The notes below the pieces were generated by a model. The model was not told the DNA's origin. It made no database searches and saw only the letters and a list, made by a program, of their open reading frames with translations. A stretch of 64,000 nucleotides of DNA from Microcoleus vaginatus PCC 9802 (GTDB lineage Bacteria > Cyanobacteriota > Cyanobacteriia > Cyanobacteriales > Microcoleaceae). Numbering within the stretch: position 1 is the stretch's first letter; each line of letters starts with the position of its first letter. Of the stretch, positions 1 to 64,000 are shown in pieces. The translations under genes and the position numbers were made by a program. The stretch spans positions 631,001 through 695,000 of the forward strand of contig CP031740.1 of the NCBI GenBank assembly GCA_022701275.1, read 5' to 3'.

Positions 1-420
1 GAAGTTGCCCTAGAACTGACGGAGGCTGGGTTGGGACAGTCGATGGCGGTTTGTATTGGCTGCGACGCGATTGTCGGTTCTTCTTTTATGCAGTGGCTGC
101 AAATTTTGGACGAAGACGACAGTACCGAAGCGATAGTTTTGGTAGGGGAAGTTGGCGGGTGGAGTGAACAAGCTGCTGCTTCTTACATCGCCTCAGCGAT
201 CGACAAACCCGTGGTTGCTTATCTGGCCGGCCGCTACGCTCCCAAGGGGCCGTCTTTGGGCCACGCCGGCATCCTGATCAGTTCTCGGGCCGCTGCCCAG
301 AAAGCCTTTGGAGTTACGGCCCCAAACAAAATGGCTGCCTTTGAAGAGGCGGACATACCTGTGGCGGCTCGACCTTCAGAGATCCCTAAGTTGCTCAAAA
401 AATTGCTAAAGAAAAATTGA
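1..420 (+). CDS. sucD: Succinate-CoA ligase alpha subunit, C-terminal part (5' end outside window)
   Basis: The reading frame is open from base 1, so the gene begins before the window; only about 139 C-terminal residues are present. The segment matches the ligase domain of succinyl-CoA synthetase alpha: a GLGQS start, an EAIVLVGEVGG strand-loop, a KPVVAYLAGR strand, and the GHAG motif whose His is the phosphorylated catalytic residue in this family (seen here in SLGHAGILIS). The enzyme interconverts succinyl-CoA and succinate with nucleotide phosphorylation in the TCA cycle. The protein ends in a lysine-rich tail. Other ADP-forming acyl-CoA ligases share this fold, so substrate identity is inferred. 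Confidence 0.85.
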   Translation, partial: EVALELTEAGLGQSMAVCIGCDAIVGSSFMQWLQILDEDDSTEAIVLVGEVGGWSEQAAASYIASAIDKPVVAYLAGRYAPKGPSLGHAGILISSRAAAQKAFGVTAPNKMAAFEEADIPVAARPSEIPKLLKKLLKKN

Positions 421-563
421 TTGCTTTGGGAGTTTTCACAAAAGTCCTAACCCTCTTGGGGGTTGGGATAGGGGTAGGGCGGGGGCGGGTTTGGTCTCAA
501 AAGTGTCGGCAGAATGCCACAACAGGCGCTTCAACCCGCCTTTAGGACACATTTATAATTTTT

Positions 564-1265
564 TTACCAAAGCCCTCTGACCGGCGTCACAGGCTGCGGT
601 GCGGGTGCTGGCAAGGGGGCGGCACGGCGCGGCGCTGGAGGCGGAGTTGTTGGCTGCACGCTGCGGCGAGGTTCGATCGGACTTTCGGGGCGAGTTGTTT
701 CAGTTGTGCGAGTTGTCGATCGCATCACATCTTGAAGCAGGCTTTGCAGAGTTCCGGCTATACTCTGAACTTTCCCAACAGCGGTACGAAGGCTGGCAAC
801 ATCTACGTAAACCTCGTTGAGAGGATACTTTTTCAGGATTTCTAGCAGCGATACCTTACCGTCGTCCCCGGCTGCCAGGATCATCGCCGCCCGCAGCGCT
901 TTGCCACTTTCTGTGCGGCGCTGAGTCCGAATTGCTTGACCGATTTGGTCAGTGATTTTTTCTCCCGGGGTGCTATAAACTACCCTAGCCAGATTAGCAG
1001 GCTTTAAACCAATTTCTAGACCCATGAACCCCCGCAATACTTGCGCGTCCATTTTGGAGAACCGGATAATTTGTTGCAGGGTTGGCGTCGTCGTGCCCTC
1101 TTTAGCAAAGTCTTCTAAGTCGCTGACATTGAGGGCTTGTCTGATCGGGCCAAAGGTGAGGACAACTTTTTCGGCCCCTAATGCTCTACTGCTGCTCGAT
1201 AATATGCTCCCGCTTGCTCCTAACATTAGGGCAATGCCGATCGATACAAAATTTGTTAATTTCAT
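564..1265 (-). CDS. DUF1400 exported protein
   Basis: The protein has about 233 residues from the preferred ATG at 1265, which has a GGTG-type ribosome site just upstream; an in-frame ATG at 1307 has none. The first 30 residues form a signal peptide (MKLTNFVSIGIALMLGASG then an SRALGA cleavage-like end). Residues 30-165 resemble DUF1400, a domain common in cyanobacteria and often found in front of an alpha/beta hydrolase. Here the hydrolase is absent and the C-terminus is a Pro/Arg/Thr-rich, low-complexity tail. The protein is probably periplasmic or envelope-attached. Function is unknown; the domain call is from memory of the family's VVLTFGP and LEDFAKEG motifs. Confidence 0.7.
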   Translation of the reverse strand: MKLTNFVSIGIALMLGASGSILSSSSRALGAEKVVLTFGPIRQALNVSDLEDFAKEGTTTPTLQQIIRFSKMDAQVLRGFMGLEIGLKPANLARVVYSTPGEKITDQIGQAIRTQRRTESGKALRAAMILAAGDDGKVSLLEILKKYPLNEVYVDVASLRTAVGKVQSIAGTLQSLLQDVMRSTTRTTETTRPESPIEPRRSVQPTTPPPAPRRAAPLPAPAPQPVTPVRGLW

Positions 1266-1608
1266 ATTCACCGCTAGATTAAAATTATTTTTTTGAGATT
1301 TGTACATTATAGATGCAGCAGTTATATTCTACAAGGTCGCCAGTGTAATTTGTGCCCGCGTCACACCCACAATCTCGACCGAGACTTTTTCTCGATCTTG
1401 ACTTTAAGAATAAGTCACCAACTCTACCGAAATATTTTTGCTTCTATTCATTCTGCTTTCTACCTTCTATATCTCCAGCTTTTTACATCAGAGTGTGTTC
1501 CGCCTTCAACATAAGTGCCTTATAAAAATTCTAGGAACTGCCCTGACGGGAAGACGTTCTTAATTGCACAAACATAAGGGGTCGATTGCTTCTTCTTTCT
1601 CTCTTAGG

Positions 1609-1703
1609 GAACTAACTCCCTTTTCCTTCTTCCTTCTTCCTTCTTCCTTCCTTCTTCCTTCCCTCTTCCCTCTTCCTTCTTCCTTCTTCCTTCTTCCTTC
1701 TGC
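1609..1703. repeat. Polypyrimidine (CTTCTTC/CCTTCTT) low-complexity tract
   Basis: About 95 bases of nearly pure pyrimidine made of imperfect 7-base units (CTTCCTT, CTTCTTC) end four bases before the hpsL start codon. A tract of the same type on the opposite strand lies at 14104-14155, just before coaD. The tract is long enough to translate as a Lys/Glu/Arg-rich shadow reading frame, which is not a gene. It leaves no room for a Shine-Dalgarno sequence in front of hpsL. Confidence 0.8.
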
Positions 1704-1706
1704 TAT

Positions 1707-3368
1707 ATGTTGAAAACCCGCAAAGCCAAAAAATCCAAAAACAAGCATAGCGAAAAAACCACAGCGCTGAGCAAAAAAGAAGTAGCTGCACAAAAACGCA
1801 AAATTTCAGAAAAGCGCAATGAATTGGTGCAGGCGATCGCCATAAGCTGCTTAGTCACCGTTTCTCTCAGCATTCCCCTGTTGTTCGTAGCCGGCCCTAA
1901 GATTGCTATTGCAGGAGGCGCAGCCGCAGCCATCTTGCTGCTTTCCTACAAATACCCCCGTCAAGCTTTGTGGACTTTTCTAATTTACCTGCCTTTCAGT
2001 GGTACAATTACTTACGCAATTGGCGGCGGGAATGCTGCATTTCAAGTAGCAAAAGATGCTTTCTACATACCAGCTCTCATCGCCCTAATTCAAAGCTGCA
2101 AAAAGAAACAGTTGCCCCTGTTCATTCCCAAACAAATGCTTTCTACCTTTAGCATCCTGTTGATGATGGCAATGCTGACTTTAATTTTTGTCAACGGGGA
2201 AATGCAGCTCAACCCTATGAAGGGTGAGAAACCAATTCTGCAAGGAATTCTCGGCTTAAAAGTATTGATAGGTTACATACCGCTGATGGCTTGTACCTAT
2301 TATCTGCTCCGCACCAAGAAGGATTTGGTATTTTTTAGTCGAATGCACATCGTTTTGGCGATCGTTTGCTGCCTTCTCGGTTTGATTCAGTACCTGTTGC
2401 TGCAAAGTGGAAAATGTGCGGGTACCCGAGGAATGATCGGAAACGACTTATATAAAGCAACGCTGCAAGCTAGATGTTTTGTCGGCGGTTCTTTAGTGTT
2501 CAGTCCAGAAGTCAAGTTTATCCGCTTGCCGGGAACTTTTGTAGCGCCTTGGCAGTGGGCTTGGTTTTTAATTTCTAATGCTTTTTTAACCTTTGCCTCT
2601 GCCTTTTGCGACCCTTCATTCTGGTGGCGAGTTATCGGTTTATTGGGCATGGCATTAGTATTTGCCAATGCAGTTATTTCCGGTCAAAGAGCTGCTTTAG
2701 TTATGGTTCCCGTTGCTACGGCAATCCTGCTAGTTCTCACCGGTCAATTAGTTAATTTAAAACGATTTATTCCCATCGGTGCAGGACTGGCGATTCTGCT
2801 GTTTGTCGGTGCAGCAATTAACCCGGGAATTATCGAGCAGCAGCGGGAGAGTTTTGTTAACCGCTGGAAGGCTGCACCGCCCCAGCAGTTTCTATTTAAT
2901 CAGTTCCAGCAGAGCCACAATTTTATCAGTGACAGACCTCTCGGTAGAGGTGTGGGACGAGCAACTAATTCAACGCGAATATTTGGTGCTACGCAGCTAA
3001 TTGAAACTTTCCAACCTAAGTTGATCTACGAACTCGGTTATCCGGGAATGATTGCTTTTCAAATCATGGTTTTACACTTGGCTTTTCTAACTTTTAGAGC
3101 TTACCGTTCTGTGAAAGACAAAAGTTTGCGGAGTTACGGAGCTAGTTTTTGGGTGTTTGTTGGATTTATTACGATCAATACTCAATACTATCCGCTGGAT
3201 GTAGATCCAGTGTCCGTGTATTATTGGGTTTTAGCTGGAGCGATTTTAAAGTTGCCCAAAATTGACAAACAGGTGCAGGATGAAAAACACCAGGAACTTG
3301 AGTCAAATGATTTGCCAGTTCACCAGCAATTAAAGGAGAAAAAAATTCTTGCATCTGCCCCAATTTGA
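1707..3368 (+). CDS. hpsL: HpsL-like polysaccharide polymerase/ligase membrane protein
   Basis: This 553-residue polytopic membrane protein has a basic cytoplasmic N-terminus (about residues 1-45, very Lys-rich) followed by roughly 10-12 hydrophobic segments. Sequence blocks such as GPKIAIAGGAAAAILLLSYK and YPRQALWTFLIYLPFSGTIT match the cyanobacterial HpsL family, part of the hormogonium polysaccharide locus. The middle region resembles O-antigen ligase/polymerase proteins: a large loop, then SGQRAALVM and a GRGVGRATN periplasmic motif. The likely role is polymerising or ligating an exported polysaccharide needed for gliding. No other hps gene lies beside it. The start codon directly follows a polypyrimidine tract with no clear ribosome site. 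Confidence 0.7.
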   Translation: MLKTRKAKKSKNKHSEKTTALSKKEVAAQKRKISEKRNELVQAIAISCLVTVSLSIPLLFVAGPKIAIAGGAAAAILLLSYKYPRQALWTFLIYLPFSGTITYAIGGGNAAFQVAKDAFYIPALIALIQSCKKKQLPLFIPKQMLSTFSILLMMAMLTLIFVNGEMQLNPMKGEKPILQGILGLKVLIGYIPLMACTYYLLRTKKDLVFFSRMHIVLAIVCCLLGLIQYLLLQSGKCAGTRGMIGNDLYKATLQARCFVGGSLVFSPEVKFIRLPGTFVAPWQWAWFLISNAFLTFASAFCDPSFWWRVIGLLGMALVFANAVISGQRAALVMVPVATAILLVLTGQLVNLKRFIPIGAGLAILLFVGAAINPGIIEQQRESFVNRWKAAPPQQFLFNQFQQSHNFISDRPLGRGVGRATNSTRIFGATQLIETFQPKLIYELGYPGMIAFQIMVLHLAFLTFRAYRSVKDKSLRSYGASFWVFVGFITINTQYYPLDVDPVSVYYWVLAGAILKLPKIDKQVQDEKHQELESNDLPVHQQLKEKKILASAPI

Positions 3369-3480
3369 CGGTCTTGGACGCAGAAACTCTCTCTTGCAGG
3401 TTTGCAGGGCGCACCTTACCGCTATAAGCAGCACATTCAACCACTTGTTCCGTAAGTCCTGTAGTAATTAACCCGTAAGT

Positions 3481-4893
3481 TTACTGCGGTTGCCAAACCG
3501 GAGAGCTAGCATTCAAATCTTTGTCGTTTGTCAATTTAGTCAATGCCGAACCGTCCCGATTAATTACATACAAGTTGCTTTTGTCGCCTTGGATTTCATT
3601 AAATATAAAAGCAATTTGCTGGCTGTCAGTAGACCAAGCTAATTGTGAAATTTCCGACGGTTTTAGCCGGGTAGCTAGTTGATTTAGCTGGTTCCCGTCA
3701 GCATTGATTGTGTAGAGTTTTTGATTATTGAACTCTCCAGCGACGAAAGCAATAAATTTGCCATCCGGCGACCACGAAATTTCGTCGTAGTTTCTGGGTT
3801 TTTGGGTGAGGTTCTTGGCTGTGCCCCGGTTAATGTCGAGCAGGTAGATATCTTGCTGTTCCCCTGCTGAATCGCCGGGTTTATTATAATAGTAAGCCAT
3901 GCGGCTACTGTCGGGCGACCAGAATAGTTTGACGTTGTAAACCTCATTTTGCGGGTTGTTCGTCAAATTCTTGAGGTTGGTTCCATCGGCATTAATTGTG
4001 TAAATTTGCTGTTTCGGATAAGCGCCGAACAGGAAAGCAATTTTTGTGCGATCGGGCGACCAAACAAGTTCACTTCCGCCGGATATATATTCGCCGGGAC
4101 TTTTAGTTAGTTTGGTCATTCCCGAACCGTCGGCATTCATTTTGTAGATATTTTTCTCCTTGACAAATGCTACTTGCTGGCCGTCCGGCGAAAGGTAAAA
4201 TTCTGATGAAATTTCCGTTTTAGGCGGATATCCTCCTACTTCCAAATTCCTAACTAATTTAGTTCCTTTAATGCCAGAAGTGTTGCTTGTATAAAGTGAT
4301 TGGCTGCCGGGATCATCAGAGGTAAAACCGTCGCAAGAACGGGCAAAAACAAGTTTCTGGCTGTTGGAAAACCAAGCTATTTCAAAATTAGCTGCTTTGC
4401 AACCAGCCTCAGCAAACTGTTTAGTTAGTCGAGAACCGTCAGCATTGACTGTATAGATGTCGCTGTATCCGCCAACGAAAGCCAGTCGCTGGCCGTTGGG
4501 CGACCACACTAGGGGAGCGATAACATCTATATTACGTGTAAGTTCGCGGCGAGCGGAACTGGTAGCATTGACCGCAAATAAAGTGGATCTGTTCTCGCTG
4601 CCGCGCATCTGGAGGGCGGTAAACGCTAGTATCCTTGGTTTTTGGGCTGCGGTTGGGGGAGGGCTGTGAAGGCTCAAAAACAAGGTGATTGAGAGTGTTA
4701 GGGAGATTAGGCCGATCGCACTTATCGGCCATAATTTATTGAAGCTGAAAAGTTGGAGAATTTGCAACAAGCTTTTCAGGGGCGGCCAAGATGCCCACCC
4801 CGCACTCAACTTAAACTCTTGTGGAACAGGCTTTTGTGGAACGGGCATCTTGCCTGTTCGATATCGCAGCGGGAAATCCAAGTTAAAACGCAT
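3481..4893 (-). CDS. TolB-like beta-propeller protein, membrane-anchored
   Basis: The 470-residue protein has one hydrophobic segment near residues 54-76, followed by about seven PD40/WD40-like blades with the recurring pattern SPDG-x-IAF...IYTINADG, typical of the TolB C-terminal propeller. It is predicted to sit on the periplasmic side. The family binds proteins or ligands; no catalytic residue is evident. The first 30 residues (with TGKMPVPQKPVPQ) are translated from a dispersed palindromic repeat rather than from a normal N-terminus, so the true start is uncertain. No other good Met precedes the membrane segment. It lies 23 bases downstream of the small coiled-coil gene and may be cotranscribed with parA. 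Confidence 0.75.
   Translation of the reverse strand: MRFNLDFPLRYRTGKMPVPQKPVPQEFKLSAGWASWPPLKSLLQILQLFSFNKLWPISAIGLISLTLSITLFLSLHSPPPTAAQKPRILAFTALQMRGSENRSTLFAVNATSSARRELTRNIDVIAPLVWSPNGQRLAFVGGYSDIYTVNADGSRLTKQFAEAGCKAANFEIAWFSNSQKLVFARSCDGFTSDDPGSQSLYTSNTSGIKGTKLVRNLEVGGYPPKTEISSEFYLSPDGQQVAFVKEKNIYKMNADGSGMTKLTKSPGEYISGGSELVWSPDRTKIAFLFGAYPKQQIYTINADGTNLKNLTNNPQNEVYNVKLFWSPDSSRMAYYYNKPGDSAGEQQDIYLLDINRGTAKNLTQKPRNYDEISWSPDGKFIAFVAGEFNNQKLYTINADGNQLNQLATRLKPSEISQLAWSTDSQQIAFIFNEIQGDKSNLYVINRDGSALTKLTNDKDLNASSPVWQPQ
4821..4860. repeat. Dispersed palindromic repeat (GGAACAGGCATCTTG family)
   Basis: A copy of a short palindrome (GGAACGGGCATCTTG then CCTGTTC) with a partial second copy (GTGGAACAGG) lies inside the 5' coding region of the propeller gene. 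Two closely related copies form an inverted pair at 50370-50435. Read in this frame it gives the peptide TGKMPVPQ. The repetition within the window and the palindromic form indicate a dispersed element. Confidence 0.7.
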
Positions 4894-4916
4894 TTTATCG
4901 ATTCCTCTGCTAATTT

Positions 4917-5363
4917 TTAAAGTGTTTGTCTGTCGATATGTCTCGACAGCCTCAAACTCTGTTTAATTCTGCCAATAATTAGCTCGAACATTTTTTTGCG
5001 GGACGGATTCTTGCTGCTGGGCGGCATCCCTAACTCGCAACACATCAAGTTCAAGTCAGTTGCACTCATTGCCAACAATTTTTTCCTCACCTCTTCTTCA
5101 TTTCCATTTTTAGCTTGTAAACGCAGTTCTTCATAAGTTTCTAGAACATTTCCAGCCGATAAATTAGCAGGTTTATTAACATCAGCACCCCTGGGAATAT
5201 CCGAAGTTTTTGAGCCAGCAGAAATCACTCCCCGCTTGACTTGAGTCTCAAGCCGGGTTAATTTTCGAGCAACGTCCCGCAAGATTTCCTTAAGTTCACC
5301 AATTTCTTCAACTAACCCCCCGCTTTCTTGTTCGGAAGCAGCCAAAATTTCTTTTTTACTCAT
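4917..5363 (-). CDS. Small coiled-coil protein encoded with ParA
   Basis: I do not recognise this 148-residue protein. Residues about 18-45 show heptad spacing of Leu/Ile/Val with charged residues (EEIGELKEILRDVARKLTRL), predicting a coiled coil. A flexible middle follows, then a helical C-terminal half with a MPPSSKNPSRKKMFELI segment. Its ATG overlaps the parA stop codon as ATGA, the classic sign of translational coupling, so it is a likely ParA partner (an adaptor or cargo/DNA-binding factor taking the place of ParB). No ParB-type HTH or nuclease motif is visible, and the partner role rests only on gene order. Confidence 0.65.
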   Translation of the reverse strand: MSKKEILAASEQESGGLVEEIGELKEILRDVARKLTRLETQVKRGVISAGSKTSDIPRGADVNKPANLSAGNVLETYEELRLQAKNGNEEEVRKKLLAMSATDLNLMCCELGMPPSSKNPSRKKMFELIIGRIKQSLRLSRHIDRQTL

Positions 5364-6232
5364 TTGAGATACTCCTCACACTCGCGCCATAGTTTTTCAA
5401 ATTCTTTAACTAATTCTCGCGGCAGTTCTCCCTCATTAATCGCCCGTTTTAGCCCGACGCTTTCGCGAATCGTCGATTCTAAAAATCTAACTTCTATATT
5501 ATTGTCTTTTGAGATCTCATCGCAAAGTCTCTTTACTTCTCTCATGTAAAACTGAACTTCATTTGTCAGCAATCCTCCATAGGTTTTAGCTTTATTCATA
5601 AAGACTGCTATCTTGGGAAACGGATAAGGCTCAATCCGTTTCTGGAGCGAATTTAAAACTAAACTCAATCCCCTCGAACCAAAATAATCGGGATTGACGG
5701 GAATCAATATTAAGTCGCAGCAAGAGAGTACGCTGTAGGTGAGGAGACTGAAGGAAGGCGAACAGTCAAAAAGCATCAAATCGTATTTGGGGAGATTGGC
5801 AGAGTTGGCGATTTTGCCTATAAATCTGCGGATGAAGTCTTTAACACTTTTTCCCTCAAAGCCATCGATATCCAACCAATACAATTCTTCAACTGAAGGG
5901 ACAAAATGCAACTGTTCGTCAATCTGATAAATGGTCTCGAAACCAACGGGAAATTTAAAATTCTGTCCGGCTTTTTTAAAGACTTCTAGAGCGTCGTAAA
6001 TTGTAAGTCTATGCTTGAGAGATTTTTCGTACCACTTACCAAATTTGTCATCTAAATGACCTGTATTTTCGTTAAGCCCGATCGCCTCTGTGAGCGACAT
6101 TTGCGGATCTAAGTCTAACATCAAGACTTCTAAGTCTGTTCCTTGGGATATAATATTTCCCAGACTCCAAGTGACGGTAGTCTTTCCGACACCGCCTTTG
6201 AAGTTGATTACGGCTATTGATTTAGGACTCAT
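5360..6232 (-). CDS. parA: ParA/Soj-family ATPase
   Basis: A deviant Walker A motif, KGGVGKTT, begins about residue 12 when translation starts at the ATG at 6232; a TTG-initiated form from 6259 would add nine residues. A second ATPase motif, MLDLDPQMSLTEA, and YDLMLFDCSPS complete the ParA/MinD signature. The length (290 residues) is normal for a type I partition ATPase. There is no N-terminal HTH, so it resembles the short chromosomal or type Ib class. It overlaps the downstream coiled-coil gene by four bases. No parB or parS is seen nearby. Positioning of a plasmid remnant, protein clusters or other cargo are all possible roles. Confidence 0.9.
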   Translation of the reverse strand: MSPKSIAVINFKGGVGKTTVTWSLGNIISQGTDLEVLMLDLDPQMSLTEAIGLNENTGHLDDKFGKWYEKSLKHRLTIYDALEVFKKAGQNFKFPVGFETIYQIDEQLHFVPSVEELYWLDIDGFEGKSVKDFIRRFIGKIANSANLPKYDLMLFDCSPSFSLLTYSVLSCCDLILIPVNPDYFGSRGLSLVLNSLQKRIEPYPFPKIAVFMNKAKTYGGLLTNEVQFYMREVKRLCDEISKDNNIEVRFLESTIRESVGLKRAINEGELPRELVKEFEKLWRECEEYLK

Positions 6233-6321
6233 GGCTGGCTTTGTTTGGATTTTGCTCAAATATAAATTAAAACATAACGATCGCCCAATTAGCGTTTGCT
6301 AAGTATTATTACTCGAATAAT

Positions 6322-6348
6322 GGCGATCGCCTACTCAAGGCGATCGCC
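6322..6348. terminator. HIP1-based hairpin between nuclease-like gene and parA
   Basis: Two copies of the palindrome GGCGATCGCC are separated by seven bases and can pair as a perfect 10-bp stem. The element lies in the 137-base gap between the nuclease-like gene (ending at 6370) and parA, both on the minus strand. No strong U-run follows, so it may be a weak terminator or simply two HIP1 sites. Confidence 0.4.
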
Positions 6349-6369
6349 AGATTAACAGCGAGTCTCTTT

Positions 6370-6915
6370 TTAGAAAAGAACGTCAGGAAACTTGAAAACG
6401 TGACTAGCAATATTCCGCACCTTTACTAATGGAACAGGTAATCCAGTTACACTGTAGCCTCGATTTGGTACTACTTTCTGCGCGAGTTCTGGCTGTTGTT
6501 GCGAAACTAACAACCTGAATTTACCCGGTTCGACGACCAATATCTCCTGTTGAGGAATGAAAAATATCCAGAGATCGGCTTGCGAAGTCCATCCCCAACA
6601 GGGACGGTTGCGATCGTCAAAAGCTTCAAAAAACAAGTTTCCAGTTTGCTTGGCTTTTAAATCAGTCTTGTACTCAGCAGTTGCGGTTGAACCGTTTGGG
6701 CGAATTAGTACGCGGTCAATACCTGCTTTCTGATACTGTGGCAAATCTGAGACATCCTCAATGCGATAGCCATGAATCTGCAACCACTTGTCTACGATCG
6801 CCTCTCCTGTCTTTCCTACTTTCTTTTGAGTTTGGAAGTCGTATTCCTGTTTTTGGGAAAGCGGGGGTAGTGGCTGGGAGAATTCGGCTTCGTTGTGCTG
6901 ATTGTTGTTGTACAT
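6370..6915 (-). CDS. PD-(D/E)XK nuclease-like protein
   Basis: The 181-residue protein carries the spacing of a PD-(D/E)XK fold: a KTGEAIVDKWL helix with E38, a GIDRVL strand with D67, and the AEYKTD strand giving E81-x-K83. The core spans about residues 30-110; the rest is a beta-rich C-terminal part with no recognised domain. Such proteins are often restriction, repair or recombination nucleases, but no specific family is recognised. It reads away from the HTH-TPR gene and toward parA, 137 bases away across a hairpin. A perfect 15-bp palindrome lies 27 bases upstream of its ATG. Catalytic residues look intact; activity is inferred. Confidence 0.55.
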   Translation of the reverse strand: MYNNNQHNEAEFSQPLPPLSQKQEYDFQTQKKVGKTGEAIVDKWLQIHGYRIEDVSDLPQYQKAGIDRVLIRPNGSTATAEYKTDLKAKQTGNLFFEAFDDRNRPCWGWTSQADLWIFFIPQQEILVVEPGKFRLLVSQQQPELAQKVVPNRGYSVTGLPVPLVKVRNIASHVFKFPDVLF

Positions 6916-6941
6916 GATTAATTTCGTCAGCTAACTTTTGA

Positions 6942-7066
6942 GTAGTGAATCACTACATCCTTAGCTTCGCAGAACTTTCTCTGGCAGCTACCAAACAAGT
7001 GTTAGGAACTTTCTCTGGCAGCTACCAAACAAGTGTTAGGAAGTTTGTTAGGATTGTTTGTTAGGA
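6942..7066. promoter_or_regulatory. Divergent promoter region with palindrome and four TGTTAGGA repeats
   Basis: Between two divergent genes lie a perfect palindrome GTAGTGA-A-TCACTAC (6942-6956), a 34-base perfect tandem duplication (6973-7006 and 7007-7040), and four direct copies of TGTTAGGA beginning at 7000, 7034, 7046 and 7059. The last three copies are spaced 12-13 bases apart, close to one helical turn. This layout suits an operator or iteron array for a DNA-binding protein; the HTH-TPR protein on one side and the ParA group on the other are the candidate users. Binding is inferred. Confidence 0.55.
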
Positions 7067-7085
7067 ACTGAATAACACCCTAGAA

Positions 7086-8306
7086 ATGGCACAGAATTCA
7101 CCCGAAGAACAATTCATCCTAGCTGCTAATGACTGGGATTTAGAAAGGTTGTACAAAGATTTGGCAGATGCCAAGCAAAAAGTAGCACCGCATAAGCGGG
7201 AACTTACAGAAGTCGAGAAGCTGCATTTACGTGGATTGCTTTGTGATTGTAGTCCTAGTGACATAGCTAAAAAGCTTCACAGGGAAGAGAGAGGATTGAC
7301 AGCCGACCTAAGTGAGACTGTGTATCGGTATGTCAAACAGCTTACTCAGGGAAAAGTAGACATCAGGCTAAACAACTGGAGATGTATCCTTGCTTGGCTT
7401 GAGCAAGCAGGATACAAAACCCGGTCATCTAACTCAGTTGAAAATAAGCCTGAGATTACACCTTCTGTTTCGGAGAGTGATATTGATGATCTGTTGGAGA
7501 GGGTGCGATCTAACTCTCCTCTCTGTGCTGAGGATTTCAATAAACTGGGAATAAAAAAGGCTGAGGAAGGAGATTTTGAGGGAGCACTTGAAAATTTCGA
7601 TCGAGCAATTAAGCTCAATCCTGATTATGCAGATGCCTACAATAACCGGGCTAGTGTTCGCCATGAACTAGGAGACGATGCCGGAGCAATTGAGGATTAC
7701 ACAAAGGCGATATTGCTCAATCCTGATCGTGCAGTTTATCACAACAACCTGGGTATTATTTCTTATAACTCAGATGATTACCGAGGAGCGCAGGCCGATC
7801 ACACCCGAGCAACTCAACTAAATGCTGGCGATGCTCAAGCCTACAATAACCGAGGTTTTGCTCGTTTACGCCTGGGCGATCTGCAAGGGGCACTTAAAGA
7901 TTTTACCCAAGCAATTGAACTAAATGCTCATGATGCCCTTGCTTGGAATAATCGAGGTGATGTCTACTTCTTGAAATTAGGCGATATGCCAAAAGCGCTT
8001 GATGATTACACCCAAGCAGCTCGGCTGAATCCTAATAATCCTAAAACATTCTACTACCTGGGAGTTATTCACTCTCGTTTGGGGAACAAAGAGAAAGCGC
8101 TTGAGGATTTCACCAAGGCAATTGAGCTTAAACGAGACTTTGCTGAAGCTTATCAAAACCGAGGTATTGTCCACTATGAACTGGGCGATTCCCAAAAAGC
8201 AAATGTCGATTTTCACAATGCTAAAAATTTATATCGTGTCCAGGGAAAAGAAGAAAATTACCAAAAGTTACTTGATATAATAGAAGGACTTCAGCAAGAA
8301 GATTGA
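7086..8306 (+). CDS. N-terminal HTH-like domain plus TPR-repeat protein
   Basis: The 406-residue protein has a helical N-terminal domain (about residues 18-115) with a segment LTEVEKLHLRGLLCDCSPSD followed by IAKKLH, resembling the HTH-like domain at the front of cyanobacterial signalling proteins that carry vWA/MoxR-associated or NACHT modules. Residues 150-400 form about seven TPR units with the pattern YNNRG....GD..GAL.D..AI.LNP. It is probably a soluble scaffold or regulator that couples protein binding to DNA or partner recognition. The effector domain usually fused to such N-termini is missing. It is divergent from the nuclease-like gene and sits beside the repeat array, so autoregulation is plausible. 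Confidence 0.75.
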   Translation: MAQNSPEEQFILAANDWDLERLYKDLADAKQKVAPHKRELTEVEKLHLRGLLCDCSPSDIAKKLHREERGLTADLSETVYRYVKQLTQGKVDIRLNNWRCILAWLEQAGYKTRSSNSVENKPEITPSVSESDIDDLLERVRSNSPLCAEDFNKLGIKKAEEGDFEGALENFDRAIKLNPDYADAYNNRASVRHELGDDAGAIEDYTKAILLNPDRAVYHNNLGIISYNSDDYRGAQADHTRATQLNAGDAQAYNNRGFARLRLGDLQGALKDFTQAIELNAHDALAWNNRGDVYFLKLGDMPKALDDYTQAARLNPNNPKTFYYLGVIHSRLGNKEKALEDFTKAIELKRDFAEAYQNRGIVHYELGDSQKANVDFHNAKNLYRVQGKEENYQKLLDIIEGLQQED

Positions 8307-8362
8307 GAGCGATCGCCTTTAGTAAAGGGAGAAAAAGAGCGATAGGTACATTGCTTAAAGCT

Positions 8363-8633
8363 TCATTCACTGTAATGATTCTTACAAGCTGCGATCGCAA
8401 TTTCTTCATCTGTAACTTGGTAAACCAAACGATGTTCGTTATCAATGCGCCTCGACCAAAAACCACTTAACTCGTATTTCAGAGGTTCAGGTTTGCCCAA
8501 TCCTTCAAAGGGCGAGCGATCTATATCTTTAATCAATTCTACAATTTTGCGATAAATCTTTTTGTCTAATTTTGCCCATTCATTAAAAAAAATCTGCAAA
8601 AGCAGAAGATTCAAAAATAATTCTTCTACTCAT
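8363..8633 (-). pseudogene. yoeB: YoeB/Txe-type mRNA interferase toxin, broken by a one-base frameshift
   Basis: The toxin should start at the ATG at 8633, overlapping the antitoxin stop as TAATG. Translation gives MSRRIIFESSAFADFF and then TAA. Removing one T from the run of eight T (minus strand, about 8586-8593) restores ADFFNEWAKLDKK and continues through the YoeB core: GKPEPLKYELSGFWSRRI, EHRLVYQVTDEEI and the terminal KNHYSE. The span of 271 bases is one more than a multiple of three. YoeB toxins cleave mRNA at the ribosome, and the C-terminal active-site region is otherwise intact. Either the gene is inactivated, or slippage on the T run yields a little full-length toxin. Confidence 0.85.
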
Positions 8634-8842
8634 TACAAATCCTGTAAATCGACTTCAACTAAATTTTGTCTGTCTTTAACATTTTCAATAGCTTTCAACA
8701 GTTTGTTTTTATTGATTTCCGATTTCAAAAGATATTCGGTTTCATCGCATTCTGAGACAATTATTTCAATCTCTTTATCTCCAAAAATCGCTTTGATTTG
8801 TTCTAAAAATTTACGATCTAGTTCGCTGGCTTTTATAGTCAT
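8633..8842 (-). CDS. Antitoxin of the YoeB-type pair, 5' end replaced by an IS end
   Basis: This roughly 69-residue antitoxin (DRKFLEQIKAIFGDKEIEII and an acidic C-terminus) belongs to the group paired with Txe/YoeB in cyanobacteria. The present ATG at 8842 lies inside the terminal repeat of the IS630 copy, so the element supplies a new start and the first codons (MTIKAS). Joining across the IS with one TA target copy restores an upstream in-frame ATG at 9806 giving MSTVYRLKASELD. The promoter and original ribosome site are now about 950 bases away beyond the IS. It may be poorly expressed, or expressed from the IS; no clear ribosome site precedes the new ATG. Confidence 0.75.
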   Translation of the reverse strand: MTIKASELDRKFLEQIKAIFGDKEIEIIVSECDETEYLLKSEINKNKLLKAIENVKDRQNLVEVDLQDL

Positions 8843-9785
8843 TTCAAATAAATCTGAGACAAATGCAAGATGATGTAAAATCAAGAAAAATTGTTAACTC
8901 GGAGCCGAAAAATGGCATACAGTCTAGATTTAAGAAAAAGAGTAGTGGATTATGTGGAAAATGGAGGGGGTATAACTAAAGCCGCCGCCCTGTTTAAAGT
9001 AGGAAGAGCAACAATATACAGATGGCTAGGGAGGGAAGACCTTCGAGCCACTAAGGTAGAACACCGTGAGCGAAAGATAGACTGGGAAGCGCTCAGAAAA
9101 GATGTAGAAGAAAATCCCGAAGCAAGATTAATAGAAAGAGCAAGGAAATTCGGGGTGAGAGCGAGTGCCATATGCTATGCCTTAAAGAAAATGAAAATTA
9201 CGAGAAAAAAAAAGAATATCGTTATAGAGAAAGGAATAGAGAAGAAAGAATACAATACTACCAAACACTGAGAAATTTAATTAAAGCTCATGGGAGTAAA
9301 AGCCTTGTATTTATTGATGAGTCAGGGTTTGAAGAGTTTCATGCTTGTGTTTATGCGTGGTCAAAAAAAGGAAAAAAAGTATATGGGGATAGACAAGGAA
9401 AACGCGGAAAGAGAGAAAATTTAGTAGCAGGAAGAAGAAAAGGAAACAAGGACTTGATTGCACCTATGGTCTTTACAGGGAGCTTGAATGCAGAAAGTTT
9501 TGAAGGGTGGTTAGCTTTATATTTATTGCCATCTTTAACAATACCATCAATATTAATCATGGATAATGCACCGATTCATCGTAAGACAGCAATTAGACTG
9601 CTGGTGGAGGAAGCAGGCCATCAGATACTTTTTTTACCAAAATACTCTCCTGACTTAAATGATATTGAGCATGATTTTAGTGCATTAAAGAGAGCTATAA
9701 TGTATTCGCATTCTGCCACATCTCTTGATGAGATTATTCGCGCTTATTGTGCAACTTAGTGTCTCATTTTTATTTGAAATAACTA
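8836..9785 (+). mobile_element. IS630-family insertion sequence
   Basis: The ends form imperfect terminal inverted repeats of about 27 bases: TAGTCATTTCAAATAAA on the left and, reversed, TAGTTATTTCAAATAAA on the right, each continuing to GAGACA. A TA dinucleotide lies directly outside each end (8834-8835 and 9786-9787), the target duplication expected of IS630/Tc1-type elements. The body carries a DDE transposase in two frames. The element, about 950 bp, is inserted in codon 7 of an antitoxin gene on the other strand. It looks complete, so it may be a recent insertion. Confidence 0.85.
8912..9759 (+). CDS. IS630 transposase, two reading frames joined by -1 frameshift
   Basis: Frame one (8912-9271) holds the N-terminal HTH region, MAYSLDLRKRVVDYVENGGG then KVGRATIYRWLG. 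Frame two continues from about 9205 to 9759 with the DDE catalytic core: FIDESGF, IMDNAPIHRK and SPDLNDIEHDF provide D, D and E. The frames overlap at a run of nine A (9205-9213), where a -1 shift gives KKKEYRYRERN in frame two. Programmed frameshifting at such A runs is known for several IS families, including IS630 relatives. The joined product is about 282 residues, normal for the family, so the gene is probably functional rather than decayed. Confidence 0.85.
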
Positions 9786-9806
9786 TAAACGATAAACTGT
9801 TGACAT
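9786..9806 (-). pseudogene. Original 5' end of the antitoxin gene, stranded by the IS
   Basis: On the minus strand from 9806 the codons read ATG TCA ACA GTT TAT CGT TTA. The final TTA uses the TA target copy, and removing the IS connects it to AAA GCC AGC at 8833, in frame with the antitoxin. AGGT about ten bases upstream may be the original ribosome site. This short piece is the severed start of the antitoxin. Confidence 0.7.
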
Positions 9807-9880
9807 CGTTTTTACCTATTTTTGATTGCGTTAAAATGATTAATATTGTCTTTAAATACAGTAGTTTGAAGTTGACACTA

Positions 9881-9904
9881 AGGGCTGGCAAAATTGCCAG
9901 CCCT
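9881..9904 (-). terminator. Hairpin downstream of typA
   Basis: AGGGCTGGCAA-AATTGCCAGCCCT forms a strong, nearly perfect stem ten bases after the typA stop codon. No clear U-run follows on the minus strand, so it is a terminator-like or RNA-stabilising hairpin rather than a textbook intrinsic terminator. Confidence 0.5.
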
Positions 9905-9913
9905 CAAATTGTT

Positions 9914-11704
9914 TTAGCGTTTCACCAACTTCTTAGAAACCTTCCGCAAGCGAATTGATTTCGGTGTTACTTCCACCAATTCATCCTGGCCGATGTACTC
10001 CAAAGCGCGTTCCAAACTCATATCGACTGGTGCTTGCAATTGCGCCAATTCTTCACCGCCAGATGCGCGGTGGTTTGTCAACTGCTTCGACTTGCAAATA
10101 TTCAGCTCCATGTCTTCATCTCGGTTGTTTTCTCCGATAATCATCCCTCTGTAAACCTTAGTTCCAGGGGTAATGAAAAATACGCCACGGTCTTCAGCAT
10201 TTTTCAGTGAATAAGTAGTTGCAATTCCTTCTTCAAAGGAAATCAAGACTCCGTTGCGACGGGCGATAATTTCTCCACCGAGGGGGCGATAGTCGAGGAA
10301 GCTGTGGTTCATAATTCCAGCACCGCGAGTCAAGCGCATGAACTCGCCTCGGAATCCAATCAAACCGCGAGCGGGGACTGAAAATTCGATTTGGGTGCGA
10401 CCGGTGCTGCTGACGTGCATATCTTGCATTTCTGCTTTCCGCTGACCGAGGCGTTCGATGCAGCCGCCGACTGCTTCTTCGGGTACGTCTAACACCAAAC
10501 ATTCAAAAGGTTCGCAGGGACGACCGCCGACTTCGCGGAAGATTACTTGCGGTTGAGATACTTGGAATTCGTATCCTTCGCGACGCATATTTTCGATCAG
10601 GATTCCGAGGTGGAGTTCGCCACGGCCTGATACGAGGAATTTGTCGGGAGATTCGGTTTCTTCGACGCGCAAGGCGACGTTGGTTTGGAGTTCTCGCATT
10701 AGTCGATCGCGAATTTGACGCGATGTTACCAAACTTCCTTCTTGACCGCAGAACGGCGAATCGTTCACCGAGAAAGTCATCTGCAAAGTCGGTTCGTCTA
10801 CCTTGATTAAAGGCAGCGCTTGCGGGTCGTTGGGACAGGTAATTGTCTCGCCAATATACGCATCAGCAAAACCGGCAACGGCGACAAGATTACCAGCAGA
10901 AGATTCTGGGATATCAATCCGCTTCAGGCCTTCAAAGCCCATCAGTTTGGTAATTTTTGATTTGACAATGGCGCCGCTTTCGGTGATTAAGACTGCTTGT
11001 TGACCGATTCTAATCGTGCCGTTGTGGATGCGGCCGATGACGATGCGACCGACGTATTCTGAGTAATCTAAGGTGGTTACTTGCAGTTGTAGTGGCTTGT
11101 TGGGGTCGCCGACTGGGGGTGGTACGTGGTCTAGGATTTCTTCAAAGAGGGGCTTCATATCTAGCCCTTCGTCTTCGAGGTGTTTTTTAGCGTAACCGCT
11201 TAAGCCGGAACCGAAGAGATAGGGAAATTCGCACTGATCGTCGTCAGCACCTAGTTCGAGGAACAGATCCAAAACTTTATCGACGGCTTTGTGGGGGTCG
11301 GCTCGCTCGCGATCGATCTTATTCACAAAGACGATCGGGCGCAGTCCTTTTTCTAGGGCTTTTTTGAGCACGAACCGGGTTTGCGGCATCGGGCCTTCGT
11401 TGGCGTCTACGATCAGCAGACAGCCGTCAACCATGCCGAGAACTCGTTCGACTTCTCCGCCGAAGTCCGCGTGTCCGGGGGTATCGACGATGTTGATCAG
11501 GGTTTCTCCGTACCTGACGGCGGTGTTTTTGGAAAGGATGGTAATGCCACGCTCGCGCTCGATGTCGTTGGAGTCCATGACGCAATCTGGGATTTCTTCC
11601 CCTTCGCGGAAGATCCCGGACTGTCTGAGGAGAGCGTCCACAAGGGTGGTTTTGCCGTGATCGACGTGAGCAATGATGGCGACGTTGCGAATGGGAAGAC
11701 TCAT
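9914..11704 (-). CDS. typA: Ribosome-associated GTPase TypA/BipA
   Basis: The protein has 596 residues, the normal family length. G motifs are intact: AHVDHGKTT (G1, about residues 11-19), RERGITI (G2 region), [12 protein letters not shown] (G3) and NKIDR (G4). The elongation-factor domains II, III and V follow, then the BipA-specific C-terminal domain ([21 protein letters not shown] onward). TypA binds the 70S ribosome and supports 50S assembly and stress growth at low temperature or high light. It stands alone on the minus strand, with a hairpin beyond its stop codon. The original promoter of the adjacent toxin-antitoxin pair lies just past that hairpin. Confidence 0.97.
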
Positions 11705-11825
11705 AATGCGTCTGGAACGTTAAACGGATCTAACTAAAGATTTCTTAATATATTGTAGCGCATGGAGTCAAGGGGCGATCGGGCGGCTGCCAGATTGGAG
11801 TGCGATCGTCGCTAAAATCAAGATT

Positions 11826-11894
11826 ATGGAAGCGCAACCGAGAGAAATTGAGCATTACACTAGCCCTGACGGCAGAGTTCCTTTCGATCGGTGA
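11826..11894 (+). pseudogene. Truncated duplicate of the HigB-like toxin 5' end
   Basis: A 22-codon reading frame (MEAQPREIEHYTSPDGRVPF, then two codons and TGA) closely resembles the first 22 residues of the intact toxin that begins at 11977 (MEVQPREIRRYITPDGRNPF). It then stops at the position where the toxin continues. It is a decayed partial duplication. A similar GATCG-containing context precedes both copies. Confidence 0.7.
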
Positions 11895-11976
11895 TTTTGA
11901 GTTAGCCATGGTGAAGAAGGTTTGATTTGGGTCGATCGCCCGTATTAATGATGAGGGTGCAAGTACGATCGACTTT

Positions 11977-12324
11977 ATGGAAGTACAACCGAGGGAAATT
12001 AGACGTTATATTACCCCAGACGGTAGAAATCCTTTCGCAGAGTGGCTTAGTTCCCTGCGAGATTTGAATGCGGTAGTTAAAATTGAGCAAAGGCTTGACC
12101 GAGTTCGCTTAGGGAATTTAGGAAACAGCAAGTCTGTTGGGGAAGGAGTCTGCGAATTAAAAATTGATTTTGGGCCGGGGTATCGCGTGTACTTTGGACA
12201 ATTGGGGTCAACAATAGTTCTTCTTCTGTGCGGTGGGGATAAAAGCACTCAAGAACAAGATATCCGCAAAGCTAAGGAGTATTGGAAAGAATATGGAGAA
12301 CGCGAAAATGCCAACGAGCGATAG
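11977..12324 (+). CDS. RelE/HigB-like toxin (phage-type addiction module killer protein)
   Basis: This 115-residue protein matches the phage-derived Gp49-like/HigB toxin group: PDGRNPFAEWLSSLRD at the front, a central KIEQRLDRVRLGNLGNSKSV helix, then YRVYFGQLGSTIVLLLCGGD-KSTQEQDI and KAKEYW. The usual conserved residues of the group (Arg and Tyr in GYRVYF, GGDKSTQ) are present. These toxins are mRNA interferases. Unlike most type II systems the toxin gene comes first, and it overlaps the antitoxin gene, a typical arrangement for HigBA-like pairs. It looks intact. Confidence 0.85.
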   Translation: MEVQPREIRRYITPDGRNPFAEWLSSLRDLNAVVKIEQRLDRVRLGNLGNSKSVGEGVCELKIDFGPGYRVYFGQLGSTIVLLLCGGDKSTQEQDIRKAKEYWKEYGERENANER

Positions 12325-12670
12325 TTACCAGGGCTATCTGATAGAAGCGCTCAAGGATAAAATACACGCTGCGGCTTATCTAACAGCGCATTTGGAAGAC
12401 GAAGAGCCTGAACCTGGTTTGCTGGAACTCGCACTTAGCAATGTATTTGAGGCTCTTGGCGAACCAAATATGTCTGCTGAAGATGCTAAATTGCATTTGG
12501 AAAAATTCGATCCTTTGTTGTCGCAGAATGGAATTGCGACAATTTATGCTTTGGCAAGTTGGCTGAATGCTCTGGGATTGAAGTTAACAGTTGCGGTTGA
12601 TGAACGGGATAAAGGGGAAGAGAAAGATTCTGTTGGTGGTGGTAAATTGGCGGAAGTTGGTAATATTTGA
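12308..12670 (+). CDS. HigA-like antitoxin partner
   Basis: From ATG 12308 the protein is about 120 residues. SYQGYLIEALKD near the N-terminus, a central LLELALSNVFEALGE helix and GIATIYALASWLNALGLKLT near the end match the layout of antitoxins paired with Gp49-type toxins. In these the C-terminal half is normally an Xre-like HTH with a turn ending ALGLKL. Here the HTH core (NMSAEDAKLHLEKFDPLLSQ) is divergent. The gene overlaps the toxin by 17 bases (32 if ATG 12293 is used), implying coupled translation. The Glu/Lys/Gly-rich tail is longer than usual. Confidence 0.7.
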   Translation: MPTSDSYQGYLIEALKDKIHAAAYLTAHLEDEEPEPGLLELALSNVFEALGEPNMSAEDAKLHLEKFDPLLSQNGIATIYALASWLNALGLKLTVAVDERDKGEEKDSVGGGKLAEVGNI

Positions 12671-12834
12671 TGAGGCGCCAACTTCCCAAACATGGCTTTT
12701 GAAGTTTTTTTGATTTTAGGGGAGCACTAGGTCAGAAACCGAACTTGATTTAGTATCAATAGCCACGAGAGTATTGCAGCTTGAAGAAGAGCAAGTTATT
12801 CTGAAAAAAGGTAAATACTTGCCCTTGGTCAAGC

Positions 12835-13047
12835 ATGGGATTGGTGAGGTTGTGGATTCGAGAGTTGGCTGCCGAGAACGGTTGGACTCTGACAGAGGTT
12901 GCCACTCGATCGGGCGTTCACTACAGCACTCTGAAAAGTTATGCCCGATCGCCCGGTATGGCAATGGCTGACATCGGTGCTCTGCTAAAATTGGCCCGGA
13001 CGTTTGAGGTCTCGATCGAAAAATTGTTGGATTTTGTCAAACAGTAA
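12835..13047 (+). CDS. Small Xre-family HTH regulator
   Basis: This 70-residue protein is essentially a single helix-turn-helix: IRELAAENGWTLTEVATRSG, then VHYSTLKSYARSPGMAMA and a final LARTFEVSIEKLL helix. The start ATG at 12835 is chosen because the HTH begins directly after it. An overlapping upstream open frame with no good start exists in another phase. Regulators of this kind are common next to toxin-antitoxin genes, but this one lies 165 bases from the HigA-like gene and its target is unknown. Confidence 0.7.
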   Translation: MGLVRLWIRELAAENGWTLTEVATRSGVHYSTLKSYARSPGMAMADIGALLKLARTFEVSIEKLLDFVKQ

Positions 13048-13248
13048 CAAATTACACTTAAAATAAACCAGCGCTACCAGCGCCAACCAGTTCGACCTCG
13101 CAGGGACGATCGACTGTGGGCCCAAGCAACAGATGCGAGAGTTGGCGGATGGGACGGGGCGAGGTCAGAAAGAGATGATATATTCTCAGCGGCAATTGTA
13201 GCTGTTCGATCGCCCATATCGGTCTACAATTTTTAACGTTGAGCCTTA

Positions 13249-14106
13249 TTGAAGTGCAGGAGTGGAGCTGGCTTGGATAACGCTAGTCTGTCAAGAAAAC
13301 CCCCGCAAGCCTCGGAGCTTGTCGCCGACGAAATTCCAGAAGCAGTGCGAGACCACCCATACCTAGAAGCAGGGCAGAGTCAGTCCAAGAAAAAAGGGCT
13401 GATTTGGAAACTGCTAGGGTTGGCCGCATTAGCCTGTGGGGTCAGCATCTGGCTGCACCTCAACTTTAACTTGTTCCCAGCCACCAGTCAGGCAGAGCAA
13501 ACTCAACAAAACCCAGCACCGGTGAGTTCGCCGTCTGCATCGGTCGCGAGTCCAGCTACCAACCCCAAAGCCACCGCCCCCGCAACCCCAGAGAACCTGC
13601 TGGGACATTTGCCGTACCCAGAAGCACCAGCAAAAGACTTGGTAAGCGTCACCCCCGACGGTAGCGTCAAACTCCGCACCTCAGCAGCAGCAAAATATCA
13701 GGAAATGGCCAACGCCGCAGCGGCATCAGGCATCTATTTCGCTCCCATATCCGGCTTTCGCTCCCTGCAAGACCAACAGCACGTATTTTTTGACGTGAAA
13801 GCCGAACGCAGGCAAAACGCCAGCAAGCGAGCCGAAGTCAGCGCCCCACCAGGTTACAGCGAACACCACACCGGTTATGCGATCGACATCGGCGACGGCA
13901 GCGCCCCCGAACACAACCTCAGCCCCAGTTTTGAAAATACCGAAGCATTCAAGTGGTTAGAAGCCAACGCCGTCGCCTTCAGCTTTGAAATGTCCTTCCC
14001 CAAAAACAATCGCCAAGGCGTCAGTTACGAGCCTTGGCACTGGCGGTTTGTGGGCGACAAGCAAAGCCTCGAAACTTTCTACAAAGCTCATTCCATGAAA
14101 AAGTAG
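13249..14106 (+). CDS. VanY/DacB-type D-alanyl-D-alanine carboxypeptidase, membrane-anchored
   Basis: A TTG start gives 285 residues; another in-frame TTG lies at about 13273. One transmembrane segment (about residues 48-68) precedes a Pro/Ala/Ser/Thr-rich periplasmic linker. The catalytic domain (about 130-280) has the VanY zinc motif: SGFRSLQDQQ, SEHHTGYAIDIGD (His and Asp ligands) and EPWHWRFVG (general-base Glu and third His). The family removes terminal D-Ala from peptidoglycan stem peptides. All key residues are present. It lies 157 bases before coaD with a purine-rich tract between, so the two are unlikely to be tightly coupled. Confidence 0.85.
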   Translation: MKCRSGAGLDNASLSRKPPQASELVADEIPEAVRDHPYLEAGQSQSKKKGLIWKLLGLAALACGVSIWLHLNFNLFPATSQAEQTQQNPAPVSSPSASVASPATNPKATAPATPENLLGHLPYPEAPAKDLVSVTPDGSVKLRTSAAAKYQEMANAAAASGIYFAPISGFRSLQDQQHVFFDVKAERRQNASKRAEVSAPPGYSEHHTGYAIDIGDGSAPEHNLSPSFENTEAFKWLEANAVAFSFEMSFPKNNRQGVSYEPWHWRFVGDKQSLETFYKAHSMKK

Positions 14107-14253
14107 AGGGAAGAAGGAAGAAGGAAGAGGGAAGAAGGAAGAAGGAAGAAGGAAGATTTTCCACATCTCCGGCTTTGCCACTCTCCCACTCTCCCACTGC
14201 CCCACTCTACCCACTCTCCCATTCCCCCACTCCTCCACTCCCCCACTCCGTTG
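14104..14253. repeat. Purine tract (GAAGAAG/GGAAGAA) and CCCACTCT repeats
   Basis: Bases 14104-14155 are almost pure purine in imperfect GAAGAAGG units, the mirror of the tract before hpsL. It is followed by about 80 bases of CCCACTC-type repeats up to about 14250, eleven bases before the coaD start. The tandem form suggests replication slippage. Confidence 0.75.
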
Positions 14254-14263
14254 AGCCAAACTC

Positions 14264-14842
14264 GTGATTGCAATCTATCCAGGCAGCTTTGACCCCATTA
14301 CCTTCGGTCACGCAGACATTATCGAGCGGGGATCTAAACTGTTTGACCGGGTAATTGTTACGGTAGTCAGAAACCCCAGCAAAACCCCTCTGTTCACCGT
14401 AGAGGAACGGATCGAGCAGATCCTGCGCTCTACCCAACACTTGCCAAATGTAGAAGTAGACAGTTTTGAGGGTTTGACAGTAAACTATGCTAAGATTCGA
14501 CAAGCCAAAGTGCTGCTGCGGGGGCTCCGGGTATTAACAGATTTTGAAATGGAACTCCAGATGGCCCACACCAATAAAACCCTTCTGGGTGAAATTGAAA
14601 CAGTTTTTTTGGCAACTTCTAACGAGTACAGCTTTTTAAGTAGTAGTGTAGTTAAAGAAATAGCCAAGTTTGGTGGCTCCGTAGATCATCTTGTTCCGAA
14701 ACACGTCGCCCTAGATATTTACAAATGTTACGCCAGCAGGAACCAACTCGCATCGAACCCGATAGTACCGGCCTCGGCACTGAGAACGAATCACCTCAGA
14801 ACACAGCCGCCTTCGGAGATCCCACCCGAACCGCAGGAGTAG
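14264..14842 (+). CDS. coaD: Phosphopantetheine adenylyltransferase
   Basis: A GTG start gives 192 residues. [16 protein letters not shown] carries the nucleotidyltransferase HxGH-type motif (TFGH) at the N-terminus, and [19 protein letters not shown] matches the second conserved site. The enzyme makes dephospho-CoA from 4'-phosphopantetheine and ATP. The family usually ends about residue 160, near [13 protein letters not shown]; the last 30 residues are an extra Pro/Ser-rich tail read from the same DNA as the start of the next gene, in another frame. The tail is probably tolerated rather than functional. Confidence 0.95.
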
Positions 14843-15411
14843 ACATCCAGCGGGAATTGAACAGGCTTGAGGAAATTGTTCTCGACAGCCCGCGAATTCC
14901 CCTGACCAGACGCACTCTGGTGGATGAAGAACAGTTACTCGATCAATTAGACTTGGTGAGGCTAAATTTGCCGATCGCCTTTCAGGAAGCCGAGACGATC
15001 ATCCGGCACAAGGACGACTTGCTTCAAGAGGCGGAACTTTACGCTCAGGAAGTGATAGAAGCAGCAGAACAGAGAGCAGCAGAAATTTTAAACGATATGG
15101 GCCTGCTCCAGCAGGCGAAGATAGAGGCAGATCAGTTGCGCCAGCAAGTTTTGCTCGACTGCGAGGCAATTCAGCAGGCAACGCTGGCGGAAGTCGAACA
15201 AATTCGCTACCAGGCTCAAGAGGAATTGGAAGAGATGAGAGTCAGGGCGATGGCTGAATGCGAGGAAATTCAAAACGGAGCCGATGATTATGCCGACCAA
15301 GTGCTCGATAATATCGAACATAAGTTGAGCGATATGCTGCGCGTGATCCGCAACGGGCGCGACCAGTTGGATAGTGTTTCTGCGTCGCACATCCATCACA
15401 ACAACGGTTAG
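14725..15411 (+). CDS. Conserved coiled-coil protein downstream of coaD (DivIVA/ATP-synthase-b-like)
   Basis: The 228-residue protein has an acidic unstructured N-terminus, then a conserved block, [20 protein letters not shown] and [15 protein letters not shown], followed by a long Glu/Gln/Ala-rich coiled coil (about residues 85-215). The family occurs beside coaD in many cyanobacteria; its function is unknown to me, and the coil resembles DivIVA or F-ATPase b-subunit stalks. Its ATG at 14725 overlaps coaD by 118 bases. I keep this start because MLRQQEP fits the family beginning. A strong terminator follows, so coaD and this gene form one unit. Confidence 0.7.
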
Positions 15412-15447
15412 CCGACAGTGAACTCCTTGCTTGAATATTTCTAAAAG

Positions 15448-15474
15448 TCTACCTAATTTAGGTAGATTTTTTTT
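15448..15474 (+). terminator. Intrinsic terminator of the coaD unit
   Basis: TCTACCTAA-T-TTAGGTAGA is a perfect 9-bp stem with a minimal loop, followed directly by eight T. It lies 37 bases after the coiled-coil gene stop codon and has the form of a rho-independent terminator. Confidence 0.85.
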
Positions 15475-15587
15475 CGCAATAGTCTCTATAGTCTTTATTC
15501 CTCAATCCCAGCACTGGGTGACTTATTTTTGCCGACATAAGGTTTGGGGAGATAGGAGCCAATATAACCTTTTATGCTATTGTACTG

Positions 15588-15717
15588 CTGATATCAAATC
15601 CGGCTTAAAGATCCCCTTTATCTCTTAGTCCCCCTTGGCTCGGACTTCGTTTGACTCTATGCAGCGGTTTCAACCGCCGAATGATAAAAGGGGTAGCCAA
15701 TCGGGATTTGGTATCAG
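15588..15717. repeat. MITE-like repeat with terminal inverted repeats
   Basis: The 130-base element begins CTGATATCAAATCC and ends GGGATTTGGTATCAG, an inverted pair with one or two mismatches. Inside is a segment (CCCCTTTAT, CGGACTTCGTTTG, GGTTTCAACCGCCGA) that recurs in diverged form at 56640-56740. The whole 15412-15765 gap otherwise holds only the terminator above. Confidence 0.6.
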
Positions 15718-15765
15718 ACAAAAAATTCCTAACTTGATTCCAATTTTTACAATCTAATTTTTACG

Positions 15766-16818
15766 ATGCAAAAAGTTTCTAATCGGTTCGCTGAATTTGA
15801 TTTGCTCAGAGCTTTAGCGATCGTCAGTGTGGTGATTACTCATGCTGGGTTCTTTACATTTCGTGATCGCAGAATTTTATTTGTGGCGATCGATACATTG
15901 CAACTATTTTGCGTACCTGCATTTTTACTGTTGAGTGGTTTTTTTCTCACCAACAAACGGGAAAATCAAAATAATCCCGCACTGGTAGTCAAAAAAAGAC
16001 TGTCAAAAATTATACCCCCTTATCTGTTTTGGTCAGTAGCTTTGTACATCTTAAATAATTTGGGAGAAATCCAAAAATTTGATTTACTTTCATTACTCAG
16101 AGATATCTTGACGGGTTCAGTGATGCCTCCCTATTACTTCATCGTTGTGATTGTTCAATGCTACGGCTGGTGGTGGCTTCTCGTGAAATTAAGATTTTTA
16201 GAACCCAGAAAAGTTTTGGCTTTGGGCTTAACAATTCAAACAATTTTTACAATCTTCTTCTACTTAACCGCTTTCCAATACATATCCATACCTCTACCTT
16301 TGATGGAGCGATGGATTTTCAGTTGGATTTTGCCATTTTCAACTGGCCTATTTTTGGGTGACTCGTATGACAAAATTCAACCCGTTCTCGAACGGAAAAA
16401 AATGCCAATTTTAGGGGCAACGATCCTTTTTTATCTAGCTAGCATTTGGGAATATTACCTAAAAAGTGGAGTTAATTCGGAGGCATGGTTTCTCCGATCA
16501 TTTTTTAAACTATCTGCTCAAGGATACGCAATTTTGTTCGTATTATCCATCCTCGCATTTTCTAAGAGTATCGCACTTCCCAGTAGAGTATCTGGGTTAG
16601 TCAAAATATTGGCTGCTTACTCATTCCCTATATATATCCTGGATTCGACAGTAGTGAAATATGTCTTGTTAGTGTTTTATAAGTTTATTGACCCGGTAAA
16701 TCCGCTGTTGAAGCTCGGCTTTTTAGTTACGGGGACTTTGTTAGGTTGTTGGGCGATTATTTACCTGTTGGAAAAAGTTTTGCCCAAAAATTACAGGCAG
16801 TACATTTTGGGAATTTAA
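15766..16818 (+). CDS. Acyltransferase-3 family membrane protein
   Basis: The 350-residue protein has about ten hydrophobic segments and the acyltransferase-3 N-terminal signature: EFDLLRALAIVSVVITHAGF, with the conserved His of helix 1, then VPAFLLLSGFFL. Members add acetyl or other acyl groups to sugars of exopolysaccharide, O-antigen or peptidoglycan at the membrane. It converges with the glycosyltransferase gene that ends at 16833, 14 bases away. The surrounding polysaccharide genes support a role in glycan decoration; the exact acceptor cannot be read from sequence. Confidence 0.8.
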   Translation: MQKVSNRFAEFDLLRALAIVSVVITHAGFFTFRDRRILFVAIDTLQLFCVPAFLLLSGFFLTNKRENQNNPALVVKKRLSKIIPPYLFWSVALYILNNLGEIQKFDLLSLLRDILTGSVMPPYYFIVVIVQCYGWWWLLVKLRFLEPRKVLALGLTIQTIFTIFFYLTAFQYISIPLPLMERWIFSWILPFSTGLFLGDSYDKIQPVLERKKMPILGATILFYLASIWEYYLKSGVNSEAWFLRSFFKLSAQGYAILFVLSILAFSKSIALPSRVSGLVKILAAYSFPIYILDSTVVKYVLLVFYKFIDPVNPLLKLGFLVTGTLLGCWAIIYLLEKVLPKNYRQYILGI

Positions 16819-16832
16819 TCAACTTTTGTGTT

Positions 16833-17564
16833 TCAGCGGATGTCTTCATAAAACTGCTTGAGATACCTTGGGGAAACGCCAAAACCCCACAAAAAACCAA
16901 TCGAAAGATAGATCGCAATAGCTTTAAACTCGCCCCAATTCGCAACTCGACGATCGCTACTTTCTACTACCCGATTGACTAACTTAAGTCTCCCCCGTCG
17001 CACTAACTTCAGACACAAATCCGCTTCCTCCATAATTGGCAGCGCAGCATCGAAACCCTCGCATTCCCAAAAATCGGTACGGCGACAAAAAATAACTTGG
17101 TCGCCAAACAGCAGGCGCAATCCTTGAAAAAATAAATGAGGTCGAAATAACAGCGGCGCGTAATAAGTTTTCAGGTAATTGTGGAGGGAAAAACCCCATC
17201 TTGTTTGCTGCGAACCAGCCATAAGGGAGATAAATCCGCCGCCGGAAATTTCGGCATCGGACAATGTTTTCTGGATGACTGCTACAAGGTCATCGGGAAC
17301 TAAAGTATCGGCGTGCAGAAAGCACAGAATTTCACCGGTGGCGACTTGAGCACCTAAGTTCATTTGCAGGGATCGTCCGGCTATACTGCTAGAAATAACG
17401 CGGGTGGCGGCGGAAAGTGCGATCGCCGCTGTGTCGTCTTGACTGCCGCCGTCTACCACCAACACTTCCCAAGCGGGAGGATTGAGAATGCTGAGTTGGC
17501 GGAGGGTGCGTTCCAGACAAGTCGCTTCGTTGAGGGCTGGGATGATAATAGAAACGCGATCCAT
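16833..17564 (-). CDS. Family 2 glycosyltransferase (TIGR04283-type)
   Basis: The 243-residue protein begins VSIIIPALNEATCLERTL, with a VVDGGSQDDT loop and the metal-binding region CFLHADTLVP, all typical GT-A family 2 motifs. FGDQVIFCRR and MEEADLCLKLVRRG match the single-domain subgroup (TIGR04283) that is often found beside radical-SAM or selenium-related genes. No such neighbour exists here, so sugar and acceptor are unknown. A C-terminal hydrophobic segment (AIAIYLSIGFLWGFG) may hold it to the membrane. Start ATG at 17564. Confidence 0.85.
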   Translation of the reverse strand: MDRVSIIIPALNEATCLERTLRQLSILNPPAWEVLVVDGGSQDDTAAIALSAATRVISSSIAGRSLQMNLGAQVATGEILCFLHADTLVPDDLVAVIQKTLSDAEISGGGFISLMAGSQQTRWGFSLHNYLKTYYAPLLFRPHLFFQGLRLLFGDQVIFCRRTDFWECEGFDAALPIMEEADLCLKLVRRGRLKLVNRVVESSDRRVANWGEFKAIAIYLSIGFLWGFGVSPRYLKQFYEDIR

Positions 17565-17793
17565 CGGGTTGAAATTTATGCCAGAGATATTATAATAAAA
17601 AACTGTGGCGATTCACAACTAACGAGAAAATAGAACTTACGCGCGCGGATTCACAAACCCGGTGTCTGCCTGCCCACTCGTCACGAAACCTGGGATTTGT
17701 CACAGAAACCAGGTTTGTTAGAGTCATTGCTATAAAATCAGGAAAAAGTGCAATCGCCCTCTATATTTTCCACTAATCAGGACTGAGAAAATC

Positions 17794-18639
17794 GTGCAGA
17801 AAACAGAAGTAAAAAATGATTTAGAATTTTATGATGAAAATGCCGATAATTGGTGGGACGAAAATGCTAAAATTTATGCATTATACCATCTAAACAAACC
17901 CAGATTTGAGTTTTTCGACAGACACGCAACTAATTGGCGAGGGCTGAAAACCTTAGATGTCGGATGCGGCGGCGGCTTTTCGTGCGAGTTTATGGCCGAG
18001 AGAGGTGCTATTGTTTCTGGAATAGATCGATCGGAGAAATGTATTGTAGCAGCTCAAAATCACGCAGTTACCAACGGTTTTGAGATTGACTACAGGCAAG
18101 GTTTTGCCGAAAATATGCCCTACGACGACAATACCTTTGATGTTGTAATCTGCGTGGATGTTTTGGAACACGTGGCCGATTACAAAAAAGTTGTTTCTGA
18201 GGTTCACAGGATTCTCAAGCCTGGGGGACTGTTCTTTTTTGATACAATCAACCGAACTTTTTCCTCGCAAATTGTGATGATTGGACTGATGGAAAATATT
18301 TTGCAGGAGATTAGGCGGGGCGTTCACGATTGGGAAAAATTTATTACCCCGGAGGAACTATGTGTGGTAATGCAGGATATTGGTTTTGGCAATATTCAAA
18401 TTAAAGGTTTTGATATGTTTGGCGAAATTGGCGCTATGTTAGCCGAGATGCACAGGTTTTGGGAAAATTTTACACGCGGAAAGCAGGTGTTTCCTTCGGC
18501 GGGTATTTTAAAACAAGTATCTCAAACTCTAACATCTAATCTAGCTAACTATATGGATTACAAAAAGTCTGGGTTGTTTAAAATTAAAATTAATGAGGAT
18601 CAGTCGATTATGTATGTTGGCGTTGGGGCGAAGAATTAG
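17794..18639 (+). CDS. UbiG-like class I SAM methyltransferase
   Basis: A GTG start with AGGA ten bases upstream gives 281 residues. SAM motif I is LDVGCGGGFSCEF (about residue 53), followed by the acidic GIDRSEKCI and the VDVLEHV and LKPGGLFFFDT motifs. The overall layout matches UbiG/Coq3, the O-methyltransferase acting on ubiquinone precursors. Cyanobacteria make plastoquinone rather than ubiquinone, so the substrate is probably another hydroxylated quinone, lipid or natural product. It stands alone, with 230-390 base gaps on either side. Confidence 0.8.
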   Translation: MQKTEVKNDLEFYDENADNWWDENAKIYALYHLNKPRFEFFDRHATNWRGLKTLDVGCGGGFSCEFMAERGAIVSGIDRSEKCIVAAQNHAVTNGFEIDYRQGFAENMPYDDNTFDVVICVDVLEHVADYKKVVSEVHRILKPGGLFFFDTINRTFSSQIVMIGLMENILQEIRRGVHDWEKFITPEELCVVMQDIGFGNIQIKGFDMFGEIGAMLAEMHRFWENFTRGKQVFPSAGILKQVSQTLTSNLANYMDYKKSGLFKIKINEDQSIMYVGVGAKN

Positions 18640-19025
18640 TCAGTTAATTGTTAACTGTTGTCATTGGGGGCGAGTTGGAGACGGATTTTTGCGATCGAGA
18701 AGATCGAGAAATCCGGCTAAAACCCGCCTCTATTGCATTTTTGAGGGTACGCACGCAGCGGTACACCTTATCCTGTGGAGTGCATACAGATATTCCGTGG
18801 CGACACGGCACGACGCCGTATCCTTACTGTATTGCTGGCAATTGAGAATTGCTATATTGGCGATCGCACTACAAACCTAAGCCTGGGCTGAGGGATACTG
18901 AGTATTGATCGAATTTTAATGACTCGCCCCAACTCCTCAAATAGCGATCTAGCAAGCATATATACTTAAATGTTAGGGCGAACACAGTGGCACCGCCCCT
19001 ACCGATTCACAATTTATCAAGAATT
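18640..19025. other. Intergenic gap without a recognisable gene
   Basis: The 386 bases between the methyltransferase and the hydrolase contain short open frames in competing phases, none with a ribosome site or recognisable motif. A GTG at 18987 would extend the hydrolase by 13 residues, but the family-like N-terminus begins at 19026. I see no RNA gene here. Confidence 0.5.
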
Positions 19026-19934
19026 ATGCCAGCAAGCTTTCTCCCAAAATCGATCGCACAACTCACAGAATCTACCTCAATTGCCTTAGCCCAAAGCATT
19101 CAACGACAGGCAATTACAACTCCCCTATCTCCTGGGCCAATTGCCACAACCTACGTGCGCCAAGGCAGCGGCAACACACCAATTTTGCTAATTCACGGCT
19201 TCGACAGTTCCTTGTTTGAATTCCGCCGCCTGTTGCCACTGCTGGCTGCCGAAAATGAAACTTGGGCGGTTGATTTGTTGGGTTTTGGCTTTACAGAAAG
19301 ATCGGCAGGTTTGGCATTCAGCGCGAGGGCAATTGAAAGTCACCTTTACTATTTTTGGAAAACGCTAATTTCGCAGCCTGTAATCTTAGTTGGTGCTTCA
19401 ATGGGAGGTGCAGCCGCAATTGACTTCACTCTCAATTATCCCGAAGCTGTGAAACAATTAGTGTTAATAGATAGCGCAGGTTTTGCCATCAGTTCTAATA
19501 AGGGAAAGTTTTTAATTCCTCCTTTAGGATATTTAGCAACTTCATTTTTACGCAATCCCAAAATTCGCCAGCGAATTAGCGTCAATGCTTATTTCGATAA
19601 AAATTTGGCTTCTCAAGACGCTCAAACTTGTGCTGCTTTGCACTTGGAAATGCCCAACTGGAATCAAGCTTTAATTGCGTTTACCAAAAGCGGCGGTTAC
19701 GGAGGTTTCGGGGAAAAATTATCGCAAATTCAGCAGCCGACGCTGATTTTGTGGGGAAAACAAGACCGGATTTTGGGGACGGCGGATGCGGAAAAGTTTG
19801 CAAGGGCGATCGCAAATTCTCAACTAATTTGGATACCCGACTGCGGGCACGTTCCCCACTTAGAAAAGCCACAGACTACCGCGCAGCATATTTTAGAATT
19901 CATCACAAAAAGCGGACTCAGGCAAAAAAATTAA
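19026..19934 (+). CDS. Alpha/beta-fold hydrolase
   Basis: From ATG 19026 the protein is about 302 residues. LLIHGFDSS gives the oxyanion loop, VGASMGGAAA the nucleophile elbow (Ser), LWGKQDRILG the acid (Asp) and CGHVPHLEKP the catalytic His; the triad is complete. The family includes esterases, lipases and C-C hydrolases, and the substrate cannot be predicted. The cap region (about residues 155-230) is helical. The start was chosen over a GTG at 18987 because the conserved MPASFLPKSIAQLTE begins there. Confidence 0.85.
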   Translation: MPASFLPKSIAQLTESTSIALAQSIQRQAITTPLSPGPIATTYVRQGSGNTPILLIHGFDSSLFEFRRLLPLLAAENETWAVDLLGFGFTERSAGLAFSARAIESHLYYFWKTLISQPVILVGASMGGAAAIDFTLNYPEAVKQLVLIDSAGFAISSNKGKFLIPPLGYLATSFLRNPKIRQRISVNAYFDKNLASQDAQTCAALHLEMPNWNQALIAFTKSGGYGGFGEKLSQIQQPTLILWGKQDRILGTADAEKFARAIANSQLIWIPDCGHVPHLEKPQTTAQHILEFITKSGLRQKN

Positions 19935-20015
19935 ACCTAGGGTGCGCTGTGGCGCACCTTAAATATATGGTTTCCCTGGCACATTTGGTATAGTTTGAGG
20001 TCAAATAGACAGGTT

Positions 20016-20468
20016 TCAAACTTTCGGCAAATACTTTTGTACTATCGTCCATCCTGTGAGCAACACAGTCACAAATCCCCCAAACAAGGCCAAATTAGTG
20101 CCGATATGCAGGGGGCGCGCCCAAGGATGTTTAGGGCCAATTTGCAGCCCGCTTCCAACAGAAACCAACACCAAAGCCACAACAGCTAACCCCGCCGGTA
20201 AATGAGCCGAGTGACCCAAATTGCCGTAGTATCCTAGCGTACCGACTACACCAATTCCCAGCAGTAAAATTACCAAAGTCGCCATCCCCGCACCAGTGGC
20301 TAAATGAAAGGGACGCAGCCATTTTGGGCGCGGTTGTTTGGTACTCCTAGTGGCAAACATCCACGTTCCAGTAACGGCCAGCAACAGGTAAGCCAACAGG
20401 GAAACACCCATTGACCAAGCCGCTATTTTCCACAACCACAAGAAAGAAGGCAGATTCATCGGTTGCAT
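20016..20468 (-). CDS. DUF4079 membrane protein
   Basis: The 150-residue protein has four hydrophobic helices (about residues 12-38, 55-80, 90-108 and 120-143). Conserved polar points are PFHLATG, LGHSAHLPAGL and PLHIGTN, each with a His within or next to a helix. This pattern is that of DUF4079, a cyanobacterial family distantly like haem-binding cytochrome b561-type bundles. Haem binding is an inference from the His pattern. A second Met at residue 4 (20459) is an equally good start. Confidence 0.7.
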   Translation of the reverse strand: MQPMNLPSFLWLWKIAAWSMGVSLLAYLLLAVTGTWMFATRSTKQPRPKWLRPFHLATGAGMATLVILLLGIGVVGTLGYYGNLGHSAHLPAGLAVVALVLVSVGSGLQIGPKHPWARPLHIGTNLALFGGFVTVLLTGWTIVQKYLPKV

Positions 20469-20653
20469 CCCTAATTAGGATTTTCCACAAAAGGTTTCTT
20501 TCCGATTTTACCTGGACTTGAAAGCAAAAATGAATTATTTGGAGAGAAAGTGCGATCGGACTATCCACAGATGGGATCAGTCTTACCTGGAAGTCAAACG
20601 CACTTTTTCTGATACTCAGCTTAATTTACGCTAGAGATTTGTCGCTGCCCTTT

Positions 20654-21448
20654 TTAGGAGCCACCTTCCCATTTTAGATTGCTGGTTTTGCTCTCCATGA
20701 AAGGCATTTTATAAAACCCCAATTTTTGTTCTAAGATTAATCGGAAAAAAGGCAAACCTTCAATCAAATATCTTTTCCACAACCTTCTCGGTTCACTTAA
20801 CAGTCGGTACGCCCATTCTATGCCGACTTCGCTCATCCATTTGGGAGCTCTTGCTTTGCAACCAGCTTCAAAATCAATGGTTGCACCTACGGCTAAGAAT
20901 ATTTTGACGTGTGTTAATTTGCTCCTGTATTTAACCAACCACTTCTCTTGCTTGGGCGCTCCCACTCCTATGGCGAGAACTGTAGCTCCTGATTTATTTA
21001 TCTCGTCAATTATTTTTTCACATTCTTCTTCATTTTTTTCAAAGCCAAAAGAAGGAGAAAGTGCTTCAACTACTATTTGTCTCCCAATTTTTTGGTTAAT
21101 TTTTTCTTGGGCTTTCTTAGCTATACCTTCAGCAGCTCCTAGCAAAAATATTTTAATCTTCTCGTTATCTTTGTGATACATATAAAATGCCGGAAACAAA
21201 TCCGAACCAGAAATTTTCTCTTTGAGAGGAGTACCCAAAAACTTGGAGGCATACATCAATATTTGACTGTCGCAGACTCTATAAGTAGATGTATTGTAAG
21301 CTTCATAGAAGTCGCGGTCATACTGCAACTTAATCAAGTGGTCTACATTGGGCGTAAATACGACACCACCTTCGCCGTCGAGTTTTTCAAACAACTCTGT
21401 GATTGACAAGTTATCTATCGAGACATTCAATAAATTAACTGTTTTCAT
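20654..21448 (-). CDS. WecG/TagA/CpsF family glycosyltransferase
   Basis: The 264-residue protein shows the family signatures: TPNVDHLIKLQYDRDFYEAY, then VCDSQILMYASKFLG, KIFLLGAAEGIAKKA, VLAIGVGAPKQEKWL (the GxGxPKQE motif) and WAYRLLSEPRRLWKRY. These enzymes transfer N-acetylmannosamine(uronate) or related sugars to lipid-linked intermediates for surface polymers. It is the last gene of a minus-strand surface-polysaccharide group (O-antigen-ligase-like and two GT4 genes upstream), though a 437-base gap separates it from the next gene. Confidence 0.9.
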   Translation of the reverse strand: MKTVNLLNVSIDNLSITELFEKLDGEGGVVFTPNVDHLIKLQYDRDFYEAYNTSTYRVCDSQILMYASKFLGTPLKEKISGSDLFPAFYMYHKDNEKIKIFLLGAAEGIAKKAQEKINQKIGRQIVVEALSPSFGFEKNEEECEKIIDEINKSGATVLAIGVGAPKQEKWLVKYRSKLTHVKIFLAVGATIDFEAGCKARAPKWMSEVGIEWAYRLLSEPRRLWKRYLIEGLPFFRLILEQKLGFYKMPFMESKTSNLKWEGGS

Positions 21449-21885
21449 TTATGATGCCCTTCCCGGTTTATATTAAACTACAACTCAAACTATTATAGCC
21501 CACAATAGACTTTCGTGTTTTCACTACTTGGGCGCTTCAGTGAACCTACTTTTCTCAGTATATCCTCCTAGACCATACCTGTCTAGTCAGGATTTTTAAA
21601 GATTATGTAAAGAATCAGCTAGTTTTAGAAAAAGTGTATAAAGCCCATTTTTGTTTACAAGTCGCAACACAGTTTTAAGAAAAAAGCCATCCAGTGCTAA
21701 GACTTGAAGCACTGCAAATGAATGTAAAAAAGAGTTTATGAGATTAAAATTTTAACCTAGTGAAAAATATCTCACCACTTCCGAACTTGATTTTATACAA
21801 AAATGGTATATTTTGTAGTTTTTGTCTCCAGGGAAGGCAAGATAGTTTCAAGCTTGAAGTGAAGCAGCGATCGCATTCCCGAAAA
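21449..21885. other. AT-rich intergenic gap, probable promoter for the WecG-like gene
   Basis: These 437 bases hold no open frame with coding character. The sequence is markedly A+T-rich between 21590 and 21830. It is the likely control region for the minus-strand WecG-like gene and the trailer of the O-antigen-ligase-like gene. No hairpin followed by a U-run is evident. Confidence 0.45.
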
Positions 21886-23256
21886 TCATCCTGATTTTTG
21901 GTGAACCAGCGACTGTCTTCTTGGTGGCGAACTCGTTTTCTTTGCCTTAAGACTTTCTGGAGCTTTTAAGACCAGACCTGATATTCCTCCAGCAATCAGC
22001 GCAAAAATCGGGTTAGTCATAGCATTCAAAACACAGTCAAACACGTACATACTTAAGGCTACTCCCAGGGTGGCAGCAGGTGCTACTTTGGGATTAGACC
22101 AGGTTCTGGCGGGATACTTGAACACGCAAAAGACGATAACAGGAAGTAACAATGAAGAAAATAAACTAACTAAACCGACTGCACCGTTGACGCCAAATGC
22201 AATAATCCATAAGCTGTCGGTGACCGAGATATCTTGACCGTAGTCGTTATACACGCGGTTGCCGCCGGAATCTCCCCAGCCAAACATAAATCTTTGCCGC
22301 GCCTTTTCCCCCAATATCTCTTCATTGTCAAATCTAAACTTCAAAGATGCGGCTCGTTCTTCGCCAAATATTTGATTGATGAATCCAATCACGTCTTTGC
22401 TCGAAAATTGGCCCGCTGCAGCTATGTACAGATAAAACACTATATATCCAATTATCAAGAGCAGGGGCAAAGACGTGCGAAACAACTTGGCAGAGAATAA
22501 TACGATCAACGCCATTCCAAATAAACTGTAGGCGCCAGTAGAACGGCACAAGAAAAAAGCGATAGTTAATATAATTGCTAAAGGCTTGATGTTACGGCCC
22601 ATAAACTTTTTGAGTGTCCCTGTTTGCCAGAGCCAAACAGCAATTAAGGCGGCTGTCATCATCCACAGGCCCACCATCAAACCATGCTGCATAAATACTA
22701 CGGGTCTCCACCCCCCCAAACGCCTTGCTTGACCCCAGTCCTCAAAGGCATTGACGCCGTAAATCATTTGGTGCAGAATTGGGCCCCTAACCCCTTCAAC
22801 TAAAGTAAAGGGAATGTAGGCTAACCCACCTGCAAAAATCCCGATCGCCAATTGTCGCAGCCCCTCTAAACTACCTACATACAAGCGTCCTAAAAAATAA
22901 GGCAGACCCCAAGTAACAATTTGGTTCACAGTCGGAGAAATCGGGCTGCCGCCATTACTAACTTGTGAAATAATTGGACACAAACAGTAAATTACCATTG
23001 GCACGTCCAGCCAACCGGGCTTAAAAGAGGTGAGGCGCGCAGTATCGTAGATAAGAGTCCCCAGCAAAATGCCGTAGCAAGCTGCGGAGATCTTGGTATA
23101 CGGTGGCAAGGAGGGGATGGGATAGGAAGCTTGCGGCAAAAACAGCCACGCTGCAACAAAACTTATAATTACCGCCCGCAGAGGCGGAAACCTCACAAAC
23201 AGGTAAAAAACGACTGGAATAAAGCCGAACATAGCAAGTGGGATTAATGCAACCAT
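21886..23256 (-). CDS. O-antigen ligase-like membrane protein
   Basis: The 456-residue protein has about 10-12 membrane segments and a large periplasmic loop (about residues 285-340) between hydrophobic blocks, as in Wzy/WaaL-type proteins. ARQRFMFGWGDSGGNRVYND resembles the loop motif containing Gly-Trp-Gly-Asp that follows the conserved Arg in this superfamily. It probably polymerises or ligates lipid-linked glycans. It is one of two such proteins in the window (the other is hpsL) and shares the cluster with WecG-like and GT4 genes, pointing to one surface-polysaccharide pathway. Confidence 0.75.
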   Translation of the reverse strand: MVALIPLAMFGFIPVVFYLFVRFPPLRAVIISFVAAWLFLPQASYPIPSLPPYTKISAACYGILLGTLIYDTARLTSFKPGWLDVPMVIYCLCPIISQVSNGGSPISPTVNQIVTWGLPYFLGRLYVGSLEGLRQLAIGIFAGGLAYIPFTLVEGVRGPILHQMIYGVNAFEDWGQARRLGGWRPVVFMQHGLMVGLWMMTAALIAVWLWQTGTLKKFMGRNIKPLAIILTIAFFLCRSTGAYSLFGMALIVLFSAKLFRTSLPLLLIIGYIVFYLYIAAAGQFSSKDVIGFINQIFGEERAASLKFRFDNEEILGEKARQRFMFGWGDSGGNRVYNDYGQDISVTDSLWIIAFGVNGAVGLVSLFSSLLLPVIVFCVFKYPARTWSNPKVAPAATLGVALSMYVFDCVLNAMTNPIFALIAGGISGLVLKAPESLKAKKTSSPPRRQSLVHQKSG

Positions 23257-23361
23257 AAGTCTTTTTTGGCAGTAAAATTATAGAAAGACAACTCTAATTG
23301 CTCGATAAAAATTCTCGATTAAACGATCGCCCAACCCCAATCTTTTAAATCAGCCTCAATT

Positions 23362-24486
23362 TTACCTCTTGTTCGTTAATTGTGCCTGACGTTCCAAAGC
23401 AGTGTAGAGTGCCGCCTCAAAGAGATTAGTTGCATCCTCCCAAGTATAATTTATCACCGTTTCCAAAGCAATCTCGGACATTGCGCGCCATTCGGCATCA
23501 GACAACTGACAAATCTGCTCGATCGCTTTTGCCATATCCTCTGGGTCTTCTGGCTTGACAAGTATGCCACCCCCGCCAGCAAGTAGTTCCGGAGCCGCAC
23601 CCGCAGGAGTGCCGATGACTGGAGTGCCACAAGCCATAGCTTCTAAAATTGGCAAGCCGAAGCCTTCGGATCTGCTGGAAAACAGCCAAGCATCGCATTT
23701 GCTGTAAAATTCTTTTAGTTGATCTTGAGTAGGTTGCTTATTATACTCAGTACCCTCAGGCAACAAATGGGGAAAAGCATTATCGTGGCCGGAACCAAAT
23801 GCAACTAAACGAAGGTTAGGAATTTTTTTAGCAGCTATAGAGAAAGCTTTCAGGGCAATATCGCAGCCTTTCCAAGGAGTTGTAGTATAGTACATCCCGA
23901 CTGTGGGAACTAATTGCTTGCCTCGCGGCTGCTTCGCTCGCGACTGGGGGTCGTAAAACTGTTTGGTGTCCACCGTAGGAGGGACGAGAGATACAGACAA
24001 ATCGCCGTATTCATTCCGAGCTATGTCGGCCAGCCACTGGGCCACAGCGATTTTGTGCATCGGCAGGCGCCAAGTTGCCTCTACCCGACCTTTTGGTACG
24101 TAGTCAAAAGCCTCGTAGTGTTGGAGAAAATATACTTTCGTTCCTTTGCTGGGAGAGAGTTTTGCCACCCACTCAGCAGTTTCCCACCAAGTAGCCATGA
24201 CAATATCGGCATCAGGTACGTCCAAATCGGTAATTGGACGGTTGGTTTCGATAACTCGGCTTTCGACATCAACCTTGTCAAAATGAGACTTTTGTGTTTT
24301 GGGAGCCGGCAGCCAGCCCCTACCCCTCATCAGCGATCGCAATTGTTCGATTAAAGTCGGTTGCGGCAGGGGCATAGAGACGATAAATATTTTGTGTCCT
24401 CGTTTTTGGAGAAGTTCGGTGTATATAGATAAAACCCTCATGCCACCTGTAAGACTAAGGGTAGGCAGGACAAAAGTAATTTTCAT
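23362..24486 (-). CDS. GT4-family glycosyltransferase, paralogue A
   Basis: The 374-residue protein begins MKITFVLPTLSLTGGMRVLS, the nucleotide-free GT-B start, and carries the GT4 donor site SEGFGLPILEAMACGTPVIG (the E-x7-E motif) near residues 270-290, followed by AGGGGILVKPEDPEDMAKAI. It is clearly paralogous to the gene starting at 26065: both share the TWWETAEWVAKLSPSKG and PPTVDTKQFY blocks. The two enzymes probably add successive or alternative hexoses to the polymer handled by the neighbouring ligase-like protein. Sugar specificity cannot be read. Confidence 0.88.
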   Translation of the reverse strand: MKITFVLPTLSLTGGMRVLSIYTELLQKRGHKIFIVSMPLPQPTLIEQLRSLMRGRGWLPAPKTQKSHFDKVDVESRVIETNRPITDLDVPDADIVMATWWETAEWVAKLSPSKGTKVYFLQHYEAFDYVPKGRVEATWRLPMHKIAVAQWLADIARNEYGDLSVSLVPPTVDTKQFYDPQSRAKQPRGKQLVPTVGMYYTTTPWKGCDIALKAFSIAAKKIPNLRLVAFGSGHDNAFPHLLPEGTEYNKQPTQDQLKEFYSKCDAWLFSSRSEGFGLPILEAMACGTPVIGTPAGAAPELLAGGGGILVKPEDPEDMAKAIEQICQLSDAEWRAMSEIALETVINYTWEDATNLFEAALYTALERQAQLTNKR

Positions 24487-24925
24487 GAATAAATGCTGAA
24501 GATTGATACTGGTTAAAACTCCTCCTTAAAGCAAGTTGGCACTTACCAGCCTCTGTTTGGCTTTTCTGTGGGGTGCGGATCTGTGCTGGAGGCGATCGTA
24601 ACTCGATAGTCGAGCCGATCTTACTTGGTCGTCAGGGACTTTTCCCAATTACAAATCGGGATATGTTTGAGGACTAGACAAGTTTAACCTGTAACGGAGC
24701 CAGCCTTAAAACCTCCGTTGCACTCTGCTTCAGATTTTGGCCGATCGCTTTATAACCAGCATTCGCTCGTCGGTGCGGTCAGAATTCGTGTCGAGACTGC
24801 GGGGTAAAAAACAGGACAGATGCGATTTTAGTTGGGGCAGACGCACCCCACCAAATGATATTGAGTTTCTGCCCAGAAATCCGGCGCCGAAAACGCCCGT
24901 AGCGCCGAATTTCAAATTGCAGCAG
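24487..24925. other. Gap between the two GT4 paralogues
   Basis: The 439 bases separate the two minus-strand GT4 genes. Plus-strand open frames here run into the paralogue on its antisense side and are shadows. A CG-rich stretch (24860-24910) has no coding match. It may contain a promoter for paralogue A. Confidence 0.4.
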
Positions 24926-26065
24926 TTAGCAAACCGGAATTTTTCCATAGGGAGAAAACGAAACTATCTTAACGTCGCGCTGTTTAGATTTGTCTATAGC
25001 AACTTTCAATGCAGCTTCAAAATGATCCGTGGCATCTTTCCACGTATAATTGTTCACCTTGGCATAGGCGGCTTCAGACATGGCTTGCCACTTGGAATTT
25101 GGCAACTGACAGATATACTCTATGGCTTTTGCCATCTCTTCGGGATCTTCTGGTCTTACAAGTATGCCTGTACCGCCGCTCAAAATTTCAGGAGCAGCGC
25201 CTGCTGGGGTACTGATGACGGGAGTGCGACACGCCATCGCTTCGATAATAGGCAAGCCGAAGCCTTCTGAGCGGCTCGCCAGCAGCCATGCATCGCATTT
25301 GCTGTAATAGTCTTTGATTTTGTCTTGGTCGGGTTGAATTACATACTCGGCATTGGCCGGTAGGGGCAATTCCGAGGAGGGGGCCCCTGTACTGAAGGCA
25401 ACCAAACGCAGGTTGGGGATCTTTTCGGCCGCTAGGGAAAAAGCTTTGAGGGCGATGTCAGTTCCTTTCCAGTAGACTGTAGAGTACATTAGACCAACTG
25501 TAGGAACCGATTGTTTGTTGCGAGGACAGGCGTAAAATTGCTTGGTGTCCACGGTAGGAGGAGCTAAGGAAACTTGGCGATCGCCATATTTAGTCCGAGC
25601 TAGCTCAACTAACCACTCAGAGATCGTAATTTTGTGCATGGGCAGCATCCAGGTTGCTTCTACTCTTCCTTGAGGTAGATAGTCAAAAATTTCGTGGTGC
25701 TGGATAAAATAAGCTTTTGCTCCTTTGCTAGGAGAGAGTTTGGCTACCCACTCGGCTGTTTCCCACCAGGTGGCAACTACTACGTCAGCGTCAGGTACAT
25801 CTTTGTCTTCTACGGGGCGGTAGCGATCGATAATTTTGTGTTCTACACCTAAGTTATCGAAAAATGAGGGTTCGTTTTCAGGTGGGGAAATCCAACCCCC
25901 TCCCCGCAGCAGCGACTTGACTTGCTGGCGCATACTCGGCTGGGGACGGGGTAAAGAGATGACGAACACGGAGTGTCCTCGCTTTCTCAAAAGTTCTGCG
26001 AAAATAGATATTACTCGTATTCCACCAGTCAGAGACAGAGTAGGAAGAACAAAGGTGATTTTCAT
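24926..26065 (-). CDS. GT4-family glycosyltransferase, paralogue B
   Basis: From the ATG at 26065 (MKITFVLPTLSLTGGIRVIS) the protein is about 379 residues; an upstream ATG at 26104 would add 13 residues not matched by the paralogue. The donor-binding motif SEGFGLPIIEAMACRTPVIS is present, with Arg where paralogue A and most relatives have Gly (ACR versus ACG). TGILVRPEDPEEMAKAIEYI completes the GT4 C-terminal domain. It shares most motifs with paralogue A, so the pair arose by tandem duplication. It is the first gene of the minus-strand polysaccharide group. Confidence 0.88.
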   Translation of the reverse strand: MKITFVLPTLSLTGGIRVISIFAELLRKRGHSVFVISLPRPQPSMRQQVKSLLRGGGWISPPENEPSFFDNLGVEHKIIDRYRPVEDKDVPDADVVVATWWETAEWVAKLSPSKGAKAYFIQHHEIFDYLPQGRVEATWMLPMHKITISEWLVELARTKYGDRQVSLAPPTVDTKQFYACPRNKQSVPTVGLMYSTVYWKGTDIALKAFSLAAEKIPNLRLVAFSTGAPSSELPLPANAEYVIQPDQDKIKDYYSKCDAWLLASRSEGFGLPIIEAMACRTPVISTPAGAAPEILSGGTGILVRPEDPEEMAKAIEYICQLPNSKWQAMSEAAYAKVNNYTWKDATDHFEAALKVAIDKSKQRDVKIVSFSPYGKIPVC

Positions 26066-27130
26066 TTTTAAGTCCCGCTGAAGACGTTGACTCTCATTCG
26101 GCACTGTTACCAGCGCTGATGTTAGAGCGCAAAAGGAAAGAGGGGCGGGTGAATATTAATTACCGCTTTCCTGGTGTTTACATAGAATTCAACCGACCGA
26201 CTGTTCGCAACACCCCAGTATCTATCTGCCAAAACTTTGCTGTCATTGCAATGATAATAACGATGGATGCGAGCACGGAACAGTTCCCATAGGGATAATG
26301 TGCAGGTAACCGAAATTTCATCCTGAAGATAGATCCCTCATAAAATAAAACCTTTTTTCGCGAAAAACACCAAGCTAGACAACACTCTCTGGTCAAGATA
26401 ACATCATTTACTATCTAACCAACAAGGATGTACGGTAAACCGAATATTAGCCCACTTTTAAGGTGGAGGATAAAAGTAACATTAGCAACAATATTCAGTA
26501 GATTAATATCGCTTTTGGCAAAATTTTATACGGGATTAAAGAGGAGAATTCTTACCTTGATAATGTTGATTGCCCCCTCGATCTAACAGATATAAATACC
26601 GATTAGGGGCAGTGATTTTTTGGTAACTGTGCTGTCGGTATTGCTTGACACAATATCCTATTTTTTCAAGATTCAGACATGGTGGTTTTCTCAGATACCT
26701 GCTGGGGCGCGATCGCGCGAATCACCGTCGTGGACGTGCGAATGAGGCGAAAAACCCTGTTTTTCAAGCGGTATCCCTCGCCATCACTTGTCGTAGGTTC
26801 GTGTAAAAACCCGGTTGATGCGTCCACTGTTTGAAAAAATAGGTTTCCCAATCGTCCTACAGAACATAGAGTTTCACCGATATACATTTAATTAGCTGGG
26901 TGAGTTTTAAATTTGTTAATAAAAGGCGAGCTCCTGAAAAAATTTCCCAAAGAGACTGGCACTGCGGCACAGAGTATATGTAGCGTTCCTGCCCAATTCC
27001 TCTCTAAGTAATTACCGTAAAAAACTTCAGCAGCCAATTATCACATGACCCTATAAAGATCAAAGGAATACTCAAGGGTGAGCGACCTATACCCTGCAAA
27101 CCTTTACTCCTAAGCAGTAGCAGCAACTTC
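26066..27130. other. 1-kb non-coding stretch upstream of the polysaccharide group
   Basis: No open frame here has a ribosome site, motif or conserved start; the longest frames are antisense to each other. It lies upstream of both the minus-strand GT4 group and a plus-strand decayed kinase, so it may hold promoters for the former and lost N-terminal coding sequence of the latter. No tRNA-like fold or terminator is evident. Confidence 0.4.
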
Positions 27131-29376
27131 GTGATATGTATCAAACGATTTCGCGTACAAAAAATTTCCTGTTATGAAAGCATCATTTTTCCTAAGTTTG
27201 TAATTGCGGATGACAATCGGTGTGCTCTTGGGGGTTGGGCCGCCGATGCTTGTAGCGATATGTTGGCCAGTTTTTATGCAGCTAAAATTATGCGATCGCA
27301 AGCAAAAGAAAACCTAGGATTACAGTCAAATGCCTTAACGGAAAGCATCTTCCGGTGGGAAGATATAAACGTTCGATTATTGCAGAGCATCAGTCAAGAG
27401 CCCAGTACAATCAGCAGGAATGCCAGCAAACCCTTGTCGCTGCTAGTTGGTATCAACCCCAGCTATAGCCATATATAGCTTGCCGAAGCTGACAATTTAG
27501 AAAGGTACGTTGTCGCCCGCGGCAGCGGCACGCCGCCCGATCACATCAACCGCAGCGATCGGTATTGGTTTAAAAGTAGAGTTGCTGGCACGGAAATTAC
27601 CCGCGAAGCTTTGACATATCCCTTAACTGGAAAACCCGCAGTTATTTTCTCAACACCCATTCGGGAATTTGCTATTTTAAGTTTGGGCGATCGAGGAAAT
27701 TCAGTCAACCAATTGCAGCCGCAACTCAAACTACTCGGGTATTACAAAAACGAAATTACGGGAATTTACGGAAACCCCACCGCCGACGCCGTTGATCAAT
27801 TTCCAAAAAAATATTTAGGCTTGCCGGTTGGTGGCAGCGTCGATTTTACAACCAAGTAGCTTCTCGAACTAGCAAGTAATTTTAAACAACAATTTTCTCA
27901 CACACCTCAATTAAATTCAACAGATAAATCTGCCGACCAAGTGGAAAAAATTCAAGGAGTAGCTATTATAGGTATATTATTAAGCGCCGTCCCTCGCTCG
28001 GAACAGTCCCGACCTGGAAATTTAGCTTCGCTTTAGGGGGATAAAAAAAGGTCAATTAATCGGTCATCTCGACCCAAACTTACTTGCTAGAAAGCAACTA
28101 ATAAACCTCAGCAAATATCCGCAAGTCAAAACTCTATTAGCAGGCAAAAGTGGTGCATTTTTCTTCGGCGATGAGCGGGTAGTGAAATGGCTTTCATGTC
28201 TGAATTAATTAGACAGTGACCGGGGCGTAATTATCTTGCACGAAGAAGCCGAGGCTTTAGAAAAAAAACAGTTGTTTTTGCAGTTGGCAATTATTATTAC
28301 CGCCCTTGCCGTCTTGGGAGCCGGCGGTTTCACGTGGATATTAACCAGCCGTTTGGTTCGGCCGATCGCGGACTTGACAGTTGCTGCTGCACTGCTTTCG
28401 GGCGGCGACTGGAATCAGAGAGTAAATATCTATCGCCCAGATGAATTGGGGACGTTAGCCCAAGCTTTGAATCAAATGCTTTGCAATTGCAAAAGTTATT
28501 TTCTAGCTGGGAATCCCAACATCACGAAGCAGAAAAAGTTCGCAACAAAGCGGAACAAGCTAGCAATGTAAAAAGCTTATTTCGAGCCAATATGAGCCAC
28601 GAACTCCGCACGCCTCTGAATACAATTATCGGTTCCAGCTAAATGTTAGAAGAAGAAGCCTGCGGTCTAAATTGTGAATAATTACTTCACACTTTACAAG
28701 AAATTAATACGGAAATCTAACCTGTACTATCTCTGATTAATAATATTTTTAAGACTTATAAAAGTGAATATATAAGAATAAAGTTTTATTTATAAATGTG
28801 GAAGGATTCGGCGACAATCCACGACATGGCTACTATTATTAAACCTTTGATTGACAAAAGTGGCAATTTTTTGACAGTCAAGTGTGCGCCAGCTATCGAC
28901 CCGGTTTATACTAATCTTACTAAGATTTATCAGTGTGTTTTAAACCTGCTGAGCAATGCCAGCCAATTTACCAAATCTGGAAAAATTACTTTATAAGTAA
29001 GCCGTTTTAGAAGGAATAAGGAAGAGGAAAGGGGGAAGTCGGAATAAAAATTTACTTCTCTGGGAGAGGAACAGACAGAATCGGATGTTTTATGTTGAGA
29101 AGCGAAGGGAGAAGGAGAAAAAAGGAAAAAAGAATCAGAATCGGATATTTCGGCTGGTGAAGAAGGGATTAGTTTCAAAGTCAGCGATACTGGAATTGGG
29201 ATGAAGGCAGAGCAAATTGAGAGAGTATTTCAAGCTTTTACGCAAGCGGACGAGTCTACTACTCGCAGGTACGGCGGTACGGGTTTGGGACTGGCAATCG
29301 CCCAGAAATTCTTCCAGATGATGGGGGAGATATTCGTCGGGAGAGCGAGTTTGGAAAAGGGCCAAATTTTACTGTA
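27131..29376 (+). pseudogene. Decayed dCACHE-HAMP-histidine kinase with an internal peptidoglycan-binding module
   Basis: Pieces of one sensor kinase appear in order. The dCACHE sensor start (SNALTESIFRWEDINVRLLQ) is interrupted by TAG at 27476 and continues in frame (DNLERYVVARG, GKPAVIFSTPIREF). A peptidoglycan-binding-like module follows (LSLGDRGNSVNQLQPQLKLL, then GIYGNPTADAVDQF) and a stop at 27857. The HAMP region (LVRPIADLTVAAALLSGGD) then comes at about 28350, the HisKA box [20 protein letters not shown] at about 28580, and HATPase pieces ([41 protein letters not shown]) to about 29376. At least five stops or frameshifts separate them, so no kinase can be made. The internal peptidoglycan-binding segment is unusual for this family. 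Confidence 0.8.
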
Positions 29377-29407
29377 GAATGGCCGACGATAGTCACTGAA
29401 ACAGCAG

Positions 29408-30097
29408 CTAGTTAAAGAGGATTTGCCAACCAATAGTTGCTAAGGCTAAATCTGCGATCGCGTGGCTGATATAACTCGACCAAAGCGAACCGTAAGTCAG
29501 ATAAGAGTGCGACCAAATTATCCCGGCGGCGAAGACAGCTAAGGCCCCTAAGATCACAGCCTGCCAGTCGCTGTAAGCTGCTATTACAAAAATGTGGTGG
29601 AGCGTGAAAAATAGCGAACTCAGAAATATTGCTTTTGTGCCTGGTATGAGAATCTGGCACTTGTTGCAGACAAACCACCGCCAAGTAAATTCTTCAATCA
29701 GCGAGTTAACTAGCACAAAATATGCTTCTACAATCAAGTAAATAGTAGGGGTGCTAATACCTAATTGGTACGATTTTTCTTTAGCAACTACAGGATCGAT
29801 CCAGTGCTGACCAAAAAGGCTATAGATACCCAGAATTACCGCAAACATGAATATTCCCCAAATAGCTCCAGCCAGCAATTCTTGGCGCTTGGGAACGGAT
29901 AAACGCAGCTTTTTGCGATCGACAAAAACAGACCACGCGATCGGAAAAACCAGCAACCAAAGTTGACAAAAGACTGAGAGTGTTTGTCCCCAGCCTCCCG
30001 GGGCAATATACAAGGCTGCTATGATACCAATACTAGCCGCAGGGACAAGCAGTGTTAGAGCCAATAGTGCTGATTTGCGATCGCCCATATCCAGCAT
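29408..30097 (-). CDS. CPBP-family intramembrane glutamic endopeptidase
   Basis: The 229-residue protein has about seven membrane segments and the CPBP/Abi motifs: EEFTWRW (EExxxR, about residues 139-145), FFTLHH and the terminal SHAIADL, all keeping the expected Glu, Arg, His and Asn/Asp-type positions. The family includes prenyl-endopeptidase homologues (Rce1) and bacterial proteins linked to bacteriocin self-immunity. Its substrate is unknown. It lies tail-to-tail with the decayed kinase. Confidence 0.8.
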   Translation of the reverse strand: MLDMGDRKSALLALTLLVPAASIGIIAALYIAPGGWGQTLSVFCQLWLLVFPIAWSVFVDRKKLRLSVPKRQELLAGAIWGIFMFAVILGIYSLFGQHWIDPVVAKEKSYQLGISTPTIYLIVEAYFVLVNSLIEEFTWRWFVCNKCQILIPGTKAIFLSSLFFTLHHIFVIAAYSDWQAVILGALAVFAAGIIWSHSYLTYGSLWSSYISHAIADLALATIGWQILFN

Positions 30098-30460
30098 TTT
30101 TCACGCTTCCTTTGAAAATAGGATTGATATCAAAGGTAAAAGCTTGGCGGCGGCGGACAGGTGATACCACTTTTTAAAAAAATGCAACTGTAGACCCGTA
30201 CTCCAAACCCTTATGCAGTCACTTATTCCAAAGCTTTTAAGGTAAAATCTAAAATGGTATGACTTTTGTGACTATTATAAAAGTGGCGCTTATTTGTTGC
30301 AACGAAAAATATGCAGTTGCACAAAATGGAAGACTCCGCCACTAAAGCAGTTTTGGTTGCAACAAAGTATTTATCCAAGCATAATTTGATATCTATTTGC
30401 ATTTGGGGCTCCAAATACCATAATATGATTTAATCCCTCGTAGCTGTGTATTTTGGCTGA
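30098..30460. other. Control region between CPBP and Hsp70-like genes
   Basis: The 363-base gap between divergent genes contains repeated TTGCAAC-type words (TGTTGCAACG near 30295, GGTTGCAACAAAG near 30355) that may be part of promoters or operators. No open frame with a ribosome site is present. Confidence 0.4.
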
Positions 30461-32050
30461 ATGGCGATCGCAATTGATTTTGGAACTAGCAACACCGTCG
30501 TCGCTCGCTGGAATCAAGTCCTCCAGCAGCCCGAAACTTTGAAATTACCGGGATTGTCGGCAATCTCGGCTCAAAATCCGCCCCTAATTCCCAGTTTACT
30601 CTACGTTGAGGACGCTGCTCAAAGTAAAGCCTTACTCGGTCAGCAAGTCCGCGACAGAGGCCTGGATTTGAGTGGAGATTCTCGGTTTTTCCGCAATTTT
30701 AAGCGGGGAATTGGCACTTCTGTTCAGGGTTTTGTGCCGGAACTTGACGGGCAACTTATTACTTTTGAACAAGTAGGTGAGTGGTATTTGAGCCAAATTG
30801 TGAACTCAATTCGCCAACTTCCCTTGCCGATCGATTCTTTGATTTTTACTGTGCCGGTAGATAGTTTTGAAGCTTACCGCCATTGGTTGGGCAAAGTGTC
30901 ACAATCTCTGCAAGTAGAACAGGTGCGGATGTTGGACGAACCTACGGCGGCAGCTTTGGGTTACGGTTTGGCCGATCGCGAAAATCTGTTAGTCATTGAT
31001 TTCGGCGGCGGAACTCTAGACCTTTCTTTGGTGCGTTTGGACGCTTCCTCCGACAAAAAGCCCCTCGGTTTTATTCTGAAGTGGGGCGAAAAGCTATTAG
31101 CTGAATCTTCAGCGCAAAAAACAAAAGTTGCCCGGGTTTTGGCTAAAGCCGGACAAAATTTAGGCGGTTCTGATATTGATAATTGGCTGGTTGACTATTT
31201 TGTTCAAACAAAAGGGCTGGCAAAATCTCCGATTACAACGAGATTGGCAGAACGGTTAAAGATTCAGTTGTCTTTAGTGAATCAGGCAGTTGAGGTTTAT
31301 TTTGATGACGAAAATTTTGAGAGTTACGAATTAGAATTAGACCGAACTCGTTTTGAATCTATCCTCGCTGAACATAAGTTTTTTGACAAACTCGACGAGT
31401 GCATGAATCAAGTATTGCAGCAAGCGCGGCGTCAAGGCTTAGAAATTGGGGATATCGATGCAGTTTTGCTAGTTGGCGGTACTGTACAAATTCCCGCTGT
31501 CGGGCGTTGGGTGCAGCAATATTTCGATCAGGCAAAAATTCGCTGCGACAAACCCTTTGAGGCGATCGCCCAAGGTGCTCTGCAACTGAGTCAAGGCATA
31601 GAAATCAAAGATTTTCTCTATCACAGTTACGGAATTCGCTACTGGAACCGCCGCGAAAATTGCCACAGTTGGCACAGTTTAATTAAATCCGGCCAGTCCT
31701 ATCCGATGAGCGAACCGGTAGAATTAGTCTTGGGAGCTTCTTTAGAAAATCAGCCGAGTATAGAATTAATTATCGGCGAATTGGGAGCGGAAACTGGCGG
31801 CACGGAGATATATTTTGACGGGGACAGGCTAATTACTCGGCAACTCGCGGGTCAAACATCGGTACAGCCCTTAAATGATAAAGACGGAGCACGCAGCATC
31901 GCTCAATTGACGCCGCCTGGGTATCCGGGAAGCGATCGCATCAAAATCTTCTTCCGCGTTGATGAACAGCGCTTTTTGCGAATTACCGTGGAAGATTTAC
32001 TGACAAATCAAACATTGTTAGAGGATAAACCCGTGGTGCAGTTAAGTTAA
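30461..32050 (+). CDS. Hsp70-family (DnaK-like) ATPase
   Basis: The 529-residue protein opens with IDFGTSNTVVARW (phosphate 1 loop). VIDFGGGTLDLSLVRLD (phosphate 2), LDEPTAAALGYGL (connect region) and VLLVGGTVQIPAVGRW (adenosine motif) complete an actin-type Hsp70 ATPase domain (about residues 1-385). A shorter C-terminal beta-rich segment ends with LTPPGYPGSDRIKIFFRVD. It lacks the DnaK substrate lid and the EEVD-like tail, as in cyanobacterial stand-alone Hsp70-like proteins. It probably binds client proteins; no J-domain partner lies nearby. The last 47 codons and 12 bases beyond are duplicated 1.3 kb downstream. Confidence 0.9.
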   Translation: MAIAIDFGTSNTVVARWNQVLQQPETLKLPGLSAISAQNPPLIPSLLYVEDAAQSKALLGQQVRDRGLDLSGDSRFFRNFKRGIGTSVQGFVPELDGQLITFEQVGEWYLSQIVNSIRQLPLPIDSLIFTVPVDSFEAYRHWLGKVSQSLQVEQVRMLDEPTAAALGYGLADRENLLVIDFGGGTLDLSLVRLDASSDKKPLGFILKWGEKLLAESSAQKTKVARVLAKAGQNLGGSDIDNWLVDYFVQTKGLAKSPITTRLAERLKIQLSLVNQAVEVYFDDENFESYELELDRTRFESILAEHKFFDKLDECMNQVLQQARRQGLEIGDIDAVLLVGGTVQIPAVGRWVQQYFDQAKIRCDKPFEAIAQGALQLSQGIEIKDFLYHSYGIRYWNRRENCHSWHSLIKSGQSYPMSEPVELVLGASLENQPSIELIIGELGAETGGTEIYFDGDRLITRQLAGQTSVQPLNDKDGARSIAQLTPPGYPGSDRIKIFFRVDEQRFLRITVEDLLTNQTLLEDKPVVQLS

Positions 32051-32062
32051 GGATAGACTTTA
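31907..32062 (+). repeat. Hsp70 3'-end direct repeat, copy A
   Basis: These 156 bases (from TTGACGCCGCCTGGGTATCC to GGATAGACTTTA) match 33230-33385 at the same length with about ten substitutions and no gaps. This copy is the natural end of the Hsp70-like gene. The two copies flank the SnoaL-type gene and its promoter. Confidence 0.85.
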
Positions 32063-32146
32063 GATAATTTGGTAGATAATTCGGCTCTTGAAATCCCTGC
32101 ATAGAGTCAAACTTTAGTCCTAGCAGAGGGGGACTAAGAAATTACT

Positions 32147-32276
32147 GGTTTACTGGTTCCCAGGCTCTTCCTAGGAATGCAGATCCGGAGGAAGAGCCTC
32201 GAATTTTCCGGCTCAGAAAGCGAGGCTCTTCCTCTGGACATCGCTTCCCAGGCTCTTCCTAGGAACCAGTTAGTTT
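32147..32276. repeat. Nested palindromic repeat (CAGGCTCTTCCT family)
   Basis: CCCAGGCTCTTCCTAGGAA occurs at both ends of this 130-base stretch, and between them GGAGGAAGAGCCTCG and GCGAGGCTCTTCCTCTGG lie in opposite orientations. The whole can fold into one or two strong hairpins. It is a dispersed-repeat type element in the 403-base gap upstream of the SnoaL-type gene. Confidence 0.65.
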
Positions 32277-32453
32277 TTGGAGATGTCTATTGGAGACGAC
32301 AACCTATGCAGATAGTTAAGTTTAAGTCTGCGGAGGCTTGACATGGCGACAATTTTCGTGTATGTTATTTGAAATCCACCCGCCTCAAAACCGCCAGTCT
32401 TTCATTGTAGTATCAAGATTTTTATTAACCCAAATCCTAGGAGATTAACAGGT

Positions 32454-33110
32454 ATGAGTACAACTCCCGGCTTACCCCTCTGGGTGCAAGATAGAGAAGA
32501 AGTTCTGAAACAGGATGAGGGAGTAGAATGGCGGGACGGGAATCGTCCCAACTATTCTCGCACTAATGCTTTCTTGGAAAAGGAAAAGAAACACAATCAT
32601 GCCGAAGGGTCTTTGAATGCGATCGCCTATAATTTGGTGAGAACATTTGAAATGGAAGCATCCTTCAAAACCAATCCCCAACAATGGATATCTGTAGTTA
32701 CGGATAAATTCCGTATGAGCACTAATGGAGGAAAAGAATACACAGCCCAAGAAGTTGTAGATCAGGGAACCTATAATCTCTTTCTAGAAAACTCAGAGCA
32801 CTACCGCGCCTCTGATGAAACCTTTCAATCCTCCTACAACCTCTTTCACACAGCTTTTCCCGATGGCTTTCTCTGGGAATTAGTCGAAGTCGTTGCAGGG
32901 CCTCCTAACGTTGTGTTTAAGTGGAGACACTGGGGTACTTTTAGGGGAGCTTACAAAGATCATCAAGGGACAGGAGAAACTATTGAAATTATTGGTCTTA
33001 GCATTGCTAAAGTCACAGAGGATTTAAAGATTGAGTCTGTAGAACATTTCTTTGACACCAATAATTTCTTAACAGGGTTAACGACAGGAGGATGTCCAGT
33101 GAGTCATTAA
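32454..33110 (+). CDS. SnoaL-like protein resembling plant pathogen-related proteins
   Basis: ATG 32454 follows AGGAG at good spacing; length is 218 residues. The sequence lines up with the plant pathogen-related (barley PRB-type) SnoaL family: EWRDGNRPNYSRTNAFLEKE, an NLVRTFEMEAS helix, FHTAFPDGFLWELVEVVAG then PPNVVFKWRHWGTFRGAY, and IIGLSIAKVTEDLKIESVEH. The fold is an NTF2-like cone; enzymatic SnoaL members are cyclases, but the function of this branch is not established. A Cys-containing GGCPVSH tail ends it. It lies between two copies of the Hsp70 3' end, which suggests insertion or duplication brought it here. Confidence 0.7.
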   Translation: MSTTPGLPLWVQDREEVLKQDEGVEWRDGNRPNYSRTNAFLEKEKKHNHAEGSLNAIAYNLVRTFEMEASFKTNPQQWISVVTDKFRMSTNGGKEYTAQEVVDQGTYNLFLENSEHYRASDETFQSSYNLFHTAFPDGFLWELVEVVAGPPNVVFKWRHWGTFRGAYKDHQGTGETIEIIGLSIAKVTEDLKIESVEHFFDTNNFLTGLTTGGCPVSH

Positions 33111-33176
33111 TCAAAGGAAGAGGTCATATCGTTTCCGCTGGAATCGGAATCATAAATAATTGTTCGAGTTGCAGTG

Positions 33177-33220
33177 CAAGCGTGTCCGTCGCTATAAGTA
33201 GCGAAAGCGAGGGAGACGCT
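33177..33220. repeat. Imperfect inverted repeat (GCGTGTCCGTCGCTA...)
   Basis: GCGTGTCCGTCGCTA and TAGCGA...GAGGGAGACGC pair across a four-base loop with one small bulge. It sits between the SnoaL-type gene and the second Hsp70 3'-end copy, directly at the junction, and resembles a dispersed cyanobacterial hairpin element. Confidence 0.6.
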
Positions 33221-33229
33221 TGCTTTCGC

Positions 33230-33385
33230 TTGACGCCGCCTGGGTATCCGGGGAGCGATCGCATAAAAGTTTTGTTCCGCGTTGACCAACAGCGCTTTTT
33301 GCGAATTACCGTGGAAGATTTGCTGACAAATCAAACATTGTTAGAGGATAAACCCGTGGTGCAGTTAAGTTAAGGATAGACTTTA
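33230..33385 (+). pseudogene. Hsp70 3'-end direct repeat, copy B
   Basis: This copy reads LTPPGYPGSDRIKVLFRVDQ and on to KPVVQLS and a stop, with conservative changes from copy A (IF to VL, E to Q) and no frameshift. No Hsp70 ATPase precedes it. It is a fragment left by a duplication, or by recombination with a diverged Hsp70 allele, and should not be counted as a gene. Confidence 0.8.
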
Positions 33386-33448
33386 CAGGTAAGGTGCACG
33401 GCCCGGCGCACCCTACGGATTGCCTTCATAACAAATTGTTAATAGCAG

Positions 33449-34276
33449 ATGAACTACAAACTAGAATGTCCACTCTCTCCAGAACTAGAAAAGTATCGCG
33501 ACAGAATCGAAGCTACCATTAAACCTTACATCGAAATCCAAACCCAGAATAATCATGACGTTAATTGGTGGCAGAGTAAATTTGGGGGATTACCTTATTT
33601 ACCTAAAGGCTTTGAATATCCCAAAACTTGTGACGGTAAATATTTATTTTTGCTAGCGCAACTCAACTTTGATGAAATACCGCCTTTAGATGGTTTTCCC
33701 GATCGGGGAATTTTGCAGTTTTATATAGCAGACGATGACCTATATGGTTTAGATTTCGGCAATTACGCCAATGTAGATAATCCCGCAGTTGAGCAAAAAT
33801 TCAAAATAATCTATTTTCCTCAGCCAGACTTCCAAGTTGAAAACATCATTACCAATTATGATTTTGTGCCGGAACCAGAATATTTTCCTGTTCAGGGCTG
33901 TTGCGGCTTGCAATTTACTAAAAAATATGCGCCGATTAGTACGAATGACTACCAATTTACCGAACTTTTAGGCTCGGAAATCCACGAGTTGTTTATGAAC
34001 CATGAAATTGAGAATGAGTACCTAGAAATATCGCAGTCCGTTGGTCATAAAATAGGTGGTTATCCTGATTTTACACAAGAGGACGTAAGACAATATAGTA
34101 GTAACCCTGAGCACAAACAAAAGCTAGACATTCTTCTATTGCAAATGGATACTGATGGCAATGATACAGTAGATCTAATGTGGGGAGACACTGGTGTAGG
34201 TAACTTTTTTATTGATGAATCAGCACTCAGAGAATTAGATTTTAGTAAGGTTTTATACAATTGGGATTGTGCTTAA
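33449..34276 (+). CDS. YwqG-family (DUF1963) protein
   Basis: This 275-residue soluble protein shows WWQSKFGGLPYLPKGFEYP near residue 40, FLLAQLNFDEIPPLDGFP, GILQFYIADDDLYG, HKIGGYPDFTQEDVR, and a final MWGDTGVGNFFIDE followed by ALREL. This series matches DUF1963/YwqG, whose structure is known but whose function is not. It reads alone; a 33-base perfect hairpin lies 42 bases beyond its stop codon. Confidence 0.85.
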   Translation: MNYKLECPLSPELEKYRDRIEATIKPYIEIQTQNNHDVNWWQSKFGGLPYLPKGFEYPKTCDGKYLFLLAQLNFDEIPPLDGFPDRGILQFYIADDDLYGLDFGNYANVDNPAVEQKFKIIYFPQPDFQVENIITNYDFVPEPEYFPVQGCCGLQFTKKYAPISTNDYQFTELLGSEIHELFMNHEIENEYLEISQSVGHKIGGYPDFTQEDVRQYSSNPEHKQKLDILLLQMDTDGNDTVDLMWGDTGVGNFFIDESALRELDFSKVLYNWDCA

Positions 34277-34318
34277 AAGCATCAGTTAAGTAAGCACGCC
34301 TAAAAAAACATAATACCC

Positions 34319-34351
34319 AGAACCCCGACTTCTTTAAGAAGTCGGGGTTCT
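34319..34351. terminator. Perfect hairpin between convergent genes
   Basis: AGAACCCCGACTTCTT-T-AAGAAGTCGGGGTTCT is a 16-bp perfect stem with a one-base centre. It sits between the convergent YwqG-like and L,D-transpeptidase genes and could end both transcripts, although no clear U-run follows. CCCAATG tandem units (34376-34408) lie next to it. Confidence 0.55.
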
Positions 34352-34407
34352 AACAGATGGAATAGTGTTTGACTATGCCCAATGCCCAATGCCCAATTCC
34401 CAATGCC

Positions 34408-34929
34408 CTAAACCTGAGATTTGTGCACCACCACGGGTGTTCCCACCGAGGCCCATTCAAATAGCCATTTAGCGTGATTAACAGCTACATTTGTGCAGCC
34501 GTGAGTAACGGGATTGCCAAACAAATTGTGCCAGTAAGCGCCGTGAATTGCCATGCCTCCGTCGTAATACATTGTATAGGGAACGTCCGGCACGTCGTAG
34601 TCCGGCCCAGTCATTCTAGTAACGCGGTGTTTGGTTTCAACGGCAAAGGTTCCCGTGCGGGTGGGAGTCGATGATTTGCCGCTGGAAATAACCACCGCGT
34701 AAACGGGTGTATTTCCTTCCCAAGCTATTAACCTTTGTCTTGACAAATCTATTTCAATCCAGCGTTCGCTGGATTGCTGCAACAACATAATTTTATTGGC
34801 AATTATGTTGTGCTGTTCGCTGGCAAATGCGGTCATTGAACCGCCGCAGAATGTAGCAAAAGTGAGGGCGCAGCCGGCACAGAAAGTTCCAACGCGGCGG
34901 AAGTAAGTTGAGTTGATAATGCTGTTCAT
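34408..34929 (-). CDS. L,D-transpeptidase (YkuD family)
   Basis: The 173-residue protein has a signal peptide (about residues 1-36, with [20 protein letters not shown]) and a YkuD catalytic domain: [32 protein letters not shown] and the active-site block with H129 and HGC motif H143-G-C145. The family forms 3-3 peptidoglycan cross-links or attaches proteins to the wall in the periplasm. All key residues are present, and the length is normal for the single-domain type with no LysM repeats. Confidence 0.9.
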
Positions 34930-34945
34930 TTCTTACACCTCGTAC

Positions 34946-35010
34946 TATTTTAGATTTTAGATTTTAGATTTTAGATTGGCTTGTCCTATTTTAGATTGTA
35001 GATTTGAAAT
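34946..35010. repeat. TTTTAGA heptamer repeats
   Basis: Several tandem TTTTAGA units occupy the short gap upstream of the L,D-transpeptidase gene. The same unit recurs at 35671-35700 and 35765-35790. Heptamer tandem repeats of this kind are typical of cyanobacterial intergenic DNA. Confidence 0.65.
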
Positions 35011-35030
35011 GTTGGATTGGGAAACAGGGC

Positions 35031-35669
35031 TTAACAAGTTGTTAAGTTTTGGGTAAGATCTCGTGCAATTTGGGCGATCGCGCGCCAATCGCGATTTTCC
35101 ACTAAGTGTTTAGGAAATAAGTCTCCGGCTAAACCAACGGCGATCGCCCCGGCGTCAATAAATACTTTCGCATTTTCCAGCGTCACCCCGCCAGTGGGAA
35201 TTAAAGGAATGTTTCCCAGGGGGCCTTGCAGGCTTTTCAGGTAGGCGGCGCCTCCCAAAGCCGATATCGGAAACACTTTAACGCAGGTAGCGCCTGCTTG
35301 CCACGCGCTCACAATTTCCGTGGGAGAAAAAGCACCGGGGACGATCGGCACTGCGGCATCAACTGCTGTTTTAATCATAGTTAAATCGGTGTGCGGAGTA
35401 AACAGAAATTGAGCGCCACAGTCTATTGCTTGCTGCAACTCTTCTAAGTTTAATAAAGTGCCGGTGCCAATACTAAAAGTAGGGAATTCAGACCGGAGTT
35501 CCGCAATTAATTCAGCAGCTTTGTGGGTGTTCCAAGTAATTTCAATAAACTGGATTCCTCCGGCTGCTACCGATGATGCCATGTGCCGAGCGAGTTCTTT
35601 TTCGGAGGAGCGGATAACTGCGATCGCACGGTGTTTTTTTAGTTGTGTCAACCAAGATTGATGATTCAT
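35031..35669 (-). CDS. eda: KDPG/KHG aldolase
   Basis: The 212-residue protein has the class I aldolase pattern of Eda: AVIRSSEKELARHMA, FIEITWNTHKAAE with the proton-shuttle Glu, SIGTGTLL, LFTPHTDL, VPGAFSPTEI and CVKVFPISALGGAAYLKSLQ with the Schiff-base Lys, then PTGGVTLENA for phosphate binding. It cleaves 2-keto-3-deoxy-6-phosphogluconate to pyruvate and glyceraldehyde-3-phosphate (Entner-Doudoroff route) and may act on 4-hydroxy-2-oxoglutarate. No edd gene lies nearby. Confidence 0.93.
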   Translation of the reverse strand: MNHQSWLTQLKKHRAIAVIRSSEKELARHMASSVAAGGIQFIEITWNTHKAAELIAELRSEFPTFSIGTGTLLNLEELQQAIDCGAQFLFTPHTDLTMIKTAVDAAVPIVPGAFSPTEIVSAWQAGATCVKVFPISALGGAAYLKSLQGPLGNIPLIPTGGVTLENAKVFIDAGAIAVGLAGDLFPKHLVENRDWRAIAQIARDLTQNLTTC

Positions 35670-35670
35670 A

Positions 35671-35800
35671 CAATTTTAGATTTTAGATTTTAGATTTTAG
35701 CTTCTAGAATTGGGAACGCTCCCGGATTGGGAACTTGTATCATTGATTCATACAATTGGAAATGTTAGATTTTAGATTTTAGATTTGGGAATGCTCCCGA
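35671..35800. repeat. TTTTAGA and GGGAACGCTCCCG repeats upstream of eda
   Basis: Two blocks of tandem TTTTAGA are each followed by a small palindromic word: GGGAACGCTCCCGGATTGGGA in the first and GGGAATGCTCCCGAATTGGGA in the second. The pair forms a diverged direct duplication of about 90 bases. Confidence 0.6.
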
Positions 35801-35877
35801 ATTGGGAAGTGGTCTCATTCTGACTCGCATATAATTTTAATACAGGTTACTAACTTCGATATATGCCAAATTACAAT

Positions 35878-36180
35878 ATGCTCCACGTTCAATTTTGAAC
35901 TGAAAATCTAGGCAAAAAAACCGCTGCAATTGTTGACCTCAAAGAACACAGCGAATTTTTGGCTGAGGTTCTGGCTGAATGCCACGAACCGACAGACTTT
36001 CAGTTTTTAGTGGACTCTCAAGGCTAAAAAGTCGCGGTGCTGCTTGACTTCCAGTATCCAGACGAACTCTGGGAGGATGCTGAGGACTGTTGGATTATTG
36101 AATATAGAAAAGATGAAAGAAGATTTCCCTGGGAAGAAGTTAAGCGCCAGCTTCAGGAAAAAGGTAGGTGGAATGTCTGA
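35878..36180 (+). pseudogene. Broken small gene with two in-frame stops
   Basis: A 101-codon frame starts ATG at 35878 and reads MLHVQF, TGA, then TENLGKKTAAIVDLKEHSEF, a stretch resembling the start of Phd/YefM-type antitoxin-like proteins. It continues through a TAA near 36025 into VAVLLDFQYPDELWEDAEDC, WIIEYRKDERRFPWEEVKRQ and a terminal TGA at 36178. The frame is otherwise continuous with normal codon use and a hydrophilic helical C-terminus. Two separate nonsense changes and no shift suggest recent loss. The family beyond the N-terminal resemblance is not recognised. Confidence 0.6.
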
Positions 36181-36247
36181 TTACTTGGTCATTCTTGAGA
36201 TTCAAGCTAAAATCCCCAATTGAAAATCTAAAATCGATCGCACTCAT

Positions 36248-36292
36248 AAAAAAATCGGGGCGATTCCAGACATTCCCAGAATCACCCCAATT
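36248..36292 (-). terminator. Intrinsic terminator of ftsH
   Basis: Read on the minus strand, AATTGGGGTGATTC pairs with GAATCGCCCCGATT across a 12-base loop and is followed by seven T, 63 bases beyond the ftsH stop codon. The stem has one or two G-T type mismatches. It fits a rho-independent terminator. Confidence 0.8.
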
Positions 36293-36355
36293 ATTGATTT
36301 CAAACTTTAGATTTCCTCGAAAATCCAATATCCAAAATCCCCAATCCACAATTGA

Positions 36356-38194
36356 TTAGGCGATAGTCGCCATTTTCACATCGCTATTAGCTAACAAATT
36401 TTGCAATTCATCCGCATCCACAGTTTCCTTTTCAACTAGCATATCTGCCAAAGCATTAAGGACATGGCGGTTGCCGACGAGTACATCTTTAGCGCGACGA
36501 TAAGCTTGCTCTACCAACAAACGCACTTCATCGTCGATCGTCGCTGCGGTTTCTTCCGAGAAATCGCGTTCGGCCATGATATCGCGACCCATGAACATAT
36601 TGCCTTGTTGGCGACCGAGAGCTACAGGGCCTAGCCGATCGCTCATTCCGAAGCGAGTCACCATTTGGCGCGCTACTCTTGCCACTTGCTGCAAGTCGTT
36701 CGACGCACCGGTTGTTACTTCTTCTTCGCCGAAGACAATCTCTTCAGCAATGCGGCCGCCCAAAGCTACGGCCATTTGATTTTGCAAGTAAGACCGAGAA
36801 TACAAGCCAGAATCCATCCGATCTTCGCTTGGTGTGAACCAAGTCAAACCGCCAGCGCGGCCGCGGGGGATAATGCTAATTTTCTGCACGGGGTCATAAT
36901 CGGGCATCAGCGCGCCGACTAAAGCGTGACCGGCTTCGTGGTAAGCTACCAAAGTTTTGCGCTTTTCGCTCATCACGCGGTCTTTCTTTTCCGGGCCTGC
37001 GAGCACGCGGTCGATCGCATCGTTGACTTCATCCATCGAGACTTCGGTCAAGTTGCGACGGGCGGCTAAAATTGCTGCTTCGTTGAGTAGGTTGGACAAA
37101 TCCGCACCTGTGAAACCGGGTGTCCGGCGGGCGATTTTTTCCAAGTCCACGTCTTTCGACAAAGTTTTGCCGCGGGCGTGAACGTTGAGAATTTCTAGGC
37201 GGCCTCCGAAGTCGGGGCGATCGACCACAACTTGGCGGTCAAAACGACCCGGACGCAGCAGCGCCGCATCGAGCACATCGGGGCGGTTCGTGGCAGCAAT
37301 CAAAATGATGCCAGTATTACCCTCAAAGCCGTCCATTTCGGTCAGCAACTGGTTCAGGGTTTGTTCGCGTTCGTCGTTACCACCGCCCAAACCAGCGCCC
37401 CGCTGGCGGCCTACGGCGTCAATTTCATCGATAAATACGATACAAGGAGCGTTCGATTTAGCTTGTTCAAACAAGTCGCGGACGCGGGAAGCACCGACAC
37501 CCACGAACATTTCCACAAATTCTGAACCGGAAATCGAGAAGAAGGGAACGCCTGCTTCTCCAGCCACTGCTTTTGCCAGCAGGGTTTTGCCAGTTCCGGG
37601 AGGGCCGACCAGCAGCACGCCTTTGGGGATTTTTGCTCCCACTGCGGTGAAGCGGTCTGCATTTTTCAGGAAGTCCACGACTTCTGCGAGCTCTAGCTTG
37701 GCTTGTTCGATGCCGGCCACGTCGCCGAAAGTCACCTGAGTTTGTGGCTCCATTTGGACTCTAGCTTTGGATTTGCCGAAGTTCATGGCTTGGTTGCCGG
37801 GCCCGTTTTGCGCGCGCCGCACCAGGAAAAACAGTCCGACCAAAAGCAGAATCGGGAAGAACAGGCTGCTGAGGGCTTTTACCCAGAAGCCTTCGTCGCT
37901 TTGGGGCAGAACAGAAATATCTACGTTATTTTTGGTCAGGATGTTGATCAGTTCGGGGTCGTTGGGCAGGTTAACGAGTACCTTGTTGCCGTCCTGGGCT
38001 GTGACCAAGGCTTTGCTGCGATCGGAACTGATATTTATTTTGTCTACTCTCTTGCCTTCGACTTCCTGAATGAATTGACTGTACTTCCAAACTTCGCGGC
38101 TTGGGGGCTGTTTGTCAAAAAAAGCCGTTGCTAAGGCAATGACTACAATAGCCAGCAGTGCGTACAGGCCAGCGTTTCTCCAGCGTTTATTCAC
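36356..38194 (-). CDS. ftsH: ATP-dependent zinc metalloprotease FtsH
   Basis: The protein has 612 residues. Two membrane segments (about 8-26 and 108-127) bracket a thylakoid-lumen or periplasmic domain. The AAA+ module carries Walker A GPPGTGKT (about residue 197), Walker [12 protein letters not shown] and the SRH region [18 protein letters not shown]. The protease has the zinc motif HEAGH (about residue 420) and a distal Asp in [11 protein letters not shown]. Cyanobacteria have four FtsH types; in photosynthetic cells they degrade damaged D1 and other membrane proteins. Which type this is cannot be assigned by eye. A good intrinsic terminator follows. Confidence 0.97.
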
Positions 38195-38752
38195 CGAGGT
38201 CGATCCTCCTAATTTTTAGTCCCTGTGATTTGGGAATTTTTATTTATGTTCATCAATCTTAACGTAATTGTAACTTGTTTTTGTGTGGTGAGGAATCCCG
38301 GCCATGCTGTGGCGGTCTGAGGTCGCGGGAACGGAACTGCCCTGGGCGGCGTCAGGAGATTCGGGTGTTGTCCTAATTTTTGGGTATCCTCTTACACTAT
38401 AAGGCATAATTTGTCAAGATTATCAAAACTGGTGGCGATCGCGTTAATCCCTTTTTCGGTTAAATAGCCATGCAGAAACCGGGTTTGTTGACGGAAATAC
38501 TGCACTTGAGTCTTTAATTAAAGTGAAAAACCCGGTTTCTTTGGTAGTTACGCCTAAGTTCTCTTAAACTGTTAAGTAAGGTAAAGTAGGACTGAGCCAG
38601 AAACCAAGTGTGTTTACCAAAAATCGTCATTTACCCCAATAGTCGGATCTCAAAAATCGGCTTTCTTTCGTAACTAAATTTAACTTCAGGGTTTTTTTTA
38701 GAAAACGCATTCCCAGATTAATAACACAATGAATTAAGGAGAAAATTGGATC
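38195..38752. other. Upstream region of ftsH and the giant glycosyltransferase gene
   Basis: The 558-base divergent gap contains a 13-base perfect inverted repeat, AGAAACCGGGTTT (38474-38486) and AAACCCGGTTTCT (38528-38540), a dispersed cyanobacterial word also seen in diverged form near 17690. An AAGGAG ribosome site stands about 12 bases before the giant gene's ATG. No other gene is visible. Confidence 0.55.
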
Positions 38753-41700
38753 ATGACTTCAGAAATTAATAAAATCATTCCCGCAGAAATTAAGTACGAT
38801 CAATTTTCTCAGGCTATTAAACAAATAGCCCAAGAAGAAGATATCCAAACCATTTTAGAAATAGGGTCATCTTCTGGCGAGGGAAGTACAGAAGCATTTG
38901 TCACAGGAATTAGAGAAAATCCCCATCATCCTCAACTTTTTTGCATGGAAATCTCCCAGGCAAGATTTACCGAATTACAAAAGAGATATGCTAACGATGG
39001 TTTTGTAAAATGTTATAATGTTTCCTCAGTAGGAATGAATAAATTTGCTCAAGAAAAAGAAGTTATTGATTTTTATAATTCTTACCAAACAGCACTGAAT
39101 CAATACCCCATAGAACGAGTATTAGATTGGCTCAAACAAGACCTAAAATATCTTCAAGATTCTGGAGTATCTCAGGTAGGAATTAAGCAAATAAAATCAG
39201 AAAATAAAATCCTTTTTTTTGATGTGGTCTTAATAGATGGTTCTGAATTTACCGGGGAAGCGGAATTAGATGAAGTCTATGGGGCTAAATTTATATTGCT
39301 AGATGATATTAATACCTTTAAAAACCATAAAAATTACCATAAACTTCTCAAAGATCCTAATTATAAACTCTTATTGCATAATCTTCATCTGCGAAATGGT
39401 TATGCCATTTTCCAGAAAGAAAAATTTGCGTTTAATGAAGAACAAATCGAACAACGGCTTGTACAAAGATTAGTTCGTCAAGGGATGACTGTTTTCGATA
39501 TTGGAGCCAATATTGGTAACTATTCTCTTTTGTTTAGTAATTTAGTCGGAGCTGAAGGAAAAGTATATTCATTTGAGCCGACTTCAACTACTTTTAATAG
39601 GCTCAAACAACGAACAGAAAATAATCAGAATATTTTCCTGTTTCAGAATGCAGTATTTTCCGAGAACAAACTGATTGAATTTAATGAATTTCCTGATGAG
39701 TTTTCGGTTTGGAACAGCATCGGCAGACCGCAGATGGAAAATCCAGAAAATCCCCAGGAATATGTACCTATTGTAAAAAGCGAAACCGTTAGCGCGATTA
39801 CAGTTGATTCATTTTGTCAAAAACATAATATTGAGAAAATAGATTACTTAAAAATCGATGTAGAAGGAGCTGAAAGTGATGTTCTTAATGGTTGCCTGAA
39901 TCTTTTAGCAAGAAAAGCAATTGAGTTTATTCAATTTGAAATATCTCAAAAAATGTTAGAGGGAATGCAGCACACCGCCAAAGAAACTTTTGATTTACTC
40001 ATGGCCAATGGTTATGAGTGTCATTGTATAGAAAAAACGGGTGCGATTGGTCGAGCAGTTGTCAACTCTAATGCTTTCTATGAAAATTATATTGCATTTC
40101 CATCACTTCCCCTTCATTTCTTTACCATCGTTCTCAATGGTGAACCGTTCATCCGTTATCATATTGATGTCTTGAAAAAATTACCCTTTCGATGGCACTG
40201 GCATATTGTCGAGGGGGTGGCAGATTTAAAACATGATACGGCTTGGAGTGTAACTCTGGGCGGTAACATTTCTGATGATGTTCATCGCGACGGGCGCAGC
40301 CTGGATGGGACTACCGAATATTTAGAGGAACTGGCTCGTCTTTATCCCCAAAATATTAGCATTTATCGTAAGCCAGAAGGCGAATTTTGGGAAGGGAAAC
40401 GAGAAATGATAAATGCTCCTATTGCCCGGATTTCTGAAGAGTGTTTATTGTGGCAAATTGATGTAGATGAACTCTGGACTTTTGAGCAGATTTGCCAAAC
40501 TCGACAGATGTTTATTGAACATCCTGAAAAAACCGCGGCTTTTTATTGGTGTTGGTATTTTGTTGGGGAAAATTTAGTTATTAGCACTCGTAATTGTTAT
40601 GCAAATAATCCTCAATATGAATGGCTACGCACTTGGCGTTTTAAACCAGGTATGGTATGGGCAACCCATGAACCGCCCAGATTAGCGGAACCCTTACCTA
40701 ACGGTAAATGGCGTGATGTCGCGTTTGTTAATCCTTTTCGACATCAAGAAACCGAAAAAGAGGGGTTAGTTTTCCAACATTTTGCCTACGTTACCCCGAA
40801 TCAATTGCGCTTTAAAGAGCAATATTATGGTTATAAAAATGCGACTTCTCAATGGTTGACTCTGCAACAACAGACTCACTTTCCTGTCTTATTGCGTCAA
40901 TACTTTGATTGGGTTAAGGATGAGAGTCAAGTCAATAGCGCGATCGCTTGTGGAGTAGAACCCCTTGCACAACGAGATATTAGTACAAAAAATTGGCACT
41001 TTAAAACTGTGTCTGCTTTACCTTCACTTGGTGTTAACCCTAGTCAAAAATCTCCGACTGTTGTCATTGATGGTGTATTTTTTCAACATAATAATACAGG
41101 CATTGCTCGCGTTTGGAAATCCCTCTGGCAAGAATGGGCAAATACGAAGTTGGCTCAAAATATTATCATTTTAGATCGAAACGGAACAGCCCCCAAAATT
41201 TCTGGTATCCGTTATAGAACTATTCCCGTTTATGATTACGGTAATACCGAGCGCGATCGCGCGATGCTCCAACAAATCTGCGATGAAGAAAAAGCAGATT
41301 TATTTATTTCTACTTATTATACAACGCCTTTGTCAACGCCATCGGTATTCATGGCCTATGACATGATTCCAGAGTTGATGGGACAAAATATTGGTCATCC
41401 CGAGTGGAGAGAAAAGCATTGCGGTATCCGCCACGCCTCTGCTTACATCACCATTTCGGAAAATACAGCCCGCGATTTAATTAAGGTTTTTCCGCAGATT
41501 TCTTCAAATTCTATCGCTGTAGCGCACTGTGGCATTGATGCCAATTTTTCGCCAGCCGATAGAGAAGAAGTTTCAGGCTTTAAGTCAAAATACAGCATTA
41601 CCAAGCCCTATTTTCTTTTGGTAGGCGAAAGGGTAGGCTGGCATGGTTACAAGAACGGGATATTATTCTTCAAAGCCTTTTCTCAACTTGCCAACAAGTT

Positions 41701-44700
41701 TGACTTTGATATAGTCTGTGCAGGTGGCAAACCTGTATTAGAACCAGAGTTGAAATTGTACTGTTCTGGGAATACTGTCCACACGCTGCAACTAAGCGAC
41801 ACGGAACTGAGAGCTGCTTATTCTGGTGCTTCAGTGTTAGTTTATCCGTCGAAATATGAAGGCTTTGGGTTGCCAGTCCTTGAGGCAATGGCTTGCGGTT
41901 GTCCAGTCATCACCTGTCCAAACGGTTCGATTCCAGAAGTAGCAGGACAAGCAGCGGTTTATGTAAATGGGGATGATGTTATTGGGCTTGTCAATGCTTT
42001 GCGGGAAATACAGAAGCCCGCTGTCCGCAACTCATTAATTGCGGCGGGGTTAGAGCAAGCTAAGAAGTTTTCCTGGTCGAAAATGGCTGCAATTGTTAGC
42101 TCAGTTTTGGTTCAAGTAGCTGAGCGCGCACATTCGGAGAATGCTTCCGTTCAACAGCCAACTGATGCAGGCTTGCAGGGGGAATTCGGGAATGCTGAGA
42201 ACTCCCAGCCTGTCCCCTCCGCTTTTAAAGTATCTGCGATCGTTTCTACTTACAATTCCGAAAAATTTATCCGCGGGTGCTTGCAGGACTTGGTAGAGCA
42301 AACGCTGTACAAACAAGACCAACTCGAAATCATAGTAATTGACAGCGGTTCCCAAGAAAATGAACAGTCTGTTGTGCGGGAATTTCAAGCGAAATATCCG
42401 AATATTGTGTACGATCGCACTTCGGACCGCGAGACATTATATGCAGCCTGGAATCGAGGCATTAAGATGTCGCGCGGAGCTTACATGACTAATGCTAATA
42501 CCGATGACAGACACCGCCCCGATGCCCTAGAAATCATGGCGCAATACTTGGATGAAAATGCCCCAGTAAGTCTGGTTTATGCTGACCAATTAATCACCAG
42601 CACAGCTAACGATACTTTTGCAAAAACCCCAGCAGAAAAGTGCTGGAATTGGCCAGCCTTTGACTACAGCGAACTCGAACGGCGCTGCATTATTGGTCCC
42701 CAGCCGATGTGGAGAAAATCGCTGCACGAAAAATACGGCTATTTCCGAACCGAATTTACGGCGGCTGGCGATTACGAATTTTGGCTGCGGATTGGCAAAA
42801 GCGAAAATATTGTGCACTTGCCAGAACTTCTCGGCTTGTACTGCGAAAATCAACAAGGTTTGGAACATTCATCGCCAATATCGCAGCAAGAAACTCGGCA
42901 AATATGGGAGCAATATGGGATCACCCGCCGAGGTGTAAAACCAGCCACTACATTACCTGTTTCAATCTCTCCATCACAGCTAAATGCCATGCCCTACCGC
43001 ACCTCCGCAGAAACACTCGTCAGCGTAATCATTCCCTGCTACAATCACGCAACTTTACTGAGAGAAACTGTTGAAAGTGTTATCCGTCAAACTTATCCAA
43101 ACTGGGAGTGCATAATTGTCAATGATGGCAGCACTGATGATACCAGCAACTTCGCCAATTATTTAATTAAACTGTATCCTCAAAAATCGCTTCGCCTCAT
43201 AGATAAATCCAACACGGGACCCGCTGATTCGAGAAATGTTGGCGTTCAGCAGTCGTCAGGAAAGTTTATTTTATTCCTAGATGCTGATGATAAACTTCAT
43301 CCCAAATTTATCGAGGAGTGCGTGGAAATTTTATTAGCAAAACCAAAGGTTGGTTTTGTCTATACAGATGTGCAGCACTTCGGAGCAAATTGCGATTTAG
43401 TTGTTCACGGTGACTTTGATGCCAATCGGTTTTTGAGAGACAATCAAGCCCCTGCTACTTCCCTATTTAGAAGGGAGATTTACGAGCAAGTAGGTGGCTT
43501 AAAAAAAGTGATGAAGCTGGGATGCGAAGATTGGGAATTTTGGGTTTCTGCCTATGAAAAAGGCTGGTTAGGCGATCGATTACCTAAGCCTTACCTCTAT
43601 TACAGGCAGCACGGCGACGGATCTAGCAGAACCCAAAAAATGGCTAGCGATCGCCCACAATTAGACTTAATGAGAGCCACAATTATTTACCTCCACTCTC
43701 AACTTTATAAACCCGAAGAAGTGCGTTGGTCACAGCAGATTTTGCAGCAACACGGGAATTTAATAGCTAATGAATTAGTGGAATTTAACAAACCCGAACA
43801 ATTTTTAACTTTGCTGTCCCAATATGTGGGAGAGTATCAAAAAGACCAAGCTAATGAAGTAAACCTCGCTAACCTCCGCCAATCCCGGCAGCAACTTGCC
43901 AATTATTGGCTGAATCTGCCTGCTGAACAACTGGCAAATGCCTATGGCGGTGATGCTGGTAAGGCGCATCAGCTACTGCTAAACAGTAACATCAAAGATG
44001 AAGCGCTGACAGATGCCGAAAAGATTGTTATCGATCGACTAGCATCGCATCTCTCCCAGGGAGTTAAAAATCCCAAAGATATTAACTACCTACTAGCAGC
44101 CGCCCTATATCGTCGTGCAGATCAGTTACTGCTGAACTATGAAAATGCAGTTATACCTAATTGGTTTGTCAACCAGTATCTCAAATTCATGTTTGCGGCG
44201 CCTAGTCTCTTTCAAGAAATAGGAGAGGCTGACAATTATTGCCGATATGCCCAGGGATGGGTCAGTTATTTGCATAGCAATATCTTCAAGAACCAAAACT
44301 CACAAGTGTGGCAGGAAATCGCCTCGTTCTTCACCCAAAGCGCTAACTTTATTCCTCTGTACTTTAATAGTGAAAATCTCAAGGATATATACACAAAGCG
44401 GGCAGATATTATTGAATATACCTTGAAAAATCGTGGCGCTGCGATTGATTGCATTTTTCCGGCTAGACCTGCGAACAGGCCGAAAATTCGCCTTGGTGTC
44501 CTGACTAAACATTTCGGGGCTATGACGGAAACTTTCGCTACCTTGCCAGCTTTTGAATATCTGAATCGAGAGCAATTTGAAATTATTTTATACGCTCTCA
44601 ATCTCGACGGCAATAAACTAGAACAGTATTGTCAGAGTCGCGCTGACAGACTGGTTAAACTGTCTAATGAATTGCCAACTCAAGTTCAGACAATCCGCGC

Positions 44701-46981
44701 TGATGACTTAGATATTCTGCTGATTGCTACCAATATTACTGCGGTTACTCATCCGATTAGTTTACTGGCGCTGCATCGATTGGCGCGGGTACAAACTACC
44801 TGTTTTAATTCTCCCATTACCACAGGAATGCGACACATTGACTATTACATTGCTGGTAAGTTGATGGAACCTGCACCTGAAGGACAGGAGCATTATCGCG
44901 AGCAATTAGCAACTATTGACGGGCCTGGCTGCTGTTTTAGCTATACCCTCGAACCTTACACTCCTAACATTAATTTCACCAGAAATAGTATCGGGATTTC
45001 CGAGGAATCGGTTGTCTTTATTTCGAGTGCTAATTTGTATAAGCTAGTGCCGGAGTTAAGGGAAACATGGGCAAAAATTATGGCTGCTGTTCCTAATTCG
45101 GTGCTGTTTTTAATGCCCTTCGGTCCTAGCTGGACTAATCATTATCCTGGAGGGGCTTTTGTGAATAATATGAAAGCCGTTTTTGCTAAGTATGGCATTG
45201 AGAGTAATCGTTTGCGGGTGTTGAAGAGTTTTCCTAACCGTGCGGATGTTAAAGAAGTTCTGAAGTTGGGGGATGTTTATTTGGATTCCTATCCCTATGC
45301 GGGGACTACTTCTCTTGTAGATCCGTTAGAGGTGGGACTTCCAACGGTGGTTAGGGATGGCGATACTTTGCGATCGAGAATGGGGGCGGCCGTGGTACGA
45401 TCGCTCTCTATGCCAGATTTAATTGCCAATAGTGAAGCATCTTACATTCAGCTAGCAGTTACTCTCGGCACTAATCCTGAACTTCGGCAACGCTATCGCC
45501 AGGAAATTCAGCAAAAAATGCAAGCTAATCCGGCTTGTTTTGACAGTGTTGCATACTCGGGGGCGATCGGCAAATTATTCCAAGAACTCTTTGGTAAATG
45601 GCAAACCAGCCACCTGGAAGCATCCCGCAGCTTACAGGATACCATTCCCAAGCAGGCAGATGTCGGCGATCTTCTCTCGAATGCCGTCAACCTTTACCAA
45701 AGAAACTCTTCAAACATCTCAGCAATATCCGAACTCCGTCAAATCCGCAAACAAATCGCTGATTTTTGGCTGAACGTTCCCGCCGAAAACCTCGAAACCG
45801 CCTACAAAAGCGCTTCAGGTAACAGCTATCAAATCCTGCTCAAGAGCGGTTTCCAACGTCAACCGATGATCGAAAGCGAACAAATATTTTTGCAGCAATT
45901 AACCCAGATTAGCAAAGGATTAGTGCATCCCAAAGCTGTCAACGCCTTGCTTGCCGCGATGCTGTATTTCCCGCCGGGAACCATGCGAATTCCCGACGCT
46001 CGCAACCGTTTGCCGCACTGGTTAATTGGGGATTACGAACAAGTTTTTGAGACTGAAGCCGCCGTCAAGTCTGATTCAACTTCTGACTTGCTAGCTCAAT
46101 ACATTCAATCGCCACAATTTGCGAATCAACTGTTAGGATGCGTCAATCTTTACCGCATCGATCCGTCTGACGAATCGGTAGTTTTGGAACTCCGCCAAAT
46201 CAGAAAACAAATGGCTGATTTTTGGCTGACTGTTCCTTCAGAGAAACTCGAAAGTTTTTACCGAGGAGAAGTTCGCAAGGGATATCAAGCAATACTTAGC
46301 TGCGGCTTGCAAGCAGAATCGATGACTGAAGCCGAACAGCAGTTTTTGCAGAAATTGACTGAAATTAGCCAAGGGTTGGTCCAGCCTCAAGCTATCAATG
46401 CTCTCCTGGGGGCAATGCTGTATTTTGTTCCGGGAAAAATGCGGGTTCCCGATGCTCGCACCCGGTTGCCGGAGTGGTTGCTTGAAGATTACGAAAAGGT
46501 GTTTGAAAGCGCATTTGTGACAACAGAACCAACACTTGTCAAACAAGATTATCTGCCGCAGTTTCTCAATCAATTAACTGCTGCCGTCAATCTCTATGAA
46601 ATAGACCCTACGGCTGAATTGGTAATAGCAGATTTGCGGCATATTCGCAAGCAAATTGCCGATTTGTGGCTGAGCGTTTCCGGAGAACAACTGGAACTTT
46701 TGTACCGGAGCGATTTTGGCAAGGGTTACAAAGCAATGCTGGGCAGCGGGTTTATTAACGAGCCACTGCATGAGAGCGATCGCGAGTTTTTTAACTCGTT
46801 GGTTGCTGAGTTGAGTAAAGGGTTTGGAACGCCTAAAGCTGTTAATAATTTGTTGGCCGCCATGCTGTATTGTCGCCTAGGACAGTTGCGGGTTCAGGAT
46901 GCGAATACTTGTTTGCCTCCGTGGTTGTTGGCGGATTACGAGCAGTTGGTTGGGGGTGCGATCGAGCTTGCGGTGAAGTAA
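38753..46981 (+). CDS. Giant 2742-residue multidomain methyltransferase/glycosyltransferase
   Basis: Domains in order, with approximate residues: SAM-methyltransferase-like fold (30-220, LEIGSSSGEGSTEAF); FkbM methyltransferase (235-440, FDIGANIGNYSLLF and YLKIDVEGAESDVL); a GT-A-like domain (452-740, QIDVDELW); a GT4 glycosyltransferase (765-1125, YEGFGLPVLEAMACG); GT2 copy one (1158-1386, NTDDRHRPDA); GT2 copy two (1420-1645, LFLDADDKLHP); a repeat domain R0 (1700-1806); an OGT/SPINDLY-type GT41 domain (1908-2283, YPYAGTTSLVDPLEVGLPTV); and three more repeat domains (2303-2739). It probably builds a multi-sugar, partly methylated glycan on a protein or lipid acceptor. No signal peptide is seen, so it is likely cytoplasmic. 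The first 2.3 kb look more A+T-rich than the rest, suggesting fusion of modules of different origin. Confidence 0.9.
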   Translation: MTSEINKIIPAEIKYDQFSQAIKQIAQEEDIQTILEIGSSSGEGSTEAFVTGIRENPHHPQLFCMEISQARFTELQKRYANDGFVKCYNVSSVGMNKFAQEKEVIDFYNSYQTALNQYPIERVLDWLKQDLKYLQDSGVSQVGIKQIKSENKILFFDVVLIDGSEFTGEAELDEVYGAKFILLDDINTFKNHKNYHKLLKDPNYKLLLHNLHLRNGYAIFQKEKFAFNEEQIEQRLVQRLVRQGMTVFDIGANIGNYSLLFSNLVGAEGKVYSFEPTSTTFNRLKQRTENNQNIFLFQNAVFSENKLIEFNEFPDEFSVWNSIGRPQMENPENPQEYVPIVKSETVSAITVDSFCQKHNIEKIDYLKIDVEGAESDVLNGCLNLLARKAIEFIQFEISQKMLEGMQHTAKETFDLLMANGYECHCIEKTGAIGRAVVNSNAFYENYIAFPSLPLHFFTIVLNGEPFIRYHIDVLKKLPFRWHWHIVEGVADLKHDTAWSVTLGGNISDDVHRDGRSLDGTTEYLEELARLYPQNISIYRKPEGEFWEGKREMINAPIARISEECLLWQIDVDELWTFEQICQTRQMFIEHPEKTAAFYWCWYFVGENLVISTRNCYANNPQYEWLRTWRFKPGMVWATHEPPRLAEPLPNGKWRDVAFVNPFRHQETEKEGLVFQHFAYVTPNQLRFKEQYYGYKNATSQWLTLQQQTHFPVLLRQYFDWVKDESQVNSAIACGVEPLAQRDISTKNWHFKTVSALPSLGVNPSQKSPTVVIDGVFFQHNNTGIARVWKSLWQEWANTKLAQNIIILDRNGTAPKISGIRYRTIPVYDYGNTERDRAMLQQICDEEKADLFISTYYTTPLSTPSVFMAYDMIPELMGQNIGHPEWREKHCGIRHASAYITISENTARDLIKVFPQISSNSIAVAHCGIDANFSPADREEVSGFKSKYSITKPYFLLVGERVGWHGYKNGILFFKAFSQLANKFDFDIVCAGGKPVLEPELKLYCSGNTVHTLQLSDTELRAAYSGASVLVYPSKYEGFGLPVLEAMACGCPVITCPNGSIPEVAGQAAVYVNGDDVIGLVNALREIQKPAVRNSLIAAGLEQAKKFSWSKMAAIVSSVLVQVAERAHSENASVQQPTDAGLQGEFGNAENSQPVPSAFKVSAIVSTYNSEKFIRGCLQDLVEQTLYKQDQLEIIVIDSGSQENEQSVVREFQAKYPNIVYDRTSDRETLYAAWNRGIKMSRGAYMTNANTDDRHRPDALEIMAQYLDENAPVSLVYADQLITSTANDTFAKTPAEKCWNWPAFDYSELERRCIIGPQPMWRKSLHEKYGYFRTEFTAAGDYEFWLRIGKSENIVHLPELLGLYCENQQGLEHSSPISQQETRQIWEQYGITRRGVKPATTLPVSISPSQLNAMPYRTSAETLVSVIIPCYNHATLLRETVESVIRQTYPNWECIIVNDGSTDDTSNFANYLIKLYPQKSLRLIDKSNTGPADSRNVGVQQSSGKFILFLDADDKLHPKFIEECVEILLAKPKVGFVYTDVQHFGANCDLVVHGDFDANRFLRDNQAPATSLFRREIYEQVGGLKKVMKLGCEDWEFWVSAYEKGWLGDRLPKPYLYYRQHGDGSSRTQKMASDRPQLDLMRATIIYLHSQLYKPEEVRWSQQILQQHGNLIANELVEFNKPEQFLTLLSQYVGEYQKDQANEVNLANLRQSRQQLANYWLNLPAEQLANAYGGDAGKAHQLLLNSNIKDEALTDAEKIVIDRLASHLSQGVKNPKDINYLLAAALYRRADQLLLNYENAVIPNWFVNQYLKFMFAAPSLFQEIGEADNYCRYAQGWVSYLHSNIFKNQNSQVWQEIASFFTQSANFIPLYFNSENLKDIYTKRADIIEYTLKNRGAAIDCIFPARPANRPKIRLGVLTKHFGAMTETFATLPAFEYLNREQFEIILYALNLDGNKLEQYCQSRADRLVKLSNELPTQVQTIRADDLDILLIATNITAVTHPISLLALHRLARVQTTCFNSPITTGMRHIDYYIAGKLMEPAPEGQEHYREQLATIDGPGCCFSYTLEPYTPNINFTRNSIGISEESVVFISSANLYKLVPELRETWAKIMAAVPNSVLFLMPFGPSWTNHYPGGAFVNNMKAVFAKYGIESNRLRVLKSFPNRADVKEVLKLGDVYLDSYPYAGTTSLVDPLEVGLPTVVRDGDTLRSRMGAAVVRSLSMPDLIANSEASYIQLAVTLGTNPELRQRYRQEIQQKMQANPACFDSVAYSGAIGKLFQELFGKWQTSHLEASRSLQDTIPKQADVGDLLSNAVNLYQRNSSNISAISELRQIRKQIADFWLNVPAENLETAYKSASGNSYQILLKSGFQRQPMIESEQIFLQQLTQISKGLVHPKAVNALLAAMLYFPPGTMRIPDARNRLPHWLIGDYEQVFETEAAVKSDSTSDLLAQYIQSPQFANQLLGCVNLYRIDPSDESVVLELRQIRKQMADFWLTVPSEKLESFYRGEVRKGYQAILSCGLQAESMTEAEQQFLQKLTEISQGLVQPQAINALLGAMLYFVPGKMRVPDARTRLPEWLLEDYEKVFESAFVTTEPTLVKQDYLPQFLNQLTAAVNLYEIDPTAELVIADLRHIRKQIADLWLSVSGEQLELLYRSDFGKGYKAMLGSGFINEPLHESDREFFNSLVAELSKGFGTPKAVNNLLAAMLYCRLGQLRVQDANTCLPPWLLADYEQLVGGAIELAVK

Positions 46982-47123
46982 ACGGATCTGGCGTAGGGCG
47001 GGCAGCGGCTCGCCCGACAAGATATCGAAATGGGATTCAAGGGCGATCGAGCTTGCTGTTGCTTGAAAAAGTGCGATCCCGCCGCTGTTTGTATCGGGTT
47101 TACTGGTAAAATATCTCTAATTA

Positions 47124-47393
47124 ATGATTAACGGTGGCAAGGGTGTAGCGACTACAGTGCGAACCAGCACTTATCGATCGAGTAATGATGTCCGTATTTA
47201 TGGCGATCGCCTGCTCAAGGCAACGCTGGTAATTCTACTCCTCTGGGGTATCGTCAGTTGGCTCCACTGGCCACCCCAAATGCAATGGTTGATGGCGGGA
47301 TTAACGGCACTCCTCAGCGCTCAAACAGTAAGGATGCTAATCGTAAAACAGACTTTTTCAAGTATTGTATATTTTTTTTTTAGAGAGAGCTGA
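47124..47393 (+). pseudogene. N-terminal fragment of a membrane glycosyltransferase
   Basis: An 89-residue frame has a conserved-looking start (TYRSSNDVRIYGDRLLKATL) and two hydrophobic segments (residues 31-47 and 53-70). This matches the front end of cyanobacterial family 2 membrane glycosyltransferases as I remember them. After about residue 75 it diverges into a short unrelated tail and stops, so the catalytic domain is missing. It is most likely a truncation remnant, though a small two-helix membrane protein cannot be excluded. Confidence 0.5.
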
Positions 47394-47443
47394 TTTTTAT
47401 ACTTGTTATAATAAAATATTTTGTAAATTCATTCCCTAGAATT

Positions 47444-48517
47444 ATGCGGATTACTGAACTAACTAGACGAAATATTATTGAAGCTCTCTTAGGAAAGAAC
47501 ATCTATGGTAGGCTTGAACTTTTTGATTTTTTAAACCTGACTTGGAACTTGTCAGAAATGCCCTCTACAGATAGTCGATTTGAAAATGCTGCTGGTGATA
47601 TCTGGCAACACATGGTAAATAACAATGATTGGGAGGAAGACTATTTATTCTTCAGGTGTCTTGATATTCTTCAATTACCAGATCAGCGTTTTTTACATTT
47701 CCTAGAGCAGGTAATACACCCTATTGTTCGACATTCTGAGACTCAAGCGGAGTACGCTGAGATCATCAATTCATACTTAGTCCATGATGGATATCGACTA
47801 AATGCAACAGAGCAGATGTCTGGTTGTCCAGTTTATAAAGCTACTATGCTACAAGGAGGTGTACCTAGTCGAGTTAAGAATTTGATATTTGCTTCAAACG
47901 GGCATAAGCCAGAGATTGTCTTGGTTGATGCTGTGAATAATGATATTCAGATTACTCGAAATGAAAAAAACTGCTTAGTTTATGAAGAATCAGTACCATC
48001 ATCAGGTTTATCCTGGTCTAATTTAGTCCAATGGTGGGCAGCGCTCACTAACACAGATCCTATTAGTAGTGAAACGAAGAAAGCTTTATATGAGCGATTA
48101 TGTGACTCACTTGAGTCTGAGCCTGAACGTTTATTGTTTAATAGCTATTTTCAAAGAATCTATCCATTGATGCAGGACCCACCAGCTTTAATCCCTCAAA
48201 TTTATTTGCACTATGACCCCTACACAGTTAGTGAGCGCAATGGGCAGAAAGTGCTACCCCGACAGCGTATGGATTTTCTCTTACTATTACCTAGCTCACA
48301 GCGCGTGGTTATTGAAGTTGATGGTAAGCAGCATTATGCCAATAAGGACACAGCAAGTCCTCGCCTCTATGCTGAGATGGTTGCAGCCGATCGTGAATTA
48401 AAGTTGAGCGGATATGAAGTGTATCGTTTTGGTGGTTTCGAGCTACAAGGAGATTCCGGGAAGCAAGTTGTAGAAGATTTTTTTCGCAAACTTTTTGTGC
48501 GACATGGATTACTTTAG
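47444..48517 (+). CDS. AbiJ-NTD3-like protein with C-terminal nuclease-like domain (defence candidate)
   Basis: The 357-residue protein begins MRITELTRRNIIEALLGKN, then YGRLELFDFL and STDSRFENAAGDIWQHMVNN, closely resembling the AbiJ N-terminal domain 3 of abortive-infection proteins. The C-terminus (about 270-350) has a restriction-endonuclease-like core: MDFLLLLP with D276, then VVIEVDGKQHYAN with E291 and K295, and LSGYEVYRFGGFEL, as in Vsr/DUF559-type nucleases. The middle is helical and unassigned. The combination suggests an effector that cuts nucleic acid on infection. It stands alone and precedes a convergent MazEF-type pair. Function is inferred from domains only. Confidence 0.7.
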   Translation: MRITELTRRNIIEALLGKNIYGRLELFDFLNLTWNLSEMPSTDSRFENAAGDIWQHMVNNNDWEEDYLFFRCLDILQLPDQRFLHFLEQVIHPIVRHSETQAEYAEIINSYLVHDGYRLNATEQMSGCPVYKATMLQGGVPSRVKNLIFASNGHKPEIVLVDAVNNDIQITRNEKNCLVYEESVPSSGLSWSNLVQWWAALTNTDPISSETKKALYERLCDSLESEPERLLFNSYFQRIYPLMQDPPALIPQIYLHYDPYTVSERNGQKVLPRQRMDFLLLLPSSQRVVIEVDGKQHYANKDTASPRLYAEMVAADRELKLSGYEVYRFGGFELQGDSGKQVVEDFFRKLFVRHGLL

Positions 48518-48622
48518 GACTTACGCAAGTAACACAATAGAGGTTGAGATTATCAAATAATAAGCGATCGCCCTCCTTATGCGAAACCCGACAAACATGA
48601 AATATTATACTGTATAGCTGCA

Positions 48623-48952
48623 CTACAACCCTAACCAACCTCGAAGAGATTGCTCAAGTTGCTCCGCATCACAATCCGCTAATTTGCCAATTGTCGTTAG
48701 AACCAAGCTTTCATGCACTGTATACAAACCTCGCTTGACTGCTGTAGCCACATTTAACCCTGCTGTTGACCATTCAGCAAGTACGAACTCACCCTCCAGT
48801 AACGATGCAGTTTTGCTTGTCAATGGCACAATCATAATGTCTTGAGATACGTGCGGCGCACTCACAACAATTGCTGGTCTTACCTTAGAACTAGACAAGT
48901 CTGAAAAGGGATATCTAACCAAAATTATGTCATTTTTAGAGTAGCTGGGCAT
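48623..48952 (-). CDS. MazF/PemK-type toxin
   Basis: From the ATG at 48952 the protein has 109 residues: YSKNDIILVRYPFSDLSSSK and VRPAIVVSAP, then IVPLTSKTASLLEGEF, and KRGLYTVHESLVLTTIGKL. This is the SH3-like endoribonuclease fold of MazF/PemK, with the conserved Arg in VRP and the Thr/Ser in PLTSK. It cuts single-stranded RNA at short motifs. Start 48961 would add three residues. It overlaps the antitoxin by 17 bases. Confidence 0.85.
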   Translation of the reverse strand: MPSYSKNDIILVRYPFSDLSSSKVRPAIVVSAPHVSQDIMIVPLTSKTASLLEGEFVLAEWSTAGLNVATAVKRGLYTVHESLVLTTIGKLADCDAEQLEQSLRGWLGL

Positions 48953-49139
48953 AGACATCATCCTCAGTATTATCCCAAACTGTATCTAGTGATGTTTGAC
49001 TGGCTTGAAGCCAAAACTCAGCTTCTTCATCAGGTAAAACTGTTACTAATACTTTTGCCCCTTCGGGTAATTCTGATAACTCCAGCAGTTCAATTTTCCC
49101 TTGTCGAACAGTAGCCCAAAGTGTTTTTAGCATATCCAC
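48936..49139 (-). CDS. Antitoxin of the MazF-type pair
   Basis: The 67-residue protein reads MLKTLWATVRQGKIELLELS (ATG 49133, or 49139 for two more residues), then ELPEGAKVLVTVLPDEEAEF and an acidic end, VWDNTEDDVYAQLL. This is the AbrB-like-strand plus acidic-tail plan of cyanobacterial antitoxins paired with PemK toxins. It is first in the operon, the usual antitoxin-first order, and overlaps the toxin start. Confidence 0.75.
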   Translation of the reverse strand: MDMLKTLWATVRQGKIELLELSELPEGAKVLVTVLPDEEAEFWLQASQTSLDTVWDNTEDDVYAQLL

Positions 49140-49251
49140 CTCATAAACTGTGCTTTATGCAATTTGCAGATTTCTGGTAGGTTGTCGCACTGAGCGACTA
49201 ATTACAACCTCACACACATAGATCGAGGAAGTATTTAAGCCTGATTTAGGC

Positions 49252-50145
49252 TCAATTTAACACAAGTTCTGGATGTTGTGGCTCAAATAAGGGGCGAGTT
49301 ACCTGACGTAGTAGCACTGTTTCTAAACTGCCTTCTACTATATTTGCAGCTTCTATTTCTAACTCGCCCCACAATAGCCGATCGCCTTGATTGGGCATTT
49401 TACCTAAATTGTGGATCACGAATCCGGCGATTGTTTGGTAAGCTTGGTCAGTCGGCAGGTGTAACCCGAGTTTTTCGTTAACTGCTGTCACTTCCCATAG
49501 GCCAGAAATCAGTGCCGAATGAGCATCTTTTTGAAGGAGAGTGGCCTCGGAAGGTGGCAGCAGCGGTTGAGACTCTTTACTGGTAATCCAACCAGTCAGC
49601 AGCCGCACGGTACCGTTGAGAATTGCTAGCAGCGGCCAGAGTAATTTTGAGCAGAGTTCGAGGGCTGGCATCAGCAGCAAAGCGGTGCGTTCTGGGGCGT
49701 GGGTTGCTAATACTTTGGGAATGAGTTCTCCTAAGACTATTTCTACGTAAGTTACTAAGATAAAAGCTGCGGGAACTGCGATCGAATGAGCAGTCAGCAC
49801 AGCCGACAAATGACCTATAGGCAATTTGTCGAGCCACGGTTCGATCCAGTGTACAGTCGCTCCCTCACCCAACCAACCCAACAGCAAACTCCCTGCTGTG
49901 GTGCCAGTTTGAGTCACAGACAGGTAATGCGGTATGTTGTTTTGAGCTTGGTGGACGAGTTCGGCGGTTTTAGCGGTTGGGTGATCGTCCACGTGAGCAA
50001 GTTGGCGGATTTGATGGCGATCGGCTGATACTAATGCTAGTTCTGACGCCACAAAAAAGGCGATTAAAAGTGTTAAGCCCAGCAACATTGCTAATCTCAG
50101 CATTGTTTGAGCGACTTCTATTTCTAGGCAAGTAAGGTTGTTCAA
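49252..50145 (-). CDS. CNNM/DUF21-type transporter-like protein lacking CBS domains
   Basis: The protein has 297 residues; a second Met at 50103 also fits. The CNNM/DUF21 membrane domain (about residues 15-190) has FFVASELALVSADRHQIRQL, QTGTTAGSLLLGWLGEG and VTYVEIVLGELIPKVLA motifs. A C-terminal CorC_HlyC-like segment (GLWEVTAVNEKLGLHLPTDQ, then AYQTIAGFVIHNLGKMPNQG) follows directly. The CBS pair normally in between is missing, so the protein is about 130 residues shorter than usual. Relatives move magnesium or other divalent ions across the inner membrane. Confidence 0.75.
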   Translation of the reverse strand: MNNLTCLEIEVAQTMLRLAMLLGLTLLIAFFVASELALVSADRHQIRQLAHVDDHPTAKTAELVHQAQNNIPHYLSVTQTGTTAGSLLLGWLGEGATVHWIEPWLDKLPIGHLSAVLTAHSIAVPAAFILVTYVEIVLGELIPKVLATHAPERTALLLMPALELCSKLLWPLLAILNGTVRLLTGWITSKESQPLLPPSEATLLQKDAHSALISGLWEVTAVNEKLGLHLPTDQAYQTIAGFVIHNLGKMPNQGDRLLWGELEIEAANIVEGSLETVLLRQVTRPLFEPQHPELVLN

Positions 50146-50369
50146 GATAGATATCTAATATGATAGATGTTTTAGGTTAATTCTTTTATTTTAGCTTGGG
50201 ATTCAGATAGGATTATTCCGCGAGATTTCGGATATCCCCACTACCCTTATTCGTAGGCGCACCTTACCCGTAGAACTGGTAAACTCTTTCTCTTCTCTTC
50301 CTTCGCGCCCTTGGCGTCTTCGCGGTTCGTTTTAACTGAGATATTGTACCATTCTCAATTACTTGTTTA

Positions 50370-50435
50370 GGAACAGGCAAGATGCCTGTTCCACAAAAGA
50401 TGAATTTTATTGTGGAACAGGCATCTTGCCTGTTC
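50370..50435. repeat. Inverted pair of GGAACAGGCA palindromes
   Basis: Two copies of the palindromic word (GGAACAGGCAAGATGCC and GGAACAGGCATCTTGCC, each continuing to TGTTC) are separated by about 20 bases and can form one long hairpin or two small ones. A third copy lies at 4838-4859. The copies sit in the 356-base gap between two minus-strand genes, otherwise free of genes. Confidence 0.7.
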
Positions 50436-50501
50436 TTGACAATGATGCAAGATGTGAGTTAAAAAAAAATCTAATTCACAACACCGGAACTCATTGCTGT
50501 A

Positions 50502-51587
50502 TCAACTCTCCCTTACTCCCCGGAGCGAGTTAATTTCCGTAAAAGTCTGCACCGGATCGGACTTCAACCCGCCTTGAATGTAATTCAACTTCACTTCTTC
50601 TAACAAATCCGACACCAGCGACTGCAATTCCCCGAGAGTTTTCTCATCTTGCAATTCCCGCCGCAAACTTTGATTAAATTCTTGGCTGAAATTATCTAGA
50701 ATTTTTCGACCTTTATCGTCTTCATAAGTAGTAGATACCACATCCACAGCAGTTTGAGCCAAATAATTTGCTAGCTGTTCGGTCATCTCGGTCGGCAAAA
50801 TGTTAATCGGAGAGAAATTTTGCACAATTTGATAGAAATCCGACTGTTTGATTGTTGTTTCCAAATTGTGGTGCAGCAATTCTTCCAAATCCGGTTGCAC
50901 CTGTGGCAAAACTTTGTAAATTGTCAGATCCAAAATCCGCTTGGTAATTTGTTCGATCGTATTGTCCTGATTGACGTGAAGGTAAGGCTGCTGCGCCAGC
51001 AACATCTGCGCCGCGTCGCCCTGTTTGATCGAACTTTTAGCTTGATTGATAAACCGCACCATCATGTATTCCGACATCGTATTGGCTAAATAAGCCACCG
51101 GTTCGTAGGTAACTTGAGCAACTGCGCGATCGAGATTCACCAAACCCGACTTGTGCAGTCGCACCAATACCGGCAGAATCCGCCACCCCTGCCAAATCGG
51201 TATCACCAGAAACACCTCATACCAGCGCCTCAGCACAAAATCAAACCAAGTTACCCCCGGTTTGCGGCGGGTATGGAACAGACTTTTAATCAAAAATTCC
51301 GCCCCAAAAAAACCAATAAAAAACGTATCTATTCGCCAAAACTGGTCAGCGCTTGTCAAATATTCTGGATTAGCTAAACTCGAATCAATGCCTTTAATGG
51401 GGTCATAAATTTTAACTAAACCCGGAAAATAGCTCTGATAAACAGGGCGCAACTGAAGGTAACTGAAATGGAAAAGCACCAGCAAGAAATTGACCACCGC
51501 TACTAATGCGCTCATTTTCGCCCAAGAAATTGTTTTTTTGGACGATTTTACATCGGTGTTGTTAACAGTTGTGTGGGAATCTGACAT
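50502..51587 (-). CDS. Conserved cyanobacterial membrane protein of unknown function
   Basis: The 361-residue protein has two or three hydrophobic segments (about 27-46, 88-103 and 120-136, the last including WYEVFLVIPIWQGWRI), then a long cytoplasmic helical region (about 150-361) with several coiled-coil-like stretches. The layout recalls voltage-sensor-less channel or ion-transport accessory proteins, but no pore signature is evident and I cannot assign a family. The helical tail suggests oligomerisation. It is divergent from the YihY gene. Confidence 0.6.
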   Translation of the reverse strand: MSDSHTTVNNTDVKSSKKTISWAKMSALVAVVNFLLVLFHFSYLQLRPVYQSYFPGLVKIYDPIKGIDSSLANPEYLTSADQFWRIDTFFIGFFGAEFLIKSLFHTRRKPGVTWFDFVLRRWYEVFLVIPIWQGWRILPVLVRLHKSGLVNLDRAVAQVTYEPVAYLANTMSEYMMVRFINQAKSSIKQGDAAQMLLAQQPYLHVNQDNTIEQITKRILDLTIYKVLPQVQPDLEELLHHNLETTIKQSDFYQIVQNFSPINILPTEMTEQLANYLAQTAVDVVSTTYEDDKGRKILDNFSQEFNQSLRRELQDEKTLGELQSLVSDLLEEVKLNYIQGGLKSDPVQTFTEINSLRGVRES

Positions 51588-51698
51588 AAAAGTAATCTTC
51601 CGAATTTGCTAATCGATAAATCTATCTTGTGGCCGAGGCTAAAAAACTATTAACCTATTAGAATCCCTTGGACGATAAGTATAAGGAAACCAAAGACC

Positions 51699-52616
51699 GT
51701 GAACTTAAAAACAGTCATATCGCTGCTCAAACAAACTTTTACTGAATGGCAAGAAGATAAAGCCCCAACCTTAGCCGCCGCCCTAGCCTATTACACAGTC
51801 TTCTCCCTGGCCCCGCTGCTAATTATCGTAATTGCGATCGTCGGTTTAGTCTTTGGTGCAGAGGCAGCCCAAGGTCAAATCGTCGCCCAACTCCAAAGTT
51901 TAATTGGCAAAGATGGCGCCCAAACTGTCCAAGAACTCATCCTCAAAGCCTCCGAACCCAAGTCGGGAATGATTGCTACTTTAGTCGGCGTCGCTACACT
52001 TTTGTGGGGCGCTTCCAACGTGTTTACTAATCTCAAAGAAGCCCTTAATACTATTTGGAATGTTTCACCGCCCCCCGGACGAGGCATCTGGGGATTCCTC
52101 CAAGATCGCGTATTGTCTTTTGCCATGATTTTAGGCATAGGCTTTCTACTGCTAGTATCTTTAGTAATTAGTGCCATTTTAGCCGCCGTTAGCTATTGGT
52201 TGAACAACTGGCTGCAATTACCAGTTGGCATTTGGCAGATTGTAGACTTTGGTATCTCCTTTGGCGTAGTTACGCTGCTTTTTGCCTTAATTTACAAACT
52301 TTTGCCCGATGTCCATCTTGCCTGGAATGATGTTTGGATCGGCGCCGCCATCACCTCAGTGCTGTTTACGATCGGCAAATCCCTAATTGGAGTTTACCTC
52401 GGAGGTAGCGGTATCGCCTCTACCTACGGTGCTGCGGGCTCGTTCGTGATTATCCTGCTTTGGATTAATTATTCCGCTCAAATTCTGTTCTTAGGTGCCG
52501 AGTTTACCCAAGTTTGGGCTAACAGATACGGCTCCAGAATGCAAGGTTCGCGAAACAATATCCCCAACAGCGAAAACGGAGAATCCTCCGCACGCAAACC
52601 TCGGAAGAACTCTTAA
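51699..52616 (+). CDS. YihY/BrkB-family inner-membrane protein
   Basis: A GTG start gives 305 residues with six membrane helices. DKAPTLAAALAYYTVFSLAP and LLIIVIAIVG, GVATLLWGASNVFTNLKEAL and TYGAAGSFVIILLWINYSAQ are family hallmarks. The family was once called RNase BN in error; its function remains unknown, and in some bacteria it is linked to serum or bile resistance. It stands alone, with a 555-base gap downstream. Confidence 0.9.
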   Translation: MNLKTVISLLKQTFTEWQEDKAPTLAAALAYYTVFSLAPLLIIVIAIVGLVFGAEAAQGQIVAQLQSLIGKDGAQTVQELILKASEPKSGMIATLVGVATLLWGASNVFTNLKEALNTIWNVSPPPGRGIWGFLQDRVLSFAMILGIGFLLLVSLVISAILAAVSYWLNNWLQLPVGIWQIVDFGISFGVVTLLFALIYKLLPDVHLAWNDVWIGAAITSVLFTIGKSLIGVYLGGSGIASTYGAAGSFVIILLWINYSAQILFLGAEFTQVWANRYGSRMQGSRNNIPNSENGESSARKPRKNS

Positions 52617-53171
52617 CATTACACAAACGGGAAATTTGAGGTTAAACCAGAATTCCTAGTTTGAGATAAGAAGTAAGAAGCAGAACGCAGAAGGAAGAGG
52701 GAAAAACGCAGAAAGCGGAAGGGGGAAAGAAAGAAAAATTTTCAATGCAATAATTTTGCTTTTTTTTCTCTGACCCTGTAACATTCTGTCTTCGGGGCGA
52801 CCTACTTCTGCTTTCTCCAAATCCCTACCTATTTATCCAGAGAAGTAAAAATTATACCTTCGACTGACCTCGCATCTCGAACACCAAGCTGAAAGCAGGT
52901 TCGAGTTTTACACCGACCAGAATCCGGGAAATTCCCTTCACCCTCATTCATTTCTATTTAGATTATCTAGAGTTTGAGCTGCTGCACGTCTCTGCCAGCA
53001 GAAGGAAGTCGTTTGTCAATTTTTCTCTGCAACTTATCCCTTCAGGATGATTTCCCGATCCCGCATTTTCACTTTAATACAAATTAGCTAGAAGATTCCC
53101 GTCCCGGCGCAGCAGCCACAATTGCACTTTCAATCTTCTCCTGAAATATTTTTAATTTTTGGTAAGAAATC
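52617..53171. other. Intergenic stretch with purine-rich low-complexity segment
   Basis: The 555 bases include a GAAG/AGAAGG-rich patch at about 52662-52735 like those before hpsL and coaD. The rest has no coding-like frame or RNA signal. It is probably the promoter region of the following glycosyltransferase gene. Confidence 0.45.
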
Positions 53172-54437
53172 ATGATTTCATTAACTAAAAAACGCATCGC
53201 TCTCATATCGGTACACGGTGATCCCGCTGTGGAAATTGGCAAAGAAGAAGCGGGCGGGCAAAATGTTTACGTGCGTCAAGTAGGGGAAGCTCTGGCTAAA
53301 CAGGGGTGGCAAGTTGATATGTTCACCCGCTCATCCGATCGCCAACAAGCAAGAATTGTACAGCACAGTCCGAATTGCCGGACCATTCGGCTAGTAGCAG
53401 GGCCACAAGAATTTATTCCCCGCGACGAACTTTATGGATATTTACCAATTTTTGTTCAAGAATTTCAGAAGTTTCAGTTAGAGTCAGGCTTTCAATATTC
53501 GTTAGTTCACACAAATTACTGGCTGTCTTCTTGGGTGGGAATGGAGTTGAAAAAATCACAACCTCTGCTGCAAGTTCATACTTACCATTCTTTGGCAGCA
53601 ATTAAATACAAGTCGGTTTCGACAATTCCGATGATTGCCAAAACCAGGCTGCAAGTCGAAAAAACACTTTTGGAAACAGCCGATCGCGTAGTGGCTACCA
53701 GTCCCCAAGAAAAAGAACACATGAGGTCTCTGGTTTCCTCAAAAGGCAATATTGACATCATTCCCTGCGGTACCGACACTGAACGGTTCGGCTCGATCGC
53801 CCGAGCGACCGCCCGCCGCCACTTGGGAATAGCCCCCGAAACCAAAGTCGTGTTGTACGTCGGCCGTTTCGACCGCCGCAAGGGCATCGAAACCTTAGTC
53901 CGCGCCGTCAGTCGGTCGGCGGTGCCCAAAGGCGATTTAAAACTCATAATTGGCGGCGGTTGGCGTGCCGGGGAAAGCGATGGCAAAGAGCGCGATCGTA
54001 TCGGCCGCATCGTTGAAGAACTCGGGTTGAGCGACATTACCAGTTTTCCCGGCGCCTTGAGCAGAGACATTCTCCCCGGCTACTACGCCGCCGCCGATGT
54101 CTGCGTCGTTCCCAGCCACTACGAACCCTTCGGTTTAGTCGCCATTGAAGCCATGGCCTGCGGCACGCCCGTAATCGCCTCCGCCGTGGGAGGGCTCAAA
54201 TATACTGTAGTTCCCCAACAAACAGGTTTGCTCGCGCCGCCGAAAAATGAAGCAGTCTTTGCCGATGCGATCGATCGCTTGTTACTTGACTCAGTATGGT
54301 GCCAGCAACTCGGACACACAGGCCGCCAGCGCGTCGAAACCCATTTCAGTTGGGACGGTATCGCCTCCCAACTGGGTCAACTTTACACTCAACTGCTCCA
54401 ACAATCGGCCCTTGAGCTTGACCCGGTGAGCGCTTAG
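53172..54437 (+). CDS. GT4 glycosyltransferase (sucrose-phosphate-synthase/MshA-like)
   Basis: The 421-residue protein has the GT-B N-terminus RIALISVHGDPAVEIGKEEA followed by GGQNVYVRQV, a GGQN loop typical of the SPS/MshA-type subgroup, and VHTNYWLSSWVG. Donor-binding residues in VGRFDRRKGIETL and the SHYEPFGLVAIEAMACGTPV E-x7-E motif are intact. It probably transfers a hexose from a nucleotide sugar; sucrose synthesis, glycolipid formation and exopolysaccharide assembly are all possible. It stands alone. Confidence 0.88.
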   Translation: MISLTKKRIALISVHGDPAVEIGKEEAGGQNVYVRQVGEALAKQGWQVDMFTRSSDRQQARIVQHSPNCRTIRLVAGPQEFIPRDELYGYLPIFVQEFQKFQLESGFQYSLVHTNYWLSSWVGMELKKSQPLLQVHTYHSLAAIKYKSVSTIPMIAKTRLQVEKTLLETADRVVATSPQEKEHMRSLVSSKGNIDIIPCGTDTERFGSIARATARRHLGIAPETKVVLYVGRFDRRKGIETLVRAVSRSAVPKGDLKLIIGGGWRAGESDGKERDRIGRIVEELGLSDITSFPGALSRDILPGYYAAADVCVVPSHYEPFGLVAIEAMACGTPVIASAVGGLKYTVVPQQTGLLAPPKNEAVFADAIDRLLLDSVWCQQLGHTGRQRVETHFSWDGIASQLGQLYTQLLQQSALELDPVSA

Positions 54438-54539
54438 TAGTATCACTTAGTATAGTTGAAGCCAGTTTCCCTTGATCCCTGTTTCACTCATCCGTTATAG
54501 CTGGGAACCTTCAACTAGAAGTGATATCAGGAGGTACTC

Positions 54540-55595
54540 TTGTACGCATCAAAACATCTGGGACGCCACCTGCTCCCTATGTCAGACATGGAGCTAATTC
54601 GCCTGTGGGTAAAGCGCCAATCCCCCCGCAACCGGCACTTTAGCTGGCAGGCGGCTAACCATTTTCGAGTGTTTGTTGCCAAACCGCTGGCACAAGTTAC
54701 TCTGACAGATGTCGAGACTTTCGCCGCAGCGATGAGAGCTCGGAAACTTCCACCACGTTTTTACAAGCAAACCTTGGTAGCGCTGAAATCGCTGTTCGCC
54801 TTCGGCCAGCAAACGAAAATTTTGCCCGCAACACTCCCCCTTCATCGGTGGCCGGTTCTGCGCCGGAATCGCTCCAAACGCCTTCGTTTTCAACTCTCTT
54901 GGGGTTTCTTAATCTGTTTGTGCTTTTTCTTAGGTCGAATGACGCCGAGACTGCTGTGGGGACAATCGCTCTCGGCAGGAAGCTCGCCCGCCCCGAAACG
55001 CCTGCAGGAAGTTGCCGCCCTCGATTCCCTAGACAAAGGAGAGAATAACATCGAGCGCGATCGATCACCCAAAACTGCAACCCTGAATTCACCAGAGCCC
55101 AAACAGAATAGCAGACTCGATAGCATCGGCCGCGAACGTCGAGTCAAAGCCTTTCTCGACACCATAGCCGCCGCCGAAGGAACCGCTAGCCCCGACGGCT
55201 ACCGCACCCAGTACACCGGCACGAAATTTGTCAGTTTTCAAGATCATCCCAGACAAATGAGGTGCGGTCGTCGTTACCGCAAAAAACTCTGTTCCGATGC
55301 AGCGGGGCGATATCAGTTTCTCAGCACCACGTGGGACAGATTTGCCAAAAAATTTGGCGTCCGCGATTTCAGCCCAGAAAATCAAGATTTGATGGCTATA
55401 GAGTTAATCCGAGAAAAAGGTGCCTTAGAAGATATAGAAGCGGGTCGATTAGAGTCAGCAGTGAGAAAACTCGCTTACATCTGGCCATCTTTTCGCCGTT
55501 ATGGTGGTTCTGTGGAATCGTCGATGCCCACACTCGAAGCCATGTATCAGAAAAATTTGGGGATTGACCGCCCAGGATTGGTTGTTAGTAATTAG
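54540..55595 (+). CDS. Integrase N-terminal (SAM-like) domain fused to membrane segment and muramidase
   Basis: The 351-residue protein has an N-terminal helical domain (about residues 14-100: HFSWQAANHFRVFVAKPLAQ, then VTLTDVETFAAAM and LKSLFAFGQQTKI) like the phage-integrase SAM-like core-binding domain, without the catalytic tyrosine recombinase domain. A hydrophobic segment follows (about 120-137, SWGFLICLCFFLG), then a linker. A lambda-lysozyme-type GH104 domain lies at about 205-340: VKAFLDTIAAAEGT with the catalytic Glu, SDAAGRYQFLSTTWDRFAKK, and FSPENQDLMAIELI. The fusion is unusual. It may cut peptidoglycan in the periplasm, with the SAM-like part in the cytoplasm. Confidence 0.8.
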   Translation: MYASKHLGRHLLPMSDMELIRLWVKRQSPRNRHFSWQAANHFRVFVAKPLAQVTLTDVETFAAAMRARKLPPRFYKQTLVALKSLFAFGQQTKILPATLPLHRWPVLRRNRSKRLRFQLSWGFLICLCFFLGRMTPRLLWGQSLSAGSSPAPKRLQEVAALDSLDKGENNIERDRSPKTATLNSPEPKQNSRLDSIGRERRVKAFLDTIAAAEGTASPDGYRTQYTGTKFVSFQDHPRQMRCGRRYRKKLCSDAAGRYQFLSTTWDRFAKKFGVRDFSPENQDLMAIELIREKGALEDIEAGRLESAVRKLAYIWPSFRRYGGSVESSMPTLEAMYQKNLGIDRPGLVVSN

Positions 55596-55710
55596 TGAAC
55601 AGTCCCAGGACGAGTTTAGATTGGGGTTTGGCAATTTTGGATTCAATTTTAACATCCAAATTGAAAATGAGGGAGTTATGGGTGATGTCTATTCTTCGGA
55701 AATTTAAAAA

Positions 55711-56427
55711 TTAGGCTAATTTTCCATCTTCCATGTGAAGGATGCGATCGGCAATATCCAAAATTCGGTTATCGTGGGTTACTAACAAAATAGTACAACC
55801 CTGTTCTTTGGCTAGTTGCTGCATCAAATTCACGACTTCGCGACCGGATTTGCTGTCCAGGGCGGCTGTGGGTTCATCAGCCAAAACAATTTGCGGTTGA
55901 CTGACCAAAGCCCGGGCGATCGCAACTCTTTGTTTCTGTCCTCCCGACAAATCCTCTGGATAATAGTTAATTCGCTGTTCCAGTCCTACTAACTCTAGCA
56001 TTTTTGCAGAGCGATCGCGCATTTGAGAACGCGACAAATTCCCGTGAACTTCCAAACCCATCTGCACGTTTTGCAGCGCCGTCAAACTGCGGTGCAAGTT
56101 GTGCGCCTGAAAAATATAGCCTATTTTGCGCCGCGCCTTTACCAATTGGTCTGCACTAGCTTTGCACATTTCTTGACCGAGAATTTTGAGACTTCCTGAT
56201 TGACCGGATCTCAGCCCGCCAATCAAAGTTAAAAGCGTGGTTTTTCCAGAACCAGAAGGTCCCGTCATCAGCACGATTTCACCTGCCTCAACGTCGAGAT
56301 TAATGTCAAAAAGTACCTGTTTTCGCAGTTGACCTTGACCGAAGTAGTGGTCGAGTTGGTGCGCGGAAACTACAGGTGCAGGAATCTGTAATGGGTTGGT
56401 AGTTGGGTAGAGAGTAGTAGAGTTCAT
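55711..56427 (-). CDS. devA: DevA-type ABC transporter ATPase
   Basis: The 238-residue protein has Walker A GPSGSGKT, signature LSGGQKQRVAIARALV and Walker B IVLADEPTAALD, as in the MacB/LolD-type exporters. The line DHYFGQGQLRKQVLFDINLD is typical of DevA. It works with DevC and DevB to export glycolipids or other molecules through a TolC-like channel. It lies downstream of devC by 319 bases containing two repeat elements that may have been inserted. Confidence 0.93.
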   Translation of the reverse strand: MNSTTLYPTTNPLQIPAPVVSAHQLDHYFGQGQLRKQVLFDINLDVEAGEIVLMTGPSGSGKTTLLTLIGGLRSGQSGSLKILGQEMCKASADQLVKARRKIGYIFQAHNLHRSLTALQNVQMGLEVHGNLSRSQMRDRSAKMLELVGLEQRINYYPEDLSGGQKQRVAIARALVSQPQIVLADEPTAALDSKSGREVVNLMQQLAKEQGCTILLVTHDNRILDIADRILHMEDGKLA

Positions 56428-56536
56428 AACTTTTTGGTTTGAGGTTTTAGATTAAAGAATAAATAGCTTTTGTCGCAGACAATGCAGAGAAAAAACAAGA
56501 GAATGATTACCAAAAATAGGTCTGTAATCAGGACTT

Positions 56537-56638
56537 TATAGCAATCCTCAATCATTTGTAAATTTCTTACTCCCTCCCCTTGATAAGGGGAGGGCTGGGG
56601 TGGGGTAAAAAATTTACGACTCATTTATGATTGCTATA
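56537..56638. repeat. MITE-like element with 29-base terminal inverted repeats
   Basis: The 102-base element begins TATAGCAATCCTCAATC and ends (reversed) TATAGCAATCATAAATG; the two ends match over about 29 bases with roughly seven mismatches. TA lies at each border, as expected for IS630/Tc1-mobilised MITEs. It has no coding capacity and lies between devC and devA. Confidence 0.6.
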
Positions 56639-56639
56639 T

Positions 56640-56740
56640 ACAAAATCTGGCTTTAATACCCCCTTTATTCTTTAGTCTGGGGAAGCGGACTTCGTTTGTG
56701 TACAAAGGTTTCAACCGCCGAGTCTTATAAACTGATTCAT
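56640..56740. repeat. Diverged copy of the 15588-15717 repeat
   Basis: AAATCTGGCTTTAATACCCC, CGGACTTCGTTTG and AGGTTTCAACCGCCGA follow the same order as inside the element at 15588-15717, with substitutions and one missing end. It is a dispersed repeat next to the MITE-like element. Confidence 0.55.
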
Positions 56741-56746
56741 TTTCCC

Positions 56747-57931
56747 TTAAAACATATCTGCGGGATCGGCTGCTTGCAGTTTCCGAGTGGCAATTGCTCC
56801 AGAAATAGTGCACATAATCACGTTCAAAAGTAATACTATAAATGCTCTAAGCAGCGTCATATAAAGGGGTAAATTTGTAGCTGTGCGAGTTAAAGAGTAG
56901 AGTCCGAGAGAGACTCCTACTCCGGGCAAAAAGCCGAGGACAGAAAGAATTAGAGCTTCTTCAAAGACGATGCCGAGTAAATAAACATTGCGGTAGCCCA
57001 TCGCTTTGAAAGTAGCGTATTCTCCCATGTGGTCGCTGACATCGGTTGAGAGAACTTGATAAACAATAATGACACCAACTACAAAACCCATCGCGACGCC
57101 TAAATTAAACACAAAGCCGATCGCAGTATTCTTAGCCCAATAGTTTTTCTCAAAATCGATAAATTCTTGTTTGGTTAGTACCTTGACATCTGGCGGTAAA
57201 TATGATTTCAAAACTTGTTGAACTTCCACGGGGTCAGCACCCGGTTGCAGTTGAATTAATCCGGCATTGACACTCGCGGCGTTTTGTCTGGGAAACAGGC
57301 GCAGGTAATTTTGATCGCTAGTCATCAAAATACCGTCGGCGGCAAAAGATGCTCCAACTGTGAATAAACCGCTGACGTTAATCGTGCGTCGCTCGACCTC
57401 AGCTTTAACGGCTTTTCCTCGATCGATTTGCGCGATCGTTCCTTGGTAATCTCCCCTAGAAGCTCGATCGAACAGCACGGTATCCGGCAATTTAATCGCG
57501 CTCAAATTTTGGTTAACTTCTGGAAGCGCAAACGCAGGCTGATTCGGATTGAAACCGACCACCATCAGCGACGTTTCGCGCCGAGTTTCGGGATTTTTCC
57601 AGTTAGCAATTTTCACGTAAAGCGGCTCGGCTGATTTCACGCCCGGTACGTTCATTGCTTGATACAATCTGCGCCTGGGGAAGGAAGACAAATTAATCAA
57701 ATTTCGCGCTTGGGGGTGAATCAAAACTAAGTCTGTTTGCAAGGCTTGATGCAGCCGCGTATTGCTGGTGTAAAGCGCATTTTGAAAGCCTAACTGCATG
57801 AACATCAAAACGTCAGCAAAGGCAATTCCTGCTACTGCAACCAGCATTCGCCCTTTGTCGTGACTCAGTTGCAGCCATCCGAGGGGAGTTCTGCGTCTTA
57901 ATTGTTGTAAGGGTTGGATGAGTCCAATCAT
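56747..57931 (-). CDS. devC: DevC-type ABC transporter permease
   Basis: The 394-residue protein has an N-terminal helix (about 28-50), a large periplasmic domain (about 55-265) and three C-terminal helices (about 275-390), the MacB/FtsX-type permease plan. TPLGWLQLSHDKGRMLVAVA and SDHMGEYATFKAMGYRNVYL are DevC hallmarks. With devB upstream and devA downstream it forms the exporter. Spacing to devB is 64 bases. Confidence 0.93.
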   Translation of the reverse strand: MIGLIQPLQQLRRRTPLGWLQLSHDKGRMLVAVAGIAFADVLMFMQLGFQNALYTSNTRLHQALQTDLVLIHPQARNLINLSSFPRRRLYQAMNVPGVKSAEPLYVKIANWKNPETRRETSLMVVGFNPNQPAFALPEVNQNLSAIKLPDTVLFDRASRGDYQGTIAQIDRGKAVKAEVERRTINVSGLFTVGASFAADGILMTSDQNYLRLFPRQNAASVNAGLIQLQPGADPVEVQQVLKSYLPPDVKVLTKQEFIDFEKNYWAKNTAIGFVFNLGVAMGFVVGVIIVYQVLSTDVSDHMGEYATFKAMGYRNVYLLGIVFEEALILSVLGFLPGVGVSLGLYSLTRTATNLPLYMTLLRAFIVLLLNVIMCTISGAIATRKLQAADPADMF

Positions 57932-57995
57932 AGGATTTTAGATTTTAGATGTTGGATTTTGGATTGAAGAAAGCGACCCTGCGGTTTAAGTCTTC

Positions 57996-59423
57996 TTAAT
58001 CTTTAATTTCCCCGATCGCCACTTTGACTTGCAAATTGGTTAATCCCGCTACTTTCTGGCTGGAAGGTGCATCCAAACGCACTTTTACTTCCACAATTCG
58101 ACCATCAATATTCGCAGAAGGATCGGTGTTAACAATGTTTTGCCGCTGCACTTGCAAACCAATATGTTCGACAGTTCCGCGCAATTCGCCGGTCAAAGCA
58201 TCGCTAGTAATTTTGGCGGTTTGTCCGAGGCGTACTTTGTCCACATCGCTTTCGTAGATTTCCGCAACAGCTAGCATCTCGCGAGTTTGTCCCAGTTCGA
58301 CAATGCCGTCGTTTCCTACCCTTTCCCCCGGATGCGTGTGAATTTTCAGGACTTGGGCGTCTCTGGGAGCACGGATGTAAGCTAGATCCAGATTGGCTTT
58401 GGCGCCTTTGGCTGCTGAAGTGGCGGAACTGACTTCGGCGGCGGCTGCTGCTATGTCAACGGGACGCACTTCGGCGATGCGATCGAGATTTGCCACGGCT
58501 TCATTAATCTGCTGTTGTCGAGATTCCTGAATTTGGCTGAGTTTGGCTTGCGCTTCGTTAATTTGTTGTTGGCGGGATTGCTGAATTTGGTTGAGTTTGG
58601 CTTGGGCTTCGTTAATCTGCTGTTGGCGGGATTGCTGAATTTGATTCAGTTTTGCCTTTCCTTCGTTGAGTTGCTGTTGAGTTGTTTCGGCGGCGAGGCT
58701 TTTGCTGTCGCTGGTGGAAGCAGAGATTGCTCCTTGTTGATACAGTTGCGAGTACCGCTGATCCTCGCTTCTGGCGTTGCGGAGTTCGGCTTGTAGGCGG
58801 GCAATTGCGGCTTTTTGGGTTTGAATTTCCCCTTGCTGTTCGGCCCTGATGCGAGCAATTGTGGCTTCTTGCGCTGCGATTTCGGTGCTGCGATCGACTT
58901 CTAGGCGCGCAACGATCGCCTGTTGCGCTGCGATCTCGTTGCTGCGATCGGCGGATAAACGGCTAATAGTCGCTTTTTGGGCTTGGATTTCGCCGTTTTT
59001 GGCTCCAGCTTTGACTTTCGCTAGGTTTGCCTCGGCGACGCGCACTTGTTCTTGAGCTTGTTCGAGGGCGGCTTGCAGGCGATCGCGACTGTCCAAAATT
59101 GCGATCGCCTGACCTGTTTTCACCCTGTCTCCCTCTTTAACTAAGAGTCGATCGATCCGGTTCCCTTCCGCCGCACCGGAGGCGGAGACTTTAATTACTT
59201 CTCCTCTGGGTTCGAGTCGCCCCAAGGCTGTAACTCGGGTTAATTGGGATGCTGCGACGGCGGCTGCTGCTGCTACTGCGTTGGGATCGGGTATGCGCGA
59301 TCGCCAGATGGTGTACCCTGTGGTTCCCCCTGCCGCCAGGGTTGCTACTGCTGCCACAGCTAGGAGTTGTTTAACTAGGGATGGATTTGAGGATAAGCCG
59401 TCGGCTGTTGCTCGGTGTACCAT
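57996..59423 (-). CDS. devB: DevB-type membrane-fusion (HlyD-like) adaptor
   Basis: From the ATG at 59423, which has GAGGTG five bases upstream, the protein is about 475 residues; an ATG at 59438 lacks this site. It has one membrane anchor (about 15-40), biotinyl-lipoyl halves (RVKTGQAIAILDSRD and the later YIRAPRDAQVLKIHTHPGE) and a very long coiled-coil hairpin. Part of the hairpin is made of a tandem unit, INEAQAKLNQIQQSRQQQ, repeated about three times. It bridges DevAC to an outer-membrane channel. It is divergent from the tetR gene across a short operator region. Confidence 0.9.
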   Translation of the reverse strand: MVHRATADGLSSNPSLVKQLLAVAAVATLAAGGTTGYTIWRSRIPDPNAVAAAAAVAASQLTRVTALGRLEPRGEVIKVSASGAAEGNRIDRLLVKEGDRVKTGQAIAILDSRDRLQAALEQAQEQVRVAEANLAKVKAGAKNGEIQAQKATISRLSADRSNEIAAQQAIVARLEVDRSTEIAAQEATIARIRAEQQGEIQTQKAAIARLQAELRNARSEDQRYSQLYQQGAISASTSDSKSLAAETTQQQLNEGKAKLNQIQQSRQQQINEAQAKLNQIQQSRQQQINEAQAKLSQIQESRQQQINEAVANLDRIAEVRPVDIAAAAAEVSSATSAAKGAKANLDLAYIRAPRDAQVLKIHTHPGERVGNDGIVELGQTREMLAVAEIYESDVDKVRLGQTAKITSDALTGELRGTVEHIGLQVQRQNIVNTDPSANIDGRIVEVKVRLDAPSSQKVAGLTNLQVKVAIGEIKD

Positions 59424-59451
59424 GACACACCTCATCATTTAGGTTGATAAA

Positions 59452-59493
59452 ACTAAACGGTTTAGTTCTAAATTAAATACTAAACCGTTCAGT
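59452..59493. promoter_or_regulatory. Two TetR-type operators between devB and tetR
   Basis: ACTAAAC-G-GTTTAGT (59452-59466) is a perfect palindrome, and ACTAAAC-C-GTTCAGT (59479-59493) is an imperfect second copy, 27 bases apart centre to centre. They lie between the divergent devB and tetR start codons. This is the expected layout for TetR autoregulation and control of the exporter. Confidence 0.8.
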
Positions 59494-59536
59494 ATAATGA
59501 TGTCAAGACCCGAAGCAAGAATTACAAAGACAAGCG

Positions 59537-60148
59537 ATGGCCAGGACAAAACCCAGCGAACCAGACAGCGCCGCAGCAAGTGACAAAACCGAGCAAATCC
59601 TGCAAGGTGCGATGCAAGAATTTTTAACCCACGGCTACGCGGGGACGAGTATGGACAAGGTAGCGAAGACGGGAGGAGTTTCCAAAGCCACGGTTTACAG
59701 CTATTTTGCAGATAAAGAAGGATTATTCGTTGCCTTGGTACAGCGGCTGGCGCAAAAAAAAGTCCATTTTACAGTTCTGGATGAAGAACCGGCCGTAGCG
59801 CTGCGATTCGTTGCCACAACTCTATTAGAGCAGGTGACGCAGGAACCTGAATTCCTCAATTTTGTGAGGTTAGTGATTGCGGAGTCAGGGCGTTTTCCCC
59901 AGCTAGCGCAGACTTTTGTGAAAAACTTAGCTAAACCGGGTATTGAGCGGCTTACTCAATATTTCGCATCGCATCCAGAGTTAAAATTGCCAGATCCGGA
60001 GGCAACGGCGCGGATTTTTATTGGATCGCTGGTATATTTCCAATTAACGCAGCATATGATGCACGGCAAAGATATTATCCCAATGGAGCGCGATCGACTG
60101 ATCGACGGTCTGCTGCACTTGATTTTATCCGCGCAGTCCAATTCCTAA
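59537..60148 (+). CDS. TetR-family regulator of the adjacent devBCA operon
   Basis: The 203-residue protein has an N-terminal HTH (about 18-65: EQILQGAMQEFLTHGYAGTS, then VSKATVYSYFADKEGLF) and a helical ligand-binding domain of the TetR type. Divergent placement with devB and two palindromes between them indicate that it represses the exporter and itself until a ligand binds. Ligand unknown. Confidence 0.92.
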   Translation: MARTKPSEPDSAAASDKTEQILQGAMQEFLTHGYAGTSMDKVAKTGGVSKATVYSYFADKEGLFVALVQRLAQKKVHFTVLDEEPAVALRFVATTLLEQVTQEPEFLNFVRLVIAESGRFPQLAQTFVKNLAKPGIERLTQYFASHPELKLPDPEATARIFIGSLVYFQLTQHMMHGKDIIPMERDRLIDGLLHLILSAQSNS

Positions 60149-60234
60149 GTGCGATCGACAGAATTTAGGAATTTTATTTGAGAACGATCGCAGCCATAAA
60201 GAGTGAGATCCCTTTATGGCTGCGATCGCAGGTT

Positions 60235-61395
60235 TTAGTCAGGTGTTTTTCCTAACCTGTCCCTTAATTCCTCAGCCGATAACTGTGGCAATTGTTCTAC
60301 AAACAATGTCAATTCTGCCACAGGCAAGACCAATAAATTAGTAACGGCTGTAGGCAGAAGATCGCCCAATTCAGGCGATCGCATTTGCAACGCACTTTCA
60401 GCTAACAACTTCACTGCTTGTTCCCGCCCAGCTTCATCGACTGTCAGCATCGATATTGCCAGCAACAGCACTGTAAATTCCGCCGCCGCCAACTTGGATA
60501 TTGGAGAGAGAAAAACCGTCATTTTGGGGCTTACTTCTCCAAATCTGACTTGCAGAAAGTTTTCTAAGATTAAGCGCTGTTGTTCTTGTCTGCCTCGTTC
60601 TAGTCCTTGTTCTAGTCCTCGTTCTAATCCTTGTTCTAGTCCTTGTTCTAGTCCTTGTTCTAGTCCTTCTTCTCTAGCTTGTTGCTGTGCGGCTTGTATT
60701 TGTTCTTGAAAAAGTGGTGCAATGGCCATAATTAACTCCCGCTCTTCTGGCTCTAATTCTTGTGGCGCATCGGTTACTAAAGTTGACTGTAACCGATACA
60801 GCAATTCTAGCGCGATAATTCGCAACGGATCGTCTGTTGCTAAAGCGCTTAATTGGGAAATAGCCCTTTGCTGCACTCCCCCTTTGCCCAAAATCCTCAA
60901 CCACAGAGTTTCTGGAGTTTCTGGCAACTGGTGAATCGCCACAATTGCAGTTCGCAAAGATTCACCCAAAAAATAAATTCCCTGCATCCAATTCTCTGTG
61001 TCTGGTATCGCATTAAAGCTATCTACCAATGCTTTCGATGCTGTGGGCATCAAAATCCACAGTTTGGGTAACTGAGCGTCATCATAGCGAGTATTTTCTC
61101 TTCTAAATTTTCGCTCCAATTCACCTCGCACGTCCAATAACTTGCCCAGACAGCTACAAATTTCGCTGACGTTGGCCGGATTGCGAAACGGTTCAAAAAT
61201 TGCAGTTGTGCTTGCCATTTTTCCCAACAATCCCAGGGTTTCTGAGTATTCGGGAATTGCGGTGCTGGGAGTGAAATAAACATCGATTTCTCGGACTTCG
61301 GAAGTGACATCGCGGCCGATATTCACCGTTCCGATCGGGGACAGCAATTCTTCCAGAAATTCTTTGGCAAAGCGATCGTGAATAAATCGCGTCAT
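60235..61395 (-). CDS. Cyanobacterial protein with tandem LEQG repeat
   Basis: From ATG 61395 (MTRFIHDRFAKEFLEELLSP) the protein is about 386 residues; an upstream ATG at 61413 overlaps the MscS gene. The N-terminal domain with SEVREIDVYFTP resembles PD-(D/E)XK-like transposase-related (Rpn/DUF4351-type) proteins common in cyanobacteria, although its catalytic residues are not clear. The middle holds a tandem G-L-E-Q repeat (EGLEQGLEQGLEQGLERG...) of about eight units, encoded by 12-base units at 60597-60666. The C-terminal part is leucine-rich. Function unknown. Confidence 0.65.
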   Translation of the reverse strand: MTRFIHDRFAKEFLEELLSPIGTVNIGRDVTSEVREIDVYFTPSTAIPEYSETLGLLGKMASTTAIFEPFRNPANVSEICSCLGKLLDVRGELERKFRRENTRYDDAQLPKLWILMPTASKALVDSFNAIPDTENWMQGIYFLGESLRTAIVAIHQLPETPETLWLRILGKGGVQQRAISQLSALATDDPLRIIALELLYRLQSTLVTDAPQELEPEERELIMAIAPLFQEQIQAAQQQAREEGLEQGLEQGLEQGLERGLEQGLERGRQEQQRLILENFLQVRFGEVSPKMTVFLSPISKLAAAEFTVLLLAISMLTVDEAGREQAVKLLAESALQMRSPELGDLLPTAVTNLLVLPVAELTLFVEQLPQLSAEELRDRLGKTPD

Positions 61396-61405
61396 ATAAA
61401 TTATT

Positions 61406-62881
61406 TCAAACACTAAATAGATTTTTTAACCGTTTTCTCACCCATTCTACAGGATTTTCCTCCTCTTCTGCGGCATCTACTAATTCCATTTCTCGCAATA
61501 ATTGCTGTCTTTCGCTTAGTTCTTCTTTGTGTTTGACTATTTCTTTAATAATCTGTTCAGATAAATCAGGTCGTTCAGTTAAAACTTTTTGGAAACCTTC
61601 TTTATTGATAGCAAACAAAATTGTTTCTTCCAAAGCTCTCACTGAAGCAGTTCTGGGGATTCCCAACATCAAAGAAAGTTCCCCAAAAAACTGACCCGTA
61701 CCCAGGTTATTCAGGTGTTTGTCAATAGCTTGTACAAAAACTTCTACTGAACCTGAAAGAATCATGTAAAAAGCATCTCCCGGGTCGTTTTCATGAAACA
61801 AATATTCTTGCGATCGCAGCCGTTTCCGGTATCCAACTTCAATCAATTGCCGCAATTCAAGATCCGTCAGATTTTCAAAGTATTCCACCTCTCGCAGCAA
61901 ACAGCTAAGGGACGATAGCTTTTTCATTTCCTCTCCAAAAATAGGCATCTTTTGCTTTTTTTCAGAGGAAGTCTTCCTGATGTCAATTGCCGTTTCTTTT
62001 GGGTTGAACATTGACAACAGAACTTCGGGATTTTTCAAATAAATTTCTCTGTTATTGAAGGGGAAGTCGATTTTATGCTGGCGGAAATTGTATTCAATGG
62101 CAAAATTCAAAGAACTTTTAATTACTTCTCTTTCAATCGGCCTATCCGTCCAAACTAAAAGTTCAAATTTAAAACTATCATCACCAAACTCGACAAACAA
62201 TACTTTCGGATTCGGTTCGTATAAAACTCCCGCTTCCGCGTAAGCAATATTTAACAGAGTTTCTGTCACTAACAGCGGGTTACTATTCTCCGCTACTTCT
62301 ACGGGAACTCGCAGACAGAGTAGGGAGTTTTCGTAACTCCAGTTAACAATTTTGTTGCTAATCATGTTGCTGTTGGGAACTATGACGCTGGAGTCCTCAG
62401 TGGTTTGGAGGATGGTCGATCGAATGGAGATTTTTTTGACGATTCCCATTAATCCTTCTAATTCCACGAAGTCTCCGACTTTCACGGGTCTGTCTAAAAG
62501 CAGCGTTAAGCCGCTGACAAAATTAGTTGTTAAATCTTGGATGCCAAAGCCAATTCCGACTCCCAGCCCCCCCGCAACTACTGCAAAAGAAGCGAGGTTG
62601 AAGCCGATGCTTTGGATGGCGACTATCACCCCCAAAGCTACTATTAAATACCCAATAATAACTGCAATAGCTTCCCGGTTCCCCTCGTCAATTCCCAGTT
62701 TGACAAGCAAGTTTTCCTTAAGAAAGTTCGTAAAAGAGCGTGCTATGACAAGGATAGCCATGAACAATACAATCAGTTCCCCAAGTGACTGCAGCGATAC
62801 AGGGTTTTCACCTATTTTAAATAGGGTCGCTGTAAAAACTTGGATAATTTTAAGCAATAATTCTTCGGGTATTGTATTCAA
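61406..62881 (-). CDS. MscS mechanosensitive channel with C-terminal cyclic-nucleotide-binding domain
   Basis: The 491-residue protein has three or so membrane helices (about 30-50, 70-92 and 95-122), the pore-lining helix being the Gly/Ala-rich FAVVAGGLGVGIGFGIQDLT, then the MscS beta domain (VGDFVELEGLMGIVKKISIR) and a cytoplasmic C-terminal part. A cyclic-nucleotide-binding domain lies at about 345-455, with FHENDPGDAFYMILSGSVEV, FFGELSLMLGIPRTASVRAL and the phosphate-binding cassette Glu. This combination is known in cyanobacteria and suggests gating by cAMP or cGMP as well as by tension. It converts to the LEQG gene 11 bases downstream. Confidence 0.9.
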   Translation of the reverse strand: MNTIPEELLLKIIQVFTATLFKIGENPVSLQSLGELIVLFMAILVIARSFTNFLKENLLVKLGIDEGNREAIAVIIGYLIVALGVIVAIQSIGFNLASFAVVAGGLGVGIGFGIQDLTTNFVSGLTLLLDRPVKVGDFVELEGLMGIVKKISIRSTILQTTEDSSVIVPNSNMISNKIVNWSYENSLLCLRVPVEVAENSNPLLVTETLLNIAYAEAGVLYEPNPKVLFVEFGDDSFKFELLVWTDRPIEREVIKSSLNFAIEYNFRQHKIDFPFNNREIYLKNPEVLLSMFNPKETAIDIRKTSSEKKQKMPIFGEEMKKLSSLSCLLREVEYFENLTDLELRQLIEVGYRKRLRSQEYLFHENDPGDAFYMILSGSVEVFVQAIDKHLNNLGTGQFFGELSLMLGIPRTASVRALEETILFAINKEGFQKVLTERPDLSEQIIKEIVKHKEELSERQQLLREMELVDAAEEEENPVEWVRKRLKNLFSV

Positions 62882-63916
62882 GTTAAATCCACAAAGTAAT
62901 GTTTTTTTAAGTTTTTAAGCAGATGGGAGTAAGGAATAAAAAATTTTACTTACCCGTCTAAAAATTAAGGCATACAGTCGTTATTACGAAAAATTAATGT
63001 GTTTTTACGCTCGTAAAAAACTTAATTTCTTACATAAATATGTCGTTATTCAGACTAAGCCGTTATCCGTCTTGCCAATTTCTCGGATATTGGGATATAT
63101 TGTCTTCCCCGGCCTGCGGTGAGTGTGCCACTTTTTCGCACTAGCGGAATCATCTATTATTGAGGTCAACCCTCTACTAACTTTAGTCAACGTTAACACT
63201 CTGGGATTTTATCATACTTTCCGCTGATTTGTTATTGAGTTTCCGTTATAAACTTAAGCAGGAATTATTCAATGCCTATTTAAGTGGACAACTCAAATAT
63301 CCTAGTATTACAATGAGTTTAGCTGGTAGGAGAGATATTGCTATCACTGTGCCAGTTGCGTCTCTATTCTGTATATCTAAGAATATCTAACTGAAAATTT
63401 AACGGATCTAGCTAAAATTGAGAACGTTCCCAGAATACTTGGCATTCTAGCGACCTTGCAGACAAATTAAAACTTAATTGCATTTGTCAATCAGTAAAAT
63501 TACTGAAAATACTGCTTGTTGAGGAGTGGAAAATTCGCGATTTGGGGGTTACTGGGCATAAATAGGGCGATCGCCATGATTCCTCGATCGCCCCAATCTA
63601 AGTTCTCCACCCCCAATCTGAGTAAATGCTGAGCATAATTGCTGATTGACAAACGCTTCCCTAGCTTATGTTGTCACCAATGTTCTACCCATAGGATTGA
63701 TTAGGAATAGAATTGATGAGCAACAGAACTGCTTGGCGATACATCCGAAGAATTAACAGAAATATTGTCGCCAGGGATACATATATCGCCGATTGAAAAC
63801 CTAATGGTCGCCCTACTGAACGTTTTATTCAGTACCCAAATATGAGAAAACGAAAACCTTGCGATCGCGCAATGGGACAGAAGTTCTAGAATTATAGCTG
63901 AAATGCACGATTTAAC
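62882..63916. other. 1-kb non-coding end of window
   Basis: No open frame here has coding character. A small hairpin, GGGCGATCG and CGATCGCCC (63565-63593), is made of HIP1 half sites. The region probably holds promoters for the divergent MscS gene and for the gene starting at 63917. Confidence 0.4.
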
Positions 63917-64000
63917 ATGAGCAAATTCCCACCAGAGAAAACCCAACCACCACAGCAAGAGAGCACAACAGCACAGGCATTGCGACAGGCTCAATTCGAC
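63917..64000 (+). CDS. N-terminal fragment of an unidentified gene (runs off window)
   Basis: An ATG at 63917 opens a frame of 28 codons, MSKFPPEKTQPPQQESTTAQ and then ALRQAQFD, that continues to the window edge. The Pro/Gln/Thr-rich start looks like an unstructured N-terminus. No ribosome site is clear, and the family cannot be told from this piece. Confidence 0.4.
   Translation, partial: MSKFPPEKTQPPQQESTTAQALRQAQFD

Follow-up and report, generated by a model that had tools for sequence, protein, structure and literature searches.

The closest described enzymes to the protein analysed here are SPINDLY (SPY), OGT, XcOGT and the HMW1C type, the last of which carries an alpha-helical N-domain instead of TPRs. 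Multi-GT polypeptides are also known from capsule synthases. K4CP-type capsule or O-antigen polymerases likewise carry two or more glycosyltransferases (GTs) per chain, but they combine fewer activities, make repeating polymers and have neither a GT41 anchor nor a methyltransferase (MT) array. Flagellin glycosylation islands consist of separate genes, while A064R of chlorovirus PBCV-1 has the order GT-GT-MT. We know of no GT41 domain in the multidomain proteins of PBCV-1, and of no module exchange there. PBCV-1 A111/114R carries three GT domains on one polypeptide (PMC7826918), and the Geobacillus flagellin glycosylation islands hold glycosylation genes, with mentions of FkbM at one island (PMC5109656).

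We analysed a 64,000-nucleotide stretch of Microcoleus vaginatus PCC 9802 DNA (the window), in which a multi-enzyme open reading frame (ORF) lies on a single 6.7-Mb contig. Like SPY, OGT, XcOGT and the HMW1C type, its GT41 domain has a GT-B fold in the model and the essential lysine. Unlike them, it has all-alpha R domains in place of TPRs, with C-terminal copies too, is fused to GT4, GT2, GT-A and methyltransferase domains and, by hand alignment, has an altered N-lobe motif. It would resemble A111/114R and A064R in bringing several GTs (in A064R also an MT) together on one polypeptide for a protein-linked glycan outside the usual organelle pathway; it differs from them, as they have three domains each, and from the Geobacillus islands, where flagellin is the acceptor. 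GT41, FkbM, GT2 and GT4 are already known, as are multi-GT polypeptides from chloroviruses (PMC7826918). No open-access title or start of an abstract among those listed describes GT41 joined to further GTs and MTs, or such an array swapped as cassettes in a single gene.

A first-pass annotation had proposed a single-protein multi-enzyme at this locus, encoded by one 2742-residue frame without a stop and comprising seven catalytic domains. The frame is real and intact, and all seven domains are present (Table 1), MT1 and the GT-A domain resting mainly on conserved motifs. For the whole chain, a mass of ~312 kDa was computed.

Table 1. Features of the multi-enzyme ORF and its upstream flank, in window coordinates
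Feature	Position	Strand	Basis
ftsH, divergent neighbour marking conserved address	36356..38194	-	named by eye from sequence
Divergent intergenic region, ftsH to ORF	38195..38752	.	ORF coordinates
Whole multi-enzyme ORF	38753..46981	+	ATG start, 2742 aa, without internal stop
MT1, class-I methyltransferase-like, aa 1-225	38753..39427	+	motifs, AF2 strand-helix pattern
FkbM methyltransferase, aa 242-430	39476..40042	+	PF05050, TIGR01444
GT-A-like domain, aa 449-760	40097..41032	+	invariant DVDE, weak PF13704
GT4, aa 764-1122	41042..42118	+	Pfam, HMM, E-x7-E motif
GT2a, aa 1157-1405	42221..42967	+	profile matches, motif
GT2b, aa 1421-1680	43013..43792	+	Pfam, motif
R1, all-alpha domain preceding GT41, aa 1690-1809	43820..44179	+	HMM, AF2 helices
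GT41 GT-B domain, aa 1905-2296	44465..45640	+	Pfam, AF2 model, K2097/Y2182/T2186
R2, aa 2310-2430	45680..46042	+	HMM, AF2 helices
R3, aa 2462-2582	46136..46498	+	HMM, AF2 helices
R4, aa 2610-2730	46580..46942	+	HMM, AF2 helices

Pfam matches above curated cut-offs were obtained for FkbM (aa 249-422; PF05050, E 2.7e-22, with TIGR01444 at 1.6e-29), for GT group 1 (GT4, aa 951-1086; E-x7-E kept in the motif check) and for two GT2 stretches, the best at 1424-1542 and the other matched from ~1159. In GT2a, NTDD replaces the textbook DxD, and its first D is present in 61/61 aligned copies. A chondroitin synthase structure was among the listed matches. MT1 had no Pfam match at E<=1; its motifs LEIGSSSGxGSTE, D..LIDG and DD are near-invariant across seven copies, and in the AF2 model it shows a strand/helix alternation like that of a class-I MT (pLDDT ~50-80), the model being otherwise poor (pLDDT 48 over aa 1-770, from an alignment of three sequences only). 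The GT-A domain gave a sub-threshold match to PF13704 (E 0.009), no NCBIfam match and a low-confidence AF2 model, with DVDE invariant in 8/8 copies.

Selection was assessed in the six segments with near relatives, MT1, FkbM and GT-A being excluded for want of a close one. Against locus L035, dN/dS was ~0.30 in GT2a, 0.18 in GT2b, 0.08 in R1 plus linker, 0.06 in GT41 and 0.14 in R2-4, and against congener L030 it was 0.27 in GT4; all six are under purifying selection (dN/dS ~0.06-0.3). Given this low dN/dS, and a syntenic anchor recovered from 22 of the 23 congener genomes (the exception, G003, is 74% complete), the ORF is not a chance open frame, an explanation that long homologous frames also rule out. 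Decayed domains are likewise ruled out by the motifs checked across the seven domains, which are largely conserved; the loss of catalytic residues from most domains, a prospect that the first-pass annotation had raised, was not found. Conserved motifs, together with purifying selection where testable, support its single-protein multi-enzyme.

The GT41 domain scored 104.4 bits against Pfam Glyco_transf_41 (cut-off 25; best stretch aa 2075-2269) and is predicted, in a confident AF2 model, to have the GT-B fold of the OGT/SPY type. SPINDLY and OGT are nearest in sequence, SPINDLY being the closer. K2097, Y2182 and T2186 match SPY K665, Y744 and T748; K665 corresponds to OGT K842, the phosphate-binding lysine, and a lysine occupies the 2097 position in 95% of 103 aligned GT41 copies. 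The PYAGTT loop is present, as in SPINDLY. When structures were compared, more residues of the model aligned with HMW1C-type N-glycosyltransferases than with OGT or SPY, in an alignment that covers mainly model residues 49-602 and spans the alpha-helical N-domain plus GT-B of the HMW1C type, to which the sequence is remote. The N-lobe departs from SPY, with M-T opposite H495-S496 in a hand alignment; the script-based motif check found no match for the N-lobe motif, and an E and a T are near-invariant there in alignment A2. SPY N661 and H728, read off the alignment, are not kept. With SPINDLY nearer, the HMW1C-type alignment longer and an acceptor not found, the suggested O-linkage to protein looks the weaker part of the original proposal, while a defined methylated oligosaccharide would be a reasonable, if putative, product.

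R is an all-alpha domain of ~120 aa, with one copy ahead of GT41 and three behind it (HMM bounds aa 1692-1809, 2312-2428, 2464-2580 and 2612-2729), its helices being seen in a confident AF2 model (pLDDT 85.9). No Pfam model matched the R stretches at E<=1, nor was a TPR matched by Pfam in the ORF at that threshold. R is also present in three ORFs in which the HMMs used found no GT41. If our reading is right, GT41 would gain a new branch, set apart by the R domain and the altered N-lobe. R, MT1, GTA, MT23, GT9, GTG and GTH are labels of custom HMMs made for this analysis; GT9, GTG and GTH are guesses by eye, with no matching Pfam at E<=0.01.

The R domains, a conserved genomic address and cassette exchange had not been foreseen by the first-pass annotation. 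We scanned one genome per species across 84,980 species; 396 stretches matched the pattern and 136 encoded a relative, of which the best 80, representing 79 loci, were kept. Within this set, 80 ORFs (the window's included; 72 uncut) combine R and GT41, and they come from Microcoleus, Tychonema, Kamptonema, Planktothrix, Arthrospira, Okeania, Trichodesmium, Nostoc and others, with Microcoleus and Tychonema giving the best relatives among the matches listed. In an even draw of the phylum, the anchor alignment was matched at E<=1e-60 in 24 of 291 genomes. The ORF lies divergently beside ftsH in Microcoleus and Tychonema, as it does at Planktothrix, Arthrospira, Okeania and Trichodesmium loci. An ftsH more than 80% identical flanks 34 of the 79 loci, always upstream and divergent; the 45 without one include other paralogues and short contigs. 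The upstream genes scanned in three further genera also encode methyltransferases, reading TPR-MT24-GXM in Arthrospira, TPR-FkbM in Trichodesmium and TPR-GXM in Okeania.

Members of the genus share a constant R-GT41-RRR end, and their N-terminal part is cassette-like. Among 22 congener loci, this end is preceded by MT23-GT4-GT2-GT2 in five (a different methyltransferase from that of the window's front), FkbM-FkbM-GTG-GT2-GT2 in three, GTH-GT2-GT2 in one, GT9-GT2-GT4 in four, four GT2 in two and GT4 alone in seven. At both loci with four GT2, a methyltransferase of 214-217 aa is encoded by its own ORF ~150 bases upstream. The frame is a single one of 1875-2343 aa in 15 of the 22, but the GT41 gene is only 1426-1435 aa long in the seven with GT4 alone, six of which carry other, separate GT genes upstream on the same strand (442 and 977-1037 aa); in the seventh the contig ends there. 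A split frame in close relatives, which the first-pass annotation had named as grounds for refuting its reading, is thus seen in part, and the separate genes indicate that fusion is not needed for function. A related break is seen in Okeania, where the 3161-aa frame of L090, with three tandem methyltransferases, is matched in L091 by a pair of frames that overlap (1374 and 1900 aa; 94% identity over 1293 aa and 96% over 1900 aa), representing either a genuine split or an assembly error.

The window's own MT1-FkbM-GTA front was found at none of the 22 congener loci, three of which have a remote FkbM match only (26-27%). It occurs as ORFs of 1257-1268 aa in other families (L053, L054) and in parts elsewhere in congener genomes (L055, L059), and it precedes the homologue from Planktothrix rubescens. 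That homologue and the one from Planktothrix sp. PCC 11201 are 91% identical over 2507 aa but have different fronts, MT1-FkbM-GTA and MT23, respectively, and the switch falls at the linker that precedes the GT4 sequence (V/I)IDGVFFQ, where the window and congener L030 also part. In locus L084 the first 700 residues resemble L035 (62-81% per 100 aa) and the remainder resembles L047 (87-96% over 801-1400, 87-93% over 1601-2000), with just 51-74% identity to L047 between those stretches and 72-86% in the repeats. A same-genome source for the N-terminal cassette was rejected, as the paralogue L052 has no more in common with it than the GT-A part (69-70%) and a remote FkbM (26-32%); no MT1 match elsewhere in the genome was among the matches listed. 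L052 (5808-13295; G000:C1, ~263.8-271.3 kb) is itself a second mega-ORF of 2496 aa, with FkbM, four GT2, a GT11-like domain (GT11 being a fucosyltransferase family) and a GTA-GT4 pair like the window's, and no GT41.

Over 23 loci the GT41 core falls into two classes, with mean identities of 90.5% within and 65.5% between, which are clades at 100/100 in the R1-GT41 tree. The C-terminal repeats ignore these classes (80.0% versus 79.9%) and track ftsH divergence (Spearman 0.81, versus 0.26 for the core; 171 pairs). Monophyly of class A is rejected by the repeats (23 rows; p-AU 1.1e-5) and also by the 19 rows with a full ftsH, which four loci lack (p-AU 1.1e-4). To judge from these sequences, the R1-GT41 core appears to be exchanged as allelic classes, less often than the N-terminal modules.

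The sequences directly support an intact frame, the identity of the modules, conservation of their motifs, purifying selection in testable segments, a fixed address and cassette exchange, and the GT41 fold stands beside these as predicted. We infer the activity of each domain, a protein acceptor, the order of action, capping and docking by R. The ORF product would be a soluble, cytosolic, modular multi-enzyme in which the C-terminal R-GT41-RRR anchor primes a protein acceptor with the first sugar. GT2b, GT2a, GT4 and the GT-A domain would then lengthen the chain, and methylation by the N-terminal methyltransferases would cap it, so that module order from C to N would run from attachment point to tip. 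Recombination at interdomain linkers would replace N-terminal cassettes, less often the R1-GT41 core, and so alter the glycan, and the C-terminal repeats would stay with the lineage, perhaps docking its own acceptor. We give protein priming by GT41, extension by GTs and methyl capping by a soluble multi-enzyme an even chance of being correct. The fuller proposal, a single-polypeptide megasynthase working from C to N, with cassettes traded among filamentous cyanobacteria at one locus and species-constant repeats selecting the acceptor, is tentative.

GT41 is the last catalytic module in 72/72 uncut ORFs by our own HMM set (best 80 of 136 relatives), the position in which a domain that primes or attaches would be expected, and in 35 of 47 cases a methyltransferase comes before a GT. 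The ten class-A loci become more diverse the farther a module lies from the anchor, which fits a C-to-N order with a variable tip, although recombination geometry alone, rather than glycan order, could lie behind it. Counting against this mechanism, 15 of the 72 uncut ORFs have neither an MT nor a GT before R-GT41 by the HMMs used, and in three an MT stands directly before R-GT41 without a recognised GT. In L086, L092, L094 and others an MT lies between GTs, so the methyltransferases are not only terminal caps. The departure of the N-lobe from SPY, as aligned, would likewise speak against protein priming, and it favours the view that no protein is glycosylated at all, the product being a methylated oligosaccharide repeat or a capsule or lipid-linked glycan, with GT41 acting on carbohydrate or lipid. 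Polysaccharide loci have modules similar to the GT2, GT4 and FkbM modules here, polysaccharide pyruvyl transferase and NDP-sugar epimerase-like genes adjoin relatives in L106 and L095, and three genes resembling an ABC-exporter set by eye lie ~9 kb downstream in the window (55711-59438, -; ABC ATPase, DevC-type permease and HlyD-type adaptor). We nevertheless consider this rather unlikely: no membrane segment was seen in the 2742-aa ORF, no flippase or polymerase was recognised by eye among the immediate neighbours (10 window ORFs scanned) and, to our knowledge, characterised GT41 members act on proteins.

If a protein is the acceptor, an R-GT41 unit might work like cytosolic HMW1C-type N-glycosyltransferases on an exported adhesin, with the other modules extending the chain; we think such N-linkage, in place of O-linkage, improbable. 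It is most improbable that the ORF is a loose fusion of independent enzymes serving several unrelated glycans with no assembly-line logic. Split gene forms and the free mixing of MT and GT modules would suit such a fusion, but GT41 is strictly C-terminal, its neighbour module is constant in class A and the tested segments are all under purifying selection. RTX repeats are abundant (184 matches), and nothing convincing as an acceptor was found in the ORF lists of two stretches with RTX and GT genes. The gene right after the ORF (47444-48517, +) was rejected as an acceptor: it is an abortive-infection-type gene with an AbiJ N-terminal domain 3 (AbiJ_NTD3-like) and a weak DUF559 nuclease-like C-terminus, without a match at E<=1e-8 in the congener stretches. 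Elsewhere in the window, ~3.3 kb (26105-29407) flanked by a GT4 gene and, by eye, a CPBP-type protease gene holds one weak inverted repeat, with no ORF of at least 150 aa and no Rfam match.

Should protein priming, extension and capping prove right, glycan structure would be predictable from the module content of one gene, natural cassette swaps would serve as ready-made tests, and the locus would provide a soluble, perhaps programmable system for protein-glycan assembly and would explain genetically how the surfaces of bloom- and crust-forming cyanobacteria vary. The megasynthase proposal, if true, would amount to a serotype system contained in a single gene, comparable to NRPS/PKS module exchange.

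Sampled ORFs reach nine catalytic modules, in L101 (six GTs, counting GT41, with three MTs; best 80 of 136). A metagenome-assembled genome labelled Thiomargarita carries a 581-aa R-GT41 ORF (L120; 56% identity in the best segment), reflecting either transfer or mis-binning. In Phormidium sp. OSCR (L106), one cluster contains two R-GT41 genes, between which lie a TylF methyltransferase, a polysaccharide pyruvyl transferase and a GT. Finally, a second R-GT41 gene at L057 (8240-12109) encodes GT2-R-GT41 in ~1290 aa, without C-terminal repeats, and genes of this type keep one architecture across the named relatives L137-L140, unlike the ftsH-linked gene.
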